Shown here one piece after another: positions 1 through 64,000 of a stretch of DNA of 64,000 nucleotides (its first letter is position 1; every line of letters starts with the position of its first letter). Where the stretch lies: positions 1-64,000 of the forward strand of contig CALLMV010000014.1 in assembly GCA_938005615.1 (NCBI GenBank), in the 5' to 3' direction. The notes beneath the pieces are model-generated. The model was given only the letters and a program-made list of their open reading frames with translations. It was not told where the DNA came from and did not search any database. Source of the stretch: an uncultured Verrucomicrobiae bacterium. GTDB lineage: Bacteria; Verrucomicrobiota; Verrucomicrobiia; JADLBR01; CALLMV01. Position numbers and translations under genes: made by a program.

Positions 1-665
1 GAATCCATTTCCCGGAGTAGATTGGCGCTACGTTGGAGTATGGTGACCTGCGATCCTAGTCGGGAAAAGTGTTGTGCAAGCTCTACAGCTACTGCGCCGC
101 CGCCGAGGACGACCAAGCGGGGAGGAATGTGTTTGGCCGTAATGGCATCATCACTCGTCCAACAGCCAGTCTTGTCTAGTCCTGGAATCCCTTCAGGTTG
201 CACATACGAACCTGTCGCGAGGATGGCTTTATCGAACTTGACCTCTATCGGACGCAATTTCTTGCCGAGAGGATTGACTGTAATTCGATCTGTGCCAGTG
301 AATCTTGCCTGACCGCGGAAGAAGGTGAACTTTTCAGAAGCCTCAAGTTGTTGTTGGCGGTAGCCTGCAAAGTCTCGAATCAAACGGGCGCGACGTTTTT
401 GTATCGCAGCCATGTCTGGTACTGGTGCAGGGACGCGAATACCAAATTCAGAAGCATTTGCGATTTCGTGCATCCGGTGGCTGGACTCTAACAATGCCTT
501 TGTTGGCATGCAGCCGCGAAGAATGCAAAGTCCCCCGACTTGCTTGCCACCTTCAACTACGAGCACTGATTTCCCTTCGATTGCGGCTGTGCGTGCGGCG
601 GCGTACCCTGCGCTGCCCGCTCCGATAACTACAATATCGTAACTCTTGTTCAGAGTCTGAGTCAT
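1..665 (-). CDS. FAD-dependent pyridine nucleotide-disulfide oxidoreductase (dihydrolipoamide dehydrogenase/mercuric reductase-like), partial, runs off left edge
   Basis: Manual minus-strand translation from ATG at 665: MTQTLNKSYDIVVIGAGSAGYAAARTAA...GGLCILRGCMPTKALLESS; GxGxxG FAD motif and CxxxxC redox disulfide; second GGG dinucleotide motif near the edge. Confidence 0.85.
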   Translation of the reverse strand, partial: MTQTLNKSYDIVVIGAGSAGYAAARTAAIEGKSVLVVEGGKQVGGLCILRGCMPTKALLESSHRMHEIANASEFGIRVPAPVPDMAAIQKRRARLIRDFAGYRQQQLEASEKFTFFRGQARFTGTDRITVNPLGKKLRPIEVKFDKAILATGSYVQPEGIPGLDKTGCWTSDDAITAKHIPPRLVVLGGGAVAVELAQHFSRLGSQVTILQRSANLLREMD

Positions 666-671
666 ATCATG

Positions 672-1415
672 TTATTTGAGGCCAAGGACGTCTTCCATGG
701 AATAAAGCCCAGGTGGCTGACTCAGTGCCCAGTGTGCAGAACGTAGTGCCCCGAGCGCGAAGGTGTCGCGTGAAGAGGCGCGATGGGTGAGCTCGAGGCG
801 CTCTCCTTGGCCTAAGTAGTAAACAGTATGCTCGCCAACCACATCACCACCGCGAAGAGCATGCATGCCGATTTCCACTTTTGAACGCTCCCCTACAAGG
901 CCTTCGCGTCCATGGCGCATGTGGGCGGCATACTCCAATTGTCGCACCTCACAAAGGATCTCCGCCAAGCGCCGCGCGGTACCGCTGGGCGAGTCTTTTT
1001 TCTTGTTGTGGTGAGTCTCGACAACTTCCAAATCAAACCCCTCTCCAAGGATCTCAGTAGCGCGCCGTACTAGCCAGAAGAGGGTATTAACACCAATTGA
1101 AAAATTCGGAGCAAATACAATAGGAATTTGTTTAGCTGTCTCAGAAATGACCGCCCTCTGGTGTGCATCATGGCCCGTGGTGCCGATGACTAATGCTTTA
1201 CCCGATTTGGCACAGAGTTCTGCCACCTGCGGAGATACGGTGGGAGCACTAAATTCAATCACCACATCCGCAATCTCTACCCCGGAAGCAATGTCACCGC
1301 CCAAATCTACAGCAGAGACTAGTGTCATACCTGCGGATTCTGCGAGCAAGCAGATTGCCTGGCCCATCCGGCCTTTAGCACCTACGACCATTAAATCTGG
1401 TTTCTTCATATCCAA
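672..1415 (-). CDS. dapB: 4-hydroxy-tetrahydrodipicolinate reductase
   Basis: MVVGAKGRMGQAI N-terminus, VVETHHNKKKDSPSGTA catalytic motif; adjacent to dapA. Confidence 0.95.
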   Translation of the reverse strand: MDMKKPDLMVVGAKGRMGQAICLLAESAGMTLVSAVDLGGDIASGVEIADVVIEFSAPTVSPQVAELCAKSGKALVIGTTGHDAHQRAVISETAKQIPIVFAPNFSIGVNTLFWLVRRATEILGEGFDLEVVETHHNKKKDSPSGTARRLAEILCEVRQLEYAAHMRHGREGLVGERSKVEIGMHALRGGDVVGEHTVYYLGQGERLELTHRASSRDTFALGALRSAHWALSQPPGLYSMEDVLGLK

Positions 1416-2284
1416 CCTCCACTGCGTAATGTATTGAGAAGTTTTTCTTTATTTTCAGGGGCCAAGCTTACGAGCGGCAGGCGCACTTCCTCTCTGCAAA
1501 CACCTTTTGCTGCAAGTGCCGTTTTAACCGGTACAGGGTTTGTTTCAATAAAGAGATCTTTAAAGAGTGTCGCCATACTCTTTTCCAATTCCCGAGCCTC
1601 TGCCAGTTGGCCGTTAAGCGCTAGTCGCACGTAATGAACGATCTCGCCAGGGATCAGGTTAGAGGCGACACTCACGACACCACAAGCTCCCTGCTCGATA
1701 AAGTCTAAGGTTAACGCGTCGTCACCCGAGAGGATTTGAAAGCCGTCTGGACAAGCCGCTTTGATTTGTTGCACCCTCTCAACGCGGCCGCCAGCCTCTT
1801 TTATACCGATAATGTTTTTATTTGCCTGCGCCAATCTAGCTACGGTCTCAACCGCAATCTCCACCCCACAGCGACTGGGTATTGAATAAAGGACGATAGG
1901 CAGTTCTGTCGCGTTAGCAATAGCCGTAAAGTGCTGATATAATCCTTCCTGCGTAGGCTTGTTGTAGTAAGGGGCGACGAGCAACAACGCCTGCACACCC
2001 ACGCGCTCGGCACCTTGGCTCAGTTCGATTGCCTCTGCGGTGCAGTTTGAGCCGGTGCCTGCCATCACAGGAATTTTTTTATTAACCAACTCCACCACAA
2101 GCTCAATAACCCGCAAGTGCTCTTCGTGTGAAAGCGTTGGGGATTCTCCTGTGGTGCCGACAGGTACAACCCCCGTGACTTCGGCGGCAATCTGGTAATG
2201 CACGAGCCTTTCCATCGCAGAGGTATCAACACTACCATCTTGAAAAGGGGTGACGAGCGCGGTCCAGACTCCGTTTAGTTGCAT
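1406..2284 (-). CDS. dapA: 4-hydroxy-tetrahydrodipicolinate synthase (start trimmed to MQLNGVWTALVTPF)
   Basis: GTTGESPTL, YYNKPTQEGLYQHF, GIKEA..., LSGDDALTL motifs. Confidence 0.95.
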   Translation of the reverse strand: MQLNGVWTALVTPFQDGSVDTSAMERLVHYQIAAEVTGVVPVGTTGESPTLSHEEHLRVIELVVELVNKKIPVMAGTGSNCTAEAIELSQGAERVGVQALLLVAPYYNKPTQEGLYQHFTAIANATELPIVLYSIPSRCGVEIAVETVARLAQANKNIIGIKEAGGRVERVQQIKAACPDGFQILSGDDALTLDFIEQGACGVVSVASNLIPGEIVHYVRLALNGQLAEARELEKSMATLFKDLFIETNPVPVKTALAAKGVCREEVRLPLVSLAPENKEKLLNTLRSGGWI

Positions 2285-2454
2285 ATCTCGATTATGTGCC
2301 ACTGAGAGCCAGGCTGCAAGCACGCCGCACGAATCCGGAGATTCTCTCAACAACGCGTTACCACCCCTCGTTTCCGCTCAAAAAGCAGTCATTTTTACGC
2401 ACTGGCGAATTCTTTATCCTTGGCAATTTGGACTGTTAAACAACAATACCTTGC

Positions 2455-4401
2455 ATGGAAAGCATCGTCCGCGAGGCCTGTTCGGCTGGTCATATCTTAG
2501 TTAGTACTCGAGACAATATCCTGGCAGAGTTATCCCGCACTCAGCCCAATTCCTGGGAAACCCGCTCCATCGCCGAGCTCCTAGAAAAACAGCACTGGGC
2601 TGAGCTTAACGATCGCTTCTTTCGCAGACTGGCTTTCGGCACTGGCGGCCTGCGAGGACGCACAATTGGACGTGTGGTTACAACAGCCGAACAAGGCAAC
2701 GCGCCCGCAGGCACACGGCCTCAGTTCCCTGGCGTCGGCACTAATATGATGAATTTTGCAAACATCGAGCGGGCCACTCGCGGCCTGTGCCGTTATGTGA
2801 CCTCGCGCTTTCCCGACCAACGCTGTGCGCTTGTGATCGCGCATGATGTACGGCACTTCTCCAGAGAATTCTGCGATTTTACCGCACGCATCGCAACCAA
2901 CGAGGGATTTGATGTATTTATCTTCCCGGAAGAACGCTCCACTCCTATGCTCTCATTTGCAGTACGTCACCTCCGGGCGCATTGCGGCGTGGTGATCACC
3001 GCCAGCCACAATCCGCCATACGATAATGGCTACAAAGCTTACTTCGACGACGGGGCACAACTTGTCGAACCTGAAGCAACCGGTGTCATTCAGGCTGCCG
3101 CACAAGCTCAAATCACGGGGGACCACACTCCTAAAAATGGCGCGAAGATCACAACGCTCGGACCAGACATCGAGGAAGCTTACCAGGGCGTGCTTGCTAC
3201 CCTACCCTTGTCCGACACTCTGAAATCTGCTCCTCACAGCGTGCCCAAAGTTGTCTACAGCCCTATTCACGGCACAGGTGCACGCGCCATCCCAGAAGCC
3301 TTCAAGCGGCTCAAAATCGATTTCTCCGTCGTTGCAGAACAGGAACAGCCCGACGGCGACTTCCCGACTGTTAAATCCCCAAACCCCGAAAATGGGGAGG
3401 CCCTTTCCCTTGGCGTAGCATTGGCCAAAAAAACTGGGGCCACTCTGGTTATCGGCACCGATCCAGATAACGACCGTATGGGCATCGCCGTGCGCAAAGC
3501 TGACGGCGATTTTCAACTCCTCACTGGCAATCACATTGGCGCACTCCTGGCTTACCACCGCTGCAAAAAATTGACGGATGCCGGAATTCTGAACAGCCAG
3601 ACTCGCACGCGTGCCTGCCTCATCAAAACGTTCGTTACCACAGAGCTTCAAGCACGTATCGCAGAAAAATTCGGCGTCCGCCTTATTAACACACTCACAG
3701 GCTTTAAATACATAGGCCAAAAGCTACTGCGTTATGAGCGTGCAGTTTTGGCAGCACGACCCGACGTAGATTACCGCGCTCTTGACCACAACGCCCGGCG
3801 GGATTTGCAACTCCAACATGGCTGCTACTTCATCTTTGGCGGAGAAGAAAGCTACGGCTACAGCGGCACAGACGCCGTTCGTGATAAAGACGGCAATGCT
3901 GCGGCTGTCATGATTGTAGACCTCCTCGCCGAATCCAGCTCCATTGGTAAAAGCATCCTGGAATACTTAGATTCTCTCTACGCAGAATTGGGTTACTACC
4001 GGGAGAAGCTCGGTCAATTCGTGATGGAAGGTGCCGAAGGCGCTGCGAAGATACAATCTCTGCTTAAGAGTTACTTGGATCAACCACCAAAATCTTACCT
4101 CGGCCGGGCAGTCACCCGAACCATCAACCACGCAACAGAAACACTCTATGACGCAGATGGCGATGTGCTACCCAAAGAATTGATGTTGCAATTTGAATTG
4201 TCCAACGGTGCACGAATCATCATTCGCGGATCGGGCACTGAGCCCAAGATCAAATATTACCTTAGCTCCCATCGCGCAAACCTCACTGACACTCCTTGGA
4301 CAATTGAACACCTCTCGTTAATCAAAAGCGAAGTCGACTCGGAGGTTGAAGCCCTTTGGTCGGAAGTAGAGCGCGATGCGCTTCAACGAACTGGTGGCTA
4401 G
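2455..4401 (+). CDS. phosphomannomutase/phosphoglucomutase family (alpha-D-phosphohexomutase)
   Basis: TASHNPPYDNGYKAY phosphoserine loop, GTDPDNDRMGIA metal loop, GGEESYGYSG sugar loop, RGSGTEPKIKYY phosphate loop. Confidence 0.93.
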   Translation: MESIVREACSAGHILVSTRDNILAELSRTQPNSWETRSIAELLEKQHWAELNDRFFRRLAFGTGGLRGRTIGRVVTTAEQGNAPAGTRPQFPGVGTNMMNFANIERATRGLCRYVTSRFPDQRCALVIAHDVRHFSREFCDFTARIATNEGFDVFIFPEERSTPMLSFAVRHLRAHCGVVITASHNPPYDNGYKAYFDDGAQLVEPEATGVIQAAAQAQITGDHTPKNGAKITTLGPDIEEAYQGVLATLPLSDTLKSAPHSVPKVVYSPIHGTGARAIPEAFKRLKIDFSVVAEQEQPDGDFPTVKSPNPENGEALSLGVALAKKTGATLVIGTDPDNDRMGIAVRKADGDFQLLTGNHIGALLAYHRCKKLTDAGILNSQTRTRACLIKTFVTTELQARIAEKFGVRLINTLTGFKYIGQKLLRYERAVLAARPDVDYRALDHNARRDLQLQHGCYFIFGGEESYGYSGTDAVRDKDGNAAAVMIVDLLAESSSIGKSILEYLDSLYAELGYYREKLGQFVMEGAEGAAKIQSLLKSYLDQPPKSYLGRAVTRTINHATETLYDADGDVLPKELMLQFELSNGARIIIRGSGTEPKIKYYLSSHRANLTDTPWTIEHLSLIKSEVDSEVEALWSEVERDALQRTGG

Positions 4402-4474
4402 AGCCTGGCAGTGTCTAGTCTTTAATTTTATAACTAGTTCCGATATGTTTTATTGCGTTGCTGCTTTAAAAAAA

Positions 4475-4497
4475 GGCGCCGGCAAGTTACCGGCGCC
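4475..4497 (-). terminator. Intrinsic terminator for the minus-strand glutamine synthetase gene
   Basis: 8-bp GC stem GGCGCCGG/CCGGCGCC with 7-nt loop; A7 on the left side becomes a U-tract on the minus-strand transcript. Confidence 0.8.
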
Positions 4498-4576
4498 GAT
4501 GCTAATATAAAGTTTTTTGCAAACTTTGACTTATAGATCTTCGTTCTAAAGAAATCACAGTGCGATGATATCCGTG

Positions 4577-6772
4577 TTATTTAATAAATAACATCTCCTG
4601 GTAAGTCGGTAGCGGCCAATACTCATCTGCTACCAAAGTTTCCAAATGATCGGCAGCCTCACGCACTGCATTCATCGCAGGGAGGACTTTAGTAGAAAAG
4701 TGCTTGGCCGTCTGAATGTCATAAACTGTGCCATGCCCCCCACCCGGATGGTGAACGGCTTCAAGAGCAGCAATTGCTTTCTGTAGTTTTTCTATGCCAG
4801 CAGTCACTTCTTTGAGCAAGGGGACATCGGTGTTCGGGAGACCGGACGCTTGAAGATTTGCAGCGATACCTGCCAGTTCCCCCGCGTAGCGAAGGCAAGC
4901 TGGAAGGATGATTGTCTTTGCCATTTCGATAGTGAGGTTAGCCTCGACTTTCACATTTAAGCAGTAGTTCTCCACGTAAATATCGAAGCGGCTTCTTAGC
5001 TCACGCTCGCTCAGCACGTTGTACTTCTCAAAAAGGGAAATCACCTGTGGTGTGATGAGTTCTGTTAGTGCTTCGGGCGTTGTGCGTAGGTTTTTCAGTC
5101 CGCGTTTGGCGGCTTCTTTGTGCCATTCTTCTGAGTAGCCATCTCCTTCAAACAAGATGGGTTCGCAGTCTTTGGCAATCTTTTGCAGCAGTTTTTGGAC
5201 GGCAGAATTGAGTTTTGTTAGGTCGCCTCCAGTAGCGTTCTCCAACTCTGTGGCAATCTCGTCGAGGGCTTCTGCCATAATGGTGTTTAGGGCAACAAGC
5301 GGTCCGGCAATCGAGGCACTTGCCCCAACTGCACGGAATTCGAACTTGTTACCAGTAAATGCGAATGGTGACGTGCGGTTGCGGTCTCCGGCGTCCTTGG
5401 GAATGGGCGGGAGAACATCAACACCCACAGTCATGGAGCCTTTGGATTTCGAGGTGCTTGCGTTACCTGATTTGAGCTGCTCGAAAACATCACGCAGTTG
5501 ATCACCCAAAAAGATGGAGATAATCGCAGGCGGAGCTTCGTTGGCGCCTAAGCGGTGGTCATTGTGAGCACTGGCTACTACGGCGCGAAGTAGGCCTTGG
5601 TGTTTGTACACAGCCTTTACAACTGCTGCACAGAACACGAGAAACTGTGCATTGGCATGGGGTGTGTCGCCCGGGTCGAGCAAGTTGCCTTGGGTGGAGT
5701 TACCCAGCGACCAATTGAGGTGCTTTCCGGAGCCGTTCAGGCGCAAGAAGGGTTTTTCGTGTAATATGGCAGCCAGTCCATAGTGGTCAGCCACGCGTTT
5801 GAGCACATGCATAACCATTTGGTTATGATCCGCTGCCACGTTGCCGAACTCAAAAATTGGGGCCGTCTCGTACTGGCTAGGGGCCACTTCATTGTGACGC
5901 GTCTTGATCGGTATTCCCAATTTAAAAAGCTCGCGCTCGCATTCGTGCATGTATGCTAGCACCCGCTCGGGAATGGCCCCAAAGTATTGGTCTGCAAACT
6001 CTTGTCCCTTGGGAGGAGGCGCCCCAAAAAGCGTCCGCCCTGCATTGATCAGGTCAGGCCGAAGATAAAAAAAGTTTTTATCAATCAGGAAATATTCCTG
6101 CTCAGGTCCTGCGGTCGAGGATACCATACTGATGTCTTTATGACCGAAGAGTTGTAGGACACGCTGCGCCTGTTTATTAAGCGCCTGCATGGAGCGAAGC
6201 ACAGGAGTTTTTTTATCGAGAGCCTCGCCTGTCCAGGAAATGAAAGCCGTGGGAATGCAAAGCGTCCGGCCGTTCGGATTCTCATAGAGAAACGCCGGGC
6301 TGGTCACGTCCCAAACAGTATAGCCGCGGGCTTCAAAAGTCGCACGAATACCGCCTGAGGGAAAACTTGATGCATCTGGCTCACCCTGGATAAGGGCATT
6401 TCCGGAAAAATGAGCAATAGTTCCGCTGGATCCTTTAGGGGTATAAAACGAATCGTGCTTCTCGGCTGTCAACCCAGTGAGAGGGTAAAACACGTGCGCA
6501 TAGTGGGTTGCGCCATTCTCTAATGCCCACTCCTTCATCGCACTGGCCACCACATCCGCAACAGTCGGATCGAGTGGCTCACCGCTTTCGATGGTTTTTT
6601 TCAGAGATTTGAAAACCGCTTTCGGAAGCCTCGCTTCCATAAGATCCATCGAGAATACATTTTGACCGTAAATGGATTCAACAGGCTCCTCGAGGTCTAT
6701 TCTGCTCAGATCATTGTGATCAAAGTTGATAACTGACGTGATTGCTTGATGTCTAGTAGGGTGTGCACTCAT
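4577..6772 (-). CDS. glutamine synthetase type III
   Basis: 731 aa; [65 protein letters not shown] motifs of GSIII (GlnN). Confidence 0.95.
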
Positions 6773-6922
6773 ATTTTTCTTTTGTTGTTTGTTGGTCTGT
6801 TAGCGAAGTTCCTTCTCTTAGCAATAAAAAATTTTCATTTCTGAAATTTTTTTTTCTAAAGGTAAATTTTTATCAAAATCTAAGAACACTAGTCACAAAC
6901 CAGTTATGCATTTTGCCGTTTA

Positions 6923-9451
6923 TTATCTAGAAAATGCCGGAATAATCTTTGAACCAGCAACTTTTCTCTGCAAACTTTCGTGTCTATTGATAAATAAGTT
7001 CTCTGAATATTGCCCCTCCTTCATAGTACCAACCACAATACCTAGCGTAATCAGGGAACTGATGGGCATCAATATCGCCGCCAATAGAGGGCTCATCACT
7101 CCCATGAGTGATATAGTGATTACAAACAAGTTATACAAAACCGAAAATCCAAATGCCAAGCGCACCGCATGATGACGGTCGGCGGCAATAGGAAACAGCT
7201 TCATCAACCCGTGAAGATTCGTTCCCAAGAAGTAAAAATCCGATTTGCTTTGCAAAGCGCTTGTGTCCGCAACGGCAGTACCAGTCACCACAGCTTGGTC
7301 AAAGGCCAGACTGTCATTCACCCCATCACCAATCATCATTGCAGAATCAGCAGCATGTTTCTGAATCCACCTCTGTTTATCATCAGGACTCAATCCACCA
7401 ATCGCATCCTCAGCTGAAAGACCAAGCTCATGAGCCACATTCGCCACCTTTTCTGGACGGTCGCCGCTCAGAATATTGACGCGTAACCCTCGCTTTTTCA
7501 GAGCAGAAATTAACTCACGAGCCTGATCGCGCATCGTCTCCTGAAACTCAAACGCTACAAGCCCCTTCCCATCAAAACTCAGCTCCGCGTCCAATGAGTA
7601 TCCCCCAACAGTCAGCCCCGGATCCGATCCGATCCCCCCTCTCCAACCAGGTTTACCGAGAGCCCAGAGATGACCAGCCACCATGGCACGCACACCCAAG
7701 CCGGAAAGCTCCTCCACTTGAGCCTCAGGCACATCCGTATCTGGAAATTGGTATAATGCCTCACGCAAACTCCTGCTCACTGGATGCAGACTATCACGCA
7801 CAAGAAGCCTGAGCACTCCCCTCGCCTCAGAACTCAGCTCCTCTAAAACCTCGGGATTCTTGAGGCACCGAGTCGGTAACGTCAGCGTTCCCGTCTTGTC
7901 AAACACTACATAACGCACACGTCTTAACCGCGACCAAAAATCCGCTACGCGAACATACAATCCCCAGCGTCGCAAATGTGCCACAGCCAATTCCCCAGCA
8001 AGGGGCAGCGCTACGCCCATTGCACAAGGACAAGAGACTACCAGCACAGACAACGCCACCTGAAAGGCACGCACCACATCCTTAGAAAGCCCCAACCATA
8101 TGCACCCGCCTGCGACAGCTATCGCCATCACCACAAACATATACCACTGCAACAATCGGGAAGTTTTCTTATCTGTCTTCTGAATCGCTGGTGCCGAAGT
8201 TAACCGTGCCAACAACGAAGTCTCCCAACCCTCCTCCGCACGCCAGCGCAACTCACCTCCTGAAATATGCACAGTCCCCGCCGGCGCACGTCTCCCAGCT
8301 TTCCAGTTACGGAAGTCCGACTCCCCGTTGATCCACTCCAGGCTCAGTACCGCTGCCGGAGATTCCAATGTGGCCGCCACGGGCAGCGGCTGTCCGGGCC
8401 TCGTCACGAACACATCCCCAGTCCGCAAATCCGCAGGTTCCACGGCCAGCTCACGTCCGTTGCGCAACAGCCTCACCTTCTCAGTCTGCGGAGCCATAGC
8501 CAGAAGACGATTCCGATTGTGCTGAATTGCTGCCTCCTGAGTCCACCGGCCCAGCAGCATCAAAAAGGTGAACATCGCCACAAAATCAAAATACATTAGC
8601 CTCTCCTCACCCAAAGCCCAACCGACCAAGGCCCCCAGCAAAGCGACAGTGATCCCCAATGCGATGGGCAGATCCATATGCACCAATCCCACGCGGGCCG
8701 CCGCCCAAGATCTTCTGATAAAATACAAGCCACCCACAACGAAGCTCCCCAACGCAAACACCACTGTACACAGACGAAAAATCCAAGCCTGTGGCGCATC
8801 CGCCTCCAGCCCTAGGTAGAACGGTATGGTAAAAAGCATGGTATTCATCGCCAATGCCCCGCACACCCCCAAGCGCAAAAGAAGCCGACGATCTCCGCCT
8901 GCCACTTCTTGCCTTTTCGCGGGTCCCAGCAAATAACCGTGCTCCTGCATCTTGAGCGCAAACTGCACCGCATCCCACGCACCGCGTGCCCAACGCACCC
9001 GCACGCGGCCCAACGCCGGATTCACATCTATACCCAGCCCTCCGGGCACCTCGGAAAAAATCTTCTCCACCAACCAAACACAAGCCACGCACGAAAGGCC
9101 TTGCACATCAAAATCCGCACTACAGATACCATTTTGTGATTTTGGAATCTGTGCCTCAACCTGCGCCACAACCTCCCGCAACCATTCCCAATCCCGAGCC
9201 TCCAACACTCCGCCAGACACCGGTGGAAGGGGTTTATCTTTCAACTCGTAAAAATTTCCCAACCCCTCGGCGCGGATCCTCTCAGCCACACGCGCACAAC
9301 CAGAGGAACAATACTGCTGTTCGCTACTCTTGGGTGTGAACATCGTACCACAATGGGCACATGCACGCTGAGGTAAGTCAACATCCGTCTTGCCGCTGTG
9401 CGCACAGCAACACTTCGCCGTAGTCTGCGCTTCAGGTATCACCTTACTCAC
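6923..9451 (-). CDS. ccoI: cbb3 oxidase-associated heavy-metal P-type ATPase (CcoI/FixI-like)
   Basis: Cys-rich N-terminus, HMA motif GLSCVAC, SCPCAMG (CPC), FDKTGTLT, MIGDGVNDSLA; located in cco operon. Confidence 0.92.
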   Translation of the reverse strand: MSKVIPEAQTTAKCCCAHSGKTDVDLPQRACAHCGTMFTPKSSEQQYCSSGCARVAERIRAEGLGNFYELKDKPLPPVSGGVLEARDWEWLREVVAQVEAQIPKSQNGICSADFDVQGLSCVACVWLVEKIFSEVPGGLGIDVNPALGRVRVRWARGAWDAVQFALKMQEHGYLLGPAKRQEVAGGDRRLLLRLGVCGALAMNTMLFTIPFYLGLEADAPQAWIFRLCTVVFALGSFVVGGLYFIRRSWAAARVGLVHMDLPIALGITVALLGALVGWALGEERLMYFDFVAMFTFLMLLGRWTQEAAIQHNRNRLLAMAPQTEKVRLLRNGRELAVEPADLRTGDVFVTRPGQPLPVAATLESPAAVLSLEWINGESDFRNWKAGRRAPAGTVHISGGELRWRAEEGWETSLLARLTSAPAIQKTDKKTSRLLQWYMFVVMAIAVAGGCIWLGLSKDVVRAFQVALSVLVVSCPCAMGVALPLAGELAVAHLRRWGLYVRVADFWSRLRRVRYVVFDKTGTLTLPTRCLKNPEVLEELSSEARGVLRLLVRDSLHPVSRSLREALYQFPDTDVPEAQVEELSGLGVRAMVAGHLWALGKPGWRGGIGSDPGLTVGGYSLDAELSFDGKGLVAFEFQETMRDQARELISALKKRGLRVNILSGDRPEKVANVAHELGLSAEDAIGGLSPDDKQRWIQKHAADSAMMIGDGVNDSLAFDQAVVTGTAVADTSALQSKSDFYFLGTNLHGLMKLFPIAADRHHAVRLAFGFSVLYNLFVITISLMGVMSPLLAAILMPISSLITLGIVVGTMKEGQYSENLFINRHESLQRKVAGSKIIPAFSR

Positions 9452-9660
9452 GGCCTTTGCTCCTGCGCATTCTCAAGCGATTTGCCAAAGTACCTAGACC
9501 CGACTTCCTCAGGCACATTTACCACCTCAACTTGCTCTACCCTTAAGCCGGTTGAGAATACAATCAACCACACCCACAAGCACACATACACGAAAAACGC
9601 GCCAAGGCAGATCCCTAAGAGACCGATGTGAAACCGACGCTTTTTATCATTAAGTGCCAT
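9448..9660 (-). CDS. 70-aa membrane protein in the fixH position
   Basis: One predicted TM helix; start/stop overlaps with both ccoG and ccoI; much shorter than typical FixH. Confidence 0.65.
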   Translation of the reverse strand: MALNDKKRRFHIGLLGICLGAFFVYVCLWVWLIVFSTGLRVEQVEVVNVPEEVGSRYFGKSLENAQEQRP

Positions 9661-11086
9661 TTTGTGATGTTGCTGTTTTCAGTTTGTAACGCGGCCCGAC
9701 AAAATCGAACCGCCTACTAATTATCGCAACTTTCATTCCGGCCTCGGCATAAAAATCCACTGGCAACTTAGCTTGCCGGGGAAAGCTGGATTTCTCCGCA
9801 ACAAAAACCATGGGAATTTGGATCTCGGCAAGCGGCGGAATTTCAAAACCTCTCTCGCTGACCACTAAACTCATCCCGGCAGGTAATTTCTCGTCGTTAA
9901 TACCGATCATCATGGGCTCGGAAGTTTTGTTCACGAATCGCACGAGAAACTGATTCCTCACTCCCGAGTCGTCCACAAAATACGGCGCGCCGCCCATACG
10001 CTGAATCACGATGTGCGCCGGCTCTACACGACTGAACGCATACCCCGCCACACTCCCAAGAATCAGAATTACCGCCGCATAGATCCCAATACGTGGGCGG
10101 AGTAGCCGCCGCTTGCCTCCGTTAAGCCCATTGAGCGAATCATAGCGGATCAAACCCTTCGGGCGGCCCAGCTTCGTCATCACCGCATCGCACGCATCAA
10201 TACAGTTGGCGCAGCCCACGCATTCAATCTGAAAGCCCTGGCGGATGTCGATGCCTGTGGGGCACACCTGCACGCAGCGGTTGCAGCTCACACAATCCCC
10301 CGCCCCGGGCGTGCCGACTTTACCTCGTGGTTCCCCGCGCCGCGCATCGTAGCCGATGAGCAGTGTGTCATCGTCCTGCAAAGCAGATTGCAATCTTCCG
10401 TAGGGACAGATTACCAAGCACAATTGTTCGCGAAACCAGGTGAAGTTGAAGAATACAATCAGCGTCGCCACCACCATGAACACAAACGTTGGCCAGTTCT
10501 CCCACGGCGCATGGGTGATGAGTTGGTAAAGTCCGGGGATCGAGACGAAATATGCAAGCACGCCGTAAAAAAGGATTAGAGAGATTATTGCAAAGATTCC
10601 CCACTTCACCACGCGCTTTGTAATTTTCTCCGGCGTCCAGTCGGCGGCATCGAGCTTGCGGCGCGCCGCGGCGTCGCCATCAATCCAGCGTTCAATACGC
10701 CGAAACACATGTTCCAGAAACACCGTGTGCGGGCAGCTCCATCCGCACCAGAGTCGGCCCCAGAGCGAAGTAATCAAAAAACCCGTAATTCCTATGCCCA
10801 CCAACACGAAAAACATCAGCGGCACATCCTGCGCGGCAAAGGTGATGCCGAAGATGTGAAAGCGTCGCTCCGCCAAGTCTAAAAATATCGCCGGGTGCCC
10901 CGCAATCTCGATCCATGGCAAAGCAAAGAACAACGCGATTAAGAACCAACCAAACACCGTTCTCCACCTTGTGAAAAGGCCGCTTACATCCGCAGGATGC
11001 AGAAATATCCTCGACCCATCGTCGGCGATTGTGGTGACTCGCTCACGGTTGGGCACCGTGCGGCCTGTTGCGCTTGGAGCACTCAT
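9650..11086 (-). CDS. ccoG: cytochrome c oxidase accessory protein CcoG (FixG/RdxA)
   Basis: Two ferredoxin-type clusters CVSCNRCVQVCPTGIDIRQG and CVGCANCIDACD; multi-TM N-terminus; FixG C-terminal Ig-like domain. Confidence 0.95.
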   Translation of the reverse strand: MSAPSATGRTVPNRERVTTIADDGSRIFLHPADVSGLFTRWRTVFGWFLIALFFALPWIEIAGHPAIFLDLAERRFHIFGITFAAQDVPLMFFVLVGIGITGFLITSLWGRLWCGWSCPHTVFLEHVFRRIERWIDGDAAARRKLDAADWTPEKITKRVVKWGIFAIISLILFYGVLAYFVSIPGLYQLITHAPWENWPTFVFMVVATLIVFFNFTWFREQLCLVICPYGRLQSALQDDDTLLIGYDARRGEPRGKVGTPGAGDCVSCNRCVQVCPTGIDIRQGFQIECVGCANCIDACDAVMTKLGRPKGLIRYDSLNGLNGGKRRLLRPRIGIYAAVILILGSVAGYAFSRVEPAHIVIQRMGGAPYFVDDSGVRNQFLVRFVNKTSEPMMIGINDEKLPAGMSLVVSERGFEIPPLAEIQIPMVFVAEKSSFPRQAKLPVDFYAEAGMKVAIISRRFDFVGPRYKLKTATSQNGT

Positions 11087-11092
11087 CGTGGT

Positions 11093-11638
11093 TTATTGCG
11101 CAGGTGGCTGGTGATGGCTCATGATGAATGCGGTGAGCTCGGCGATTTTTTTGTCGCCCAGCACTGGGCCCCAGTTCTGCATGCCTTTTTCGAGCACACC
11201 GTTGGTGATGGTATGGCGCACAGCAAGGGGATTGCCTCCGTGCAACCACTCATCATCAGAAAGTTTAACGCCAATGCCGCCTTCCAGATTATGGCCGTGG
11301 CAGGTCGCGCAGTTTGTCATAAACGTTTTGCGGCCCGCCTCGACCCATTGCGGATTGCGGCTCATTTCCCAGAGCAGATCGTCTGTCAGATCATCCATCG
11401 AGTTAGCCATCTGGATGGCTCGCACTTCCTGCAACAGGGATGTTAAGCGTTGCTCATCGCTTTTGCCTACCTGTGTGCTGAAGAAGTAAAACCAATACAG
11501 CACGGTGAAGATGATCGCACCGTAAAGCGTGTAGAGCCACCAGTTGGGAAGTTTCTGGTCGTATTCATAAATGCCGTCGTAAACATGGTCTCTGAGCACC
11601 ACGCCTGGCGGGAGGTTTTCTTTTTTTATGTCACTCAT
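11093..11638 (-). CDS. ccoP: cbb3-type cytochrome c oxidase subunit III (CcoP), single CXXCH heme site
   Basis: N-terminal YDGIYEYDQKLPNWW CcoP motif, TM helix, one CATCH. Confidence 0.9.
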   Translation of the reverse strand: MSDIKKENLPPGVVLRDHVYDGIYEYDQKLPNWWLYTLYGAIIFTVLYWFYFFSTQVGKSDEQRLTSLLQEVRAIQMANSMDDLTDDLLWEMSRNPQWVEAGRKTFMTNCATCHGHNLEGGIGVKLSDDEWLHGGNPLAVRHTITNGVLEKGMQNWGPVLGDKKIAELTAFIMSHHQPPAQ

Positions 11639-11813
11639 TTTTGATTTCCGGTTGTGGGGGTTCCTCGAAGGGCAATTCCGACATTTTTTTAACGCGGTCT
11701 TTTTTCATCAAGATCGCACGCACAACAATCAAAGAGAAGACCCCGAGGCTCACGATAAAGACGAAGATCGTGAAGGTCTCCGCGTTAAGCACATGGTGAA
11801 GTCGGGAGAACAT
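11631..11813 (-). CDS. small CcoQ-position membrane protein
   Basis: 60 aa, one TM helix, between ccoNO and ccoP, 8-bp overlap with ccoP. Confidence 0.7.
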   Translation of the reverse strand: MFSRLHHVLNAETFTIFVFIVSLGVFSLIVVRAILMKKDRVKKMSELPFEEPPQPEIKNE

Positions 11814-11822
11814 AATTTTTCC

Positions 11823-14161
11823 TCAGCGGTTTTCGGCAAGTGTGGAGGTGATCTTCTCGTGCTTACCGAGTTGTTGTAGGTAGGCGATTAAAGCGATGAT
11901 TTCGGTATGTGGGTCGTGTTCGATCCCACCTTCACCTGCAGCAAGTTCTTCTGCGATTTTTTCTGCCTGGGCACGAGCCTGGGCGAGGATTTCTTCGTTA
12001 TTCATCTCAGGGAAAGGAACGCCTAAGGTGCGCAGCGCTCGGATGCGGGCAGGCAGCACGTTGTAGTCGGTTTTGCTCTCCAGCAGCCAAGGGTAGTTGG
12101 GCATATTGGAGCCGGGCGATGTGGAGCGGGGATTCTCCATATGTTGGAAGTGCCAGAGGTGGTTGTATTTTCCGCCCACGCGGGCCAGGTCTGGCCCTGT
12201 GCGTTTGGAACCCCACTGGAATGGGTGGTCGTAGATGGATTCGCCGATGCGAGAATAATCGCCATAACGCATCACATCCGGAACAAATGTGCGGATCATC
12301 TGCGAGTGGCAGTTGTAACAGCCTTCACGGATGTAGATGTCGCGACCGCAAAGTTCCAGCGGCGTGTAAACCACTTGGATACGGTCCTCAATGTTGTCGG
12401 CCCTCTGGATGATGACGGTGGGAATAATTTGGATGGCACCACCGATGGCCGCAGCGACAAACGTCAGCACGGTAAAGGGCATAGCGTTAGCCAACAGTGC
12501 CTCATACCACTGGCTCCATTTCTTGCCGCCAATTTCGAAGTGAGCGATTGCGATAAGAACAGTGAGTGCTGTTCCGATGACGCCCGTGAGCATCACGGCA
12601 TCCCGGCCGAGAAACCACATCGTCATAAAGAAGACGCCAACAAGCGAGTATACAACAGGCGCGCTCCACAGGCCGCCTTTGGCGCGCAAATCGTATTCTG
12701 ATTCTTCGAGCACGACTTTCACCACTTCGGCAGTGCCATTCACGGCTTTGCCTGAGCGGGCGGTTTTCCAAATGTTGTAAGCAAGAAGTATAAAACCAAA
12801 TACGTAGAGCGCACCGCCAATTGCGCGTGCAGTCATCACAGGAAGGATGGTGAGTAATGTCTCGATGAATTTGGGGTAAGCCAGCAACCCGGTTTGTTTA
12901 TCCACCGCGTTGAGCATCATGCCCTGCGTAATGCCCGTCACCCACATCGCGCCGATGTAGAGCATAATTCCGACAAGCCCGATCCAGAAATGGTAATTGG
13001 CAAGTCGCGTGGAGTAGAGCTTCGTGCCCCACAGGCGCGGTGCCAGCCAATAGAACATGCCTGCAGCCATAAAGCCATTCCAGCCAAGGGTGCCGCTATG
13101 CACGTGCCCGATCGTCCAGTCCGTATAGTGCGAGAGTGCATTCACGGATTTTATCGCAAGCAACGGTCCTTCAAATGTGGCCATGCCGTAAAAAGTGACC
13201 CCTGCGGCGAAGAATTTGATCACCGGATCGGTGCGTAGTTTATCCCACGCGCCGCGCAGTGTCAGTAGCCCATTGAGCATCCCGCCCCAGCTCGGTGCCC
13301 ACAGCATAAGGCTAAACAACATGCCCAGCCCTTGCAGCCACGGAGGCAGTGCCGTGTTCATTAAGTGGTGCGGACCCGCCCAGATGTAAACGAACACCAG
13401 CGACCAGAAGTGAATGATCGATAGCCGATAGGAATACACTGGACGCTCCGCCGCCTTGGGCACGAAGTAATACATGATCCCAAGGATCGGCGTGGTCAGG
13501 AAGAAGGCCACCGCGTTATGCCCATACCACCACTGCACCAGCGCGTCCTGCACGCCACCGAAAATCGGGTAGCTGTGCAACAGACTGGTGGGCAGTGAGA
13601 GGTGGTTGACGATGTAGAGCATCGCCACCGTCACAATCGTCGCGATGTAAAACCAGATCGCCACATACAGCGTCGGCTCGTTGCGCTTGGCCAGCGTCCA
13701 GAAAAAGTTCACTGCAAATATCACCCAAATTGCAGCCACAGCGATGTTAATCGGCCAGATCAGCTCGGCGTATTCCTTGCCCCGCGAAAAGCCCAACGGC
13801 AGGGTGATCGCCGCCGAAACGATAATGGCCTGCCAACCCCAAAAGTGAATGCGGGAGAGCAGATCCGAAGCCAGTCGACATTTGCACAACCTTTGGGTCG
13901 AGTAATAGATGCCCGCAAACATCATGTTGCCGACGAACGCGAAGATCGCCGCGTTCGTATGCAGCGGCCGCAGCCGCCCGAATGTCAGCCAGGGAATGTC
14001 GAAATTCGCCTGCCACCAGTTCAGTTGGCTAGCAATAAAAACACCCGCGCTCATGCCCACAAGCCCCCACACGATGGCGGCGGTCATGAACATGCGCACA
14101 ATAGCGTCGTCGTAGGTGATGGTGATTTTTTCAGTCCGTGTGGCAGATGTTGCAGCATTCA
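11823..14161 (-). CDS. ccoNO: cbb3-type cytochrome c oxidase subunits I and II fused (CcoN-CcoO); start trimmed to MNAATSATRT
   Basis: CcoN motifs (WWYGHNAVAFFLT, HFWSLVFVYIWAGPHH, HVHSGTLGWNG) followed in one frame by CcoO motifs (EGCYNCHSQMIRTF, HLWHFQHMENPR). Confidence 0.95.
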
Positions 14162-14181
14162 TGGGCAAAATTTTAAGGTGT

Positions 14182-14331
14182 TTACTTCTCGTTTGCGTCT
14201 TTGCGCAGGGGCAAGAGGGCCTCTTGTTCAGCTGAGCGGATTGGACGGTCTGCCTGATCCTGTATGAACCAGGCGACAAACAGACCTGCTAATAAAAGTG
14301 ATAAAAATATAGTTAATAAAAGGATGCTCAT
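14182..14331 (-). CDS. ccoS: CcoS-like cbb3 maturation protein (49 aa; below the ORF-track length cutoff)
   Basis: Manual translation MSILLLTIFLSLLLAGLFVAWFIQDQADRPIRSAEQEALLPLRKDANEK*; one TM helix, directly upstream of ccoNO. Confidence 0.7.
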   Translation of the reverse strand: MSILLLTIFLSLLLAGLFVAWFIQDQADRPIRSAEQEALLPLRKDANEK

Positions 14332-14350
14332 ATCTTTTTAGTCCTTGTTT

Positions 14351-14797
14351 TTAGTCATCTATGATTGTTGATTTAAGTTTGGAATTTTTGCGCTGCTCGA
14401 ACTCCGCCACGTCTGAAAGCTTTGTCCGAGTCAGGGTATCACGAATCAGATTTCGAGCGGATTTCCAAAACTCATGCGCCGGGCAAGCGCGCGCATCAGA
14501 GCACTCCTCCAGCCCCAGCAGGCACTGCCGCATCCAGCGCGGACCATCCACCGCATTAGCGATTTCCAACAGAGTGATTTGGCTCGCCGGACGCGCAAGC
14601 TTAATCCCACCCCAATAGCCGCGTTTGCTATCCAGCAATCCAGCCTCCACCAGTTTCTGAACGAGCTTGGCCAGGTAGGCGGGAGGCACGGCCGTGGCCT
14701 CGGCCACATCACGGATAAATTTAGATTCCCCATCCGGCCCATCGAGGTATGCCATGGCCTGTATCGCGTATCCGGTGGTGCTCGACAGGCTCAGCAT
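14351..14797 (-). CDS. Rrf2 family transcriptional regulator, likely Fe-S
   Basis: TTGYAIQAMAYL...VPPAYLAKLVQKLVEAGLLDSKRGYWGGIKLARP wHTH; C-x6-C-x5-C-x2-H (CLLGLEECSDARACPAH) as in IscR-like proteins. Confidence 0.9.
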   Translation of the reverse strand: MLSLSSTTGYAIQAMAYLDGPDGESKFIRDVAEATAVPPAYLAKLVQKLVEAGLLDSKRGYWGGIKLARPASQITLLEIANAVDGPRWMRQCLLGLEECSDARACPAHEFWKSARNLIRDTLTRTKLSDVAEFEQRKNSKLKSTIIDD

Positions 14798-14805
14798 AAT
14801 TTACC

Positions 14806-14833
14806 TAATTATCCTTTTATCAAAGGATGTCAA
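14806..14833 (-). promoter_or_regulatory. Predicted rrf2/cco promoter (TTGACA - 16 bp - TAATTA) with embedded palindrome ATCCTTT-TATC-AAAGGAT (14811-14828)
   Basis: Perfect 7-bp inverted repeat with 4-nt spacer lying across the spacer of a consensus -35; ends 13 bp upstream of the rrf2 ATG. Confidence 0.6.
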
Positions 14834-14912
14834 CGTCTTTTTATAAAAGTTTTTTTAAAAATTTGTTATTGATTGTGGTTTTCACAATTTCTCTGGCTGT
14901 TAAACTGGAGTT

Positions 14913-16496
14913 GTGAGTATCGGATATTTATCACTCGTCCTGCATGCCCATCTGCCTTTTGTCCGCCACCCCGAACATGAGGATTTTCTCGAAGAGGATT
15001 GGTTGTATGAGGCGATAACTGAAACCTACCTGCCACTCCTGGAGATGATGGATGGGCTGAGCCGCGATGGAATTTACTGGCGACTCACGATGTCCATGAC
15101 TCCCCCGCTCTGCGCGATGCTTCGAGACGAGCTGTTGCAGAATCGCTACATCCGCACGCTCGACCGGCTGCTGGAGCTTTGCGGTAAAGAGATTGTGCGC
15201 ACCAAATACGACCCACCGCAGCAGGCGCTGGCTTATTATTACCAGGAGCTGTTTTCCCGCCGCAAACACCAGTTCTGCGATATCTATCACCGCGACTTGG
15301 TGGGCGCGTTCCGTCGCCACCAAGATGCGGGCAACCTGGAGATCATCACCTGCGGTGCCACGCACGGCTACCTGCCCCTGATGCAAGAGCACCCGCAGGC
15401 TATCCGTGCACAGATTCAGATTGCTAAAGATTATTACTGGGAATGTTTTGACCGCGCCCCGCGAGGGATCTGGTTACCGGAGTGTGCTTACTTTCCGGGT
15501 CTGGAGTCGTTTTTGCGCGAGGCGGAGATTCGCTGGTTTGTGCTGGACACGCACGCGCTGCTGCACAGCAAACCGGGTGCGCAGTGCGGGCCCTACGCGC
15601 CGGTGTTCACTCCCGAAGGGCCGGCGGCCTTTGCCCGCGACACCGAGAGCGGCCACCAAGTTTGGAGTGCACAACAAGGTTACCCAGGCGATGTGTGGTA
15701 TCGCGAATTTTACCGCGACTTGGGTTATGACCTGCCTCTGGACTACATCAAGCCTTACATCCAACCCAACGGAGAGCGCAAATTCACCGGGATGAAGTAT
15801 CACCGGATCACTGGCAAATCGGATTGGAAGGAGTGGTATCAACCCCACATCGCCCGCGAACGCGCAGCAGAACACGCAGGGAATTTTTTATTCAACCGCG
15901 TGAAACAAATCGAACACCTGGCCGCGCACCTCCCGCAAAAACCAATCGTGCTCAGCCCCTACGATGCGGAGCTCTTCGGGCACTGGTGGTATGAAGGGCC
16001 GCAGTTTTTGGATTTCTTCTTCCGCAAATGCGCGTGCGATCAGCAGATTATCTCAACCATCACGCCCTCCGAGTATTTGCGCGATCATCCCACGTTGCAG
16101 ATCGTGGAGCCGTGCGCCTCAAGCTGGGGTGCCAACGGCTACTACGAAGTCTGGCTCGGGCCGAGCAATCACTGGATCTATCCGCACCTGCACCGCGCTG
16201 CCGATGAGATGATCCGTCTGGCGAATCGCTACCGTCATAACACCGATCCGCTCATCGAGCGCGGTATGAAGCAACTGGCCCGCGAGCTGCTCCTGGCTCA
16301 ATCTTCCGACTGGGCCTTCATCATGAAGACGGGCACCACAGTGCCTTACGCCGTGAAGCGCACCAAGGATCACCTGCTGCGGTTCCAAAGACTAGCGCAG
16401 CAGCTCGACAGCGGCCAGATTGACGAAGGCTTCCTGCATCTGCTGGAGTCGCGCGATAACATCTTCCCGCACGTCCACTGGCGGCACTACCTCTGA
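14913..16496 (+). CDS. glycoside hydrolase family 57 protein (1,4-alpha-glucan branching enzyme/amylase-like), GTG start
   Basis: LVLHAHLPFVRHPEHEDFLEEDWLYEAI, GIWLPECAYFPG, YDAELFGHWWYEGP motifs typical of GH57. Confidence 0.92.
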   Translation: MSIGYLSLVLHAHLPFVRHPEHEDFLEEDWLYEAITETYLPLLEMMDGLSRDGIYWRLTMSMTPPLCAMLRDELLQNRYIRTLDRLLELCGKEIVRTKYDPPQQALAYYYQELFSRRKHQFCDIYHRDLVGAFRRHQDAGNLEIITCGATHGYLPLMQEHPQAIRAQIQIAKDYYWECFDRAPRGIWLPECAYFPGLESFLREAEIRWFVLDTHALLHSKPGAQCGPYAPVFTPEGPAAFARDTESGHQVWSAQQGYPGDVWYREFYRDLGYDLPLDYIKPYIQPNGERKFTGMKYHRITGKSDWKEWYQPHIARERAAEHAGNFLFNRVKQIEHLAAHLPQKPIVLSPYDAELFGHWWYEGPQFLDFFFRKCACDQQIISTITPSEYLRDHPTLQIVEPCASSWGANGYYEVWLGPSNHWIYPHLHRAADEMIRLANRYRHNTDPLIERGMKQLARELLLAQSSDWAFIMKTGTTVPYAVKRTKDHLLRFQRLAQQLDSGQIDEGFLHLLESRDNIFPHVHWRHYL

Positions 16497-16555
16497 GCAC
16501 TCCGTTTTTTGCGGAAAAAATTCCCTTCGTTTTTCCCGATCGTTACACTGACTTA

Positions 16556-18160
16556 ATGTCGCACGCACTGCTCCAACTCAATGGCCGCTGGACACGCAAA
16601 GCTGTGGCCATCGCGCGCCATTTGCGTGATTCGCACGGCTTCTCTCGATTCTCTGGCTTTAGCACCGCTGACTACCATGCCAGGTGGGTGCGCGATCGCA
16701 AAGACCACGATGTGGAGTTTGCTACCATCATCACTTTGCCAGATCTCTGGCGCGAGGCCATCGCCAAGCCCCAGCCAGACATGGGCCGCTTGCGAGAATT
16801 GGAAGACCGCTACGGGCCGCTGACTCGATACGTGATCGCTGACCGCCACATCGGTCACCAGCTTTTGCCCATGACGATCCTGCCGGATTGCGCATTGAAC
16901 AAAGCCATCTCCCGCAATCCCCGCGTCGCGCTCAAAGCCCTGCAATTACTGTTCGACAAATTCGAAGAACTCTTTGCCCGAGAGCGACCGGACGTGCTCT
17001 TTTGCCAAGTGTTGGCCACTGCCCCGTCCTATGTGGCATGTGCTGTGGCGCAACGCCACAACGTGCCCTTCCTCGTGCTCGGCAAAACAAAGCTCGACGA
17101 CCGCCACCATTTCTCGCGCAGTGCGTTGATGCAACCCGACGCGGCAGCCGCAAAGTTTTTCGCGCACACTTACAACGTTGCGAAAGAAACTCTAACCCGC
17201 TACGAGACGGCTTCCACTAAGCCCCCGCACACCGACCACTACGACGCCGACTTGCGCAACCACGCCAAACGTCACGGCACCGGCGGCTGGCGCCCGTTGC
17301 TAAACCACCTCCTGCAATTGCCCTCCGTCCTCACCACCATCGTCTATGAACGCTACGAAGTGCACAAGGGCCGCAAACTTCCCCTGGTGGACCCGCGCGA
17401 GCCTACACGCTTGGAAAATTGGCAGTGGGAATGGCGTGTGAAGCGCAACTTCAAACGCCTGCTTGATCGCAACATCTTCACGCGTCGCATACCCGAAGTA
17501 GACTTCGCGTTCTTTCCTCTGAGCGTCACTCCGGAAGCCTCCACCTGTGTGGTCGCCCCACACCTGGCCGACCAACTCGTGGCTGTGGACGCCTGCGTGC
17601 GTTCGCTGCCGCTAGATTGGATGCTTGTCGTCAAAGACCACCTGCCCATGTGCGGCCGTCGCACGCCAGATTTTTACCAACGCATGCAGGCCACCGGGCG
17701 AGTGGTGTTGCTTGATCCCACGATCCGCTCCACTGAGGTTCTCGACCGGGCGCGCCTCACCATCACCATTGCGGGCACGTCGGGCTGGGAGGCCCTGCTG
17801 CTCGGAGGCGCGGTAGTCACGCTTGGCCCCGCCTGGTATCTGGCCACGGGATTAGCCGCCTACTGCCCCAATCCCGCACAGCTGTCTGTGGCGATTCATC
17901 GCGCATTGGAGTTGCGCAACACGATCTCACCGCACGAACGACGCGAACGCCTTATCGGTATGCTCCAATGTCTGCTGGATGAATCTTTCCCTTTTGCTTG
18001 GAAACTCATGTGGCAAAACCTGACTCCCGAGGAGATGCGCGAGGCCGAGCCGACATGGAAATTCATCGCCGAAAAAATCGCCACCGTCGCCCGCGAAAAA
18101 ATTCCCTTCCATCCGATTTTCGATCACCCTTGGATTCCCGAACATGTCATCGTCCACTAA
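16556..18160 (+). CDS. capsule polysaccharide biosynthesis-like/surface glycan protein
   Basis: 534 aa; VFCQVLATAPS...VAQRHNVPFLVLG and late ITIAGTSGWEALLLGGAVVTLGPAWY resemble capsule synthesis (KpsS/LipB-like) proteins; neighbour of NeuA-like gene. Confidence 0.6.
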   Translation: MSHALLQLNGRWTRKAVAIARHLRDSHGFSRFSGFSTADYHARWVRDRKDHDVEFATIITLPDLWREAIAKPQPDMGRLRELEDRYGPLTRYVIADRHIGHQLLPMTILPDCALNKAISRNPRVALKALQLLFDKFEELFARERPDVLFCQVLATAPSYVACAVAQRHNVPFLVLGKTKLDDRHHFSRSALMQPDAAAAKFFAHTYNVAKETLTRYETASTKPPHTDHYDADLRNHAKRHGTGGWRPLLNHLLQLPSVLTTIVYERYEVHKGRKLPLVDPREPTRLENWQWEWRVKRNFKRLLDRNIFTRRIPEVDFAFFPLSVTPEASTCVVAPHLADQLVAVDACVRSLPLDWMLVVKDHLPMCGRRTPDFYQRMQATGRVVLLDPTIRSTEVLDRARLTITIAGTSGWEALLLGGAVVTLGPAWYLATGLAAYCPNPAQLSVAIHRALELRNTISPHERRERLIGMLQCLLDESFPFAWKLMWQNLTPEEMREAEPTWKFIAEKIATVAREKIPFHPIFDHPWIPEHVIVH

Positions 18161-18899
18161 CACAACCCCCGTCGTCTGGGCCATCATCCCTGCGCGGGGC
18201 GGCTCAAAAAAAGTGCCCGGCAAAAACATCCGCCCGCTGGCGGGCAAACCGATGATCGCGTGGAGCATCGAGGCCGCTCGGCAGGTGCCCGCCATCTCGC
18301 GCGTGATCGTCTCCACGGATTGCGAGAAGATCGCGGCCGTGGCGCGGGAGCACGGCGCGGAGGTGCCGTTTTTGCGGCCTGCAGAATTTGCTCAGGACAA
18401 CACCACCGACTGGCCCGTGTTTCACCACGTGCTGGAATTCTTCCGCCTGCGCGGCGAAGCGTTGCCAGACATCATCGTGCACCTGCGGCCCACCGCGCCG
18501 CTGCGGCGTGCCGAACACATCCAGCGATGCCTGGAGATTTTTCTGCAACATCCCGAAGCCGACAGCATCCGCACTGTGCGGCGTGTGAGCGAGCAGCCTT
18601 ACAAAATGTGGGTGTTTGCCAACGATCAGCTCACCCTGCGACCGCTCATGCCCGACTCACGCATCGAGCAGGAGATGTTCAACCAACCGCGCCAGGCCCT
18701 GCCCCCGGCGTGGGTGCAAAACGGCAGCGTGGACATCATGCGCACCTCAACAATTCTTGAAAAAAAATCCATGTCCGGCAGCCGCATTCTGGGCATGGAG
18801 ATGAGCGAGGAGGATTCCGTAAACGTGGATACGGAGACCGACTTTCAACTCGCCGAAATGCGACTTCTGGCCAGAAACTCTGCCACCGATTGCCGTTGA
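18144..18899 (+). CDS. acylneuraminate cytidylyltransferase (NeuA-like)
   Basis: IIPARGGSKKVPGKNIRPLAGKPMIAWSIEAA, HLRPTAPLR, ENGS-like QNGSVDIMR, SEEDSVNVDTETDF. Confidence 0.9.
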   Translation: MSSSTNTTPVVWAIIPARGGSKKVPGKNIRPLAGKPMIAWSIEAARQVPAISRVIVSTDCEKIAAVAREHGAEVPFLRPAEFAQDNTTDWPVFHHVLEFFRLRGEALPDIIVHLRPTAPLRRAEHIQRCLEIFLQHPEADSIRTVRRVSEQPYKMWVFANDQLTLRPLMPDSRIEQEMFNQPRQALPPAWVQNGSVDIMRTSTILEKKSMSGSRILGMEMSEEDSVNVDTETDFQLAEMRLLARNSATDCR

Positions 18900-18929
18900 C
18901 GCACGCCGGCCACAAGCGAAACTTTTCCC

Positions 18930-19154
18930 ATGAAAATCCTCCTGGCAATCCTCCTGATCGGTGCGGGTGCCTGGCTCCTTTGGCAAGGCGGCACCAGCTT
19001 CACTTACAAGGAAAAAGACAAAACCGTGCTGGACGTCGGAATCGCCCAAGTAAAGGGCGATGTCACGCGTCGCGTGGATATTCCCGCTTACTGGGGCTGG
19101 GTGGGCATCGGCCTGGGTGCCGCAGTGTTAATTGTGCCCATGGGCAGGCGGTGA
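18930..19154 (+). CDS. small two-TM hypothetical protein
   Basis: 74 aa with N- and C-terminal hydrophobic segments; tight spacing in the operon. Confidence 0.6.
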   Translation: MKILLAILLIGAGAWLLWQGGTSFTYKEKDKTVLDVGIAQVKGDVTRRVDIPAYWGWVGIGLGAAVLIVPMGRR

Positions 19155-20070
19155 TGTGGCTAAAATCAACCCAGTGCCGCTCGGCGTTCCGAAAAAAGTC
19201 ACCATTTGCCGCAAATGGTTGACGGCAGAGAATGCGGCCCGCTGGTATGAACTGCACGCAGCGGATTACGACGGACAAGTGATCCTCTGCCGCGAGGAAC
19301 ACAGCAACCGCGCCCGGCTGGATTACTTTCCCCAAAATCTCGCCCAGGCCCGCGCATTCATGCGAGTGCACGGCGGTCGCTTGGTCGAGTTGACCCCCGA
19401 TGTGTGGTGGCACCCGGAGCGGCCGGACGCCCGCCCGCTGCTCTTCGGGCGAAGGCTCGCCATTGTGGTGAGCCAACCGCAGCGCGACTATTGGCGCGAG
19501 AAACTCCCCCGCCGCGAGATCCTCATCATCAGCGAGGGGATGGCTTTTGGCACCGGGCAACACGCCACGACGGCCATGTGCTTGCGACGCCTCGACGCGC
19601 TCGCACCACAGCTCCTGAAAAATGAACAACCCGCCATGTGCATTGATATCGGCACGGGCAGCGGCGTGCTGGCCATCGCCGCAGCGCGACTTGGTTTTCG
19701 CCCAGTTTATGCGATGGACAACGACCCAGTGGCCCTGCGCGTGGCCAAAGCCAATGCCCGCGCAAACTTAGCCCGCGTGAACTGGTCTGTGGGCGATGTT
19801 GCGAACTACGCTGCCCCAGCCCCTGCATCGCTCGTCTTCGCCAATCTGTTCAGCGGGCTTCTCATTGCCTCCGCACGCATCATCTCACAAAGTGTCGCCC
19901 GCGACGGTGTGCTGGTGCTCTCCGGGATTCGCCACGATCAGGAAAGCGAAGTGCTGCAAGCTTACAAAAAATTCACCCTTCGGCATCGCTCGGCCTTGCG
20001 CGGTTGGGTGTGCTTGGAGCTCCATCGTGCGCTTGGAGGTAAAAAAATCGAGAAAAGTGAAATTTCTTGA
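19132..20070 (+). CDS. prmA: ribosomal protein L11 methyltransferase-like
   Basis: GMAFGTGQHATTAMCLRRL and CIDIGTGSGVLAIAAARLGFRPVYAMDNDPVAL SAM motifs; exact start uncertain. Confidence 0.85.
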   Translation: MCPWAGGDVAKINPVPLGVPKKVTICRKWLTAENAARWYELHAADYDGQVILCREEHSNRARLDYFPQNLAQARAFMRVHGGRLVELTPDVWWHPERPDARPLLFGRRLAIVVSQPQRDYWREKLPRREILIISEGMAFGTGQHATTAMCLRRLDALAPQLLKNEQPAMCIDIGTGSGVLAIAAARLGFRPVYAMDNDPVALRVAKANARANLARVNWSVGDVANYAAPAPASLVFANLFSGLLIASARIISQSVARDGVLVLSGIRHDQESEVLQAYKKFTLRHRSALRGWVCLELHRALGGKKIEKSEIS

Positions 20071-20122
20071 AACTTGCGTTGTTTAGCTGGGTTTAATTTG
20101 ATGTTGTTGTTCTTTGTTCATT

Positions 20123-20214
20123 TGAGGCAGGGTCACGCAGGTTTAAGTAATTGTTCATGTTCTCTCCCATCTCGGTAATCCCATCTTAGGTCTGCGCCCC
20201 TGCCTCATTTTTTT
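20123..20214 (+). ncRNA. Candidate structured small RNA or extended prmA 3' hairpin
   Basis: Stem TGAGGCAGGG (20123-20132)/CCCTGCCTCA (20198-20207), then 12-bp helix CGCAGGUUUAAG/CUUAGGUCUGCG (with G-U pairs), 37-nt apical region, followed by T7. Confidence 0.5.
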
Positions 20215-20225
20215 GTTTTAGATTC

Positions 20226-20258
20226 AAAAAAAAGCCCGGTGTTATTCCGGGCTTTTTT
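20226..20258. terminator. Bidirectional intrinsic terminator between convergent prmA and rplQ
   Basis: AGCCCGG (20233-20239)/CCGGGCT (20247-20253) flanked by A8 and T6. Confidence 0.88.
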
Positions 20259-20278
20259 GTGTGAATTTTTGAGATGCT

Positions 20279-20743
20279 TTATTTTTTTGCACTCGGAGCA
20301 GCAGCGGTTTCCTCGGCTGGTGCGGAAGATGTGATAGTTTCCGTCCACTCCAGGAGGGCCATTTCTGCGGCATCGCTTGGCCGAGGGCCGAGTTTGAGGA
20401 CGCGGGTATAGCCACCGCGACGGTCTTTGAAGGCCGGAGCAATTTCCTCAAAGAGGATGCGAAGCACATTTTCGCGCTTATTCCAACTTTCGCGTTGCTC
20501 TTTAGTGCGAAGGTCAGAGGGACGGCGCAAGTGCAACGTGGCGGCTACAGTGCGCTTAGCATTGAGGTCGCCTTTTTTGCCTTGGGTCACCATTTTGTCG
20601 GCGAGGACGCGTGCAGCTTTGGCTTTAGCGACGGTTGTGGTGATGCGTTTATGTTTGATTAGGCTCTTAACAAGGTTGGCCAGCATGAGGTCGCGATGCT
20701 GGGAAAAGCGTTTAAGTTTGAGGGTTTTTGTGCGGTGTCTCAT
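20279..20743 (-). CDS. rplQ: 50S ribosomal protein L17 with Ala/Lys-rich tail
   Basis: MRHRTKTLKLKRFSQHRDLMLANLVKSLIKHKRI. Confidence 0.96.
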   Translation of the reverse strand: MRHRTKTLKLKRFSQHRDLMLANLVKSLIKHKRITTTVAKAKAARVLADKMVTQGKKGDLNAKRTVAATLHLRRPSDLRTKEQRESWNKRENVLRILFEEIAPAFKDRRGGYTRVLKLGPRPSDAAEMALLEWTETITSSAPAEETAAAPSAKK

Positions 20744-20752
20744 GGGTGGTGA

Positions 20753-21781
20753 TTAGTTGTTGTGGGAGTTGGTACCCACGCCAGTTTCTGAAGGTAGGTT
20801 GATAAGTCCTGGTTCGAATTTCATACCGAGGGTGAGGCCAAGCTCAACGAGTTTTTCCTTAATTTCGTTAAGGGATTTTTTGCCGAAGTTGCGGTATTTG
20901 AGCATTTCTTGCTCGGTCTTCATGGCGAGCTGGCCAACGGTGAGGATGTTGGCATTGTTGAGGCAGTTGGCTGCACGCACGGAAAGCTCAATTTCGTTGA
21001 CACTCATGTTGAGGAGTTTCTTGAGTTTGTTATCAATTGGGCTGGCTTCGCCGGGACTGGTTTCAAATTCAACGGCGTCGTCTGTTTTGCCGATGAAGAT
21101 ATCGAGGTGATGGCGAAGAATGAGGGAGCTTTGGCGTAGGGCCTCATCGGGGGTAATGCGTCCATCAGTCCAGATTTCAAGGATGAGTTTGTCATAGTCC
21201 GTTTTTTGGCCAACGCGGGCGGACTCGACCTCGTATTTAACTTTGCGCACAGGGGAAAAGAGGGAGTCAATGGGGATTTCTCCGATGGTTTGTTCGGATT
21301 TTTTGTTTTCTTCGCCTGACATGTAACCCCGGCCGACTTTGACTTCCATCTCCATGTCGAGCTTGGTCTTTCTGTCGAGGGTGCAGATATATTGGTCGGG
21401 GTTGACCACTGTGACGCCGGCCTGCGGGGTGATGTCGGCAGCGGTGACGGTGCCCTCACGGTTGACGCTAAGTGAGAGAAGCTTAGGCTCGCGGTCGGCG
21501 AGGGTAAATTTGATTTGTTTGAGGTTGAGGATGATGTCAGTAACATCCTCGACGACGCCAGGGATGGTGGCAAACTCGTGAAGCACGCCATCAATTTTGA
21601 TCGTGGTAATGGCAGCGCCCTCCAGGGAGGAAATGAGGACGCGGCGCAGGGAGTTGCCGAGGGTGTGGCCGTAGCCAGTCTCAAAGGGTTCGGCGGTGAA
21701 TTTGGCGTAGGTGTCTGTGGCGGTTTTTTCGTCTTTGACGAGCTTGTTAGGGAGCTCGAATTTTCCGAGTCTGATTGGCAT
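20753..21781 (-). CDS. rpoA: DNA-directed RNA polymerase subunit alpha
   Basis: EPFETGYGHTLGNSLRRVLISSLEGAAI; C-terminal ELSVRAANCLNNANILTVGQL. Confidence 0.97.
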   Translation of the reverse strand: MPIRLGKFELPNKLVKDEKTATDTYAKFTAEPFETGYGHTLGNSLRRVLISSLEGAAITTIKIDGVLHEFATIPGVVEDVTDIILNLKQIKFTLADREPKLLSLSVNREGTVTAADITPQAGVTVVNPDQYICTLDRKTKLDMEMEVKVGRGYMSGEENKKSEQTIGEIPIDSLFSPVRKVKYEVESARVGQKTDYDKLILEIWTDGRITPDEALRQSSLILRHHLDIFIGKTDDAVEFETSPGEASPIDNKLKKLLNMSVNEIELSVRAANCLNNANILTVGQLAMKTEQEMLKYRNFGKKSLNEIKEKLVELGLTLGMKFEPGLINLPSETGVGTNSHNN

Positions 21782-21866
21782 GTGGTCTCCTTGTCCGGGT
21801 TACCCTCTGGGGCCGATGCCTTGGGCCTTTGAGGACCGACGGACGGTTTTTTGCCCCGTTATTCTT

Positions 21867-21900
21867 GCCGTGCAACCCCTGGGGCGGGGAGCGGCACGGC
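21867..21900 (-). other. Two-tier GC hairpin in the rpsD-rpoA spacer (possible rpoA leader structure)
   Basis: GCCGTGC (21867-21873)/GCACGGC (21894-21900) with inner CCCC/GGGG; no U-tract. Confidence 0.45.
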
Positions 21901-21914
21901 TTGGTTAAACGCTG

Positions 21915-22523
21915 TTAGCGAGAGTAAAGTTCGACGACAAGCTGCTCGTTGGCGAGGGGCTGGATGTCCTCACGGGTGGGAACACGCTGTACGGTGCCGC
22001 GAAAGTGTTCCTTGTCGAGCGTAAGCCAGTCGGGAACAGGAGTAATCTGCATAGTTTCGAGGTTAAATGTAGCCATTTTGCGAGCTTCAGGAGAGTTACG
22101 CACTTCGATGACGTCGCCCGGCTGGGTGAGGATGGAGGCGATGCTGACCCGTCGTCCGTTGTGAAGTATGTGGCGGTGGCTGATCATCTGACGGGCCATG
22201 CGTCGAGAGGTGGCGAAGCCGAGGCGGAAGACAACGTTGTCAAGCCTGGTCTCTAGCAGTTGAAGAAGTGTTTCGCCGGTGACGCCCCGGCGGGAGCGGG
22301 CAATCTCAAAGTATTTGCGGAACTGGCGCTCGAGCAGGCCATAGGTGTATTTGAGCTTTTGCTTTTCGGCCACAGCGGCACCGTATTCGGAAAGTTTGCG
22401 ACGGGCTTTAGGGCCATGGATGCCAGGGGCGTAGTTTTTGCGCTCGATGGCTTTTGCGGGGCCGTAGATAGGTACGCCGAGGCGTCGGCTAATTTTTTGT
22501 CTGGGTCCTGTGTATCTTGCCAT
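21915..22523 (-). CDS. rpsD: 30S ribosomal protein S4
   Basis: MARYTGPRQKISRRLG...QKLKYTYGLLERQFRKYF...LETRLDNVVFRLGFA. Confidence 0.97.
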   Translation of the reverse strand: MARYTGPRQKISRRLGVPIYGPAKAIERKNYAPGIHGPKARRKLSEYGAAVAEKQKLKYTYGLLERQFRKYFEIARSRRGVTGETLLQLLETRLDNVVFRLGFATSRRMARQMISHRHILHNGRRVSIASILTQPGDVIEVRNSPEARKMATFNLETMQITPVPDWLTLDKEHFRGTVQRVPTREDIQPLANEQLVVELYSR

Positions 22524-22552
22524 GATGGGGTGAGGTTATGTGGTTTGGGATG

Positions 22553-23116
22553 TTAGACTCGGCGGGGTTTGCGGGGGCGGCAGCCGTTGTGGGGAACGGG
22601 TGTGACGTCTGTGATGGTGGTGATTTCGAGGCCAGCGGCTTGGAGGGCACGCACCGCAGATTCACGGCCCATTCCCGGGCCTTTGACTTTGACGGCGACT
22701 TCTTTCAGGCCATGGCTCATGGCTTTGCGGGCAGCATCTTGGGTGACGACTTGGGCTACGTAGGCAGTGGATTTTTTGGAGCCTTTGAATCCACATTTGC
22801 CTGCGGAAGACCAGCCGATGACATTGCCTTTGAGGTCTGTAATACTGACAATTGTGTTGTTAAATGAAGCGAATATATTGGCAATGCCTGAGACGACACC
22901 TTTATAGCCCTTGGCGCGAACGATCTTAGATGCGTCAAATTTTTCGTCTTCGAGGGTAAACTCTGCAGGATCGGCCTTGGATGCGGTATCAGATGCGGCT
23001 TCGCTTTTTTTCTTGGAAGCTTTTGTCGCTTTTGCAGGTTTTGCGGCTGGGGCAGCTGCTGTAGTTGGAGCAGCTTCCTTTTTGGTTTTAGGGGCTTTTT
23101 TTGCTTCTTCGCTCAT
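22553..23116 (-). CDS. rpsK: 30S ribosomal protein S11 with ~60-aa Lys/Ala-rich N-terminal extension
   Basis: [45 protein letters not shown]...[10 protein letters not shown]. Confidence 0.96.
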
Positions 23117-23140
23117 ACTTTACTCAATGTGGCGGGTGAG

Positions 23141-23536
23141 TTACACTTTACCGGCTTTTGCATTGGGGTTGCGTGCGACGCCCACGGTACGGCGGGGGCC
23201 TTTGCGTGTGCGGGCATTGGTCGAGGTGCGTTGACCTCGCACAGGAAGACCACGACGGTGGCGCAGACCACGGTAACAGTTGATGGCTTGCAGGCGCTTA
23301 AGGTTTGTCTGAATTTCACGGCGAAGGTCGCCCTCGATGACGAGTTTGTTTGCTTGTATGGCGTGTGCGATGGCGTTGATTTGAGCGTCTGTGAGCTCGT
23401 GACTGCGAGTAGCTGGATCCACTTGGGCCTGTTCCAGAAGGCGTTTGGCCCAGGACTTGCCTATGCCGTAGATGTAGGGGAGGGCGTAATCAATACGTTT
23501 ACCGTTGGGGATTTCGACTCCGAGGATGCGTGCCAT
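23141..23536 (-). CDS. rpsM: 30S ribosomal protein S13
   Basis: [26 protein letters not shown]...[24 protein letters not shown]. Confidence 0.96.
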
Positions 23537-23538
23537 GT

Positions 23539-23652
23539 TTATCCTTGTTTTTGTTTGTGACGGGGCTCTTTGCAAATAACGCGAATCACTCCTCGCCGTT
23601 TGATGATGCGGCAGTTTTCGCAGATACGTTTTACGGAAGCTCGTATTCTCAT
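23539..23652 (-). CDS. rpmJ: 50S ribosomal protein L36 (not in ORF track)
   Basis: Manual translation [38 protein letters not shown]-x2-C-x12-C-x4-H zinc site intact. Confidence 0.95.
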
Positions 23653-23687
23653 AGATTTAAGGAAAACGTTGACTCTATAGTGTATTT

Positions 23688-23933
23688 TTATTTTTGCAAG
23701 ACTGAATTTTGATCAATAAAACCGAGTATTCGGGCCTCGCTCAGGTCGTAAGGTGATACTTCTAGCTCAACGTGTGCGCCTGGCTGGACATCGACGAATT
23801 GCAGGCGCAAGCTGCCAGCCAAACACGCTGTCAGGCGATGCCCGTTGGCAAGCTGCACTCTATAAACACTGGGCTTGAGGATTTCCATAATTGTTCCTTG
23901 GGATTTGATAGTCGGTGGAGGTTCTTTGATCAT
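23688..23933 (-). CDS. infA: translation initiation factor IF-1
   Basis: [31 protein letters not shown]...[18 protein letters not shown]. Confidence 0.9.
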
Positions 23934-23936
23934 GGT

Positions 23937-25448
23937 TTAGTTGATGCGTTGTAATGCCGCTGCTGCGGCTCCCAAAACAACTAGCACTGAGATGGCTGCC
24001 CAAAGCCAAACCAGAGATTCCTTGCTGGCAACATGTGGAGATAGCGGTGCGGCACCAGCGCTGCGGCCTTTGAGACGACCCTTTTTCAAAAAGCCCTCGT
24101 AATTCTTTTGCAGAAGGTAGGTTTCAATCTGGCGCATGGTATCAAGCATCACACCTACTGAAATCAACAGACTGGTGCCACCAAAGAAACTAGCTGTGAT
24201 AAAGGGGATGCCCATCGTTTTGTTGATGAGTTGTGGCAGTACGGCAAGTATGGTGAGAAAGGCTGCGCCAGCCAGCGTGAGGCGTGACATGGTGAAATCG
24301 AGAAATTCCGCAGTCGGCTGGCCCGGACGTATACCTGGGATGTAGCCACCATTCTTCTTAAGGTCATCAGCAATCTGAATCGGGTTGAACTGGATAGCCA
24401 CCCAAAAGTAGGAAAAGAAAAAGATCATGCCCGCAAACAAGATGTAGTGCAAACTGCCGGATTCCAGGCTGCGGGCAAATGCGTCGATCCATGTCCATTC
24501 GGTGCGGATTTCGTTTGGGATGAAATTCAGAATCATGTTCGGAAACATGAGTAGGGTTTGCGCAAAAATAATCGGCATTACTCCGGCGTAATTAACTTTG
24601 AGAGGCAGATACGATGTCTGACCGCCGTACATTTTGCGTCCGACAACACGCTTAGCGTAGTCTACTCGCACTTTGCGTTGTGCTTGTGTAACGGCTACAA
24701 CGCCTGCAATAACGATCAAGAGAAAAGCGATCAGAACTACAACAAGAAGGGGGTTGGAACGATCTGCCTGAACGCCGAAAAACATAGAGTATCCCTGTGC
24801 CAGCGCAGCAGGCAACGAGGCTAGGATTCCGACAGTAATGACAAGTGAGATGCCGTTGCCGACGCCGCGGTCGGTGATTTGCTCACCAAGCCAGACGAGT
24901 AGCATCGTGCCTGCCATGTTGGTGAGGATAACTGTGAAAATGAAGTGCCAGCCTGGATTGGGCACGAGTTCCTGGCCTTCCCGGGCAATAATCTCACCAA
25001 TGCCCCCGAGGAACGGATTGGATTCAGGATTCTGAAAGGTAATGGCCAAAAAGTATCCTTGGACGACACAAAGAAGTATCGTCAGGTAGCGCGTGTATTG
25101 GGTGATTTTCTGCCGGCCCCCTTCTTCGCGGGCGAGTTTGCCAATTGTGGGGATAACTACCGTCATGAGCTGCATCATGATGCTGGCGCTGATGTAAGGC
25201 ATGATGCCCAAAGAGAAAACGGCACAATTTTGGAGGGCGCCACCAGAGAAGATATTGATGAGACCGACAACGTTGTTAGTGGCCATCTGGTTAACAACTT
25301 GGTCGAAGTAGATATTGAGCAGACCCGCATTAATCCCAGGAATTGGTATAGACGCGCCAATGCGCACGATGACTATGATGCCTAGGGTGAAAAGCAACCT
25401 GCGGCGAAGCTCGGGTATGGCAAAAGAATTTGCGAATGCGGAGAGCAT
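23937..25448 (-). CDS. secY: preprotein translocase subunit SecY
   Basis: LGIMPYISASIMMQLMTVVIP, GNGISLVI, YAKRVVGRKMYGGQTSYLPLKVNYAGVMPIIFA. Confidence 0.97.
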   Translation of the reverse strand: MLSAFANSFAIPELRRRLLFTLGIIVIVRIGASIPIPGINAGLLNIYFDQVVNQMATNNVVGLINIFSGGALQNCAVFSLGIMPYISASIMMQLMTVVIPTIGKLAREEGGRQKITQYTRYLTILLCVVQGYFLAITFQNPESNPFLGGIGEIIAREGQELVPNPGWHFIFTVILTNMAGTMLLVWLGEQITDRGVGNGISLVITVGILASLPAALAQGYSMFFGVQADRSNPLLVVVLIAFLLIVIAGVVAVTQAQRKVRVDYAKRVVGRKMYGGQTSYLPLKVNYAGVMPIIFAQTLLMFPNMILNFIPNEIRTEWTWIDAFARSLESGSLHYILFAGMIFFFSYFWVAIQFNPIQIADDLKKNGGYIPGIRPGQPTAEFLDFTMSRLTLAGAAFLTILAVLPQLINKTMGIPFITASFFGGTSLLISVGVMLDTMRQIETYLLQKNYEGFLKKGRLKGRSAGAAPLSPHVASKESLVWLWAAISVLVVLGAAAAALQRIN

Positions 25449-25454
25449 GTATAG

Positions 25455-25937
25455 TTATTTTCGCTTGTTAATCTTGTGTTTGGGATTTTTTTTGGTGATG
25501 AGATTTACCGTGCCGCCGGCTTTTTGGACTTTTTCTCGGGCTGCAGCACTGATCGCGTGAACGGTGAGGTTGAGCTTTTTAGTGAGTTCCCCGCGGGCGA
25601 GGATTTTGACTCCATCCCATCGTCCGTTGACGAGGCCAGTTTGACGAAGTGATTCTTCGTTCACCTCGGCTCCATCGGGATAGGTGTTGAGATCGCCAGT
25701 GTTGACTGGTGCGTAGTGGGTTTTAAAAGCAGAGTTGTTGAAGCCTCGCTTGGGAATGCGGCGCAGTAGTGGCATTTGGCCGCCTTCGAAGCCGTGTCGG
25801 ATGGAACCACCCGAGCGGGCATGCTGGCCTTTATGCCCTTTGCCGGAGGTTTTTCCGTGGCCTGAGCTTTCGCCACAGCCGAGACGTTTAGTCCGGTGAC
25901 GTGAACCGTGTTTGGGGGAGAGTGAGTGAAGTCTCAT
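25455..25937 (-). CDS. rplO: 50S ribosomal protein L15
   Basis: GCGESSGHGKTSGKGHKGQHARSGG. Confidence 0.96.
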   Translation of the reverse strand: MRLHSLSPKHGSRHRTKRLGCGESSGHGKTSGKGHKGQHARSGGSIRHGFEGGQMPLLRRIPKRGFNNSAFKTHYAPVNTGDLNTYPDGAEVNEESLRQTGLVNGRWDGVKILARGELTKKLNLTVHAISAAAREKVQKAGGTVNLITKKNPKHKINKRK

Positions 25938-25942
25938 GGTGG

Positions 25943-26596
25943 TCAGGAATTATGTTCGGTTTCTTTTTTTCGTGAACGGGCTTGTTTGATTTGTTCGAGG
26001 GACTTGAGCTGTTGCAATGCGGCGAGTGTAGCGCGCACGACATTTGCCGGATTATCTGAACCGAGGGATTTTGCAAGCACGTCGCGGACGCCTGCTGCTT
26101 CGACAACAGCACGCACGCTTGCTCCGGCGATGATGCCGGTGCCGTTGGATGCCGGACGGAGTAAAACGCGTGCACCAGAGTGATAGCCGGTGACTTCATG
26201 TGGCAATGTTGTGCCACGCAGCACAACACTTACCATGCGTTTACGGGCAGCCTCAGTACCTTTGCGGATGGCTTCGGAGACTTCACGGGCCTTGCCAAAT
26301 CCGATGCCTACCTGGCCTTTGTGGTTGCCAGTGACGACAAGTGCCGAAAAGCTGAATCGGCGTCCGCCTTTGACGACTTTGGCGCAGCGGTTGATGTGGA
26401 CGACTTTTTCTGTGATTTCAACTTCGGCCGATGTGAGGCCTTCGAGGGAAGGTTCTTGAGCTTTGGGAGCCTGGCCACGCCGTGCTCCGCCCCGCTTACG
26501 TTCTGAAGAAGGTGCGTCATTTTCTGAGACGACTGTTTGGCCACTGAGCGGAGTTTGCTCGCTGGCTTCTTGTTCTAAGGTATTTTCGGTGTCCAT
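25943..26596 (-). CDS. rpsE: 30S ribosomal protein S5 with N-terminal extension
   Basis: [42 protein letters not shown]. Confidence 0.96.
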
Positions 26597-26604
26597 AGTG
26601 TTGT

Positions 26605-26964
26605 TCAGAATTCTAGTCCCTTTTCGCGTGCGGCATCGGCCAAGGCTTTGACTTTGCCATGATATTTGAAACCTGCACGGTCGAAGACGACTCTATTGAT
26701 TTTGGCAGATTTTGCGCGTTCAGCTATTAGTTCGCCCACTTTGCGTGCGACTTCCTGGTTGGATCTGGCTGAGGGGCGCAGTGATTTTTCTGTTGTGGCG
26801 ACCGCTGCCATGGTGCGTCCCGAGTGATCGTCAATAATTTGGGCGTATACATGTTGGCCTGAGAAGAAGACACAAAGACGCGGACGCTCGGGTGAGCCAA
26901 TGATTTTTTTGCGAATGCGCTGGTGGAGAGCGCGGCGGTTTTCTGTGCGGGTTTTGGATGGCAT
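26605..26964 (-). CDS. rplR: 50S ribosomal protein L18
   Basis: [37 protein letters not shown]. Confidence 0.96.
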
Positions 26965-26969
26965 AAGGG

Positions 26970-27536
26970 TTATTTGCTCTGGGCGGTCTTGCCTTCTTTA
27001 CGGCGGATTTGCTCTCCGGCATACCTGACGCCTTTGCCTTTGTAGGGCTCAGGTGGGTAGTAGTCGCGGATTTTAGAGGCTACCGCACCAACGGTTTCTT
27101 TATTACTGCCTTCTACGGTAATGAAAGTGCCTTCGTTGACTTTTTTGCCTTGAGCATCATAAATGGATACGGTGATGCCTTCGGGCACTTCAAAGTTGAT
27201 TGGATGTGAGAACCCAAGATTGAGGACAAGGGTCTTGCCCTTAAGAGAGGCTTTGAATCCTACGCCTTGTATTTCTAGTTTTTTGCTAAAACCAGCGGTG
27301 ACCCCTGTGACGGCGTTGTTGATCAGTGCTCGAGAGAGGCCGTGAAGGGCACGCGTTTTTTTATCGTTTTTAAGAGGCTTAACTCGGATTTCTTGTGCAG
27401 TGATATCCACCCCTATGTCGGGATGCACGGGAAGGGAAAGTTTGCCCTTGGGGCCTTCTGCTTTGAAGATATTGTCTGCACAGGCAAATTTGGCACCTGC
27501 GGGAACGGGGATGGGTTTGCGACCTATTCGTGACAT
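26970..27536 (-). CDS. rplF: 50S ribosomal protein L6
   Basis: MSRIGRKPIPVPAGAK...PEPYKGKGVRYAGEQIRRKEGK. Confidence 0.97.
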   Translation of the reverse strand: MSRIGRKPIPVPAGAKFACADNIFKAEGPKGKLSLPVHPDIGVDITAQEIRVKPLKNDKKTRALHGLSRALINNAVTGVTAGFSKKLEIQGVGFKASLKGKTLVLNLGFSHPINFEVPEGITVSIYDAQGKKVNEGTFITVEGSNKETVGAVASKIRDYYPPEPYKGKGVRYAGEQIRRKEGKTAQSK

Positions 27537-27542
27537 AATATT

Positions 27543-27935
27543 TTACCAAATGTAGCAGAGGACTTCACCTCCAACGTTTTGTTTCTTTGCTTCAACTCCA
27601 GTGATGACCCCGCGTGGGGTGGAGAGCACGGCTGTACCCAGACCCCCAAGGACGCGAGGGATGGACTTGGCCGGCACGTAGATACGGCGACCCGGTCGGC
27701 TGACCCGACGAAGACCGCGTATGGCCTGGCGCTTGCCGGTGTTTTTTAGGTGAAGTCTGAGAGTTTTTTTAGCTCCGTTGGAAATGACTTCATAATCCGA
27801 TATGTAGCCACCCTCTTTAAGGATGATTGCGATCTTTTCACGGATTCGGGAATGGGGAGACTCGCAATGGGGCTTGAGCGCCATGCAGGAGTTGCGTATG
27901 CGGGTGATGAAGTCGGAAATGGGGTCAGTCATCAT
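27543..27935 (-). CDS. rpsH: 30S ribosomal protein S8
   Basis: TDPISDFITRIRNS...LGGLGTAVLSTPRGVITG. Confidence 0.96.
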   Translation of the reverse strand: MMTDPISDFITRIRNSCMALKPHCESPHSRIREKIAIILKEGGYISDYEVISNGAKKTLRLHLKNTGKRQAIRGLRRVSRPGRRIYVPAKSIPRVLGGLGTAVLSTPRGVITGVEAKKQNVGGEVLCYIW

Positions 27936-27947
27936 AGGTCAAAGAAT

Positions 27948-28133
27948 TTACCAGCTTGCCTTGGTCACTCCGGGGATTTCGCCACGAAGCGCGCGCTCGC
28001 GGAATTCGATACGGCTCAATCCAAACCGACGGATGTAGCCGTGGCGACGACCGGAGATTTTACAACGGTTGTATGCACGCGAAGAGAATTTTGGCTCTCG
28101 CTTTTGTTTGGCTATCCAGCTTTTTTTTGCCAT
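27948..28133 (-). CDS. rpsN: 30S ribosomal protein S14, short form lacking the zinc-ribbon cysteines
   Basis: 61 aa [61 protein letters not shown]. Confidence 0.94.
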
Positions 28134-28146
28134 AGGTCTTTAGATG

Positions 28147-28749
28147 TTAGGCGGCGGCGGCCGCGGGTTGCGCTTGTTGGGTGACGACTTTGCGACCGGT
28201 AAAGGGCATGCCAAGTTCCTCAAGTAGGATGCGACCGGCGTTGTCGTCGTTTGCTGATGTGACAATGGTAATGTCGAAACCAATGTTTCGTTTGACTTTG
28301 TCGAGTTCGATTTCTGGAAAAATACTGTGATCTTTGATGCCAAGGGTGTAGTTGCCTCGACCGTCAAATGCGCGAGGGGAAACTCCGCGAAAATCACGGA
28401 TTGCCGGGAGAGCAACGTTAATGAGCTTGTCAAGGAAGTCGTACATGACTTTGCCACGCAGTGTGACTCGTGCACCGATTTCTTGTCCTTCGCGGAGTTT
28501 GAAGTTTGAAATGCTTTTCTTGGCTTTGGTTTTGACAGGACGCTGTCCTGTGATCAGTGCCAGATCTTTCATTACGTCCTCAAGCGCTACTTTGATTTCC
28601 GGTGATGAGGCGACGCAAGAATTTACTGTGATTTTCTCCAGCTTGGGGACTTGATGGGGGTTGGTGACTCCCAGGCGCTCTTTGAGTTTGGGTACAACGG
28701 AATCCCGGTAGTACTTGCGAAGGGGAGGTTGATAGTGGTCAGCACTCAT
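28147..28749 (-). CDS. rplE: 50S ribosomal protein L5
   Basis: YYRDSVVPKL...KITVNSCV...TGQRPVKTKAKKSISNFKLREGQEIGARVTLRG. Confidence 0.96.
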   Translation of the reverse strand: MSADHYQPPLRKYYRDSVVPKLKERLGVTNPHQVPKLEKITVNSCVASSPEIKVALEDVMKDLALITGQRPVKTKAKKSISNFKLREGQEIGARVTLRGKVMYDFLDKLINVALPAIRDFRGVSPRAFDGRGNYTLGIKDHSIFPEIELDKVKRNIGFDITIVTSANDDNAGRILLEELGMPFTGRKVVTQQAQPAAAAA

Positions 28750-28761
28750 AATATTTTTAAA

Positions 28762-29016
28762 CTATTGAGGTTTTTTGCGTGGAGCAGACTTTGTGATGAG
28801 TTTGACGTTAGATATGTGAATGGAGCCATCGATGTCGATGATACCTCCTTCAGCGTGTTGGGCAGATTTGCGCACGGCTTTTTTGAGCACGTGAACGCCT
28901 TCGATGATAACGCGGTCTTTATCGCGTTGGACTTTTTTCACGGTACCCTTTTGGCCTTTGTGCGCACCACTGATGACTGCAACTTCATCACCGGCTTTGA
29001 TTGAAAACTTGCGCAT
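28762..29016 (-). CDS. rplX: 50S ribosomal protein L24
   Basis: GDEVAVISGAHKGQKGTVKKVQRDKDRVIIEGVHVLKK. Confidence 0.95.
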   Translation of the reverse strand: MRKFSIKAGDEVAVISGAHKGQKGTVKKVQRDKDRVIIEGVHVLKKAVRKSAQHAEGGIIDIDGSIHISNVKLITKSAPRKKPQ

Positions 29017-29019
29017 AGT

Positions 29020-29385
29020 TTAGAGCACCTCCGGGGCTAGGGATATGATTTTCATGAAGTTTTTTTCACGAAGTTCGCGGGCGACAGGGCCAAAGATTCT
29101 CGTGCCGCGAGGGTTGTTGTCTTTATCGATGATGACAATGGCGTTGTCATCGAAGCGAAGATAGGATCCGTCGGCGCGTTTGACAGGATGGCGAGTACGT
29201 ACGACCACCGCGTTGACAACGTCTGATTTCTTAACGACGCCTCCGGGTGTGGCTTGTTTGACGTGGCACTTGATGACGTCACCAACAGATGCTGTGAGCG
29301 TGGCTTTTCCGAGCACTCCAATCATCATGGCCATTTTGGCACCGGAGTTGTCGGCGACTTCGAGACGACTTCTAACTTGAATCAT
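29020..29385 (-). CDS. rplN: 50S ribosomal protein L14 (start trimmed)
   Basis: [26 protein letters not shown]...[29 protein letters not shown]. Confidence 0.96.
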
Positions 29386-29405
29386 AATAGTAATTGCTCG
29401 CAGGG

Positions 29406-29684
29406 TTACTTTTTCAGTACTTCGACAAGCTCCCATCTTTTGGTTTTGCTCAGGGGGCGTGTCTCCCGGATTACGACACGATCGCCGGTTTTCGCTTTAC
29501 GCTCTTCGTCGTGGGCATAAAACTTTTTCAGGACGCGGACGATTTTTCCATAACGCGGGTGGGGAACGCGGCGTTCCACTTGGACAACAATGGTTTTTGC
29601 CATTTTATCAGACACGACTTGGCCAATACGTTCTTTTTGATTGCGACGCAATTCACTAAGGGCTTGGGAAGTTTGGGTTGTCAT
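29406..29684 (-). CDS. rpsQ: 30S ribosomal protein S17
   Basis: [40 protein letters not shown]. Confidence 0.95.
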
Positions 29685-29693
29685 TGCTTGAGG

Positions 29694-29918
29694 TTATTTT
29701 TTTGATTTGTTTTTTGTGGCGGGCACAACTCCGCGGAGTTGCTCTGCACGTGCGGTTTCTAGCCGGGCAATGGCACGACGGATTTCTCTGAATCGGCTGG
29801 GTTTTTCTACTTGGCCAGTGGTGCGCTGTAGTTTGAGGTTGAGATATTCAGCCTGGAGTTCGCGCTTTTTGGCGGCGTTTTCCTGTGCGGTGAGTGCTCT
29901 TGCTTCGTAGATTTTCAT
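29694..29918 (-). CDS. rpmC: 50S ribosomal protein L29
   Basis: L29 position and LQAEYLNLKLQRTTGQVEKPSRFREIRRAIARLET. Confidence 0.93.
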   Translation of the reverse strand: MKIYEARALTAQENAAKKRELQAEYLNLKLQRTTGQVEKPSRFREIRRAIARLETARAEQLRGVVPATKNKSKK

Positions 29919-29921
29919 AAG

Positions 29922-30341
29922 TCAGGCGGATGCGTGGCGGGTTACGAAACGTGTGCGGATGGGAAGTTTATTGGCAGCAAGGCGTAAAGACTCCCGTGCT
30001 ACGGATTCGGGAAGTCCATCAAGCTCAAAGAGCATCGCACCGGGGCGGACGACTGCTACCCAATGCTCAGGAGCACCTTTACCCTTACCCATTCTTGTTT
30101 CTGGTGGCCGGGCTGTAACAGATTTGTGTGGAAATATTCGGATCCAAAGCTTACCTTTGCGTTTCATGTTTCGGGTGAGGGCCACACGCGCGGCTTCGAT
30201 TTGGATATTAGTCATCCAGCAGCGCTCGAGTGCTTGGAGACCAAATTCACCAAAATCGAGTTCAGTGCCTCGCGTGGCATTTCCTGCGCGGGAACCGCGC
30301 TGACTTTTGCGATATTTTACTCTCTTGGGTAGTAATGGCAT
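29922..30341 (-). CDS. rplP: 50S ribosomal protein L16
   Basis: [16 protein letters not shown]...[17 protein letters not shown]. Confidence 0.96.
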
Positions 30342-30352
30342 GGGTTTTCAGC

Positions 30353-30988
30353 TTATCGTGCTGCCTCCTCTTTTCTACAGATCCAACATTTAACGCCGAT
30401 TCGGCCTGCTGGTGTGTGAGCTTCGGCAAAGCCGTAATCAACATCAGCGCGAAGTGTATGGAGGGGAACTTTGCCCTCCATGTATTGTTCTGTACGAGCG
30501 ATTTCCGCTCCACCGACACGACCAGATATGCGCACTTTGATGCCTTCGGCTCCGAAATCCATTGTTGTCTGAATAGCCTTTTTCATGGCACGGCGGAAAG
30601 AGATGCGCCGTTCAAGCTGGAGTGCGACACTTTCGGCAACGAGTTGTGCGTCTAGCTCCGGGTTTTTGATTTCTTTGACATCAACCGCAACTTCTGTGGC
30701 AGTGGTTAGCTTTGCCACATCAGCTTTTAGGGTATCGAGGTCGCTGCCCTTACGTCCAATGATGATTCCCGGGCGGGCACTAAAGATGTTAACTCTTACA
30801 CGGTTTGTTGCTCGCTCGATCACGACTTTGGATACGGCCGCCGTTGCTAAGCGCTTTTTAATGAAGTCCCTGATGGCGAAATCCTCGTGGAGGAAGTGTA
30901 AGTAGTCTTTTTTGTTAGCATACCAGACGGATCGCCAGTCTTTTTTGACTGCGAGACGGAAGCCGATCGGATTTACTTTTTGTCCCAT
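30353..30988 (-). CDS. rpsC: 30S ribosomal protein S3
   Basis: [24 protein letters not shown]...[12 protein letters not shown]. Confidence 0.97.
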
Positions 30989-30997
30989 ATTCGTGAG

Positions 30998-31408
30998 TTA
31001 TTCTTTCGATGGTGCTTTTTTGGTTTTGCGAGAGGGGTTTGTTTTAGCGGAGGTTGGCTTGACTTTTTCTGGTGCGGGTTCGTCTGTAAGTGTGATTTTA
31101 ATGTGGCTAGTTCTTTTGCGTATCGGTCCAGCACTACCGCGAGCTCGAGTGGCAAAGCGTTTGATGGTGATACCTTCACCGATAATGGCTTCTTTGATAC
31201 GAAGGGAATCTGTGTTCAAGTTATTGTTGTTCTCTGCGTTGGCGAGTGCCGATTTGAGTGTTTTAGATATCAGACGCGCAGCTTTCTGGGGGACAAATTT
31301 GAGGTTTTCCAGAGCTGCGGCGGCTGGTTTGCCTTGGATGTTCCGGGCAATATCTCGACATTTGAAAGCGGATATTCGCACGTTTTTTGTGATTGCTTGG
31401 ACTTCCAT
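30998..31408 (-). CDS. rplV: 50S ribosomal protein L22 with Lys-rich C-terminal extension
   Basis: MEVQAITKNVRISAFKCRDIARNIQGKPAAAALENLKFVPQKAARLISKTLKSALANAENN. Confidence 0.95.
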   Translation of the reverse strand: MEVQAITKNVRISAFKCRDIARNIQGKPAAAALENLKFVPQKAARLISKTLKSALANAENNNNLNTDSLRIKEAIIGEGITIKRFATRARGSAGPIRKRTSHIKITLTDEPAPEKVKPTSAKTNPSRKTKKAPSKE

Positions 31409-31410
31409 AA

Positions 31411-32127
31411 TTAGCGTGTTTCCAGAGTGAGTGTTTGACCAATAGCCGGCAGGACACCGCCGACTTGTGCTACGAGTGCGCTGACGCTACGACGGGTTTC
31501 TATGACTCTCAGACGGCCAGCGCTTCCGTCAGAATTTTCAAATCGGTAAAGCATCCCCTCGATAATTCCAGATTCCCATCCGGCGTTTGCGATGAACCAG
31601 CCTTCGCGGCTGTCTTGAGCGATGATTGTAAGAGTCACTGGACTGTTGGGTGATCGAACGGGTGACTGCTGAGCAGAGCTAGAAGTATGGGCTTGAAGGC
31701 TGGCTATGGCTGCGGATGTGTCGAGCGTCATCATGCCAGAGTGCCTGATAGTTTCGATGAGTTGTGTTGAAAATTCGCGAAGTTTATCATTGGCCTCACG
31801 AAGGTCGGCTACTTCACGCAGTAGGGAAATCGCGCGCTCCTGTAGTACAGAGTCAGAACCGCTCAGCGCTGTGAGACCTAGTGCTGCATCGCGCATCTGG
31901 AACCGATCGAGCTGCGATTTATGGCGAATGTTTTCGAGGAGGGCTGTTTCGAGTGCTGCAGTGAGCACATCCAGCGCAGTGTTGGAGACTTCACTTGTTA
32001 GTAGGTCACTGTCTTGCGCAAGAAAGTCTGTGAGTTCAGGTAATGGCTGCGTTTGAGCGGATGCCATCCCTGCTACTACAACTGCTGCGGCGAGGCAGGC
32101 TAACAGTCTGGCTGGTGTGCGGCGCAT
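31411..32127 (-). CDS. Predicted exported coiled-coil protein of unknown function inserted between rpsS and rplV
   Basis: 238 aa; signal peptide MRRTPARLLACLAAAVVVAGMASAQTQ; heptad-like region around LQERAISLLREVADLREANDKLREFSTQL; C-terminal beta-rich GWESGIIEGMLYRFENSDGSAGRLRVIETRRSVSALVAQVGG; 2-3 bp from both flanking ribosomal genes. Confidence 0.85.
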   Translation of the reverse strand: MRRTPARLLACLAAAVVVAGMASAQTQPLPELTDFLAQDSDLLTSEVSNTALDVLTAALETALLENIRHKSQLDRFQMRDAALGLTALSGSDSVLQERAISLLREVADLREANDKLREFSTQLIETIRHSGMMTLDTSAAIASLQAHTSSSAQQSPVRSPNSPVTLTIIAQDSREGWFIANAGWESGIIEGMLYRFENSDGSAGRLRVIETRRSVSALVAQVGGVLPAIGQTLTLETR

Positions 32128-32130
32128 GGT

Positions 32131-32409
32131 TTATTTGGTGACTTTTTCAGTATGGGCTCCGTGTTTCTTGAATGTGCGTGTGGGTGAAAATTCTCCCAAT
32201 CGGTGGCCAACCATGTTTTCTGTAACGAAGACGGAATTGAAGACTTTTCCGTTGTGCACAAGAAAGGTGTGTCCAACGAAATCAGGGGTGATCATAGATC
32301 TGCGAGACCAGGTTTTAATAGGTTTCTTTTGTTTGGAGGCGTTCATTTTCTCGATTTTTTCCAGGACATGGTAATCAACGAACGGTCCTTTTTTGAGTGA
32401 GCGTCCCAT
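32131..32409 (-). CDS. rpsS: 30S ribosomal protein S19
   Basis: [19 protein letters not shown]...[16 protein letters not shown]. Confidence 0.97.
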
Positions 32410-32412
32410 AGG

Positions 32413-33246
32413 TTATTTCTTCCTTCTTTCGACGATGAATTTGTTGGTAGGTTTTGATTTGGTGCGGGTCTTGAGGCCGCGGGCAATTTGGCCCCAAGGT
32501 GAAACCAGATGTTGGCGACCGCCGCCACCTTTGGATTTGCCTTGTCCGCCACCGTTGGGGTGGTCAACCGGATTCATAGCCATACCGCGAACGGTTGGGC
32601 GTATGCCAAGCCAGCGCGAGCGGCCCGCTTTACCAATGGTGACATTTTCGTGCTCGGTATTTCCAACTTGGCCGATGGTGGCAAAACAGTTCTGGTGGAC
32701 TTTGCGGATCTCGGATGATGGCATGCGGAGCTGGGCATAATCGTTGGCAAAACCCATCAGAGTGGCGGAGCTGCCAGCAGATCGCGCAATTTTTGCACCT
32801 TGGCCGGGGAGCAGTTCAATGTTGTGTATGGTGGTGCCAAGAGGGATTTTGTGAAGCGGCAGGGCGTTGCCTATAGACGGCTCAGCGTTAGGACCGGCGT
32901 TAACAGTGTCACCGACTTTGAGGCCAACAGGTGCGAGGATGTAGGATTTGGCTCCGTCCTGATATTTGATCAGCGCGATCCGAGCAGTACGATTGGGGTC
33001 ATATTCAATGGCTTCTACAGTGGCTGGTTCAAACCGATTGCGTTTGAAGTCAATTTTGCGATAGTGGCGCTTGTGGCCGCCTCCTTTATGGCGGCAGGTG
33101 AGGCGTCCGCGGTTGTTACGGCCGCCGGTACGTTTGATGATTTCTATGAGAGACTTCTCGGGTTCTTCTTTGGTGATTTCCGAGTAATCAGGTCTCACCG
33201 TAAAGCGGAGTGTCGGTGTAAGTGGTCTGTAGGTTTTCAGTGGCAT
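32413..33246 (-). CDS. rplB: 50S ribosomal protein L2
   Basis: [28 protein letters not shown]...[18 protein letters not shown]. Confidence 0.97.
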
Positions 33247-33258
33247 GGTGGTGTTCCT

Positions 33259-33543
33259 TTAGACAAATGAGATGCTCTCGCCTTCTTGAAGGGTGACTAC
33301 TGCTTTTTTCCAATCGGGCTTTTTGCCAAAATCGGCGCGACGTTCACGTTTCTTTTTACCGAGCACATTGATGGTGTTAACGGATTTAACTTTCTTTTTG
33401 AACACAGTCTCAACGGCGTTTTTGATTTCGATTTTTGTGGCGTCTGGTGCGACGACGAAGACATATTTGCCGTGTTTCTCAGTCAGACCGGTAGCTTTTT
33501 CGGTCATTCTGACGTTTTTAAGAATTTCGTAGGGATTACGCAT
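33259..33543 (-). CDS. rplW: 50S ribosomal protein L23
   Basis: [49 protein letters not shown]. Confidence 0.95.
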
Positions 33544-34177
33544 TTTCTAAGTCCTTACTTGCGGGTTTAGCACGCAGGCCGATGCGTTGCAGGGCTTCCT
33601 GGGTAGATAGGATTTTATCGCAGGCTAGGAGGTGCTCTGCATTGACATCATCGGCATTGATGAGTCTTACCTTTTCGAGGTTTCGGGAGGCTAGTTTGAG
33701 GTTATCTGAAGCGTTCAGAGGTAGGAGAAGAACAGAGGGACCATCAAGGTTGATGGCCTTGAGCATACTGGTCACTAGTTTTGTTTTTGGCTCTGCGACA
33801 TCAAGTTGATCAACTATCATTACGTCGCCAGAAAATATTCTTTCAGAGAGTGCTTTTCGCAGAGCGAGCAGTCGAACCCTTTTGGGTATTTTTTTGGAAA
33901 AGTCACGGGGTTGTGGTCCGAAGACGACGCCTCCTCCTTCCCACACAGGTGATCGCTTGTAGCCGGCGCGAGCACGGCCAGTGCCTTTTTGCCGCCAAGG
34001 TTTCGCTCCAGAACCTGCGACTGTTGCTTTCGTTTTAGTGGCGCGGGTGCCTTGGCGGCGATTCGCACGAAGTGCGACTATTGCTTCGTGGACTGCTTGA
34101 AGGCCTTTGCGATTTTGTATGAGCTCGAAACCTATGATCTCTGTGGCTTGTTCGGGCTGAAGTATGTTAGCTGGCAT
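33536..34177 (-). CDS. rplD: 50S ribosomal protein L4
   Basis: [54 protein letters not shown]. Confidence 0.96.
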
Positions 34178-34183
34178 AGCTTG

Positions 34184-34822
34184 TTAGTCTTTCTTAGCTG
34201 TTTTCTTGATAGCTCTGCGTACTACAACAAATGAACCATTGGCACCGGGGATGCTACCACGAACGAGAAGCACACCATCTTCTTCGCGCACTTGCATGAC
34301 TTTGAGGTTCTGTGTGGTGCGCTGGTTGCCACCCATATGACCGGGCATTTTTTTGTTTTTGAAGATGCGACCTGGTGTTAGACGACATCCAAGTGAACCT
34401 GTACGGCGGTGCATCATGGAACCGTGAGAAGCAGGTTGTCCCCCAAATCGGAAACGGCGAACGACTCCTTGGAAGCCTTTGCCCTTGGTGATGCCGACGA
34501 TGTCCACAAAATCACCTGTGGAAAATTTGCTCACAGGCAGCACAGTACCCGATGCAGGGATGTCATCATAACGGAATTCACGGATGAAACGCTTAGGTGT
34601 GGCTGAATATTTTTTAGCATGGCCTAGTGCGGATTTGTATGCGCGAGATTCTTTAACGCTTTCGTAACCGATTTGCGCCGCACTGTAACCGTCTTTTTCC
34701 GGAGTTTTGATTTGGATGACTTGGTTGCCCGCAACATGGATGAGTGTGACGGGGTGGGCGACACCTTTTTCGTCGTAAATGCGCGTCATCCCAAGTTTTT
34801 TTCCAAGAAGTCCGTCTTTCAT
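34184..34822 (-). CDS. rplC: 50S ribosomal protein L3
   Basis: GLLGKKLGMTRIYDEKG...GVVRRFRFGGQPASHGSMMHRRTGSLG. Confidence 0.97.
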   Translation of the reverse strand: MKDGLLGKKLGMTRIYDEKGVAHPVTLIHVAGNQVIQIKTPEKDGYSAAQIGYESVKESRAYKSALGHAKKYSATPKRFIREFRYDDIPASGTVLPVSKFSTGDFVDIVGITKGKGFQGVVRRFRFGGQPASHGSMMHRRTGSLGCRLTPGRIFKNKKMPGHMGGNQRTTQNLKVMQVREEDGVLLVRGSIPGANGSFVVVRRAIKKTAKKD

Positions 34823-34826
34823 AAAT

Positions 34827-35135
34827 TCAAATTTTTATGGTAATATCAACGCCCGCGGGGAGGTTGAGTTTTTTGAGCTCGTCGATGGTTTTTGAGGTTG
34901 GTTCGAGGATATCGAGCATGCGCTTGTGGGTACGCATTTCGAAAGTATCCATGCTTTTTTTATCAACGTGGTTGGAACGATTTACTGTAAAGCGTTCGAT
35001 TTTTGTTGGCAGAGGTACAGGGCCGGAGATTCGAGCACCAGTACGTTTTGCAGTCTCCACGATCTCTCGGGTGGAGTGATCGAGGATTCGGTAATCGAAA
35101 GCTTTTAGACGGATTCTGACTCTTTGACCTGTCAT
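34827..35135 (-). CDS. rpsJ: 30S ribosomal protein S10
   Basis: [42 protein letters not shown]. Confidence 0.97.
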
Positions 35136-35136
35136 G

Positions 35137-37293
35137 TTATTTCTTTTGTTCGAGGATGGCGTTTGCGATTTGTGTAGGCACTTGCTCGAAGTGCGATGGG
35201 GTCATACTGTATGCAGCACGACCCTTGGAAAGGGAGCGAACAGTCGTTGAGTAACCAAACATTTCTGAGAGCGGAACTTCGCACTTCAGCACAGTGGCAC
35301 TTTGTTTCGATTCCATGCTGAGAATTTTGCCACGGCGGCGGTTGAGGTCGCCCATGATATCTCCCTGATACTCTTCGGGAGAAATGACTTCGACGCTCAT
35401 GATGGGTTCCAAGATGATAGGTTTGGCTTTCTTTAGGGCATCTTTAACGGCGAAAATGGCGGCCATTTTGAAGGCCATTTCGCTTGAGTCCACTTCGTGG
35501 TAGGAACCGTCGAGGATATCGAAGTGCACGTCAATTACTATGAACCCTCCGAGCACGCCATTAAGGCATGCTTCTTCGATGCCTTTGCGAACCGCAGGAA
35601 TGTAGTCTTTGGGGATGTTGCCGCCCACCACTTTGTTTTCGATAGTGATGCCTTTTCCGCGCTCTAGTGGAGTAGCATTCAGTATCACGTGACCGTATTG
35701 GCCACGACCGCCTGATTGTTTGATTAGTTTACCTTCTCCATTTGCTGGGGCAAGGATTGTTTCACGGTAGGCAATTTGAGGAGCACCGGCGTTGCTTTCG
35801 ACGTTAAACTCGCGCTTGAGGCGATCGAGGATGATTTCCAAGTGCAGCTCTCCCATCCCTGCGATGATGGTCTGACCGGTTTCTTCGTTGGTGTTAACAA
35901 CAAACGTAGGATCCTCTTCGGCCAAACGTCCCAAAGCTTCACCAAGTTTTTCGCGGTCACTTTTTGTTTTGGGCTCAACTGCCATAGAGATGACTGGTTC
36001 TGGGAATGAAGGTGGCTCAAGCTGGACGCTCAAGTCTTCACTGCATAGTGTGTCACCTGTTTTAATGTCTTTAATTCCAACAATGGCTGCGATGTCCCCT
36101 GAGAACACCTCTTCAATTTCAGTACGCTTGTCAGCGTGAATTTGCATCAAGCGGGAAATGCGCTCGCGTTTGTTGGTGCGGGGATTGTAAATGGTATCGC
36201 CTTTTTTGAGGGAACCGGAGTAAACTCTGAAAAATACGAGCTTGCCAACAAACGGGTCGCTCCAAAGCTTGAAAGCCAAGCTACAAAATTTTTGGTTATC
36301 TGAAGTTTCTATGGTTACTTCTGTGTTGTCATCTGTATTAGTAGCTTTTGTAGGAGGTATGTCGAGAGGGCTGGGTAGATAATCTACCACAGCATCTATG
36401 AGGAATTGCACACCTTTGTTTTTGAAGGCGCTACCTCCCACCACAGGTACAAATTTGTTGGCAATTGTCGCTCGGCGTATCGCGGCTTTGAACTGCTGGA
36501 TGGTGGGTTGTTTTTCTTCCAGGAAGAGGTTAGCTATTTCTTCGTCAACATCAGCAAGCGCAGAAAAGAGATTGGCTTTAGCTTCATCTGCTAGATCCTT
36601 TTCTTCAGGCGTTAAGTCGCGGACTTGATAAGTTGAACCCAACGCATCAGAGTCGCTATAAACAATTGCTTTTGCATTGAGTACATCAATCTGGCCCTTG
36701 AGTTGATCCTCTGCTCCGAGGGGAATAAGTATGGGGTGAGCATTTGCGCCGAGTTTGGTGCGCATGTCTTTAATTGCGTTTTCAAAATTTGCACCTACAC
36801 GGTCCATTTTGTTGACGAACGCGATTCGAGGCACTCCGTATTTATTGGCCTGCCTCCAGACTGTTTCTGACTGCGGCTGAACTCCGGCAACACCACAGAA
36901 TACGGCAATGGCGCCGTCTAGCACGCGGAGAGAACGCTCAACTTCAGCAGTAAAATCGACGTGGCCTGGAGTATCTATGATATTAATCCTGATAGGAATA
37001 CTTTGAAACGCTTTGTAGATTCCCTCGTCCGATTTTTGTTTCCAAACGGCAGTAGTAGCAGCTGAGGTGATGGTGATTCCACGTTCACGCTCTTGCTCCA
37101 TCCAGTCTGTAGTCGCGGCACCTTCGTGCACTTCACCGATTTTATGGATCACACCTGTGTAGAAAAGGATGCGTTCTGTGAGGGTGGTTTTGCCGGCATC
37201 AATGTGCGCGGCAATACCGATATTACGTGTATTCTCCAGTGGGTACGGTCGCTTAGGGGAGTTAACCGATGCTGTTACTGTGGCTGTTGACAT
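35137..37293 (-). CDS. fusA: elongation factor G
   Basis: [24 protein letters not shown]...[11 protein letters not shown]...[22 protein letters not shown]. Confidence 0.97.
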
Positions 37294-37308
37294 AGTTGTT
37301 TAGTTTTT

Positions 37309-37785
37309 TTACCAGCGGAAATGGGCAAATGCTTTATTGGCTTGTGCCATGCGGTGAATATCGTCACGCTTTTTGATGGCATTTCCTTGGTTGTTTGCAG
37401 CTTCTTTGATTTCTGTTGCAAGGGCTCTGTAAGTAGGCACACCTTTTTTGGAGGCCGCGGTATCAACCATCCAGCGGATAGCAAGTGAAGTACCGCGGTC
37501 GATACTGACTTCCATCGGCACCTGATAAGTGGCTCCGCCAACACGGCGTGCCTTGACTTCGACACGAGGTCTGACTGTGTTTACGGCTTTTTTGAGGATT
37601 TCAAGCGGATCGGTGGTTTCTGGTTGGTCCTTGTTTACGAACTCAATGGCAGAGTAAACAATTCTACTGGCGAGAGATTTCTTCCCCCGCTTGAGCACAG
37701 TGTTAATTAAGCGACCAACCAACGGATCACCGTATTTCCAATCGGGTTTGGGAACCCTTTTACTAGCTTGGCGACGACGTGACAT
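37309..37785 (-). CDS. rpsG: 30S ribosomal protein S7
   Basis: MSRRRQASKRVPKPDWKYGDPLVGRLINTVLKRGKK. Confidence 0.97.
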   Translation of the reverse strand: MSRRRQASKRVPKPDWKYGDPLVGRLINTVLKRGKKSLASRIVYSAIEFVNKDQPETTDPLEILKKAVNTVRPRVEVKARRVGGATYQVPMEVSIDRGTSLAIRWMVDTAASKKGVPTYRALATEIKEAANNQGNAIKKRDDIHRMAQANKAFAHFRW

Positions 37786-37788
37786 AAG

Positions 37789-38223
37789 TTACTTTCTCTT
37801 GGCTTTCGGGTCAACTGGAGCAGCTCCGGGTTTGGGCTTTTTGACTCCATACTTGGAGCGCGAAACATTTCTCGTCAGCTTGTTCGTGTTTGAAGGTCCG
37901 GCGGCGCCTAGAGCATCCAGAGTACCACGAACGATGTGGTATCTGACGCCAGGAAGATCCTTCACGCGCCCACCACGCACAAGCACAATGGAGTGTTCCT
38001 GGAGATTATGACCTTCTCCCGGAATGTATGCGATGACCTCTTGTTTATTGGTCAAGCGCACTTTGGCGACTTTACGCAGTGCAGAGTTGGGCTTTTTGGG
38101 TGTGCGCGTCATGACTTGGACGCAAACACCACGGCGTTGTGGGCAGGAGGAGAGCGCGGGCGATTTGCCTTTGGCGATCACCTTATTCCGTCCTTTTCTG
38201 ACTAGTTGATTAATCGTTGGCAC
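37789..38223 (-). CDS. rpsL: 30S ribosomal protein S12, GTG start ([12 protein letters not shown])
   Basis: [14 protein letters not shown]...[31 protein letters not shown]; upstream ORF extension overlaps the predicted promoter. Confidence 0.95.
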
Positions 38224-38295
38224 TTTAAATTTCCTGTTAAATTCTCCCCCACTGAAATGTCTGGCGTACCCAGAAACCCAGATAAGGGAACGCGC

Positions 38296-38323
38296 AATAT
38301 AGTGGAAGCCCACTTTATGACAA
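38296..38323 (-). promoter_or_regulatory. Predicted sigma70-type promoter of the rpsL operon (TTGTCA - 16 bp - TATATT)
   Basis: Plus strand TGACAA 38318-38323 and AATATA 38296-38301; A-rich tract immediately upstream. Confidence 0.65.
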
Positions 38324-38482
38324 GAAAAAAAATGAGAGTTTTTTCAGAATTTTCTCATTCTGTTTCGATGCATCAAATTTGACGATAGCTTGCGGCAGGA
38401 GTATCCCTGCAGGCCTTAAGACGGACACTTCGGTTCGTTGCGTCGTTGCCAAGCAGCCAAAATTTTGGAATTATGATTCTTT

Positions 38483-39103
38483 ATGACTTTGAAAAATGTC
38501 GTTGAAGCTTTGCTATTCGCCGCGCCCGATGGTTTGAGTGTAGAAATGATCCAAAAAATCCTCCGCCAAGCACATCAAGACGAGCAATCAACGCAAACGG
38601 CTTGCCTGGAAAATGCAACTGCGGAGGAAATCATATCTGTTTTACAAGCTCTCGCGAAGCAATACGAAGAGCAACAAGGAGGCGGGCGGTTGGTGGAAAC
38701 CGCGGAAAAATGGCAGTTCATGACACCGCGCGAATTCGCACCATGGGTTCGGGCACTCTTTGACCAGCCCAAACCACAGCGTCTGACACCGGCAGCATTG
38801 GAAACACTTGCCATAATCGCTTACCGACAACCCGTCTCACGCGCTGAAATTGAAAGCGTGCGTGGCGTGGCTGTAGATGCAATTGTCAACACTTTAATCG
38901 AGAGAGATCTAGTCCGCGCCCTTGGCCGCGGAGAAGGACCCGGCAAACCAATGCTCTATGGGACAACAGAACTATTCCTGCAGCACTTCGGTCTGAAAAA
39001 CTTGGACGAGCTGCCTAACAAAGAAGAACTCAAACGGCCCGACAGCCCGCCGCCGAACCAGCCCGATGAAATACAAACACAAACCGCAACTTCACTCATC
39101 TAA
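38483..39103 (+). CDS. scpB: segregation and condensation protein B
   Basis: LKNVVEALLFAAPDGLS...LTPAALETLAIIAYRQPVSRAEIESVRGV...GRGEGPGKPMLYGTTELFLQHFGLKNLDELP. Confidence 0.93.
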   Translation: MTLKNVVEALLFAAPDGLSVEMIQKILRQAHQDEQSTQTACLENATAEEIISVLQALAKQYEEQQGGGRLVETAEKWQFMTPREFAPWVRALFDQPKPQRLTPAALETLAIIAYRQPVSRAEIESVRGVAVDAIVNTLIERDLVRALGRGEGPGKPMLYGTTELFLQHFGLKNLDELPNKEELKRPDSPPPNQPDEIQTQTATSLI

Positions 39104-39115
39104 ACGCAGCCCAAC

Positions 39116-39646
39116 ATGCCTAACCAAACACCCAGCGAGCAACAAATCGCTCAGATAAGAGCAAGAATCGATGATATTGACCTCACTCTGGTCAAACTTC
39201 TCGTCGAACGTGCAGCTCTCACCCACCAAATCGGCCAAAACAAAAGAAAAAATGGGGAAGCAGTCTGGGTTCCGCAACGAGAAGAACAGGTATTGGCAAG
39301 AGTTACTAAATTACCCCACGGCCATTTGAGTAAACGTGGTATTCGCGCAGTTTTTCGCGAAGTACTTTCCGCGGGCCGCGAAACTCAGGGCGGCTTGCGT
39401 GTGCTCGTTCAAGATCTCGAATCCGCGGCTGCGTCAAAGGCCTATTTTGGCGAGTGTACCGAGATCATCATCGAGCCTTCAGTAGTTTTAAACTCGCAAG
39501 CACTGATTAAAGCTCAAGCACAACTCGTCGTGACACCATCTGACAGAGAGACCTATGAATTGAGTACTCTGAAGAAATTTGAGTTTTCTCCCGCAGAAAA
39601 TCTCGCGGCAAAAGAGTTTTCTATCTGTGCTGTTTCCACTGTTTAA
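39116..39646 (+). CDS. chorismate mutase (AroQ type) with degenerate C-terminal domain
   Basis: IRARIDDIDLTLVKLLVERAALTHQIGQNKRKNGEAVWVPQREEQVLARV...VFREVLSAGRETQ. Confidence 0.85.
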   Translation: MPNQTPSEQQIAQIRARIDDIDLTLVKLLVERAALTHQIGQNKRKNGEAVWVPQREEQVLARVTKLPHGHLSKRGIRAVFREVLSAGRETQGGLRVLVQDLESAAASKAYFGECTEIIIEPSVVLNSQALIKAQAQLVVTPSDRETYELSTLKKFEFSPAENLAAKEFSICAVSTV

Positions 39647-39736
39647 ACTGAGAAAAATTTGAGCATCACTCGTCTTTGGGCTAGTTATCTAACCTTTACA
39701 AGATTCAACATCCACTAACTGAGAAAAACAATAAAG

Positions 39737-40267
39737 ATGCCTTCCACGCAAAAAAAAATTGGCGAAAAAATTCCTTTACCTCGGGCCGCTTTTCTTTTCT
39801 CAACTGTTATCGCCCTGGCTTCAGTTTGGTTTGGGCTGGATCAGTGGACAAAACATTGGGCGATCACTTCACTCAAAGGTACCCCTGGGATAACGTTGAT
39901 CCCAGGTTTCTTCCACTTCACGTACGGCGAAAACACGGGCGCAGCTTTTGGAATACTCCGGGACAATCCAGTTGCACTCACCTTCATTTCCACCTTTGTA
40001 ATTCTTTTGATGCTTTGGTTTGCCACCCAAATTGATTGGCACCCATGGAGTCACCGAATTGCCGCTGGGCTCATCGCAGGCGGCGCCATGGGTAATCTGT
40101 TGGATCGCTACAAGCTAGGCTTTGTGGTCGATTTTATCGATTTTCAGTTTGGCAGTTGGCACTATCCTACATTCAACATTGCTGATACAGGAATTTGCAT
40201 TGGGATAGGCATATTTTTAGTTAGGCAAATATTTTTCTGTAATAAGAGCTCTGTTATTAATCATTGA
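39737..40267 (+). CDS. lspA: lipoprotein signal peptidase
   Basis: FGLDQWTKHWA, YGENTGAAFG, GNLLDRYKLGFVVDFIDF. Confidence 0.93.
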   Translation: MPSTQKKIGEKIPLPRAAFLFSTVIALASVWFGLDQWTKHWAITSLKGTPGITLIPGFFHFTYGENTGAAFGILRDNPVALTFISTFVILLMLWFATQIDWHPWSHRIAAGLIAGGAMGNLLDRYKLGFVVDFIDFQFGSWHYPTFNIADTGICIGIGIFLVRQIFFCNKSSVINH

Positions 40268-40446
40268 ACAACTGAACAAAGAACTAAATTCAAAGTGGTA
40301 AATTATATTAATAAATTTACATATTAAAATATTATCATAAGCTCATTTGTTTGGGATTTACGCACTAAAATTCGTAAATTATTTTTGAGCTGTTCCCGGC
40401 AAATTATCAGTTGCGCACGCTGAGGGTCATTGGTCTAAACAAAATT

Positions 40447-41247
40447 ATGACATCGAAGCCCAAAATGAACAAACGATCAGGCGGCCGCTCCAACGATAAA
40501 ATGCGGCCTGTAAAATTTGAGGCTGATGTAGCACGCAACGCCTTGGCCTCCGTTTTATGTTCATTTGGTAACACCCAAGTCATCTGTGCAGTATCTTTGG
40601 AAGATTCCGTGCCCAAGTGGATGAAAGACCAAAATATTCCTGGTGGATGGGTTACTGCGGAGTATTCCATGCTGCCGTATTCCACAATGCCTCGAAAGGC
40701 GAGAGACATCACCCGAGGGAAGATTGACGGACGATCCTCTGAAATCCAGCGCCTTGTTGGGCGAAGTCTTCGTGCGGTATGCAACCTAGAGGCACTCGGC
40801 GCACGCTCACTGTGTGTTGATTGTGATGTGCTTCGTGCAGATGGAGGTACGCGAACTGCATCGATCAGCGGCGCATCCCTGGCCCTGGAGATCGCACGTT
40901 TGCGCCTAGAAAAAGAGCTTCGCCAGCCTATTCCCTTTTTGCGTGCTAGAGCCACAGCCGTCAGTGTGGGAATTGTTTCGGGCATTGCTTTACTAGACTT
41001 GGATTATCACGAGGACAGCGCGGCTGAGGTGGATATGAACGTCGTCATGACCAATCGAGGCGAGTTTATCGAAATTCAAGGCAGCGGCGAGGAGAGCACT
41101 TTTTCAAAACACCAACTTGGTTTAATGCTTCGTCTTGCAGAGAATGGCTGCGTAGAAGTCGCCAGAGCTCAGGAAAATTTCCTAAAAAAATTCTCGCGCT
41201 CCAAAAACCATAAGCACAAAGTCACTACAAAAGGAGTTGTATCATGA
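40447..41247 (+). CDS. rph: ribonuclease PH (start trimmed to MTSKPKMNKRSGGR)
   Basis: GNTQVICAVSLEDSVPKWM, GWVTAEYSMLPYSTMPR, RGKIDGRSSEIQRLVGRSLRAV. Confidence 0.94.
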   Translation: MTSKPKMNKRSGGRSNDKMRPVKFEADVARNALASVLCSFGNTQVICAVSLEDSVPKWMKDQNIPGGWVTAEYSMLPYSTMPRKARDITRGKIDGRSSEIQRLVGRSLRAVCNLEALGARSLCVDCDVLRADGGTRTASISGASLALEIARLRLEKELRQPIPFLRARATAVSVGIVSGIALLDLDYHEDSAAEVDMNVVMTNRGEFIEIQGSGEESTFSKHQLGLMLRLAENGCVEVARAQENFLKKFSRSKNHKHKVTTKGVVS

Positions 41248-41489
41248 AGCTTTACATCAAAGAAGGCTGTCCTTGGTGCGAAGAAGCGGAAGCTTGGCTC
41301 GAAGAACACAACTTCACCTATGAAAGGATCGATGTGCTTAGTGATCCTGTGGCCTATGCGGAAATGAAACGCATCTCTAACCAAACAAAAGCTCCTACTC
41401 TGGAACTTGATGATGGACAGGTGCTGGCCGACTTCGACGCAGATGAGCTGGAGGATTTCTTCCGTCACAAAGGCTTGATCGAAGATTGA
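41244..41489 (+). CDS. glutaredoxin-like protein
   Basis: KLYIKEGCPWCEEAEAWLEEHNFTYERIDV...TKAPTLELDDGQVLADFD. Confidence 0.88.
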   Translation: MKLYIKEGCPWCEEAEAWLEEHNFTYERIDVLSDPVAYAEMKRISNQTKAPTLELDDGQVLADFDADELEDFFRHKGLIED

Positions 41490-41524
41490 CCTACTGCTCC
41501 TTTCCCGGCATCAATGCCTTAAGA

Positions 41525-42631
41525 ATGACGTCGGTAGATCTTTTTGATAGCGAAGTTCACCCCTGGCTAAGCAGTCTACAACCCTACCAAACCGGCAAAC
41601 CAATCGAAGAAACTGCCCGCGAGTTTGGTCTAGACCCATCAGGGATCATAAAACTTGCCTCCAACGAAAACCCGCTAGGCCCCTCGCCCAAGGCAGTTGC
41701 TGCCATGCGAGATGCCTTGGAAAAATGTCATCTATACCCCGATGGCTCTGGCTACTACCTTCGTGATGCTATCGCACGCAAGCACGGGCTGGATATCGCC
41801 AATGTTGTTCTGGGCAATGGTTCCAATGAGATCATCGAACTTCTCGGTCATGTCATGCTCGGGCCGGGAAAAAATATCGTGACTGCGGAACACGCCTTTG
41901 TCGTGTATAAACTAATGGCCCAACTGCAAGGGGCGGAATGCATCGAAGTACCTGACCCGGACTTTCGGCATGATCTGCGCGCCATGCGTCAAGCCATCAC
42001 ACCGCAAACACGTCTAGTGTTTGTTGCCAATCCCAACAACCCCACTGGCACAACAGTCACTCCAGACGAGCTCGATGAGCTCATCATGCTCGCTCCATCT
42101 TGGGTCACCATAGTTGTTGATGAAGCCTACTTCGAATTCCTCAGTAATCCTCCCGATCTGCTTAAACACATTCGCTATGGACGCAATGTCGTAGTGATGC
42201 GCACTTTCTCCAAAAGCCAGGGGCTGGCCGGCCTGCGCGTCGGTTACGGCCTCATGCCATCACACATAGCCGCCTGGCTCCAGCGGGTCCGCCAGCCATT
42301 TAACGTTAACCTGATTGCACAGGCAGGCGCTCTCGCCTGCCTTCAAGATGAGGAGCACCAGCTTCGCACACGCCAGTTGGTAGATTCCCAGCGCGCTGCC
42401 ATGGAAAAGAGTCTTCAAGATATGGGCGTACGCACGATTCCCTCGGAAGCCAACTTCCTGCTCGTGCACGTCGGTAACGGTGATGCAGTGTTCCAAAAAC
42501 TCTTGCGCAAAGGAATCATTGTCCGAGCCATGTCCTCCTACAAACTTCCTGAGTGGATTCGCGTAACCATCGGAACTGCCGAGCAAAACGCGCGCTTTAT
42601 AGCAGAATTGCGTATCGCCCTAGGCAAGTGA
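41525..42631 (+). CDS. hisC: histidinol-phosphate/aromatic aminotransferase
   Basis: KLASNENPLGPSPKAVAAM, VFVANPNNPTGT, VVDEAYFEF, RTFSKSQGLAGLRVGYG. Confidence 0.93.
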   Translation: MTSVDLFDSEVHPWLSSLQPYQTGKPIEETAREFGLDPSGIIKLASNENPLGPSPKAVAAMRDALEKCHLYPDGSGYYLRDAIARKHGLDIANVVLGNGSNEIIELLGHVMLGPGKNIVTAEHAFVVYKLMAQLQGAECIEVPDPDFRHDLRAMRQAITPQTRLVFVANPNNPTGTTVTPDELDELIMLAPSWVTIVVDEAYFEFLSNPPDLLKHIRYGRNVVVMRTFSKSQGLAGLRVGYGLMPSHIAAWLQRVRQPFNVNLIAQAGALACLQDEEHQLRTRQLVDSQRAAMEKSLQDMGVRTIPSEANFLLVHVGNGDAVFQKLLRKGIIVRAMSSYKLPEWIRVTIGTAEQNARFIAELRIALGK

Positions 42632-42634
42632 TCC

Positions 42635-43510
42635 ATGCCAGAATTCGACCACGTCACCATCCTTGGTCCGGGCCTACTTGGCGGCTCGCTCGGTATGGCC
42701 ATTCGTCAGAAAAAAATCGCCTCTCGCGTGACAGTTTGGGGGCGACGACAGGAGGCTATTGACGAAACACTGCGACTAGGCGCTGCGGATGCGGGAACTT
42801 TAGATTTGTCCTCTGCGGTCAAGGATTGTGATTTGGCGGTCCTCTGCACCCCTACCCCAGTGTATGCAACTTTGCTGCCTGCACTGCAACGCTGCCTGCC
42901 AGCCCACGCCGTGCTTACTGATGTTGGTTCTGTAAAAGCCAACGTCTGCAACAAAATTGAGAATGTTTTGGGAGGTCGTTTCATAGGTTCCCACCCGATG
43001 ACCGGTTCAGAAAAGTCAGGCATCGGTTACGCCCGCCAAGACCTGTTTGATGGCGCAACCTGTGTCATCACACCTACTGAATTCACCACAACATCTGCAC
43101 TCGATGCCGCAGAGATTTTATGGAAATCAGTCGGCTGCACATTGATTTATCTTAGCCCGGCAGAGCACGATTCTGCCGTTGCTTATCTGAGCCATCTTCC
43201 TCACTTAATCGCAGCGATACTAGCCAATACATCCTCCAAAACCCCAGAAAAATACTACCCCGTGGCCGGCCCTGGATTTCGCGACACCACACGCGTGGCT
43301 TCAGGCCAACCAGAGATGTGGGCTGACATCCTGTTGGACAACCGCGCTGAGGTCGCCACTGCACTATCAGCTTTTATTTCCTACGTTGAGGAATTCTCCA
43401 CAGCATTGCGCGACGCAAACCGTGAAAAACTCACGGCACTTTTGACTTCCGCTCGAGTGAACCGCGAGGCCATCCTATCGGCAAAAAAACAAAATGACCG
43501 CCATTCGTAG
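42635..43510 (+). CDS. tyrA: prephenate dehydrogenase
   Basis: ILGPGLLGGSLGMAIR, LTDVGSVKANV, FIGSHPMTGSEKSGIGYARQDLFDGA. Confidence 0.93.
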   Translation: MPEFDHVTILGPGLLGGSLGMAIRQKKIASRVTVWGRRQEAIDETLRLGAADAGTLDLSSAVKDCDLAVLCTPTPVYATLLPALQRCLPAHAVLTDVGSVKANVCNKIENVLGGRFIGSHPMTGSEKSGIGYARQDLFDGATCVITPTEFTTTSALDAAEILWKSVGCTLIYLSPAEHDSAVAYLSHLPHLIAAILANTSSKTPEKYYPVAGPGFRDTTRVASGQPEMWADILLDNRAEVATALSAFISYVEEFSTALRDANREKLTALLTSARVNREAILSAKKQNDRHS

Positions 43511-44879
43511 CCGCCCAATAAAATACATCCGCGGAACACTCCAAGTCCCAGGTGATAAAAGCATGTCTCACAGAGCCATCATGCTGGCAGGACTTGCAGA
43601 CGGGTCATCACGCATCACCGGCTTTCTGCCTAGCGAAGACTGCCTTTGCACCTTACGCGCATTTCAAGCACTAGGTGCAAAAATCACCCGCGTAGATGCC
43701 ACCACTCTTGATATTGAGGGGAACGGCGGAAATTGCAGACAAGTGCTCGAGCCGATAGACTGTGGAAATTCCGGCACCGCCATGCGTCTGCTTGCAGGCA
43801 TACTGATCGCCCAACCCTTTACTTCCCGACTTGTCGGCGACGCCTCCCTGAGTTCACGCCCAATGAAGCGGATCATAGAACCGCTTGGTCTGATGGGTGG
43901 CGTCATCCTCAGCGAAAATAACAACGGCCGAGCGCCCCTCATCATACACGGAGACAGGATCCGGCCTGCCAGCTACGTCAGCCCCGTCGCCTCAGCACAA
44001 GTCAAAAGCGCCATGATGCTGGCAGCAATGTTTGCTGAAGGAGCCACAACCATCACCGAACCACAACGTTCCCGAGACCACACGGAAAGAATGTTCAGGC
44101 ATTATCACGTGCCCGTGCGCGTCGAAGGACTCACTGTCACAGTACACGGTCGCTGCCTACCTCACCCAGGTGATTTTTTCGTCCCGGGCGACATCTCTTC
44201 GGCTGCCTTCTGGATGGGAGCCGCTGCCGCAAAGGAAGACTCCCACCTCATCCTTGAAAACGTCGGCCTCAACCCTACCCGCACAGGAATCATTAGTGTG
44301 CTTCTGCGTATGGGTGCACAAATCAAGGAGTGCATCAAAGGCGGCAATAACGGTGAACCTTATGGCACAATCGAAATTCAGGGAGCCAAACTCCACGGCA
44401 CAAAGATCGGTGGGGCTGAAATCCCTACACTCATCGATGAAATCCCACTGATTGCCGCGATTGGTGCAGTCGCCCAAGGCGAAACACTCATCGCAGACGC
44501 CAAAGAACTGCGTGTTAAGGAAACCGATCGCATTGCCGTCATGGCCAAATGCCTCAGAGCCTTCGGTACAGAAGTCGAAGAACGCGAAGACGGTATGGTC
44601 ATCCTCGGCGGTAACAACCTTCGCGGAGCAACAGTTGACAGCCACGGCGACCACCGCATCGCTATGGCTTGCGCCATCCTGGGCCTCTTCGCCACAGGGC
44701 ATACCACTATCAAAAACTGCGAATGCGTCGCCACGTCTTATCCTGGATTTCAGCGCCATCTGCAGGCCGTGCTGGATGGGAAACTCCGACTAAACACTAA
44801 CCGCACGAAAAACCGCCTGACATTCGAACCCGAACAAACCAGCGTCCGTAGTGTTCCCACAACATCAATCACACCATGA
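43494..44879 (+). CDS. aroA: 3-phosphoshikimate 1-carboxyvinyltransferase
   Basis: VPGDKSMSHRAIMLAGLADG, DCGNSGTAMRLLAG, LRVKETDRIAVMAK, DHRIAMACAILGL. Confidence 0.96.
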   Translation: MTAIRSRPIKYIRGTLQVPGDKSMSHRAIMLAGLADGSSRITGFLPSEDCLCTLRAFQALGAKITRVDATTLDIEGNGGNCRQVLEPIDCGNSGTAMRLLAGILIAQPFTSRLVGDASLSSRPMKRIIEPLGLMGGVILSENNNGRAPLIIHGDRIRPASYVSPVASAQVKSAMMLAAMFAEGATTITEPQRSRDHTERMFRHYHVPVRVEGLTVTVHGRCLPHPGDFFVPGDISSAAFWMGAAAAKEDSHLILENVGLNPTRTGIISVLLRMGAQIKECIKGGNNGEPYGTIEIQGAKLHGTKIGGAEIPTLIDEIPLIAAIGAVAQGETLIADAKELRVKETDRIAVMAKCLRAFGTEVEEREDGMVILGGNNLRGATVDSHGDHRIAMACAILGLFATGHTTIKNCECVATSYPGFQRHLQAVLDGKLRLNTNRTKNRLTFEPEQTSVRSVPTTSITP

Positions 44880-45535
44880 GCCAACACACCGTCATTGCTG
44901 TGGATGGCCCCTCGGCCTCTGGTAAAAGTACCGTCGCTCGCGAAATCGCCCGCGCCCTTGGATTCTGCTACGTGGACACAGGAGCTATGTACCGAGCTGC
45001 AACATGGGAAGTACTCCAACGCGGCATCTCCCCTTCTGACCATCAAGCCGTCATCAACTCTGTCAAAACCAGTGAAATAACAGTTCTCATCGAAAACAAC
45101 TCCTCCGTCCTCTACAGAGGAGAAAAAATCCCTCTTGAAGCGCTACGATCACCCGAAGTCAACGCACACGTTTCGGAAGTCGCGAGCATCCCTGAGGTTC
45201 GGGAAATCCTCGTAGCCAAGCAACGTGCACTCTCCTCCCAAGTCCCTCTCGTGATGGAAGGTCGAGATATAGGTACTGCCGTCTTCCCACACACACCCTT
45301 TAAATACTACCTTGATGCCGACCCCGTTGTACGCGAGGCCAGGCGTACAGGTGAGGGACATAGCGATCTAATCCATCTGCGCGATGTTAAAGACAGTACA
45401 CGAGCCGTAGCCCCACTGCGTATCGCAGCAGATGCTTTCGTCATAGACTCCACCCACCTCACTATACCTCAAGTCGTTGCACTCATCCTGCACCACTTGC
45501 GCAAAAGCGGCCTGCGCGCCTCCTCACATCATTAA
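44876..45535 (+). CDS. cmk: cytidylate kinase
   Basis: IAVDGPSASGKSTVAREIARALGFCYVDTGAMYRA, MEGRDIGTAVFP. Confidence 0.95.
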   Translation: MSQHTVIAVDGPSASGKSTVAREIARALGFCYVDTGAMYRAATWEVLQRGISPSDHQAVINSVKTSEITVLIENNSSVLYRGEKIPLEALRSPEVNAHVSEVASIPEVREILVAKQRALSSQVPLVMEGRDIGTAVFPHTPFKYYLDADPVVREARRTGEGHSDLIHLRDVKDSTRAVAPLRIAADAFVIDSTHLTIPQVVALILHHLRKSGLRASSHH

Positions 45536-45585
45536 AGCCGCCGACGCGAAGCCGCTGGCCAAGACAAGCTGGCTCAGAAAAAAAC

Positions 45586-45613
45586 TTGAACATCCAATCG
45601 GCGCACGTATGGT
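45586..45613 (+). promoter_or_regulatory. Possible promoter for tRNA-Asp (TTGAAC - 16 bp - TATGGT)
   Basis: Near-consensus hexamers ending 15 bp upstream of the tRNA 5' end. Confidence 0.4.
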
Positions 45614-45628
45614 TTATGTTCTTGTTTG

Positions 45629-45702
45629 GGAGCCATAGCTCAATTGGTTAGAGCACTGCCCTGTCACGGCAGGGGTTGCGGGTTCGAGCCCCGTTGGCTC
45701 CG
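45629..45702 (+). tRNA. tRNA-Asp(GTC)
   Basis: GGAGCCA/TGGCTCC acceptor stem, D-arm TAGCTCAATTGGTTAGAGCA, anticodon stem CTGCC/GGCAG with loop CTGTCAC, GGTTCGAGCCC T-arm; CCA not encoded. Confidence 0.96.
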
Positions 45703-45722
45703 CTCCAGCTTACGCAAAAAAT

Positions 45723-46751
45723 GTGACAACCACCAACTCCCGGCTCATTTCGGTAGTACTTCCTTTTCACAATTCTGAAGCCACTCTTGCGCGCGCAATC
45801 AGGAGCATTCAAAACCAAACCTATCGTGATTGGGAACTTCTTCTAGCCGATGATGGCTCCACGGATTCCAGTCCGGACATCGCTCGAAGTTTTTCAAAAA
45901 ATGATCCACGCATTCGTCTTCTTCAATTACCAAAACGCGGAATCGTCCCCACGCTCAATGATGCTCTTAGTCGTGCAAGGGGCAAATACATCGCACGCAT
46001 GGATTCCGACGATTACTCTCACCCAGAACGCTTCACGCTGCAAATCGGGATGTTGAATAAGAACGCAGATCTCGGTTTAGTTTCGTGCCTCGTCAGGCAT
46101 ATCGACTCCGTTTTTCACGCACCAGGCTATAAGGCACACGTGCACTGGCTCAACACTTTGATCACTCCAGAACAACACTTCCTCGCCCGATTCATCGAAT
46201 CCCCTGTCGCTCATCCAAGCGTGCTCTATCGCAATGAGCTGCTCCAAACCCATGGCAGCTACAGCCAGGGGGATTTCCCCGAAGACTATGAACTCTGGCT
46301 CCGGTGGCTTAGCGCCGGAGTACGTTTCGCCAAAATCCCAGAATACCTCCTGGATTGGCACGACTCGCCTGACAGGCTTTCACGCACGGACGCCCGCTAC
46401 AACACAGATGCCTTTTACAAAATCAAATGCAAATACCTTGCCGCATGGCTCAAACACCATCAGGTCCCAGACCGACCCTTTTGGCTTTGGGGAGCCGGGC
46501 GTATTACTCGTAAAAGATTCCGCCTGCTTGAGCAGTTACACCGTCCATTTGATGGCTTTATCGACATTGATCCTAAGAAAATCGGTACCATCGTTGCCGG
46601 TCGAAAAGTCTTCAGCCCGGCCTCTCTTCGCCATTATCCAGACGTATTTATTCTGGCTGCCGTTGGCACTCGTGGAGCACGCAATCAAATCGTACAACAC
46701 CTCAAATCGTTTGGAAAAATTGAGGGTCTTGATTATCTCTGTACTGCGTAG
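45723..46751 (+). CDS. family 2 glycosyltransferase
   Basis: ISVVLPFHNSEATLARAIRSIQNQTYRDWELLLADDGSTDSSPDIA; DSDD motif; C-terminal GAGRITRK nucleotide-binding-like domain. Confidence 0.92.
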   Translation: MTTTNSRLISVVLPFHNSEATLARAIRSIQNQTYRDWELLLADDGSTDSSPDIARSFSKNDPRIRLLQLPKRGIVPTLNDALSRARGKYIARMDSDDYSHPERFTLQIGMLNKNADLGLVSCLVRHIDSVFHAPGYKAHVHWLNTLITPEQHFLARFIESPVAHPSVLYRNELLQTHGSYSQGDFPEDYELWLRWLSAGVRFAKIPEYLLDWHDSPDRLSRTDARYNTDAFYKIKCKYLAAWLKHHQVPDRPFWLWGAGRITRKRFRLLEQLHRPFDGFIDIDPKKIGTIVAGRKVFSPASLRHYPDVFILAAVGTRGARNQIVQHLKSFGKIEGLDYLCTA

Positions 46752-46767
46752 CCTCCAACTTGATGCA

Positions 46768-47106
46768 ATGACTATTGAGCAACTCATCGAACTTGAAATC
46801 AAGGTCCGCGAACTCGTCGCAGAGCTTGAACAAGCCATCACCCACGCCGACTTGCGCCCCCCTGGCCAGCTCGACGGCACTGAAGGTCGACTTTCCAGAC
46901 AAGATTCTCTCATGCGACACCAGATGGAGATGGAAGCCCAACGTCGGCGACAACTGCGTCTTCAACTCCTCAAAGAGGCCCTTCATCGCATGGATGCGGG
47001 TACCTATGGCATCTGCAAAGCCTGTGGCAAAGAAATCGAATACAGCCGACTAGAACTCCAGCCCGAAGCATTAGTATGCAGCGATTGCAAAAATAAAAAT
47101 TACTAA
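46768..47106 (+). CDS. TraR/DksA-family zinc-finger protein
   Basis: ALHRMDAGTYGICKACGKEIEYSRLELQPEALVCSDC: C4 zinc finger; start trimmed to MTIEQLIELE. Confidence 0.88.
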   Translation: MTIEQLIELEIKVRELVAELEQAITHADLRPPGQLDGTEGRLSRQDSLMRHQMEMEAQRRRQLRLQLLKEALHRMDAGTYGICKACGKEIEYSRLELQPEALVCSDCKNKNY

Positions 47107-47199
47107 GCCATGGCTGGCCTGGAATTTATCCTTTTCTTAGGAAAGTGTTTCCTAGACCAAACACATTGATTTTAGCAAAGGCTCAACACTGGGTGAGGA

Positions 47200-48570
47200 T
47201 CACTCTCCTGGTAGGTATTCGATGATTGGTACGATTGTACTGTCGCCCTCGGAGCCTTCTCGTGCAGGCTCCAGCGGTGTCTGCAGGGTCTCAGTTGGTG
47301 TAACACTTCGCTCCAAAATCTGGAATCTCCAACTCGTCTCCACATCACCACCCGTCGTCAAATCACGCGCAGTTACGACCACACGAAAGGTACCAGCGGG
47401 TTCTTCAAACGGCATCATTGCCACGATATCTCCCGTAACAGGATTCAATCGCAAGGGCAGATTCTGTTGACGCCCGACACGTATACGCAAATCGACCAGC
47501 TTTTCCGGTTCCAGCAGACGCAGGCGTATCAGTGTAAGCGGTGTAGTTAGCTTCTGGCCAGGCACTGGCTCAATGGCATGCACACCTAACGTTCGTTCTG
47601 CCAGGAACTCATCCAGTTGGGATTCATTGTCTGTCGAGATAATCACTCTACCGATAGAGTAGGGAGACGTCTGACGGGTGACAGGTTGCGGATCAACAGT
47701 CAATAACGCGCGAAATCCATAACCAATTGCTGCGTCGCGAACAACCCGATTCCAAGCCCCGTAGGGATAAGCATGCGCCCAGACCGGGCGACCAATTTGC
47801 CTTTCGATGATTCTTTTTGATTCCAACAGCTCAGTCTCCAAAAAAGCTGCGTACTCTCCATCGTTACGCTCTCCACGCCGATTAAGAAATGCATGCGATT
47901 TGCTATGGCTCTGAATTTCTGCACCACTCTTGGCTATCTCGCTCAGTTGAGCCCAAGTGCATGCTCCACCGCCCACACTAATGAAGTCCGTATAGATAAA
48001 AAATGTCCACGGCAACTCACGCCTGCGCAAAATGGGCCATGCAGATTGATAGACCGAACGATAACCATCATCCACAGTCAGCACAACTGACTTCATCGGG
48101 ATGTCCGGCCCTCCCTCAAGAAAATTAACTAAGCGCTCGAGACTAATGACTTCCCAGCCGCGTTTTGCTATCAGGTCAAGGTGTTGCGAAAAAACGCTCG
48201 AACTCGTTGAATATTTGTTTCCACGCCGGTCAAACTGATGGTAGCCCAACACTATAGCCACAGGCTCGGCTGGCATCTCACCGACCGCCCGAGGGGCCCT
48301 TGCAGCATCAAATTCTACTTGCGACCCTGCTGATGCTCTTTCTGAATTCTCATTTAATCCAACATCAGCTTGCTCCGATCCGTTAAGCACGCGCTCCGAA
48401 GATTGAGCCGCATGGCACCTTGCGAAATGAATCCATCCCGTAAAAAACAAAAAAACTCCGAGCCAACCGAAATACGAAATCACTCCGCTAGGAAGGATCA
48501 AGTACCAGCGACGGGGTGGCTCGCGGAAAATCATACTATCAGAGTTAGCATTTATGAAATTTCTTCGCAA
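47200..48570 (-). CDS. polysaccharide deacetylase (CE4) with N-terminal TM anchor
   Basis: VVLTVDDGYRSVYQSAWPILRRRELPWTFFIYTDFI, IQSHSKSHAFL; N-terminal hydrophobic segment. Confidence 0.9.
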   Translation of the reverse strand: MRRNFINANSDSMIFREPPRRWYLILPSGVISYFGWLGVFLFFTGWIHFARCHAAQSSERVLNGSEQADVGLNENSERASAGSQVEFDAARAPRAVGEMPAEPVAIVLGYHQFDRRGNKYSTSSSVFSQHLDLIAKRGWEVISLERLVNFLEGGPDIPMKSVVLTVDDGYRSVYQSAWPILRRRELPWTFFIYTDFISVGGGACTWAQLSEIAKSGAEIQSHSKSHAFLNRRGERNDGEYAAFLETELLESKRIIERQIGRPVWAHAYPYGAWNRVVRDAAIGYGFRALLTVDPQPVTRQTSPYSIGRVIISTDNESQLDEFLAERTLGVHAIEPVPGQKLTTPLTLIRLRLLEPEKLVDLRIRVGRQQNLPLRLNPVTGDIVAMMPFEEPAGTFRVVVTARDLTTGGDVETSWRFQILERSVTPTETLQTPLEPAREGSEGDSTIVPIIEYLPGE

Positions 48571-48656
48571 TTCACCTCAGGCCTGAAGACTAAATCAAAC
48601 AGTTCGGTTCTGCTCAAAAAGCTGCGGAAAACACGAATCTGTATTCTACAAAAGTT

Positions 48657-49589
48657 TCAGCAACAAGAATTGGATTTTACACCGATCGAAAGCTCCTCAC
48701 GGTGCTCCATATCAGGGGTACTTTCCAGAAGCTCGCGGATGACTTCTGCTAGGGATCGACGTTGATAAATCGCCGCATAAATACTTTCGATGATTGGAGC
48801 GGGCACACCAAGCGTACGGCACCTCTCGCGTAGAGCACGCACAGTCGTCACCCCTTCGGCCACTCCACCAAGCTTGGCAATCACTTCCCGAAAACTACGC
48901 CCCTGCGCAAGCCATTTTCCGAACCTTCTGTTGCGGCTCATATCACTGTAGCAGGTGAGTATCAAATCACCCACACCGCTTAATCCGGCGAAGGTATCTT
49001 GGCGTCCCCCCAAGGCAGTACCCACTCGCGTCATCTCGGCCAAACATCTCGTAAGCAACCCAGCGCGCGCATTCTCTCCATAGCCCAAAGCATCACACGC
49101 ACCGACCGCCAGTGCATAAACATTCTTAAGCGCACCACCCAACTGCACACCGACTGGATCCGTGCTCAAGTACACACGGAAATTTGGCTGGTTAAAAAGC
49201 CTTTGCACCATCCGTGCAAGCCTTTCGTCGCAACTTGCAGTCACCGCCGCGGCAGGCTTCCCCTGGATAATCTCCTCTGCAAAGTTCGGCCCAGCCAGCA
49301 CCGCGAAACGCTCCTCGCACCACAACTCCAATACAATCTCATGCACCATCCTACTGTGCTCAGGTTCCATGCCTTTTACAGAACTAATGATCGGCACCCC
49401 AGGTGCGGGAAACTTCCTCAACGTCTCATCCACATAACGCGATGGCACAGCAATCAAAACGGCGTCCAAATTGGCAGGATGCTCCGTAGGCAAGCTGCGC
49501 TTCCAGCGGTGCACGATGTTCCCGTTGTGTTCCAACAAAATTGCGAGCGCCTTGCCCCAGGCTCCTTGTCCAATCACCTCGATATTCAT
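48657..49589 (-). CDS. gpsA: glycerol-3-phosphate dehydrogenase (NAD(P)+), compact N-terminus
   Basis: IEVIGQGAWGKALAILLEHNG, VLAGPNFAEEI, GVQLGGALKNVYALAVGACDALGYGENARAGLLTR, SGVGDLILTC, SRNRRFG. Confidence 0.92.
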   Translation of the reverse strand: MNIEVIGQGAWGKALAILLEHNGNIVHRWKRSLPTEHPANLDAVLIAVPSRYVDETLRKFPAPGVPIISSVKGMEPEHSRMVHEIVLELWCEERFAVLAGPNFAEEIIQGKPAAAVTASCDERLARMVQRLFNQPNFRVYLSTDPVGVQLGGALKNVYALAVGACDALGYGENARAGLLTRCLAEMTRVGTALGGRQDTFAGLSGVGDLILTCYSDMSRNRRFGKWLAQGRSFREVIAKLGGVAEGVTTVRALRERCRTLGVPAPIIESIYAAIYQRRSLAEVIRELLESTPDMEHREELSIGVKSNSCC

Positions 49590-50230
49590 CCAGCACAGTC
49601 CTTGTTTTTGGATGCCCACGGTGGTGGTGTCTTGCTTTCGGTGCCTTGCATCAAACGCTTAATGTTTGAGCGGTGCTTCCAAATCGCAAGAATTGCCAAT
49701 ACAGTGATTGCCCAAGCGGCCCATCCTCCGGGTGCAAGTACCCACACCGAAGTAGCCATCGCAACCGATGCAAGTATTGAGCCCAAAGACACGTAATGAC
49801 TCATCAAAAACACGAGCAAAAAAACAGCAAAGGCTATCACAAACACCAATGGGTTAATCCCTACGAGGATTCCCGCCGTTGAAGCCACCCCTTTGCCGCC
49901 CTTGAAACCTAGCCAAGGGCAAAAATTATGTCCCAGCACAGCACTCACGCCAAAAATCACACGCAACATCTCCTCATCGCCGTCCCATTCCCAAGCCAGC
50001 GCCAAGCGGGTGAGCAGAAACACTGCACACCATGCCTTCATAAAATCCAAAAACAGCACCAGATATCCCCACCTTTTGCCACAAACGCGGCCTACGTTCG
50101 TTGCTCCGATATTTCCACTTCCGTGCTTACGCACATCCACCCCGTTCATCTTTCCGACGAGATAGCCAAAAGGCACAGACCCCATCGCAAATGCCACGAT
50201 AGCAAGCGCTGCAGCAAGCCAATACTCCAT
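49586..50230 (-). CDS. plsY: acyl-phosphate glycerol-3-phosphate acyltransferase
   Basis: GSVPFGYLVGK, HGSGNIGATNVGRV, LGHNFCPWLGFKGGKGVASTAG. Confidence 0.95.
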   Translation of the reverse strand: MEYWLAAALAIVAFAMGSVPFGYLVGKMNGVDVRKHGSGNIGATNVGRVCGKRWGYLVLFLDFMKAWCAVFLLTRLALAWEWDGDEEMLRVIFGVSAVLGHNFCPWLGFKGGKGVASTAGILVGINPLVFVIAFAVFLLVFLMSHYVSLGSILASVAMATSVWVLAPGGWAAWAITVLAILAIWKHRSNIKRLMQGTESKTPPPWASKNKDCAG

Positions 50231-50400
50231 GCGGGATTGCTAGCTGTACTCAACAAGTCGCGCAACACTCTTCTCCCCCCCTACACGAAATAGACTTTAG
50301 CGTTCAAAGGGTTTGTCGAAAACAAGTCTGAATCTCAGTATTTATTTTAAAGCGTTGTTAAAAAACGTTTTTTTTCTACACAAACACCATAACAAACAAC

Positions 50401-52695
50401 ATGCCTGCAACTCCACCCGACGAGCAATCACGCTGGGTCCCTGCGCTTGCCGAATTCCTCAAAAAAAGCCAGCAAGCACAAGCCGTACTCTGGGAAAAAC
50501 CGCATCAGGAAATTTCGGTCGCCACCATCGGCGCGGTGGATGTGAACCACTTGCGTAACCTCTTGCAAGAAACAATCAACAACGCACTCAAAACACTTGC
50601 TCCCCAAAGCCATTCAGCCCCGCCAGGATTCCGACTGCAAAAACTCCCCAGCCAGACGCTCCTAGAAAAAGAAGGCCTTTGCACTACGAGCACCACACTC
50701 TGGACGTGGAGACGCATCCCCTGGCCTGACCCCGCTAAAGCCGCAGGTGTGCGCAGTCAGGATGAAGGCGACTGGCGTGAGATGGCCTGGCTCGCCACGG
50801 GTTGTGGTGTTTTTGGACTTATCGGATTACTGCTACAAATCTCACACTTAGGACCAGAGTGGTTACCCACGCTGTTGTATTTAATTTCAATGATTTTTGG
50901 CGGCTGGGACGCAGCAAAGGACAGCTTTTCTCGACTTCCCCGCTTGGAGCTCGACATCCATTTCCTTATGATTGCAGTTGCAGTCGGCGCTTCCCTCATT
51001 GGTGCCCACGGCGAAGCCGCGCTTCTTCTTTTTCTGTTTTCCACATCTGGAGCCTTGGAACACTACGCCCTTTACAAAACACGCCGCGAAATTAACGCGC
51101 TCTTTGCGCTTGCTCCGCGTCACGCACACATTCGCGATCCCAAAACAGGTGAACCAAAAGACGTGCCCGTTGATGATGTACGCCAAGGTGATATCCTCAT
51201 TATTCGTCCGGGCGACTCTGTCCCAACAGATGCAGAAGTCCTTAGTGGTGAATCTGCCACCGACGAATCCTCTCTGACGGGAGAATCCACTCCCGTACCT
51301 AAACAACCCGGTGATCAACTCTCAAGCGGCACACTCAATCTCTGGGGTAGTATGGAAGCCCGATGCCTTCGCCCCGCGAGCCAAAGCGCCCTTCAAAAAA
51401 TCATCACTCTGATCCGCGAAGCCCAAAACAGCAAAGCCCAAAGCCAACGGCTGACTGATCGCTTCGGCCCAGCCTACAGCATCGCTATCCTCAGTGCTAC
51501 AGCCATCATGTTTTTCGTCTGGTGGCTCGCCTTCGGTATTGAGCCTTTTCGCAACACCACCGATGCAGAAGGCGTCACTACTTTCTCTGCATTCTACCGG
51601 GCCATGACGCTACTTGTCGTAGCAAGCCCGTGTGCACTTGTCCTCTCCATCCCCTCTGCCATCTTGGCCGCAATCGCCTTTGGAGCGCGTAAAGGCATCC
51701 TTTTTCGAGGTGGTGCAGCCATTGAAAAACTCTCCCAGATCGACACCGTTGCCATGGACAAAACTGGCACCCTGACCACTGGTGAACTACACATTACTGC
51801 AATTGAAAGCTTCCCACCAGGCCATGAAGATACACTAATCCGAGTCGCATATACCCTGGAAACCCGCTCCACACACCCCATCGCTCGCGCAATCGTTCAG
51901 CACGGCAAACGCAACCGATTCACGGAGCTTGAACTGACTGACTTCATCTCCCTAACAGGCCACGGTGTTAGTGCGATTGTTGCAGGCCAAAAATCCCTCA
52001 TTGGCCGTCGCGAACTGCTCCTTACTGGCCCGCTTGCACAATGGACGCAAACCATCCCACCTCCACCGCCAGACACCTCTGAAGTATGGCTACTACACGG
52101 CGAAATCCTCGGTCGTATTCTACTCCAAGACACCATCCGTGAGACCTCAGCCGCTGTCCTTAAAAAAATGCACGAAATGAAGCTTCACACAATTATGCTC
52201 ACCGGCGACCGTCGCGAAACGGCCGTCAACGTCGCACGCCAACTCGGCATCGGAGAAGTGCTTTCCGGCCTCTCCCCAGAAAATAAACTCCAGATCATCC
52301 GCGACATGAGCGCTCAAGGCAATAAAGTCGCAATGATCGGTGATGGAGTTAACGACGCGCCCTGCCTAGCGGCTGCGTACGTCTCAGTCGCCATGGGTGC
52401 TCGAGGAAGCGACGCAGCACTGGAACAAAGCGAAGTCGTCTTGATGCACGATCACATAGAAAACTTCCTGACGGCCCTTCACATAAGCCGCGCAGCACGA
52501 AACATCATCTTCCAAAACCTCACAATATCTCTTGGCACCATCATCGTGATGGTAGTCTCTTCGCTCGGCGGCTTCGTGCCCATCACCTTAGGCGTGATGG
52601 CCCATGAAGGCTCTACACTGCTTGTCTGTCTCAACAGCCTTCGACTGCTCTCCGTGAAGACAGCACACAAAACTCCGACCGAGCAGGCTCGATGA
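50401..52695 (+). CDS. heavy-metal P1B-type ATPase with SPC motif (P1B-4-like)
   Basis: VVASPCALVLSIPSA, MDKTGTLTTGE, GDGVNDAPCLA, HEGSTLLVCLNSLRLL. Confidence 0.9.
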   Translation: MPATPPDEQSRWVPALAEFLKKSQQAQAVLWEKPHQEISVATIGAVDVNHLRNLLQETINNALKTLAPQSHSAPPGFRLQKLPSQTLLEKEGLCTTSTTLWTWRRIPWPDPAKAAGVRSQDEGDWREMAWLATGCGVFGLIGLLLQISHLGPEWLPTLLYLISMIFGGWDAAKDSFSRLPRLELDIHFLMIAVAVGASLIGAHGEAALLLFLFSTSGALEHYALYKTRREINALFALAPRHAHIRDPKTGEPKDVPVDDVRQGDILIIRPGDSVPTDAEVLSGESATDESSLTGESTPVPKQPGDQLSSGTLNLWGSMEARCLRPASQSALQKIITLIREAQNSKAQSQRLTDRFGPAYSIAILSATAIMFFVWWLAFGIEPFRNTTDAEGVTTFSAFYRAMTLLVVASPCALVLSIPSAILAAIAFGARKGILFRGGAAIEKLSQIDTVAMDKTGTLTTGELHITAIESFPPGHEDTLIRVAYTLETRSTHPIARAIVQHGKRNRFTELELTDFISLTGHGVSAIVAGQKSLIGRRELLLTGPLAQWTQTIPPPPPDTSEVWLLHGEILGRILLQDTIRETSAAVLKKMHEMKLHTIMLTGDRRETAVNVARQLGIGEVLSGLSPENKLQIIRDMSAQGNKVAMIGDGVNDAPCLAAAYVSVAMGARGSDAALEQSEVVLMHDHIENFLTALHISRAARNIIFQNLTISLGTIIVMVVSSLGGFVPITLGVMAHEGSTLLVCLNSLRLLSVKTAHKTPTEQAR

Positions 52696-54039
52696 TTAAC
52701 CTACACCACCTGCGACCGGATTGCTCTGACCATTCGCAACAGAGAATCGCGAAACCGTCATGACTCGAGCACGCAGTCTGGCCAGGAGGTTATACAAACC
52801 AAAATAGGCTCTGTTCACGTAAAGACTCTCTGCCGAGCCGCGGGCACCGCGCAGCATCTTGGGGCCATAACCTTCGCGTTCGCTTTGCTCCCCCAGGTAA
52901 CGAATTTCCCTGAGGTATTCCGGATCACCAAAATTAAACTCACCTTCGTGAAAAGGACGGGCCAACAATGCGATGGATCGCCTGCAAAGATCCAACATGT
53001 TCCGCGTCTGTGCGCTACCATCTTCAGGCAACAGAATACGCAGCTCGCGTAGTGCTCTTTCTAGCGATGCATCATCCTCCAACAAACGCTCATCCAAAAA
53101 CGCAAAATGCCTTTTATGGAAGTGGGGATCTAACTGCTTTGTGCAGCCAAAATCCAGTGGTACCAACTTCCCGTCGCTCACCAAAAAATTTCCCGGATGC
53201 GGATCCGCATGAAAACGCTTTAACTCGTGAATTTGGAAATCATAGAAATCCCACAACGCCTGTCCGATCCTGTCTCGCTCTTTTTGAGAAGCATTCCCGT
53301 CGCAGTAAGCATCAAAAGGAACACCATCAATCCACTCGCTCGTTAATATTCTCCGGGAGGAATATTCCCTGAAGAACTTCGGGAACCGAACTCCCGCCAG
53401 GCAGGCACATTGTCCGGTTAGCTCCAGTGAGCGTTCCAGCTCATGCTCGTAATCCGTTTCCTCCATGAGACGCTCTTCAACTTCGCGGAAGTAATCCGAC
53501 ACATCCTCTTCGCGTAGGCCAAAGAGCCGCAGAGCCAGCGGTTTCACCACTGCCAGGTCACTGCGCAGACTATCCGCAATTCCCGGGTATTGTACTTTTA
53601 CAGCGAAGCACAGATTACCGCGCCGGGCCTTGTGCACCTGCCCGATACTGGCGCCCGCCACAGCCTCGCGGCTAAACTCATCAAAAAACTCCAAAGGCTC
53701 GCGGCCAAATTCCCGGCGAAATGTGCGGGCCACCAGCGGATAGGACAATGGCGGTGCCGAGTACTGCGCCTGGGAAAATACATCCGCGTAGGCCGCTGGT
53801 AGAAGGTGCTGATCAGTACTAAGCATCTGGGCGATTTTCAGCGGCCCGCCCTTGAGTTCACTCAACGTCTTGTAGATGTCGCGGGCATTAGCGGCATCAA
53901 GAGCATCCTGATTCAGCCTACCTGAAACAGCGGCTTGAGCGTAATGTCGCACGAAATTCACCCCGACCTTTGTGCCCGCCCCGGCAATGGCGGCCATACG
54001 GCTCAATGCGTTTGTCGGAATACTACTCTGCTCAGGCAT
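52696..54039 (-). CDS. ABC1/UbiB-family atypical kinase
   Basis: LKGGPLKIAQMLSTD (KxGQ-like), VKVQYPGI, HADPHPGNFLV, PLDFGCTKQL. Confidence 0.92.
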   Translation of the reverse strand: MPEQSSIPTNALSRMAAIAGAGTKVGVNFVRHYAQAAVSGRLNQDALDAANARDIYKTLSELKGGPLKIAQMLSTDQHLLPAAYADVFSQAQYSAPPLSYPLVARTFRREFGREPLEFFDEFSREAVAGASIGQVHKARRGNLCFAVKVQYPGIADSLRSDLAVVKPLALRLFGLREEDVSDYFREVEERLMEETDYEHELERSLELTGQCACLAGVRFPKFFREYSSRRILTSEWIDGVPFDAYCDGNASQKERDRIGQALWDFYDFQIHELKRFHADPHPGNFLVSDGKLVPLDFGCTKQLDPHFHKRHFAFLDERLLEDDASLERALRELRILLPEDGSAQTRNMLDLCRRSIALLARPFHEGEFNFGDPEYLREIRYLGEQSEREGYGPKMLRGARGSAESLYVNRAYFGLYNLLARLRARVMTVSRFSVANGQSNPVAGGVG

Positions 54040-54042
54040 GAT

Positions 54043-54720
54043 TCACATCGCTCCGCAAGGCGCCTTTGCTACAGCACCCTGGTTGCGAAAAGCCATCACC
54101 CAGCGCGCTAGATCGATTGCTGAGTCCAGTGCTGACGTCTTCATCAGATCAAACGCTAAGCGTGTGGTTTTTTCGATTAACACGTCAGTCCTCTCAAAGC
54201 CAGGCGATGTATCACGCAAGTGAAAATCCAACACTGTGCGAAACTGCAGCAGCAACCCTCGGGGGTAAATGTCGTTCAACCTCCCGCGGTCTGCGATTTC
54301 TCGTTCCTGAATAGCTTTTTTTACTATATCACGGGCAAATTCCAAAAATCGCTGCGAAGCTTCACGAAAACTCACAGGCTCTTGCAAAACATTTAGCCCT
54401 CCAAACCGCAGAAGCAACAGCGACCGATGGCACAGCGAGTCTTCAAAATAGGCATATAAAAACGCAAGCAAGCGCTGCTGTGAATTAAAGCCCTGCCATT
54501 CGCTGCTATTTTCTACTTTGCGAATGTTGTGATCCATCACATTTCGCCAATGTGCACTCTCCACAGCATCAAGACTCGGAAACTCTTGATAGAATTCCTT
54601 CTCACTGATTTGCAGGTCGCGACACACGGCATACACAGTGGGCGGCATTTTTCCGTGTTCCCGCAGATGATCGAGCACTTTACCAATAATTTTGTCTCGT
54701 AAATGCTGTGAAGTTTCCAT
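54043..54720 (-). CDS. TetR-like transcriptional regulator
   Basis: N-terminal HTH region LRDKIIGKVLDHLREHGKMPPTVYAVCRDLQISEKEFYQEFPSLDAVE; adjacent to UbiB kinase. Confidence 0.7.
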   Translation of the reverse strand: METSQHLRDKIIGKVLDHLREHGKMPPTVYAVCRDLQISEKEFYQEFPSLDAVESAHWRNVMDHNIRKVENSSEWQGFNSQQRLLAFLYAYFEDSLCHRSLLLLRFGGLNVLQEPVSFREASQRFLEFARDIVKKAIQEREIADRGRLNDIYPRGLLLQFRTVLDFHLRDTSPGFERTDVLIEKTTRLAFDLMKTSALDSAIDLARWVMAFRNQGAVAKAPCGAM

Positions 54721-54868
54721 GCAGTCAGTCTGGCCCAACAATACCCCGGGTTCAACCTTCAGCAGGCGGAATTAAGTTCGACAAAAAATCGACATATAAG
54801 TATGAAAATTCCGTGCCGCACCGGGATGTGGCACCCCGTTTGCAGTGTTTAAAGCTGTGAACCACATG

Positions 54869-55351
54869 TTCTCAGTAAAGCGAGGCGACAGTGCCCAGTC
54901 CCTCTTGGAATTCGTGCTTTGTTTTGCTGTGTTGATGTGCCTGCTCATGGCCATCATGGATTTTTCGCGGATGTTCTACATTCAACAAACGATCCAGCAT
55001 GCCGTGCGCGAGGCTGGGCGCGTAGGGATTGTCGGCGCCACCACATACCGCGGCGAGCACTTCGCCAACCCCACCCAGACTGTACTTAAAGTCTTGGAAC
55101 TACAATCAGCCGGGTTGATCCCCAGCGAACGCGCTCGGGTCAGTCTGAGCAGCCGCGAAACCGGACCGGGCACCATCGGCCTGGCAAATTCAACCTTTAC
55201 CATCAGGGTTGAGTACGACTACGACCACATCGCTCCTTTTGAACCCTTTGTACGGGCGTTAATCTCCTCCGGCAAAAAAGTGATTAACGCCCGCCGCACA
55301 TTAGTCGCAAGTTCTACATTTGTCGCGGAGAAATACAATGACGAGTTCTAG
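54869..55351 (+). CDS. TadE-like pilus assembly/secretion protein
   Basis: DSAQSLLEFVLCFAVLMCLLMAIMDFSRMFYIQQTIQHAVREAGRVGIVG. Confidence 0.82.
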   Translation, partial: FSVKRGDSAQSLLEFVLCFAVLMCLLMAIMDFSRMFYIQQTIQHAVREAGRVGIVGATTYRGEHFANPTQTVLKVLELQSAGLIPSERARVSLSSRETGPGTIGLANSTFTIRVEYDYDHIAPFEPFVRALISSGKKVINARRTLVASSTFVAEKYNDEF

Positions 55352-55946
55352 GTTCAGACCGTCTTTCCATGGATTGCTTCGCCACCTCCGCAAGAGGCAG
55401 CAGGAGTATGCCTCCAACATGGTGGAATTTGCGTTCATCCTACCCATCCTACTCTTTTTGCTCTCTGTGTTAGTGGATTTTGGAAGGTTCATCAGCTACA
55501 AACAGACGGCGGTCCAACTGACGCGCGAAGTCGGTATGATGGCCTATCGACGGATAGACTCTGCGTCTGCGCCCAACTTCCCTCTCACTATGGACACCGC
55601 TATACAAAATGCGCTGCCTGTAGACCTCATCGCAAACGGCAGAATCTACCTGGCTCAACTTCAGGTAGAGTCAGACGGAACTGCACGCATTGCGCAATAT
55701 GACCAGCGGGGCTTGCTCGACGTGGCCCCACGTACTTTGCAGCCCAAGCCCGGGGTTGGCAGCCCTCTGGGGCAACGCGTGGATTTACCCAATCACGTCA
55801 GCACCCAGCCTTACCAAACGCTCTACGTTGTGGAAATTTTCCTGAGATTTCAACCCATCATGCCCTTAAGTCATTACCTCGGTATCGGAGGCACGCCGAT
55901 GTCTACAAACGTGGGAACCATCATCTATGACGCTGCATATTTTTGA
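55320..55946 (+). CDS. TadE-like protein (second paralogue)
   Basis: ASNMVEFAFILPILLFLLSVLVDFGRFISYKQTAVQLTREVG. Confidence 0.82.
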   Translation: MSRRNTMTSSRFRPSFHGLLRHLRKRQQEYASNMVEFAFILPILLFLLSVLVDFGRFISYKQTAVQLTREVGMMAYRRIDSASAPNFPLTMDTAIQNALPVDLIANGRIYLAQLQVESDGTARIAQYDQRGLLDVAPRTLQPKPGVGSPLGQRVDLPNHVSTQPYQTLYVVEIFLRFQPIMPLSHYLGIGGTPMSTNVGTIIYDAAYF

Positions 55947-57552
55947 AAGAAAACCGACTGAGAGAGCACAAAGCCTGGTACTTTTTGCACTGGCTCTCAT
56001 CATGCTGCTAGGTTTCGCCGGATTGGGCACAGACGCGGGAATCCTTTACACAGCCAAAGCCCAGCTGAATAAGGCAGTTGATGCCGGAGCGATTACCGCT
56101 ACGCGTTACGTGGGTCGGCCGGAAAGTGAAATGCGCCAGTATGCCTATCGCGCGGTAAAGTCTAACTTCCGCCGCGCCACTGTGGATGTGGATAATGATA
56201 TCACCGTCACCTTCGAGCGCAACGCCCGCGGATTGCCAACTCGAGTTTTTGTGGATGTGGAGGCTCGTCACGTGCAGCGCACCTACTTTATTCGTGCGTT
56301 GGGCATTCCCGCATTTAACGAAGTGCCTCTTCGTGCTGCTGCGCAGGCCGTGCGGTTCCCTGTTATTATGGGCATCATTATCGACCGTTCGGGCTCAATG
56401 ATTGATAACGGAGGGCACGCTGTCATCCGCTCTACGTTGCCGCAATTTACATCCAACTTTATCGAGGGTTTCGACACCCTTGGATTATTCAGCTACTCGA
56501 GTGTGGCAGCAATGGAGATGGATTACCGCACGGATTTTCAAAATGAAATCGAGCAAATTTGCTACAACACGTCCCATCCACGCTACCTTCAGTTTGGAGG
56601 CACCACTGCGCCTGCAGATGCTTTGCGTATGTCGCTGGATCGCATGATCCCCCTAGAAGGATACACCGAGCGCGGCGTGAAGAAGATTATTGTTTTTATG
56701 ACGGATGGTGTTTTCAACACCGTGCGCGTGCGTGCGCCAAACACGTTAGGAGCGTTTGACTCACCACCTCCCGGCGTTACGCAGGCTACGTGGAACGCTC
56801 GCTGGTTTGCCAACGCACCTATAAATGCTCATGGCACTGACATCGGCGCGGATGTGCGCGGCGGGGGTGGCGGGATCTCCTTCACTGACCGTCGCTATCC
56901 TGAGGCTCATCGCCAATTCCATATGATCCATACCGACTTGGTGCTGGCTTTTGATACCGAAGTGAGGTTTCCAGTGATCGGCGAAGATATCACGCATGTC
57001 TTTCGTCTTTCTGATGGCAGCACTATTACTAATCGTTACAACGTGCCACGCGACAGTTCCAGCTACCCGCTGGGTTATAGACTCAACAACTCCAACAACA
57101 CCACCACGACAAATCCCGTTTCCAACCGTTATCGCATCCGACAGATCAATCCCGGATTCGAGTTTGCAATAAACACAGAATTTAACATCTTTCGCGATAA
57201 CATGACTTTCCTCTCCGCACGAACAGGTAACTGGATTAATTTTACCGCCACCAACACCCGCAGGGAAAGTGAGAATCATTGTATCCGCTACTGCAACGCT
57301 GCAAGACGCAATAACAACGATCCGCGAAAAGTTACTATCTTCTGCATAGGCTTTGGCAGGGATCACGAAATCAACATCCCAATTCTCAAACAAATGGCCA
57401 ACGTCGAGGGCACAGCCCCTCCCTACAGACCAATTAATCCCAATGCTCCGTTTGATGACACTTTCGGTTTCACGCACGCGGTGGATGCTGAGGCGCTTCA
57501 ACGCACCTATGTCGCACTGGGTCTCTACCTGGCAACCCGCCTCACTAGATGA
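55927..57552 (+). CDS. TadG-like protein with von Willebrand factor A domain
   Basis: ERAQSLVLFALALIMLLGFAGLGTDAGILYTAKAQLNKAVDAGAITATR; MIDAS motif IIDRSGSM and IIVFMTDGVFNT. Confidence 0.88.
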   Translation: MTLHIFERKPTERAQSLVLFALALIMLLGFAGLGTDAGILYTAKAQLNKAVDAGAITATRYVGRPESEMRQYAYRAVKSNFRRATVDVDNDITVTFERNARGLPTRVFVDVEARHVQRTYFIRALGIPAFNEVPLRAAAQAVRFPVIMGIIIDRSGSMIDNGGHAVIRSTLPQFTSNFIEGFDTLGLFSYSSVAAMEMDYRTDFQNEIEQICYNTSHPRYLQFGGTTAPADALRMSLDRMIPLEGYTERGVKKIIVFMTDGVFNTVRVRAPNTLGAFDSPPPGVTQATWNARWFANAPINAHGTDIGADVRGGGGGISFTDRRYPEAHRQFHMIHTDLVLAFDTEVRFPVIGEDITHVFRLSDGSTITNRYNVPRDSSSYPLGYRLNNSNNTTTTNPVSNRYRIRQINPGFEFAINTEFNIFRDNMTFLSARTGNWINFTATNTRRESENHCIRYCNAARRNNNDPRKVTIFCIGFGRDHEINIPILKQMANVEGTAPPYRPINPNAPFDDTFGFTHAVDAEALQRTYVALGLYLATRLTR

Positions 57553-57579
57553 TCTCGCAAGGCGAGTTGGTTTCTACAT

Positions 57580-58254
57580 TTAAAGCCTGCTGGCTGAGCC
57601 AAGCTGGCGCGCCTTTTCAAACGGCATCACTGAAGCCGTCATCGTGATAGGATCGATCGGATTATCATTCTCATCCGCAGGCTGGGAGGCGATGCGCTCC
57701 ACCACATCCATCCCAATCACCACACGACCAAACACTGTGTCAACCCCCGTGAGGTTAGGTGCATCACGCAGAAGAATATAAAACTGGGAACCATTGCTGG
57801 CACGCTCAGGATTCTCGCTATCCGGCAAACGCGCCATCACTACCGAACCGCGCCTAGCTTGCAGCCCCCCCTCAAAAGGCACAGTGTAGCCCGGGCCTCC
57901 AAAACCATCATTCGACCTATCCGCATCGCGTGAGTTCGGATCTCCGCCCTGGATGATGAAGTCGGGTATGACGCGATGAAATGTCGTCCCGTTAAGCTTC
58001 CCCTCAACGGCCAGAGTCCGAAAATTCTGCGAGTGCTTGGGAGCGCGGGCATCATTGAGCTCGATGATGATTCTTCCAAGCCTCGTGTTGACGACCACCA
58101 CTTCAACATCCAACGCAGTTTGAGGCATTCGCGGTGAAGATCCCGAAGTAACGGGACCAGATGCATCATCAGTCACACCACAAGAAATGACACCAAACAC
58201 AATTAAACACACACCACCTAAAGCAAGACTGCATTGAGAAAAAGATTTAATCAT
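57580..58254 (-). CDS. cyclophilin-type peptidyl-prolyl isomerase, predicted lipoprotein
   Basis: TTFHRVIPDFIIQGGDPNSRD...GSQFYILLRDAPNLTGVDTVFGRVVIGMDVVERI; lipobox-like GVISC. Confidence 0.93.
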   Translation of the reverse strand: MIKSFSQCSLALGGVCLIVFGVISCGVTDDASGPVTSGSSPRMPQTALDVEVVVVNTRLGRIIIELNDARAPKHSQNFRTLAVEGKLNGTTFHRVIPDFIIQGGDPNSRDADRSNDGFGGPGYTVPFEGGLQARRGSVVMARLPDSENPERASNGSQFYILLRDAPNLTGVDTVFGRVVIGMDVVERIASQPADENDNPIDPITMTASVMPFEKARQLGSASRL

Positions 58255-58381
58255 CGGCGCATTTTAACACGCCAGAAGCAGACCGCAATTGCGCATGACT
58301 TTTTGACATAATCAATCCTCATCACACGCTGGCTGCATTCCTACTTCCGAAGTAGGGTGTCACCATTGTAAAAAAGTCAAG

Positions 58382-59194
58382 ATGAACAGAATTGATGTGG
58401 CATTCCAGAAGCGTTGTGGCGGCAACAAGGGGCGTGTTTTTGTCGCATACATCACAGGCGGCGACCCCGATGCTTCTCGCTGCCTTTCGATCCTGAGGGC
58501 AGTGGCTGATGCCGGGGCCGACATCATAGAAGTGGGCATCCCATTCAGCGATCCCATTGCCGATGGTCCAGTTATCCAGGCGGCATTTGGTCGTGCATTG
58601 AATTCTGGCGCCACCACAGCTTCGGTTTTGGAGATTGTTGCTCAATTTCGTCGCACTCACGACACACCCGTTGTGCTTTTCACATACTATAATCCCGTGA
58701 TGCAGTTTGGTGTGAATCATTTTGCCGCGCAATCGGCATCTGCAGGTGCCGATGGTATCCTTCTGCTAGACCTCCCTCCAGAGGAAGCCAAAGCCGAGCG
58801 CGAGGCTTTTGCGCATCACGGGCTAAAATCGATTGTGCTAGTCGCACCTACCACGCCGAGAGAACGCATGTCTAGACTGGCCACACTGGCTGAAGGCTTC
58901 ATTTACTACGTCTCTAGAGAAGGTGTGACTGGCGAGCGCAGCGAGCTCGCGGCCAACCTTCGGGAGAAAGTCCTAGATCTCAGATCTCTGAGTAGCGTGC
59001 CTGTGGTGGTGGGTTTCGGGGTGTCCACACCCGCGCATGTGCGAGCGGTCTGCGATGTAGCCGATGGTGTGGTGGTAGGCAGCGCGATCGTACGACGTGT
59101 GGAAGAGTCCCTCAATTGCGGTGCGGAGACCGCGAGCGTTGTGAGAGATTTTTGCAAACCCCTAGTTGATGAAGCTCACTGGTTTGCTCATTAA
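58382..59194 (+). CDS. trpA: tryptophan synthase alpha chain
   Basis: VAYITGGDPDASRCLSIL, IIEVGIPFSDPIADGPVIQAAFGRAL, FTYYNPVMQFG, GFIYYVSREGVTGERSEL. Confidence 0.96.
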   Translation: MNRIDVAFQKRCGGNKGRVFVAYITGGDPDASRCLSILRAVADAGADIIEVGIPFSDPIADGPVIQAAFGRALNSGATTASVLEIVAQFRRTHDTPVVLFTYYNPVMQFGVNHFAAQSASAGADGILLLDLPPEEAKAEREAFAHHGLKSIVLVAPTTPRERMSRLATLAEGFIYYVSREGVTGERSELAANLREKVLDLRSLSSVPVVVGFGVSTPAHVRAVCDVADGVVVGSAIVRRVEESLNCGAETASVVRDFCKPLVDEAHWFAH

Positions 59195-59339
59195 TTTTTT
59201 TTCAGTAAAATTCTTGTATGTTAGTTTTATAAGCCGTTTGCGAGAATTCTCTGAAATATGGGTATATAAAGATGCACTTTTTTGAATCATTATTTGGCCC
59301 ATTTTTTGCATAAGTTTTATCGAGAAAGGAAACGGAGCC

Positions 59340-59876
59340 ATGAACAAAACAAACAAAGATCAGCAACTCAATGATGAGCGAGAGTATTTAATCAAAGTGC
59401 GCACGGCATGCGGGTACCTGGACCTCGGAATGGATGAAGACGCTTGGAAGGAGCTCGATAGCCTGGGGCCTCAGCTTCAACTTCGGATGGCCGTCATTCA
59501 ACTGCGGTGGCATCTGTTAATGCGTAAAAAATTCTTTAAGGCCGCTGCACGACTCGCGTATGCCGGCCTGCATATTTATCCACAACAGCCGATTTTTCTT
59601 TTGTTGGCTTCGCAAGCTTATGAGGGGCTACGCGACTTCAAGCACGCCCTGGAAACTTGGGAGTGTGCACCAGCACCTCTGCGCGATACCGGATTTGCTC
59701 ACTACTATAGTGCTCGATATGCCGCATTGCTGGGCAGGATTGAGCTGGCACGAGAGCACCTTGAGCAGGCAATCTCACGCGATCCGAAGTTATCCTTCAC
59801 CGCTTGTTCTGACCGGGTGCTTGCTCCTTTGATTCCTTCTTGTCAGAAAAAGCCAGGTTTGAATTCTGAAAAATAA
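59340..59876 (+). CDS. TPR-like hypothetical protein
   Basis: Helical repeat-like pattern (YLDLGMDEDAWKELDSL..., AARLAYAGLHIYPQQP...); 3' end overlaps lpxB on opposite strand. Confidence 0.7.
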   Translation: MNKTNKDQQLNDEREYLIKVRTACGYLDLGMDEDAWKELDSLGPQLQLRMAVIQLRWHLLMRKKFFKAAARLAYAGLHIYPQQPIFLLLASQAYEGLRDFKHALETWECAPAPLRDTGFAHYYSARYAALLGRIELAREHLEQAISRDPKLSFTACSDRVLAPLIPSCQKKPGLNSEK

Positions 59877-60990
59877 CTCGAGCCGCACGGCGTGAGGCGC
59901 CGGGTTCGCCAAGCATTTGAACCACGCGGTGGAGCTCGGCGCGCTGGTAGCTCTGCAAATCGTCATCTTGGAGTATATCTGTAGCGATTTTACTCAGTTT
60001 TTCGGGTGTCGCTTGTGATTGGATCAGCTCCGGAGCAACTTCCTTGTTGCGCAGCAAATTCACCATGCACAGGTACGGAACTCTAACAAGACGCTTCGCA
60101 ATGTGGTAAGTCAGAGGATTTACTATATAGAAGACGACCATTGGTGTTCCGGCTAAAGCACACTCCAGCGTAGCTGTGCCTGAGGCGACCAATGCCAAGT
60201 GACAACGTGAAAGATGTGTGGCCGTATAGCCGCTGAGTACTTCGATTTTTGATCCTGGAGGAAAGTTTTTGGAGCATGCGTTAAACTTCTTCTCCAGAAA
60301 ATCTGCAATCCCATCGTTTGGAGCAAGGGCGATAAACTGAAGGTCCGGGATGTTTTTCCATAGCAGCGGAAGGGTTTTCAGAAGCAAAGGAAGGTGCCTG
60401 GCCAACTCCTTGGGGCGGCTACCTGGCATGAGTGCCACAGTTTTATTTTTGGGTAGGCTGGTATTCAGGGTTACCGGTCGCACACGATCTAGGATCGGGT
60501 GGCCCACCCATGCCACCTTCAATCCGGGCGCGTGCTCTCGGTACCAATCGGGTTCAAAAGGGATGATGGATATCAACAAATCTACAGTACGCTGAAGTAA
60601 GCGAGCCCGACCGGGCTTCCAAGCCCAGAGTTGTGGTGAGACATAGTAAAATATTTTTGCGCTTTTGAGCACCGGTCTAATGGCTTTAGCAAAACGCATG
60701 TTAAAACCTGGAAAATCGATCAGTACAATCACATCAGGTTTCAGGCGAATACATTCAGAGAGAAGTTTGTGAAAAAGATAATGAAATTTGGGATAGTTTT
60801 TGAGGACATCCCAGAGGCCAACGACCGCGTGTTTGGTGAGGTCGAAGGACTGCTTTTGTCCTGCTTGTGCCATACGTACACCTCCGGTACCGAAGAAAGT
60901 GAGGCCGGGGTTTTCCGCACGAAGGGAGTTTATCAGGTCAGAGCCCAAAAGGTCGCCGCTCGTCTCGCCAGCAATCAGAAACACTTTCAT
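59797..60990 (-). CDS. lpxB: lipid-A-disaccharide synthase
   Basis: FLIAGETSGDLLGSDLI, IDFPGFNMRFAK, YYVSPQLWAWKPGRARLL, LMPGSRPKEL. Confidence 0.95.
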   Translation of the reverse strand: MKVFLIAGETSGDLLGSDLINSLRAENPGLTFFGTGGVRMAQAGQKQSFDLTKHAVVGLWDVLKNYPKFHYLFHKLLSECIRLKPDVIVLIDFPGFNMRFAKAIRPVLKSAKIFYYVSPQLWAWKPGRARLLQRTVDLLISIIPFEPDWYREHAPGLKVAWVGHPILDRVRPVTLNTSLPKNKTVALMPGSRPKELARHLPLLLKTLPLLWKNIPDLQFIALAPNDGIADFLEKKFNACSKNFPPGSKIEVLSGYTATHLSRCHLALVASGTATLECALAGTPMVVFYIVNPLTYHIAKRLVRVPYLCMVNLLRNKEVAPELIQSQATPEKLSKIATDILQDDDLQSYQRAELHRVVQMLGEPGASRRAARVIFQNSNLAFSDKKESKEQAPGQNKR

Positions 60991-61940
60991 ACCGCAGCTT
61001 GGTGCGATTTCGGCGGATGGGCAGCGAGATTTTCTTCGATTAACTTGGTGATTCGCAAAGCCACTTCCAGTGCGGCGTAACCTTGTTCGCCAGATACTAC
61101 AGGCTCATCCTTGCGTCTTACGCACTCCACAAACGACGCCAGCTCCAGCCTGAGAGGCTCTTCCTTGGTAACTGGGACCTTTTCTCGTGTAATTCGAGAT
61201 TCGATTTTGCGATAAATCTCACCTGATTGATGTTGGTAATCCAATGAGATGTAAGTGTCCTCCTGAAATATGCGAATCTTCCGCAGCTTATCTGGGCTGA
61301 TTCTGGAAGTAGAGATATTTGCAACACAACCATTCTCAAAACGGATGCGTGCATTTGCAATATCCTCACCCTTGCTCAACACAGGAACGCCAACGGCGTC
61401 TATCGTAACAATTGGTGAACGCGCTAGGCTAAGGATGATATCCAAATCATGAATCATCAAATCCAACACGACTCCAATATCCGTAGAGCGCCCCGGATAC
61501 GGGGAAAGCCTGGAGGCTTCAATGAAACGTGGATGTGTGAGAAGGGGTTGCAAACTGCGAATCACAGGATTGAACCTTTCGATATGCCCCACTTGTATGA
61601 TGCATCCATGAGCCCGGGCGGTATCCACAAGAGTGCGGGCTGTTTCGACTGAGTTTGTGATTGGCTTCTCGATGAGGACAGATTTGCCTTTGAGTAAAAA
61701 AGGCATCGCCACTTCAAAGTGTGTGGATGTGGGCGTGGCGATTGTTACACAATCCACCGCATCACATATTTCTGCAGGATTGGAAAATGCGCGAACTCTG
61801 TGTTGCTGGGCCACACGGCGGCAGACGTTTTCGTCAATGTCGTAAACACCAACAAAATCTACGTCGTCTAATTGCGAGTAAATTCGGGCGTGCTCGCGCC
61901 CTATGTGGCCAACTCCAACAACTGCTGCTTTGATCTTCAT
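60987..61940 (-). CDS. Gfo/Idh/MocA-family oxidoreductase, lipid A-associated
   Basis: KAAVVGVGHIGREHARIYSQL, VLIEKPITNS, VGHIERFNPVI; between lpxI and lpxB. Confidence 0.92.
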   Translation of the reverse strand: MKIKAAVVGVGHIGREHARIYSQLDDVDFVGVYDIDENVCRRVAQQHRVRAFSNPAEICDAVDCVTIATPTSTHFEVAMPFLLKGKSVLIEKPITNSVETARTLVDTARAHGCIIQVGHIERFNPVIRSLQPLLTHPRFIEASRLSPYPGRSTDIGVVLDLMIHDLDIILSLARSPIVTIDAVGVPVLSKGEDIANARIRFENGCVANISTSRISPDKLRKIRIFQEDTYISLDYQHQSGEIYRKIESRITREKVPVTKEEPLRLELASFVECVRRKDEPVVSGEQGYAALEVALRITKLIEENLAAHPPKSHQAAV

Positions 61941-62773
61941 CCTTGATTTACTGCCGCCCAGGCTACTATTGACACTCCTAAACGGCTGGCCAATTCGTTA
62001 AGGCGCTCAACCTCAAGGAGCAAGGTTTTTCCCTCTTCTAAAGCGATGACGTTGACACCAGCGTACGCTGCTACTTCAACAGTGCGTGGTCCAACAACAG
62101 GAATATCGAAACGAAAATCCTGTCCCGGTTTACTCACCTTGACCAAGACCGCACGACCACGACCTAACATGCCACCCCGCCGTATAGTTTCATTCGTTCC
62201 TTCAAAAGCTTCGACAGCAAGCACAGTGCCGCGCTTGACGATGACGCTTTGTCCAATATCCATCGCACTGATTTTTTTTGCTACATCGAAACCAAATGCT
62301 ATATCCTCGCGAAAAATTCTCCTCAACGGAGGACCGATCCGATGTGATGCGGAGATCATGTTTTTTTCTAAAAATGTGTTTGCAGGCAGTAGTCGGATTC
62401 CGTCCTTTGCCATCTCGTCAGCGACGGCCCGAAATAGCGTCTCAGCGTTTCTGCGTTTCAAGCGAGCAAGCACCAGCAAAGTGCGAAAATCTGGTCGCAT
62501 ATCATAGAGTCTGCCGGGAGTGATCTGCCCGCACATGACTGCAGATTGGGCTCCGCTTTTTTTGAGGAATTTAATTAATCGGTCCAACTGTCCTACATGC
62601 ATTACTTCGGCGAAGTCCACTTCCCGCAAGAGTTCAGCATCAGTCTCTCCTTCGAAAGCGGCCATAGCGATCTTTACTGATCCGGCAAGTCTTGCTGCCC
62701 TGAGCCACTCACGCGGATAGCTCCCCTTGCCTGCGATCAGTCCGATCGTTTCGTTCGTCTGAATTACGCTCAT
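61937..62773 (-). CDS. lpxI: UDP-2,3-diacylglucosamine pyrophosphatase LpxI (DUF1009)
   Basis: IGLIAGKGSYPREWLRAAR, HVGQLDRLIKFLKKSGAQSAVMCGQI, VKVSKPGQDFRFDIPVVGPRTVE. Confidence 0.92.
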   Translation of the reverse strand: MSVIQTNETIGLIAGKGSYPREWLRAARLAGSVKIAMAAFEGETDAELLREVDFAEVMHVGQLDRLIKFLKKSGAQSAVMCGQITPGRLYDMRPDFRTLLVLARLKRRNAETLFRAVADEMAKDGIRLLPANTFLEKNMISASHRIGPPLRRIFREDIAFGFDVAKKISAMDIGQSVIVKRGTVLAVEAFEGTNETIRRGGMLGRGRAVLVKVSKPGQDFRFDIPVVGPRTVEVAAYAGVNVIALEEGKTLLLEVERLNELASRLGVSIVAWAAVNQG

Positions 62774-63132
62774 TTTTCCTTTCCAGGCGGTCCTATGAGC
62801 TCCCAAAAGTTTGCATTTTCTGCGAGCGATTTATCCTCATCACCTAAGGGCAAATTTGATCGGTAGAGAAAATCCTCAAGCGTATTTTTATGAACCACCC
62901 GGTGGATAAGCCATCCGTGATCCGTGGGGCTGAAGTAGATTCTGTAATCACCGGCTCGAAATCGGAAAACCGTTCTGCCATCACGTTGGAGCCGACCAAT
63001 TTTACCTGAGTTATCTGTTTCCATATTTTCGGGCAGGTTGTTGAAATCCGACAGGATTTCGAGCTGGAGTAGTTTAGGCAATTGGCACAGTTCCGCAGAG
63101 GCGACTTTGCTTAGATTGATCTGTTTGGTCAT
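62770..63132 (-). CDS. RelE/ParE-superfamily-like protein (solitary)
   Basis: IGRLQRDGRTVFRFRAGDYRIYFSPTDHGWLIHRVVHKNTLEDFLYRS resembles RelE fold core; start trimmed to MTKQINLSKV. Confidence 0.65.
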   Translation of the reverse strand: MTKQINLSKVASAELCQLPKLLQLEILSDFNNLPENMETDNSGKIGRLQRDGRTVFRFRAGDYRIYFSPTDHGWLIHRVVHKNTLEDFLYRSNLPLGDEDKSLAENANFWELIGPPGKEK

Positions 63133-63229
63133 AATCTCAGTTATACAGAAGGAACCGTGAGCGTTCACGCCTGAATCGTTCTTCGTATCTTCTCCATTCT
63201 GCAAAGAGATTCCGCTCGCTGCTAGGCTC

Positions 63230-64000
63230 CTAAGTGAGTGTTCGACGCACACTATCCCCGCCAGTCACTTTATCGAACATCTGGACTTTGGCAGCAGGTG
63301 CTGTAGCTACAAAGTCCCTTCCCGCCACGCTCCGGGCTGCCAAAAGAAAGTGAACTGACAATTCTGAAAGCCTTACCTGATCCAAATTTGCGTAATCAAG
63401 ACGCACTCCAGAATAGGTTTCTCCTGCAAAGCGGCCTTGTGTGATCTGATACCTTACTGGAGTCAACTTGATACCCGAAATTCGCCGCTCTATCAATGCG
63501 TGGTAAAAAGCTTGGGAATCCAATTGACGCGCCCCAACAAGGCGGAAAGGCTCATCTGTGAAAATTCCATTATGCAAAGTGCCCAGCTCGCCTAGCCAAC
63601 CCGTCGCCACGTAGTCGAAGACGCTTCTCACCCGCGGAATATTCGGAGAGGTCGGTACCCAATGAAGTCCAGTGTCAAGCCAAGTCATCGAGCGGCGCCA
63701 TCCCCGCATTCTTACCACGTGCAAGTGGAGCGGATGTCTGGACATCCAGGAGGTCTCATTGAGGTAAAATGCCATTTCGCCAACGGTCAGGCCATGAACG
63801 AAGGGAATTTCAAACTGTCCGACAAAGGAACGAAAACGCGGATCCAAGGGTGGTCCCTCAATTCGGTTCCCTCCCATAGGATTTGGTCTGTCAAGCACCA
63901 TAAACTCCACACCGTTTTCCGCTGCGGCCTGCATGGCCAAACCCATCGTGCTGATGTAGGTGTAGCTGCGGGCCCCGATGTCCTGCATATCAAAAACCAA
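63230..64000 (-). CDS. DUF1343 / NamZ-like exo-beta-N-acetylmuramidase, partial, runs off right edge
   Basis: VFDMQDIGARSYTYISTMGLAMQAAAE, VLDRPNPMGG, GLTVGEMAFYLNE, WVPTSPNIP. Confidence 0.9.
   Translation of the reverse strand: MVFDMQDIGARSYTYISTMGLAMQAAAENGVEFMVLDRPNPMGGNRIEGPPLDPRFRSFVGQFEIPFVHGLTVGEMAFYLNETSWMSRHPLHLHVVRMRGWRRSMTWLDTGLHWVPTSPNIPRVRSVFDYVATGWLGELGTLHNGIFTDEPFRLVGARQLDSQAFYHALIERRISGIKLTPVRYQITQGRFAGETYSGVRLDYANLDQVRLSELSVHFLLAARSVAGRDFVATAPAAKVQMFDKVTGGDSVRRTLT

Follow-up and report, generated by a model that had tools for sequence, protein, structure and literature searches.

A predicted exported protein encoded between rpsS and rplV in the S10 operon of Verrucomicrobiota

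In Verrucomicrobiota, a gene for a predicted exported protein, here called X, occupies the junction between rpsS and rplV in the S10 operon. The insertion is a trait of the phylum and is not private to a single metagenome-assembled genome (MAG). The string that it interrupts, rplB-rpsS-rplV-rpsC, is a standard example of gene order without tolerance for insertions. Judged by sequence comparison, X combines this slot with a signal peptide or anchor, central helices that are absent in one clade, a C-terminal barrel and, in close relatives, purifying selection. On balance we lean toward the view that X is an envelope protein. Its gene would have joined the S10 operon beside rplV no later than the common ancestor of Verrucomicrobiota and would have passed down vertically together with rplV, with a supply linked to growth.

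The window, i.e., the whole stretch of 64,000 nucleotides that was analysed, comes from a MAG of 1.67 Mb that is 75.7% complete, and the X locus is part of an unbroken rpsL-rpsG-fusA-S10-spc run on a contig of 142,751 bp. Gene X (31411..32127, minus strand) is an open reading frame of 238 aa with an ATG start, recognised also from its relatives in the same slot. On the same strand, and identified from open reading frames and tblastn, rpsS (S19; 32131..32409) lies 3 nt upstream and rplV (L22; 30998..31408) 2 nt downstream, with rplB (L2; 32413..33246) and rpsC (S3; 30353..30988) as the further operon context. The coordinates, length and both spacers agree with the original prediction, which did not state the strand.

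All five genomes examined from the order of the window encode an X-type protein in the rpsS-rplV slot, the other four X proteins being 19-21% identical to the window X over the whole alignment. Within the class, a profile built from these five proteins found matches in 320 of 384 genomes (E value 0.01 or better), a count that takes in paralogues and is not equal to 320 carriers of X. The best 25 matches in the class outside the order were fetched, and every one lies at rplV, 24 of them with rpsS on the other side; the contig of the remaining one begins within the X locus, and only its rplV side is visible. Same-slot X was found in dozens of families of the class, including the gut inhabitant Akkermansia muciniphila, Chthoniobacter and Udaeobacter, and also in other classes of the phylum; in the genome taken as A. 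muciniphila (G099) it is 236 aa long and lies on the minus strand at about 357,230-357,940. Scanning named genomes yielded 80 loci, which all come from Verrucomicrobia or its subgroups (Chthoniobacter, Terrimicrobiaceae, Candidatus Udaeobacter, Spartobacteria). In 78 of them the contig extends to both neighbours, and X lies between rpsS and rplV in every one. The recurrence of X in the slot of the four other genomes of the order, in many families and at all complete loci rules out an assembly artefact or chance. The window protein used alone as a query found no matches among GTDB contigs, because X diverges too fast and a closer alignment is needed.

The N-terminus of X, MRRTPARLLACLAAAVVVAGMASA/QTQ, has the look of a classical Sec signal peptide (residues 1-24; 32056..32127, minus strand), with a likely signal peptidase I site at ASA/QT and a helix over residues 6-20 in the structural model. 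Signal peptides of the window protein and of its relatives were judged by hydrophobicity and by eye, and a hydrophobic N-terminus is present in most same-slot relatives. The predicted coiled-coil region (residues 46-129; 31741..31992, minus strand) is modelled as two helices, 46-82 and 92-129, and has a conserved RDaALGl-AL motif; R79, D80, A82 and G84 are invariant within the order. The C-terminus is modelled as a six-stranded barrel of FlgT_C/TsaP-C type (residues 166-235; 31423..31632, minus strand), in blocks with a pLDDT of 89-97. Modelled in isolation, the barrel domain has a mean pLDDT of 91.3 and a pTM of 0.80. The best Foldseek match of this predicted structure is FlgT (TM 0.72, E ~8e-4, 12-13% identity), followed by the N-terminal barrels of F1/V1 ATPases. 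FlgT and these ATPase barrels are parts of rings; the likeness of the modelled barrel to the folds of ring proteins is no proof of an X ring.

Sequence profiles point in the same direction with less force. The Pfam family FlgT_C gives weak matches in 22 of 75 X members at a limit of 0.1 (best E 2.7e-4) and is not among the Pfam matches listed for the window protein. Profile searches of the PDB matched the whole protein to MreC (9dvb, E 6.9e-5), over the coil and the first strands, and the barrel domain to TsaP (E 7.7e-4). The MreC HMM (PF04085) has weak matches in two of the 75 members, and the MreC family matches above the cut-off lie at other loci, with X not among them. LysM does not occur among the Pfam matches listed for the 75 members, and Pfam and NCBIfam searches with the window protein alone returned coiled-coil noise or nothing. 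A viral origin of the barrel was considered and rejected, with no BFVD match at an E value of 0.001 or better. On this evidence FlgT_C, TsaP and MreC are weak relatives of the X barrel by sequence, and no curated family covers X. The structural match to FlgT, the weak FlgT_C matches and the MreC profile match uphold the expectation of an exported coiled-coil protein with a beta-rich C-terminus of FlgT/MreC type.

X occurs in several forms. Long forms have about 205-320 aa, forms in other classes of the phylum 129-321 aa, and short forms, which consist of signal peptide and barrel only, 108-130 aa. The short forms all belong to one clade, within which falls a genome of 5,957,605 bp that we take to be Opitutus terrae and that itself lacks X. 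Since this clade keeps only signal peptide and barrel, the coiled coil is not a constant part of X. The barrels of the own-order, long, short and other-class forms align with one another at hhalign E values of 1e-14 to 1e-27, compared with 0.1-0.5 for column-shuffled controls; the window barrel matches the HMM of the class forms at 1.2e-7 (Z=1000), and for the own-order profile the hhalign E value is 5e-27. Barrel homology thus indicates that all forms of X are one family. The window X is the most divergent of its order, with an HMM E value of 1.2e-7 compared with ~5e-22 or better for the other four, a difference that its ribosomal proteins do not share; either accelerated evolution or weakened constraint along the lineage of the window may lie behind it.

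To place these forms in a phylogenetic context, we used a FastTree phylogeny of 137 genomes based on rplB, rpsS, rplV and rpsC. Carriers of X on the tree comprise 52 genomes with long forms, 12 with short forms and 15 with X upstream of rplV in split operons, and they fall in all main subdivisions; their share is not a population frequency, because the slot survey selected its genomes family by family and favoured those with weak or absent matches. Presence and absence of X require 14 changes on the tree, the labels being far more clustered than when shuffled, and a clade of 32 sampled genomes, among others, is without X. From its occurrence in every main subdivision and the approximately 14 changes, X is probably ancestral and has been repeatedly lost, which is a reading by parsimony because the deep branching is weakly supported and the rooting arbitrary. 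Distances between X proteins correlate with ribosomal distances (Mantel rho 0.52, compared with a maximum of 0.15 over 999 permutations), the pattern that vertical descent should produce.

Where genomes have an empty slot, their best matches elsewhere reach 27-72 bits, compared with 179-254 bits for true X, and mostly have 250-280 aa, like the unlinked paralogues described below. Relocation of X in these genomes is therefore disfavoured and loss is the simplest reading, so that the repeated absence of X is best read as loss. For f10 the matches outside the slot have E values of 1e-17 to 1e-20, and X may there have been relocated rather than lost. The gap between rpsS and rplV at empty sites is mostly 1-20 nt, an internal control that fits the premise of the original prediction that this junction is normally uninterrupted. 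A genome of 0.9 Mb (G020, locus L077) has a relic gap of 148 nt where G093 (L092), from the same genus, has a full-length X, which points to a recent loss of X with genome reduction. Another genome (G058, locus L041) has a gap of 552 nt between rpsS and rplV (1453-2004) with no recognisable X, i.e., a decayed copy or another insert. Since X has been lost from whole clades and from the 0.9-Mb genome, it is not universally required, and cells can either do without its function or replace it.

Several families outside the class have an S10 operon that is split precisely behind rpsS (loci L114, L115, L117, L125-L129, L135-L138, L145, L150, L152, L155 and L156), at the junction that elsewhere holds X. 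Of the 24 genomes with split operons that were tested, 18 have X upstream of rplV at a distance of 1-117 nt; two of the 18 were assigned by inspection, the HMM alignment given for them being that of a different stretch. Because X stays with rplV when the operon splits, its constant partner is rplV and not rpsS.

X is under purifying selection in close relatives. The median dN/dS over 44 close pairs of related X genes is 0.14, compared with 0.08 for rplV; these pairs are not independent, and the window gene is in none of them, being too distant even from its nearest relatives. Orthologues in the slot and purifying selection in relatives are both present, so that the original prediction withstands the refuting condition that it had set for itself.

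How X might be expressed was assessed from its spacing, start sites and codons. Across X loci the median spacing is 12 nt before X and 11 nt after it, and X usually starts 4-23 nt past the rpsS stop codon, often with a weak or missing Shine-Dalgarno sequence. Shine-Dalgarno sequences of at least four matching bases precede 28 of 78 X starts, compared with 23 of 60 for rplV; with strengths this similar, X has no special signal. The codon adaptation of X is 0.60, the tested ribosomal genes having 0.64-0.73 and the other genes of the window a median of 0.57. This ordinary value is uninformative as a sign of high expression of X. The earlier proposal that X synthesis is locked stoichiometrically to that of ribosomes finds no support here; the codon adaptation of X is below that of the ribosomal genes. 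The close spacing and common strand suggest co-transcription and translational coupling, and hence a supply of X that follows ribosome synthesis.

The favoured reading, in which X is an envelope protein resident beside rplV since in or before the ancestor of the phylum, would work as follows. X would share a transcript with the S10 genes, owe its translation mainly to coupling with rpsS just upstream, and be exported by Sec. It would then oligomerise through its coiled coil, and its barrel would serve in the periplasm as a scaffold or as part of a ring or anchor, like the C-terminal domains of FlgT and TsaP, an envelope scaffold role that its architecture suggests. As a consequence of operon position, the supply of X would rise and fall with ribosome synthesis, i.e., with growth, and X could in this way couple growth to envelope biogenesis.

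Alternatively, X could be an ordinary envelope protein that landed in the operon by chance and was kept as its excision risks polar damage, its position having no regulatory meaning. A passenger in this strict sense would be expected to disappear or move more often than X, which keeps to rplV even in operons split after rpsS, and the purifying selection on X in relatives also argues against it. The widespread loss of X with its neighbours unharmed (gaps of 1-20 nt), the relic gap in G020 next to the X kept by its congener G093 and the ordinary codon adaptation of X are what a passenger would be expected to leave. The same holds for unlinked paralogues of the same build. One such protein, in the window's own genome (L291:1492-2244; G000:C23 about 19912-20463), has 250 aa with an N-terminal anchor, a coiled coil and a barrel, and matches the family profile at an E value of 1.5e-12. 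A. muciniphila has a tandem pair of the same architecture outside any ribosomal operon (L286:1484-2260 and 2308-3123; about 1,478,000-1,479,600), and similar single unlinked genes are found in most genomes of the class, including most without X. We regard the passenger as rather unlikely, although it stays a candidate because many lineages have lost X.

X might also be a second MreC-like protein, an elongasome scaffold that couples peptidoglycan synthesis to growth. MreC too has a signal anchor, a coiled coil and barrels, which agrees with the profile match to 9dvb and the weak MreC HMM matches in two or three members, and A. muciniphila (G099) carries X and gave no MreC family match above threshold, whereas other X carriers have one. 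However, most genomes tested have mreC as a gene of its own, with true mreC at other loci in seven X carriers (G001, G003, G004, G042, G163, G447 and G384) and also in G010, which lacks X; moreover, X has one barrel, and its isolated domain is closer to FlgT and TsaP. We consider this role improbable. We give very little credence to a scheme in which X would link growth to the envelope and its export or stalling would feed back on translation of rplV and of the downstream ribosomal and secY genes, setting ribosome supply and envelope or secretion capacity together. Slightly less still is due to a SecM-like secretion monitor, in which the export status of X would tune translation of the downstream rplV genes: a signal-peptide gene tightly upstream of rplV, and kept there when the operon splits, would suit it, but the C-terminal residues of X are barrel residues with no invariant SecM-type arrest motif at a fixed distance from the stop codon, some spacers are longer than 60 nt, and dozens of families are without X.

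The molecular pieces of X are of known kinds, and their combination and place are not described in the literature searched, which lay outside most subscription journals and held no account of these bacteria having a gene inserted between rpsS and rplV. An ancient, phylum-wide and predicted exported resident of the S10 string offers a clear natural example in which to study why genes enter ribosomal operons. A hypothetical protein of Akkermansia and of soil Verrucomicrobia gains a predicted fold, relatives and a testable role, and X becomes a candidate for a rare genomic marker that unites the classes of the phylum. Its position in the S10 operon suggests that production of this proposed envelope component may be linked with the growth of the cell.

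Among known systems, the PVC signature protein CT421.2 resembles X in being lineage-restricted and without an assigned function; it has about 53 aa and occurs also in Chlamydiae and Planctomycetes (PMC3444138). It was rejected as a counterpart of X, being much smaller and present beyond Verrucomicrobiota. MreC (PF04085; PDB 9dvb) has an N-terminal anchor, a coiled coil and a beta barrel as in X, but it has two barrels, and X lies in an S10 context and not with mreB and mreD. The C-terminal domain of FlgT from the Vibrio flagellar H-ring (PF16538; PDB 3w1e, 8z5n) is exported and has a barrel fold like that modelled for X, whereas X, which has a coiled coil, contains none of the remaining FlgT domains and stands in a ribosomal rather than a flagellar gene context. 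Akkermansia carries X though it is non-flagellated. TsaP, the type IV pilus secretin-associated LysM protein (PDB 3jc8), has a C-terminal barrel motif like that of X but differs in gene context and in LysM, which is not among the Pfam matches listed for X; it is not known to have a coiled coil comparable to that of X. Finally, the non-ribosomal genes of the S10-spc-alpha region (secY, adk, map, infA and fusA) are, like X, co-located with ribosomal genes across a clade. Their products are cytosolic or belong to the translocon and have functions linked to protein synthesis, whereas X is predicted to be exported.
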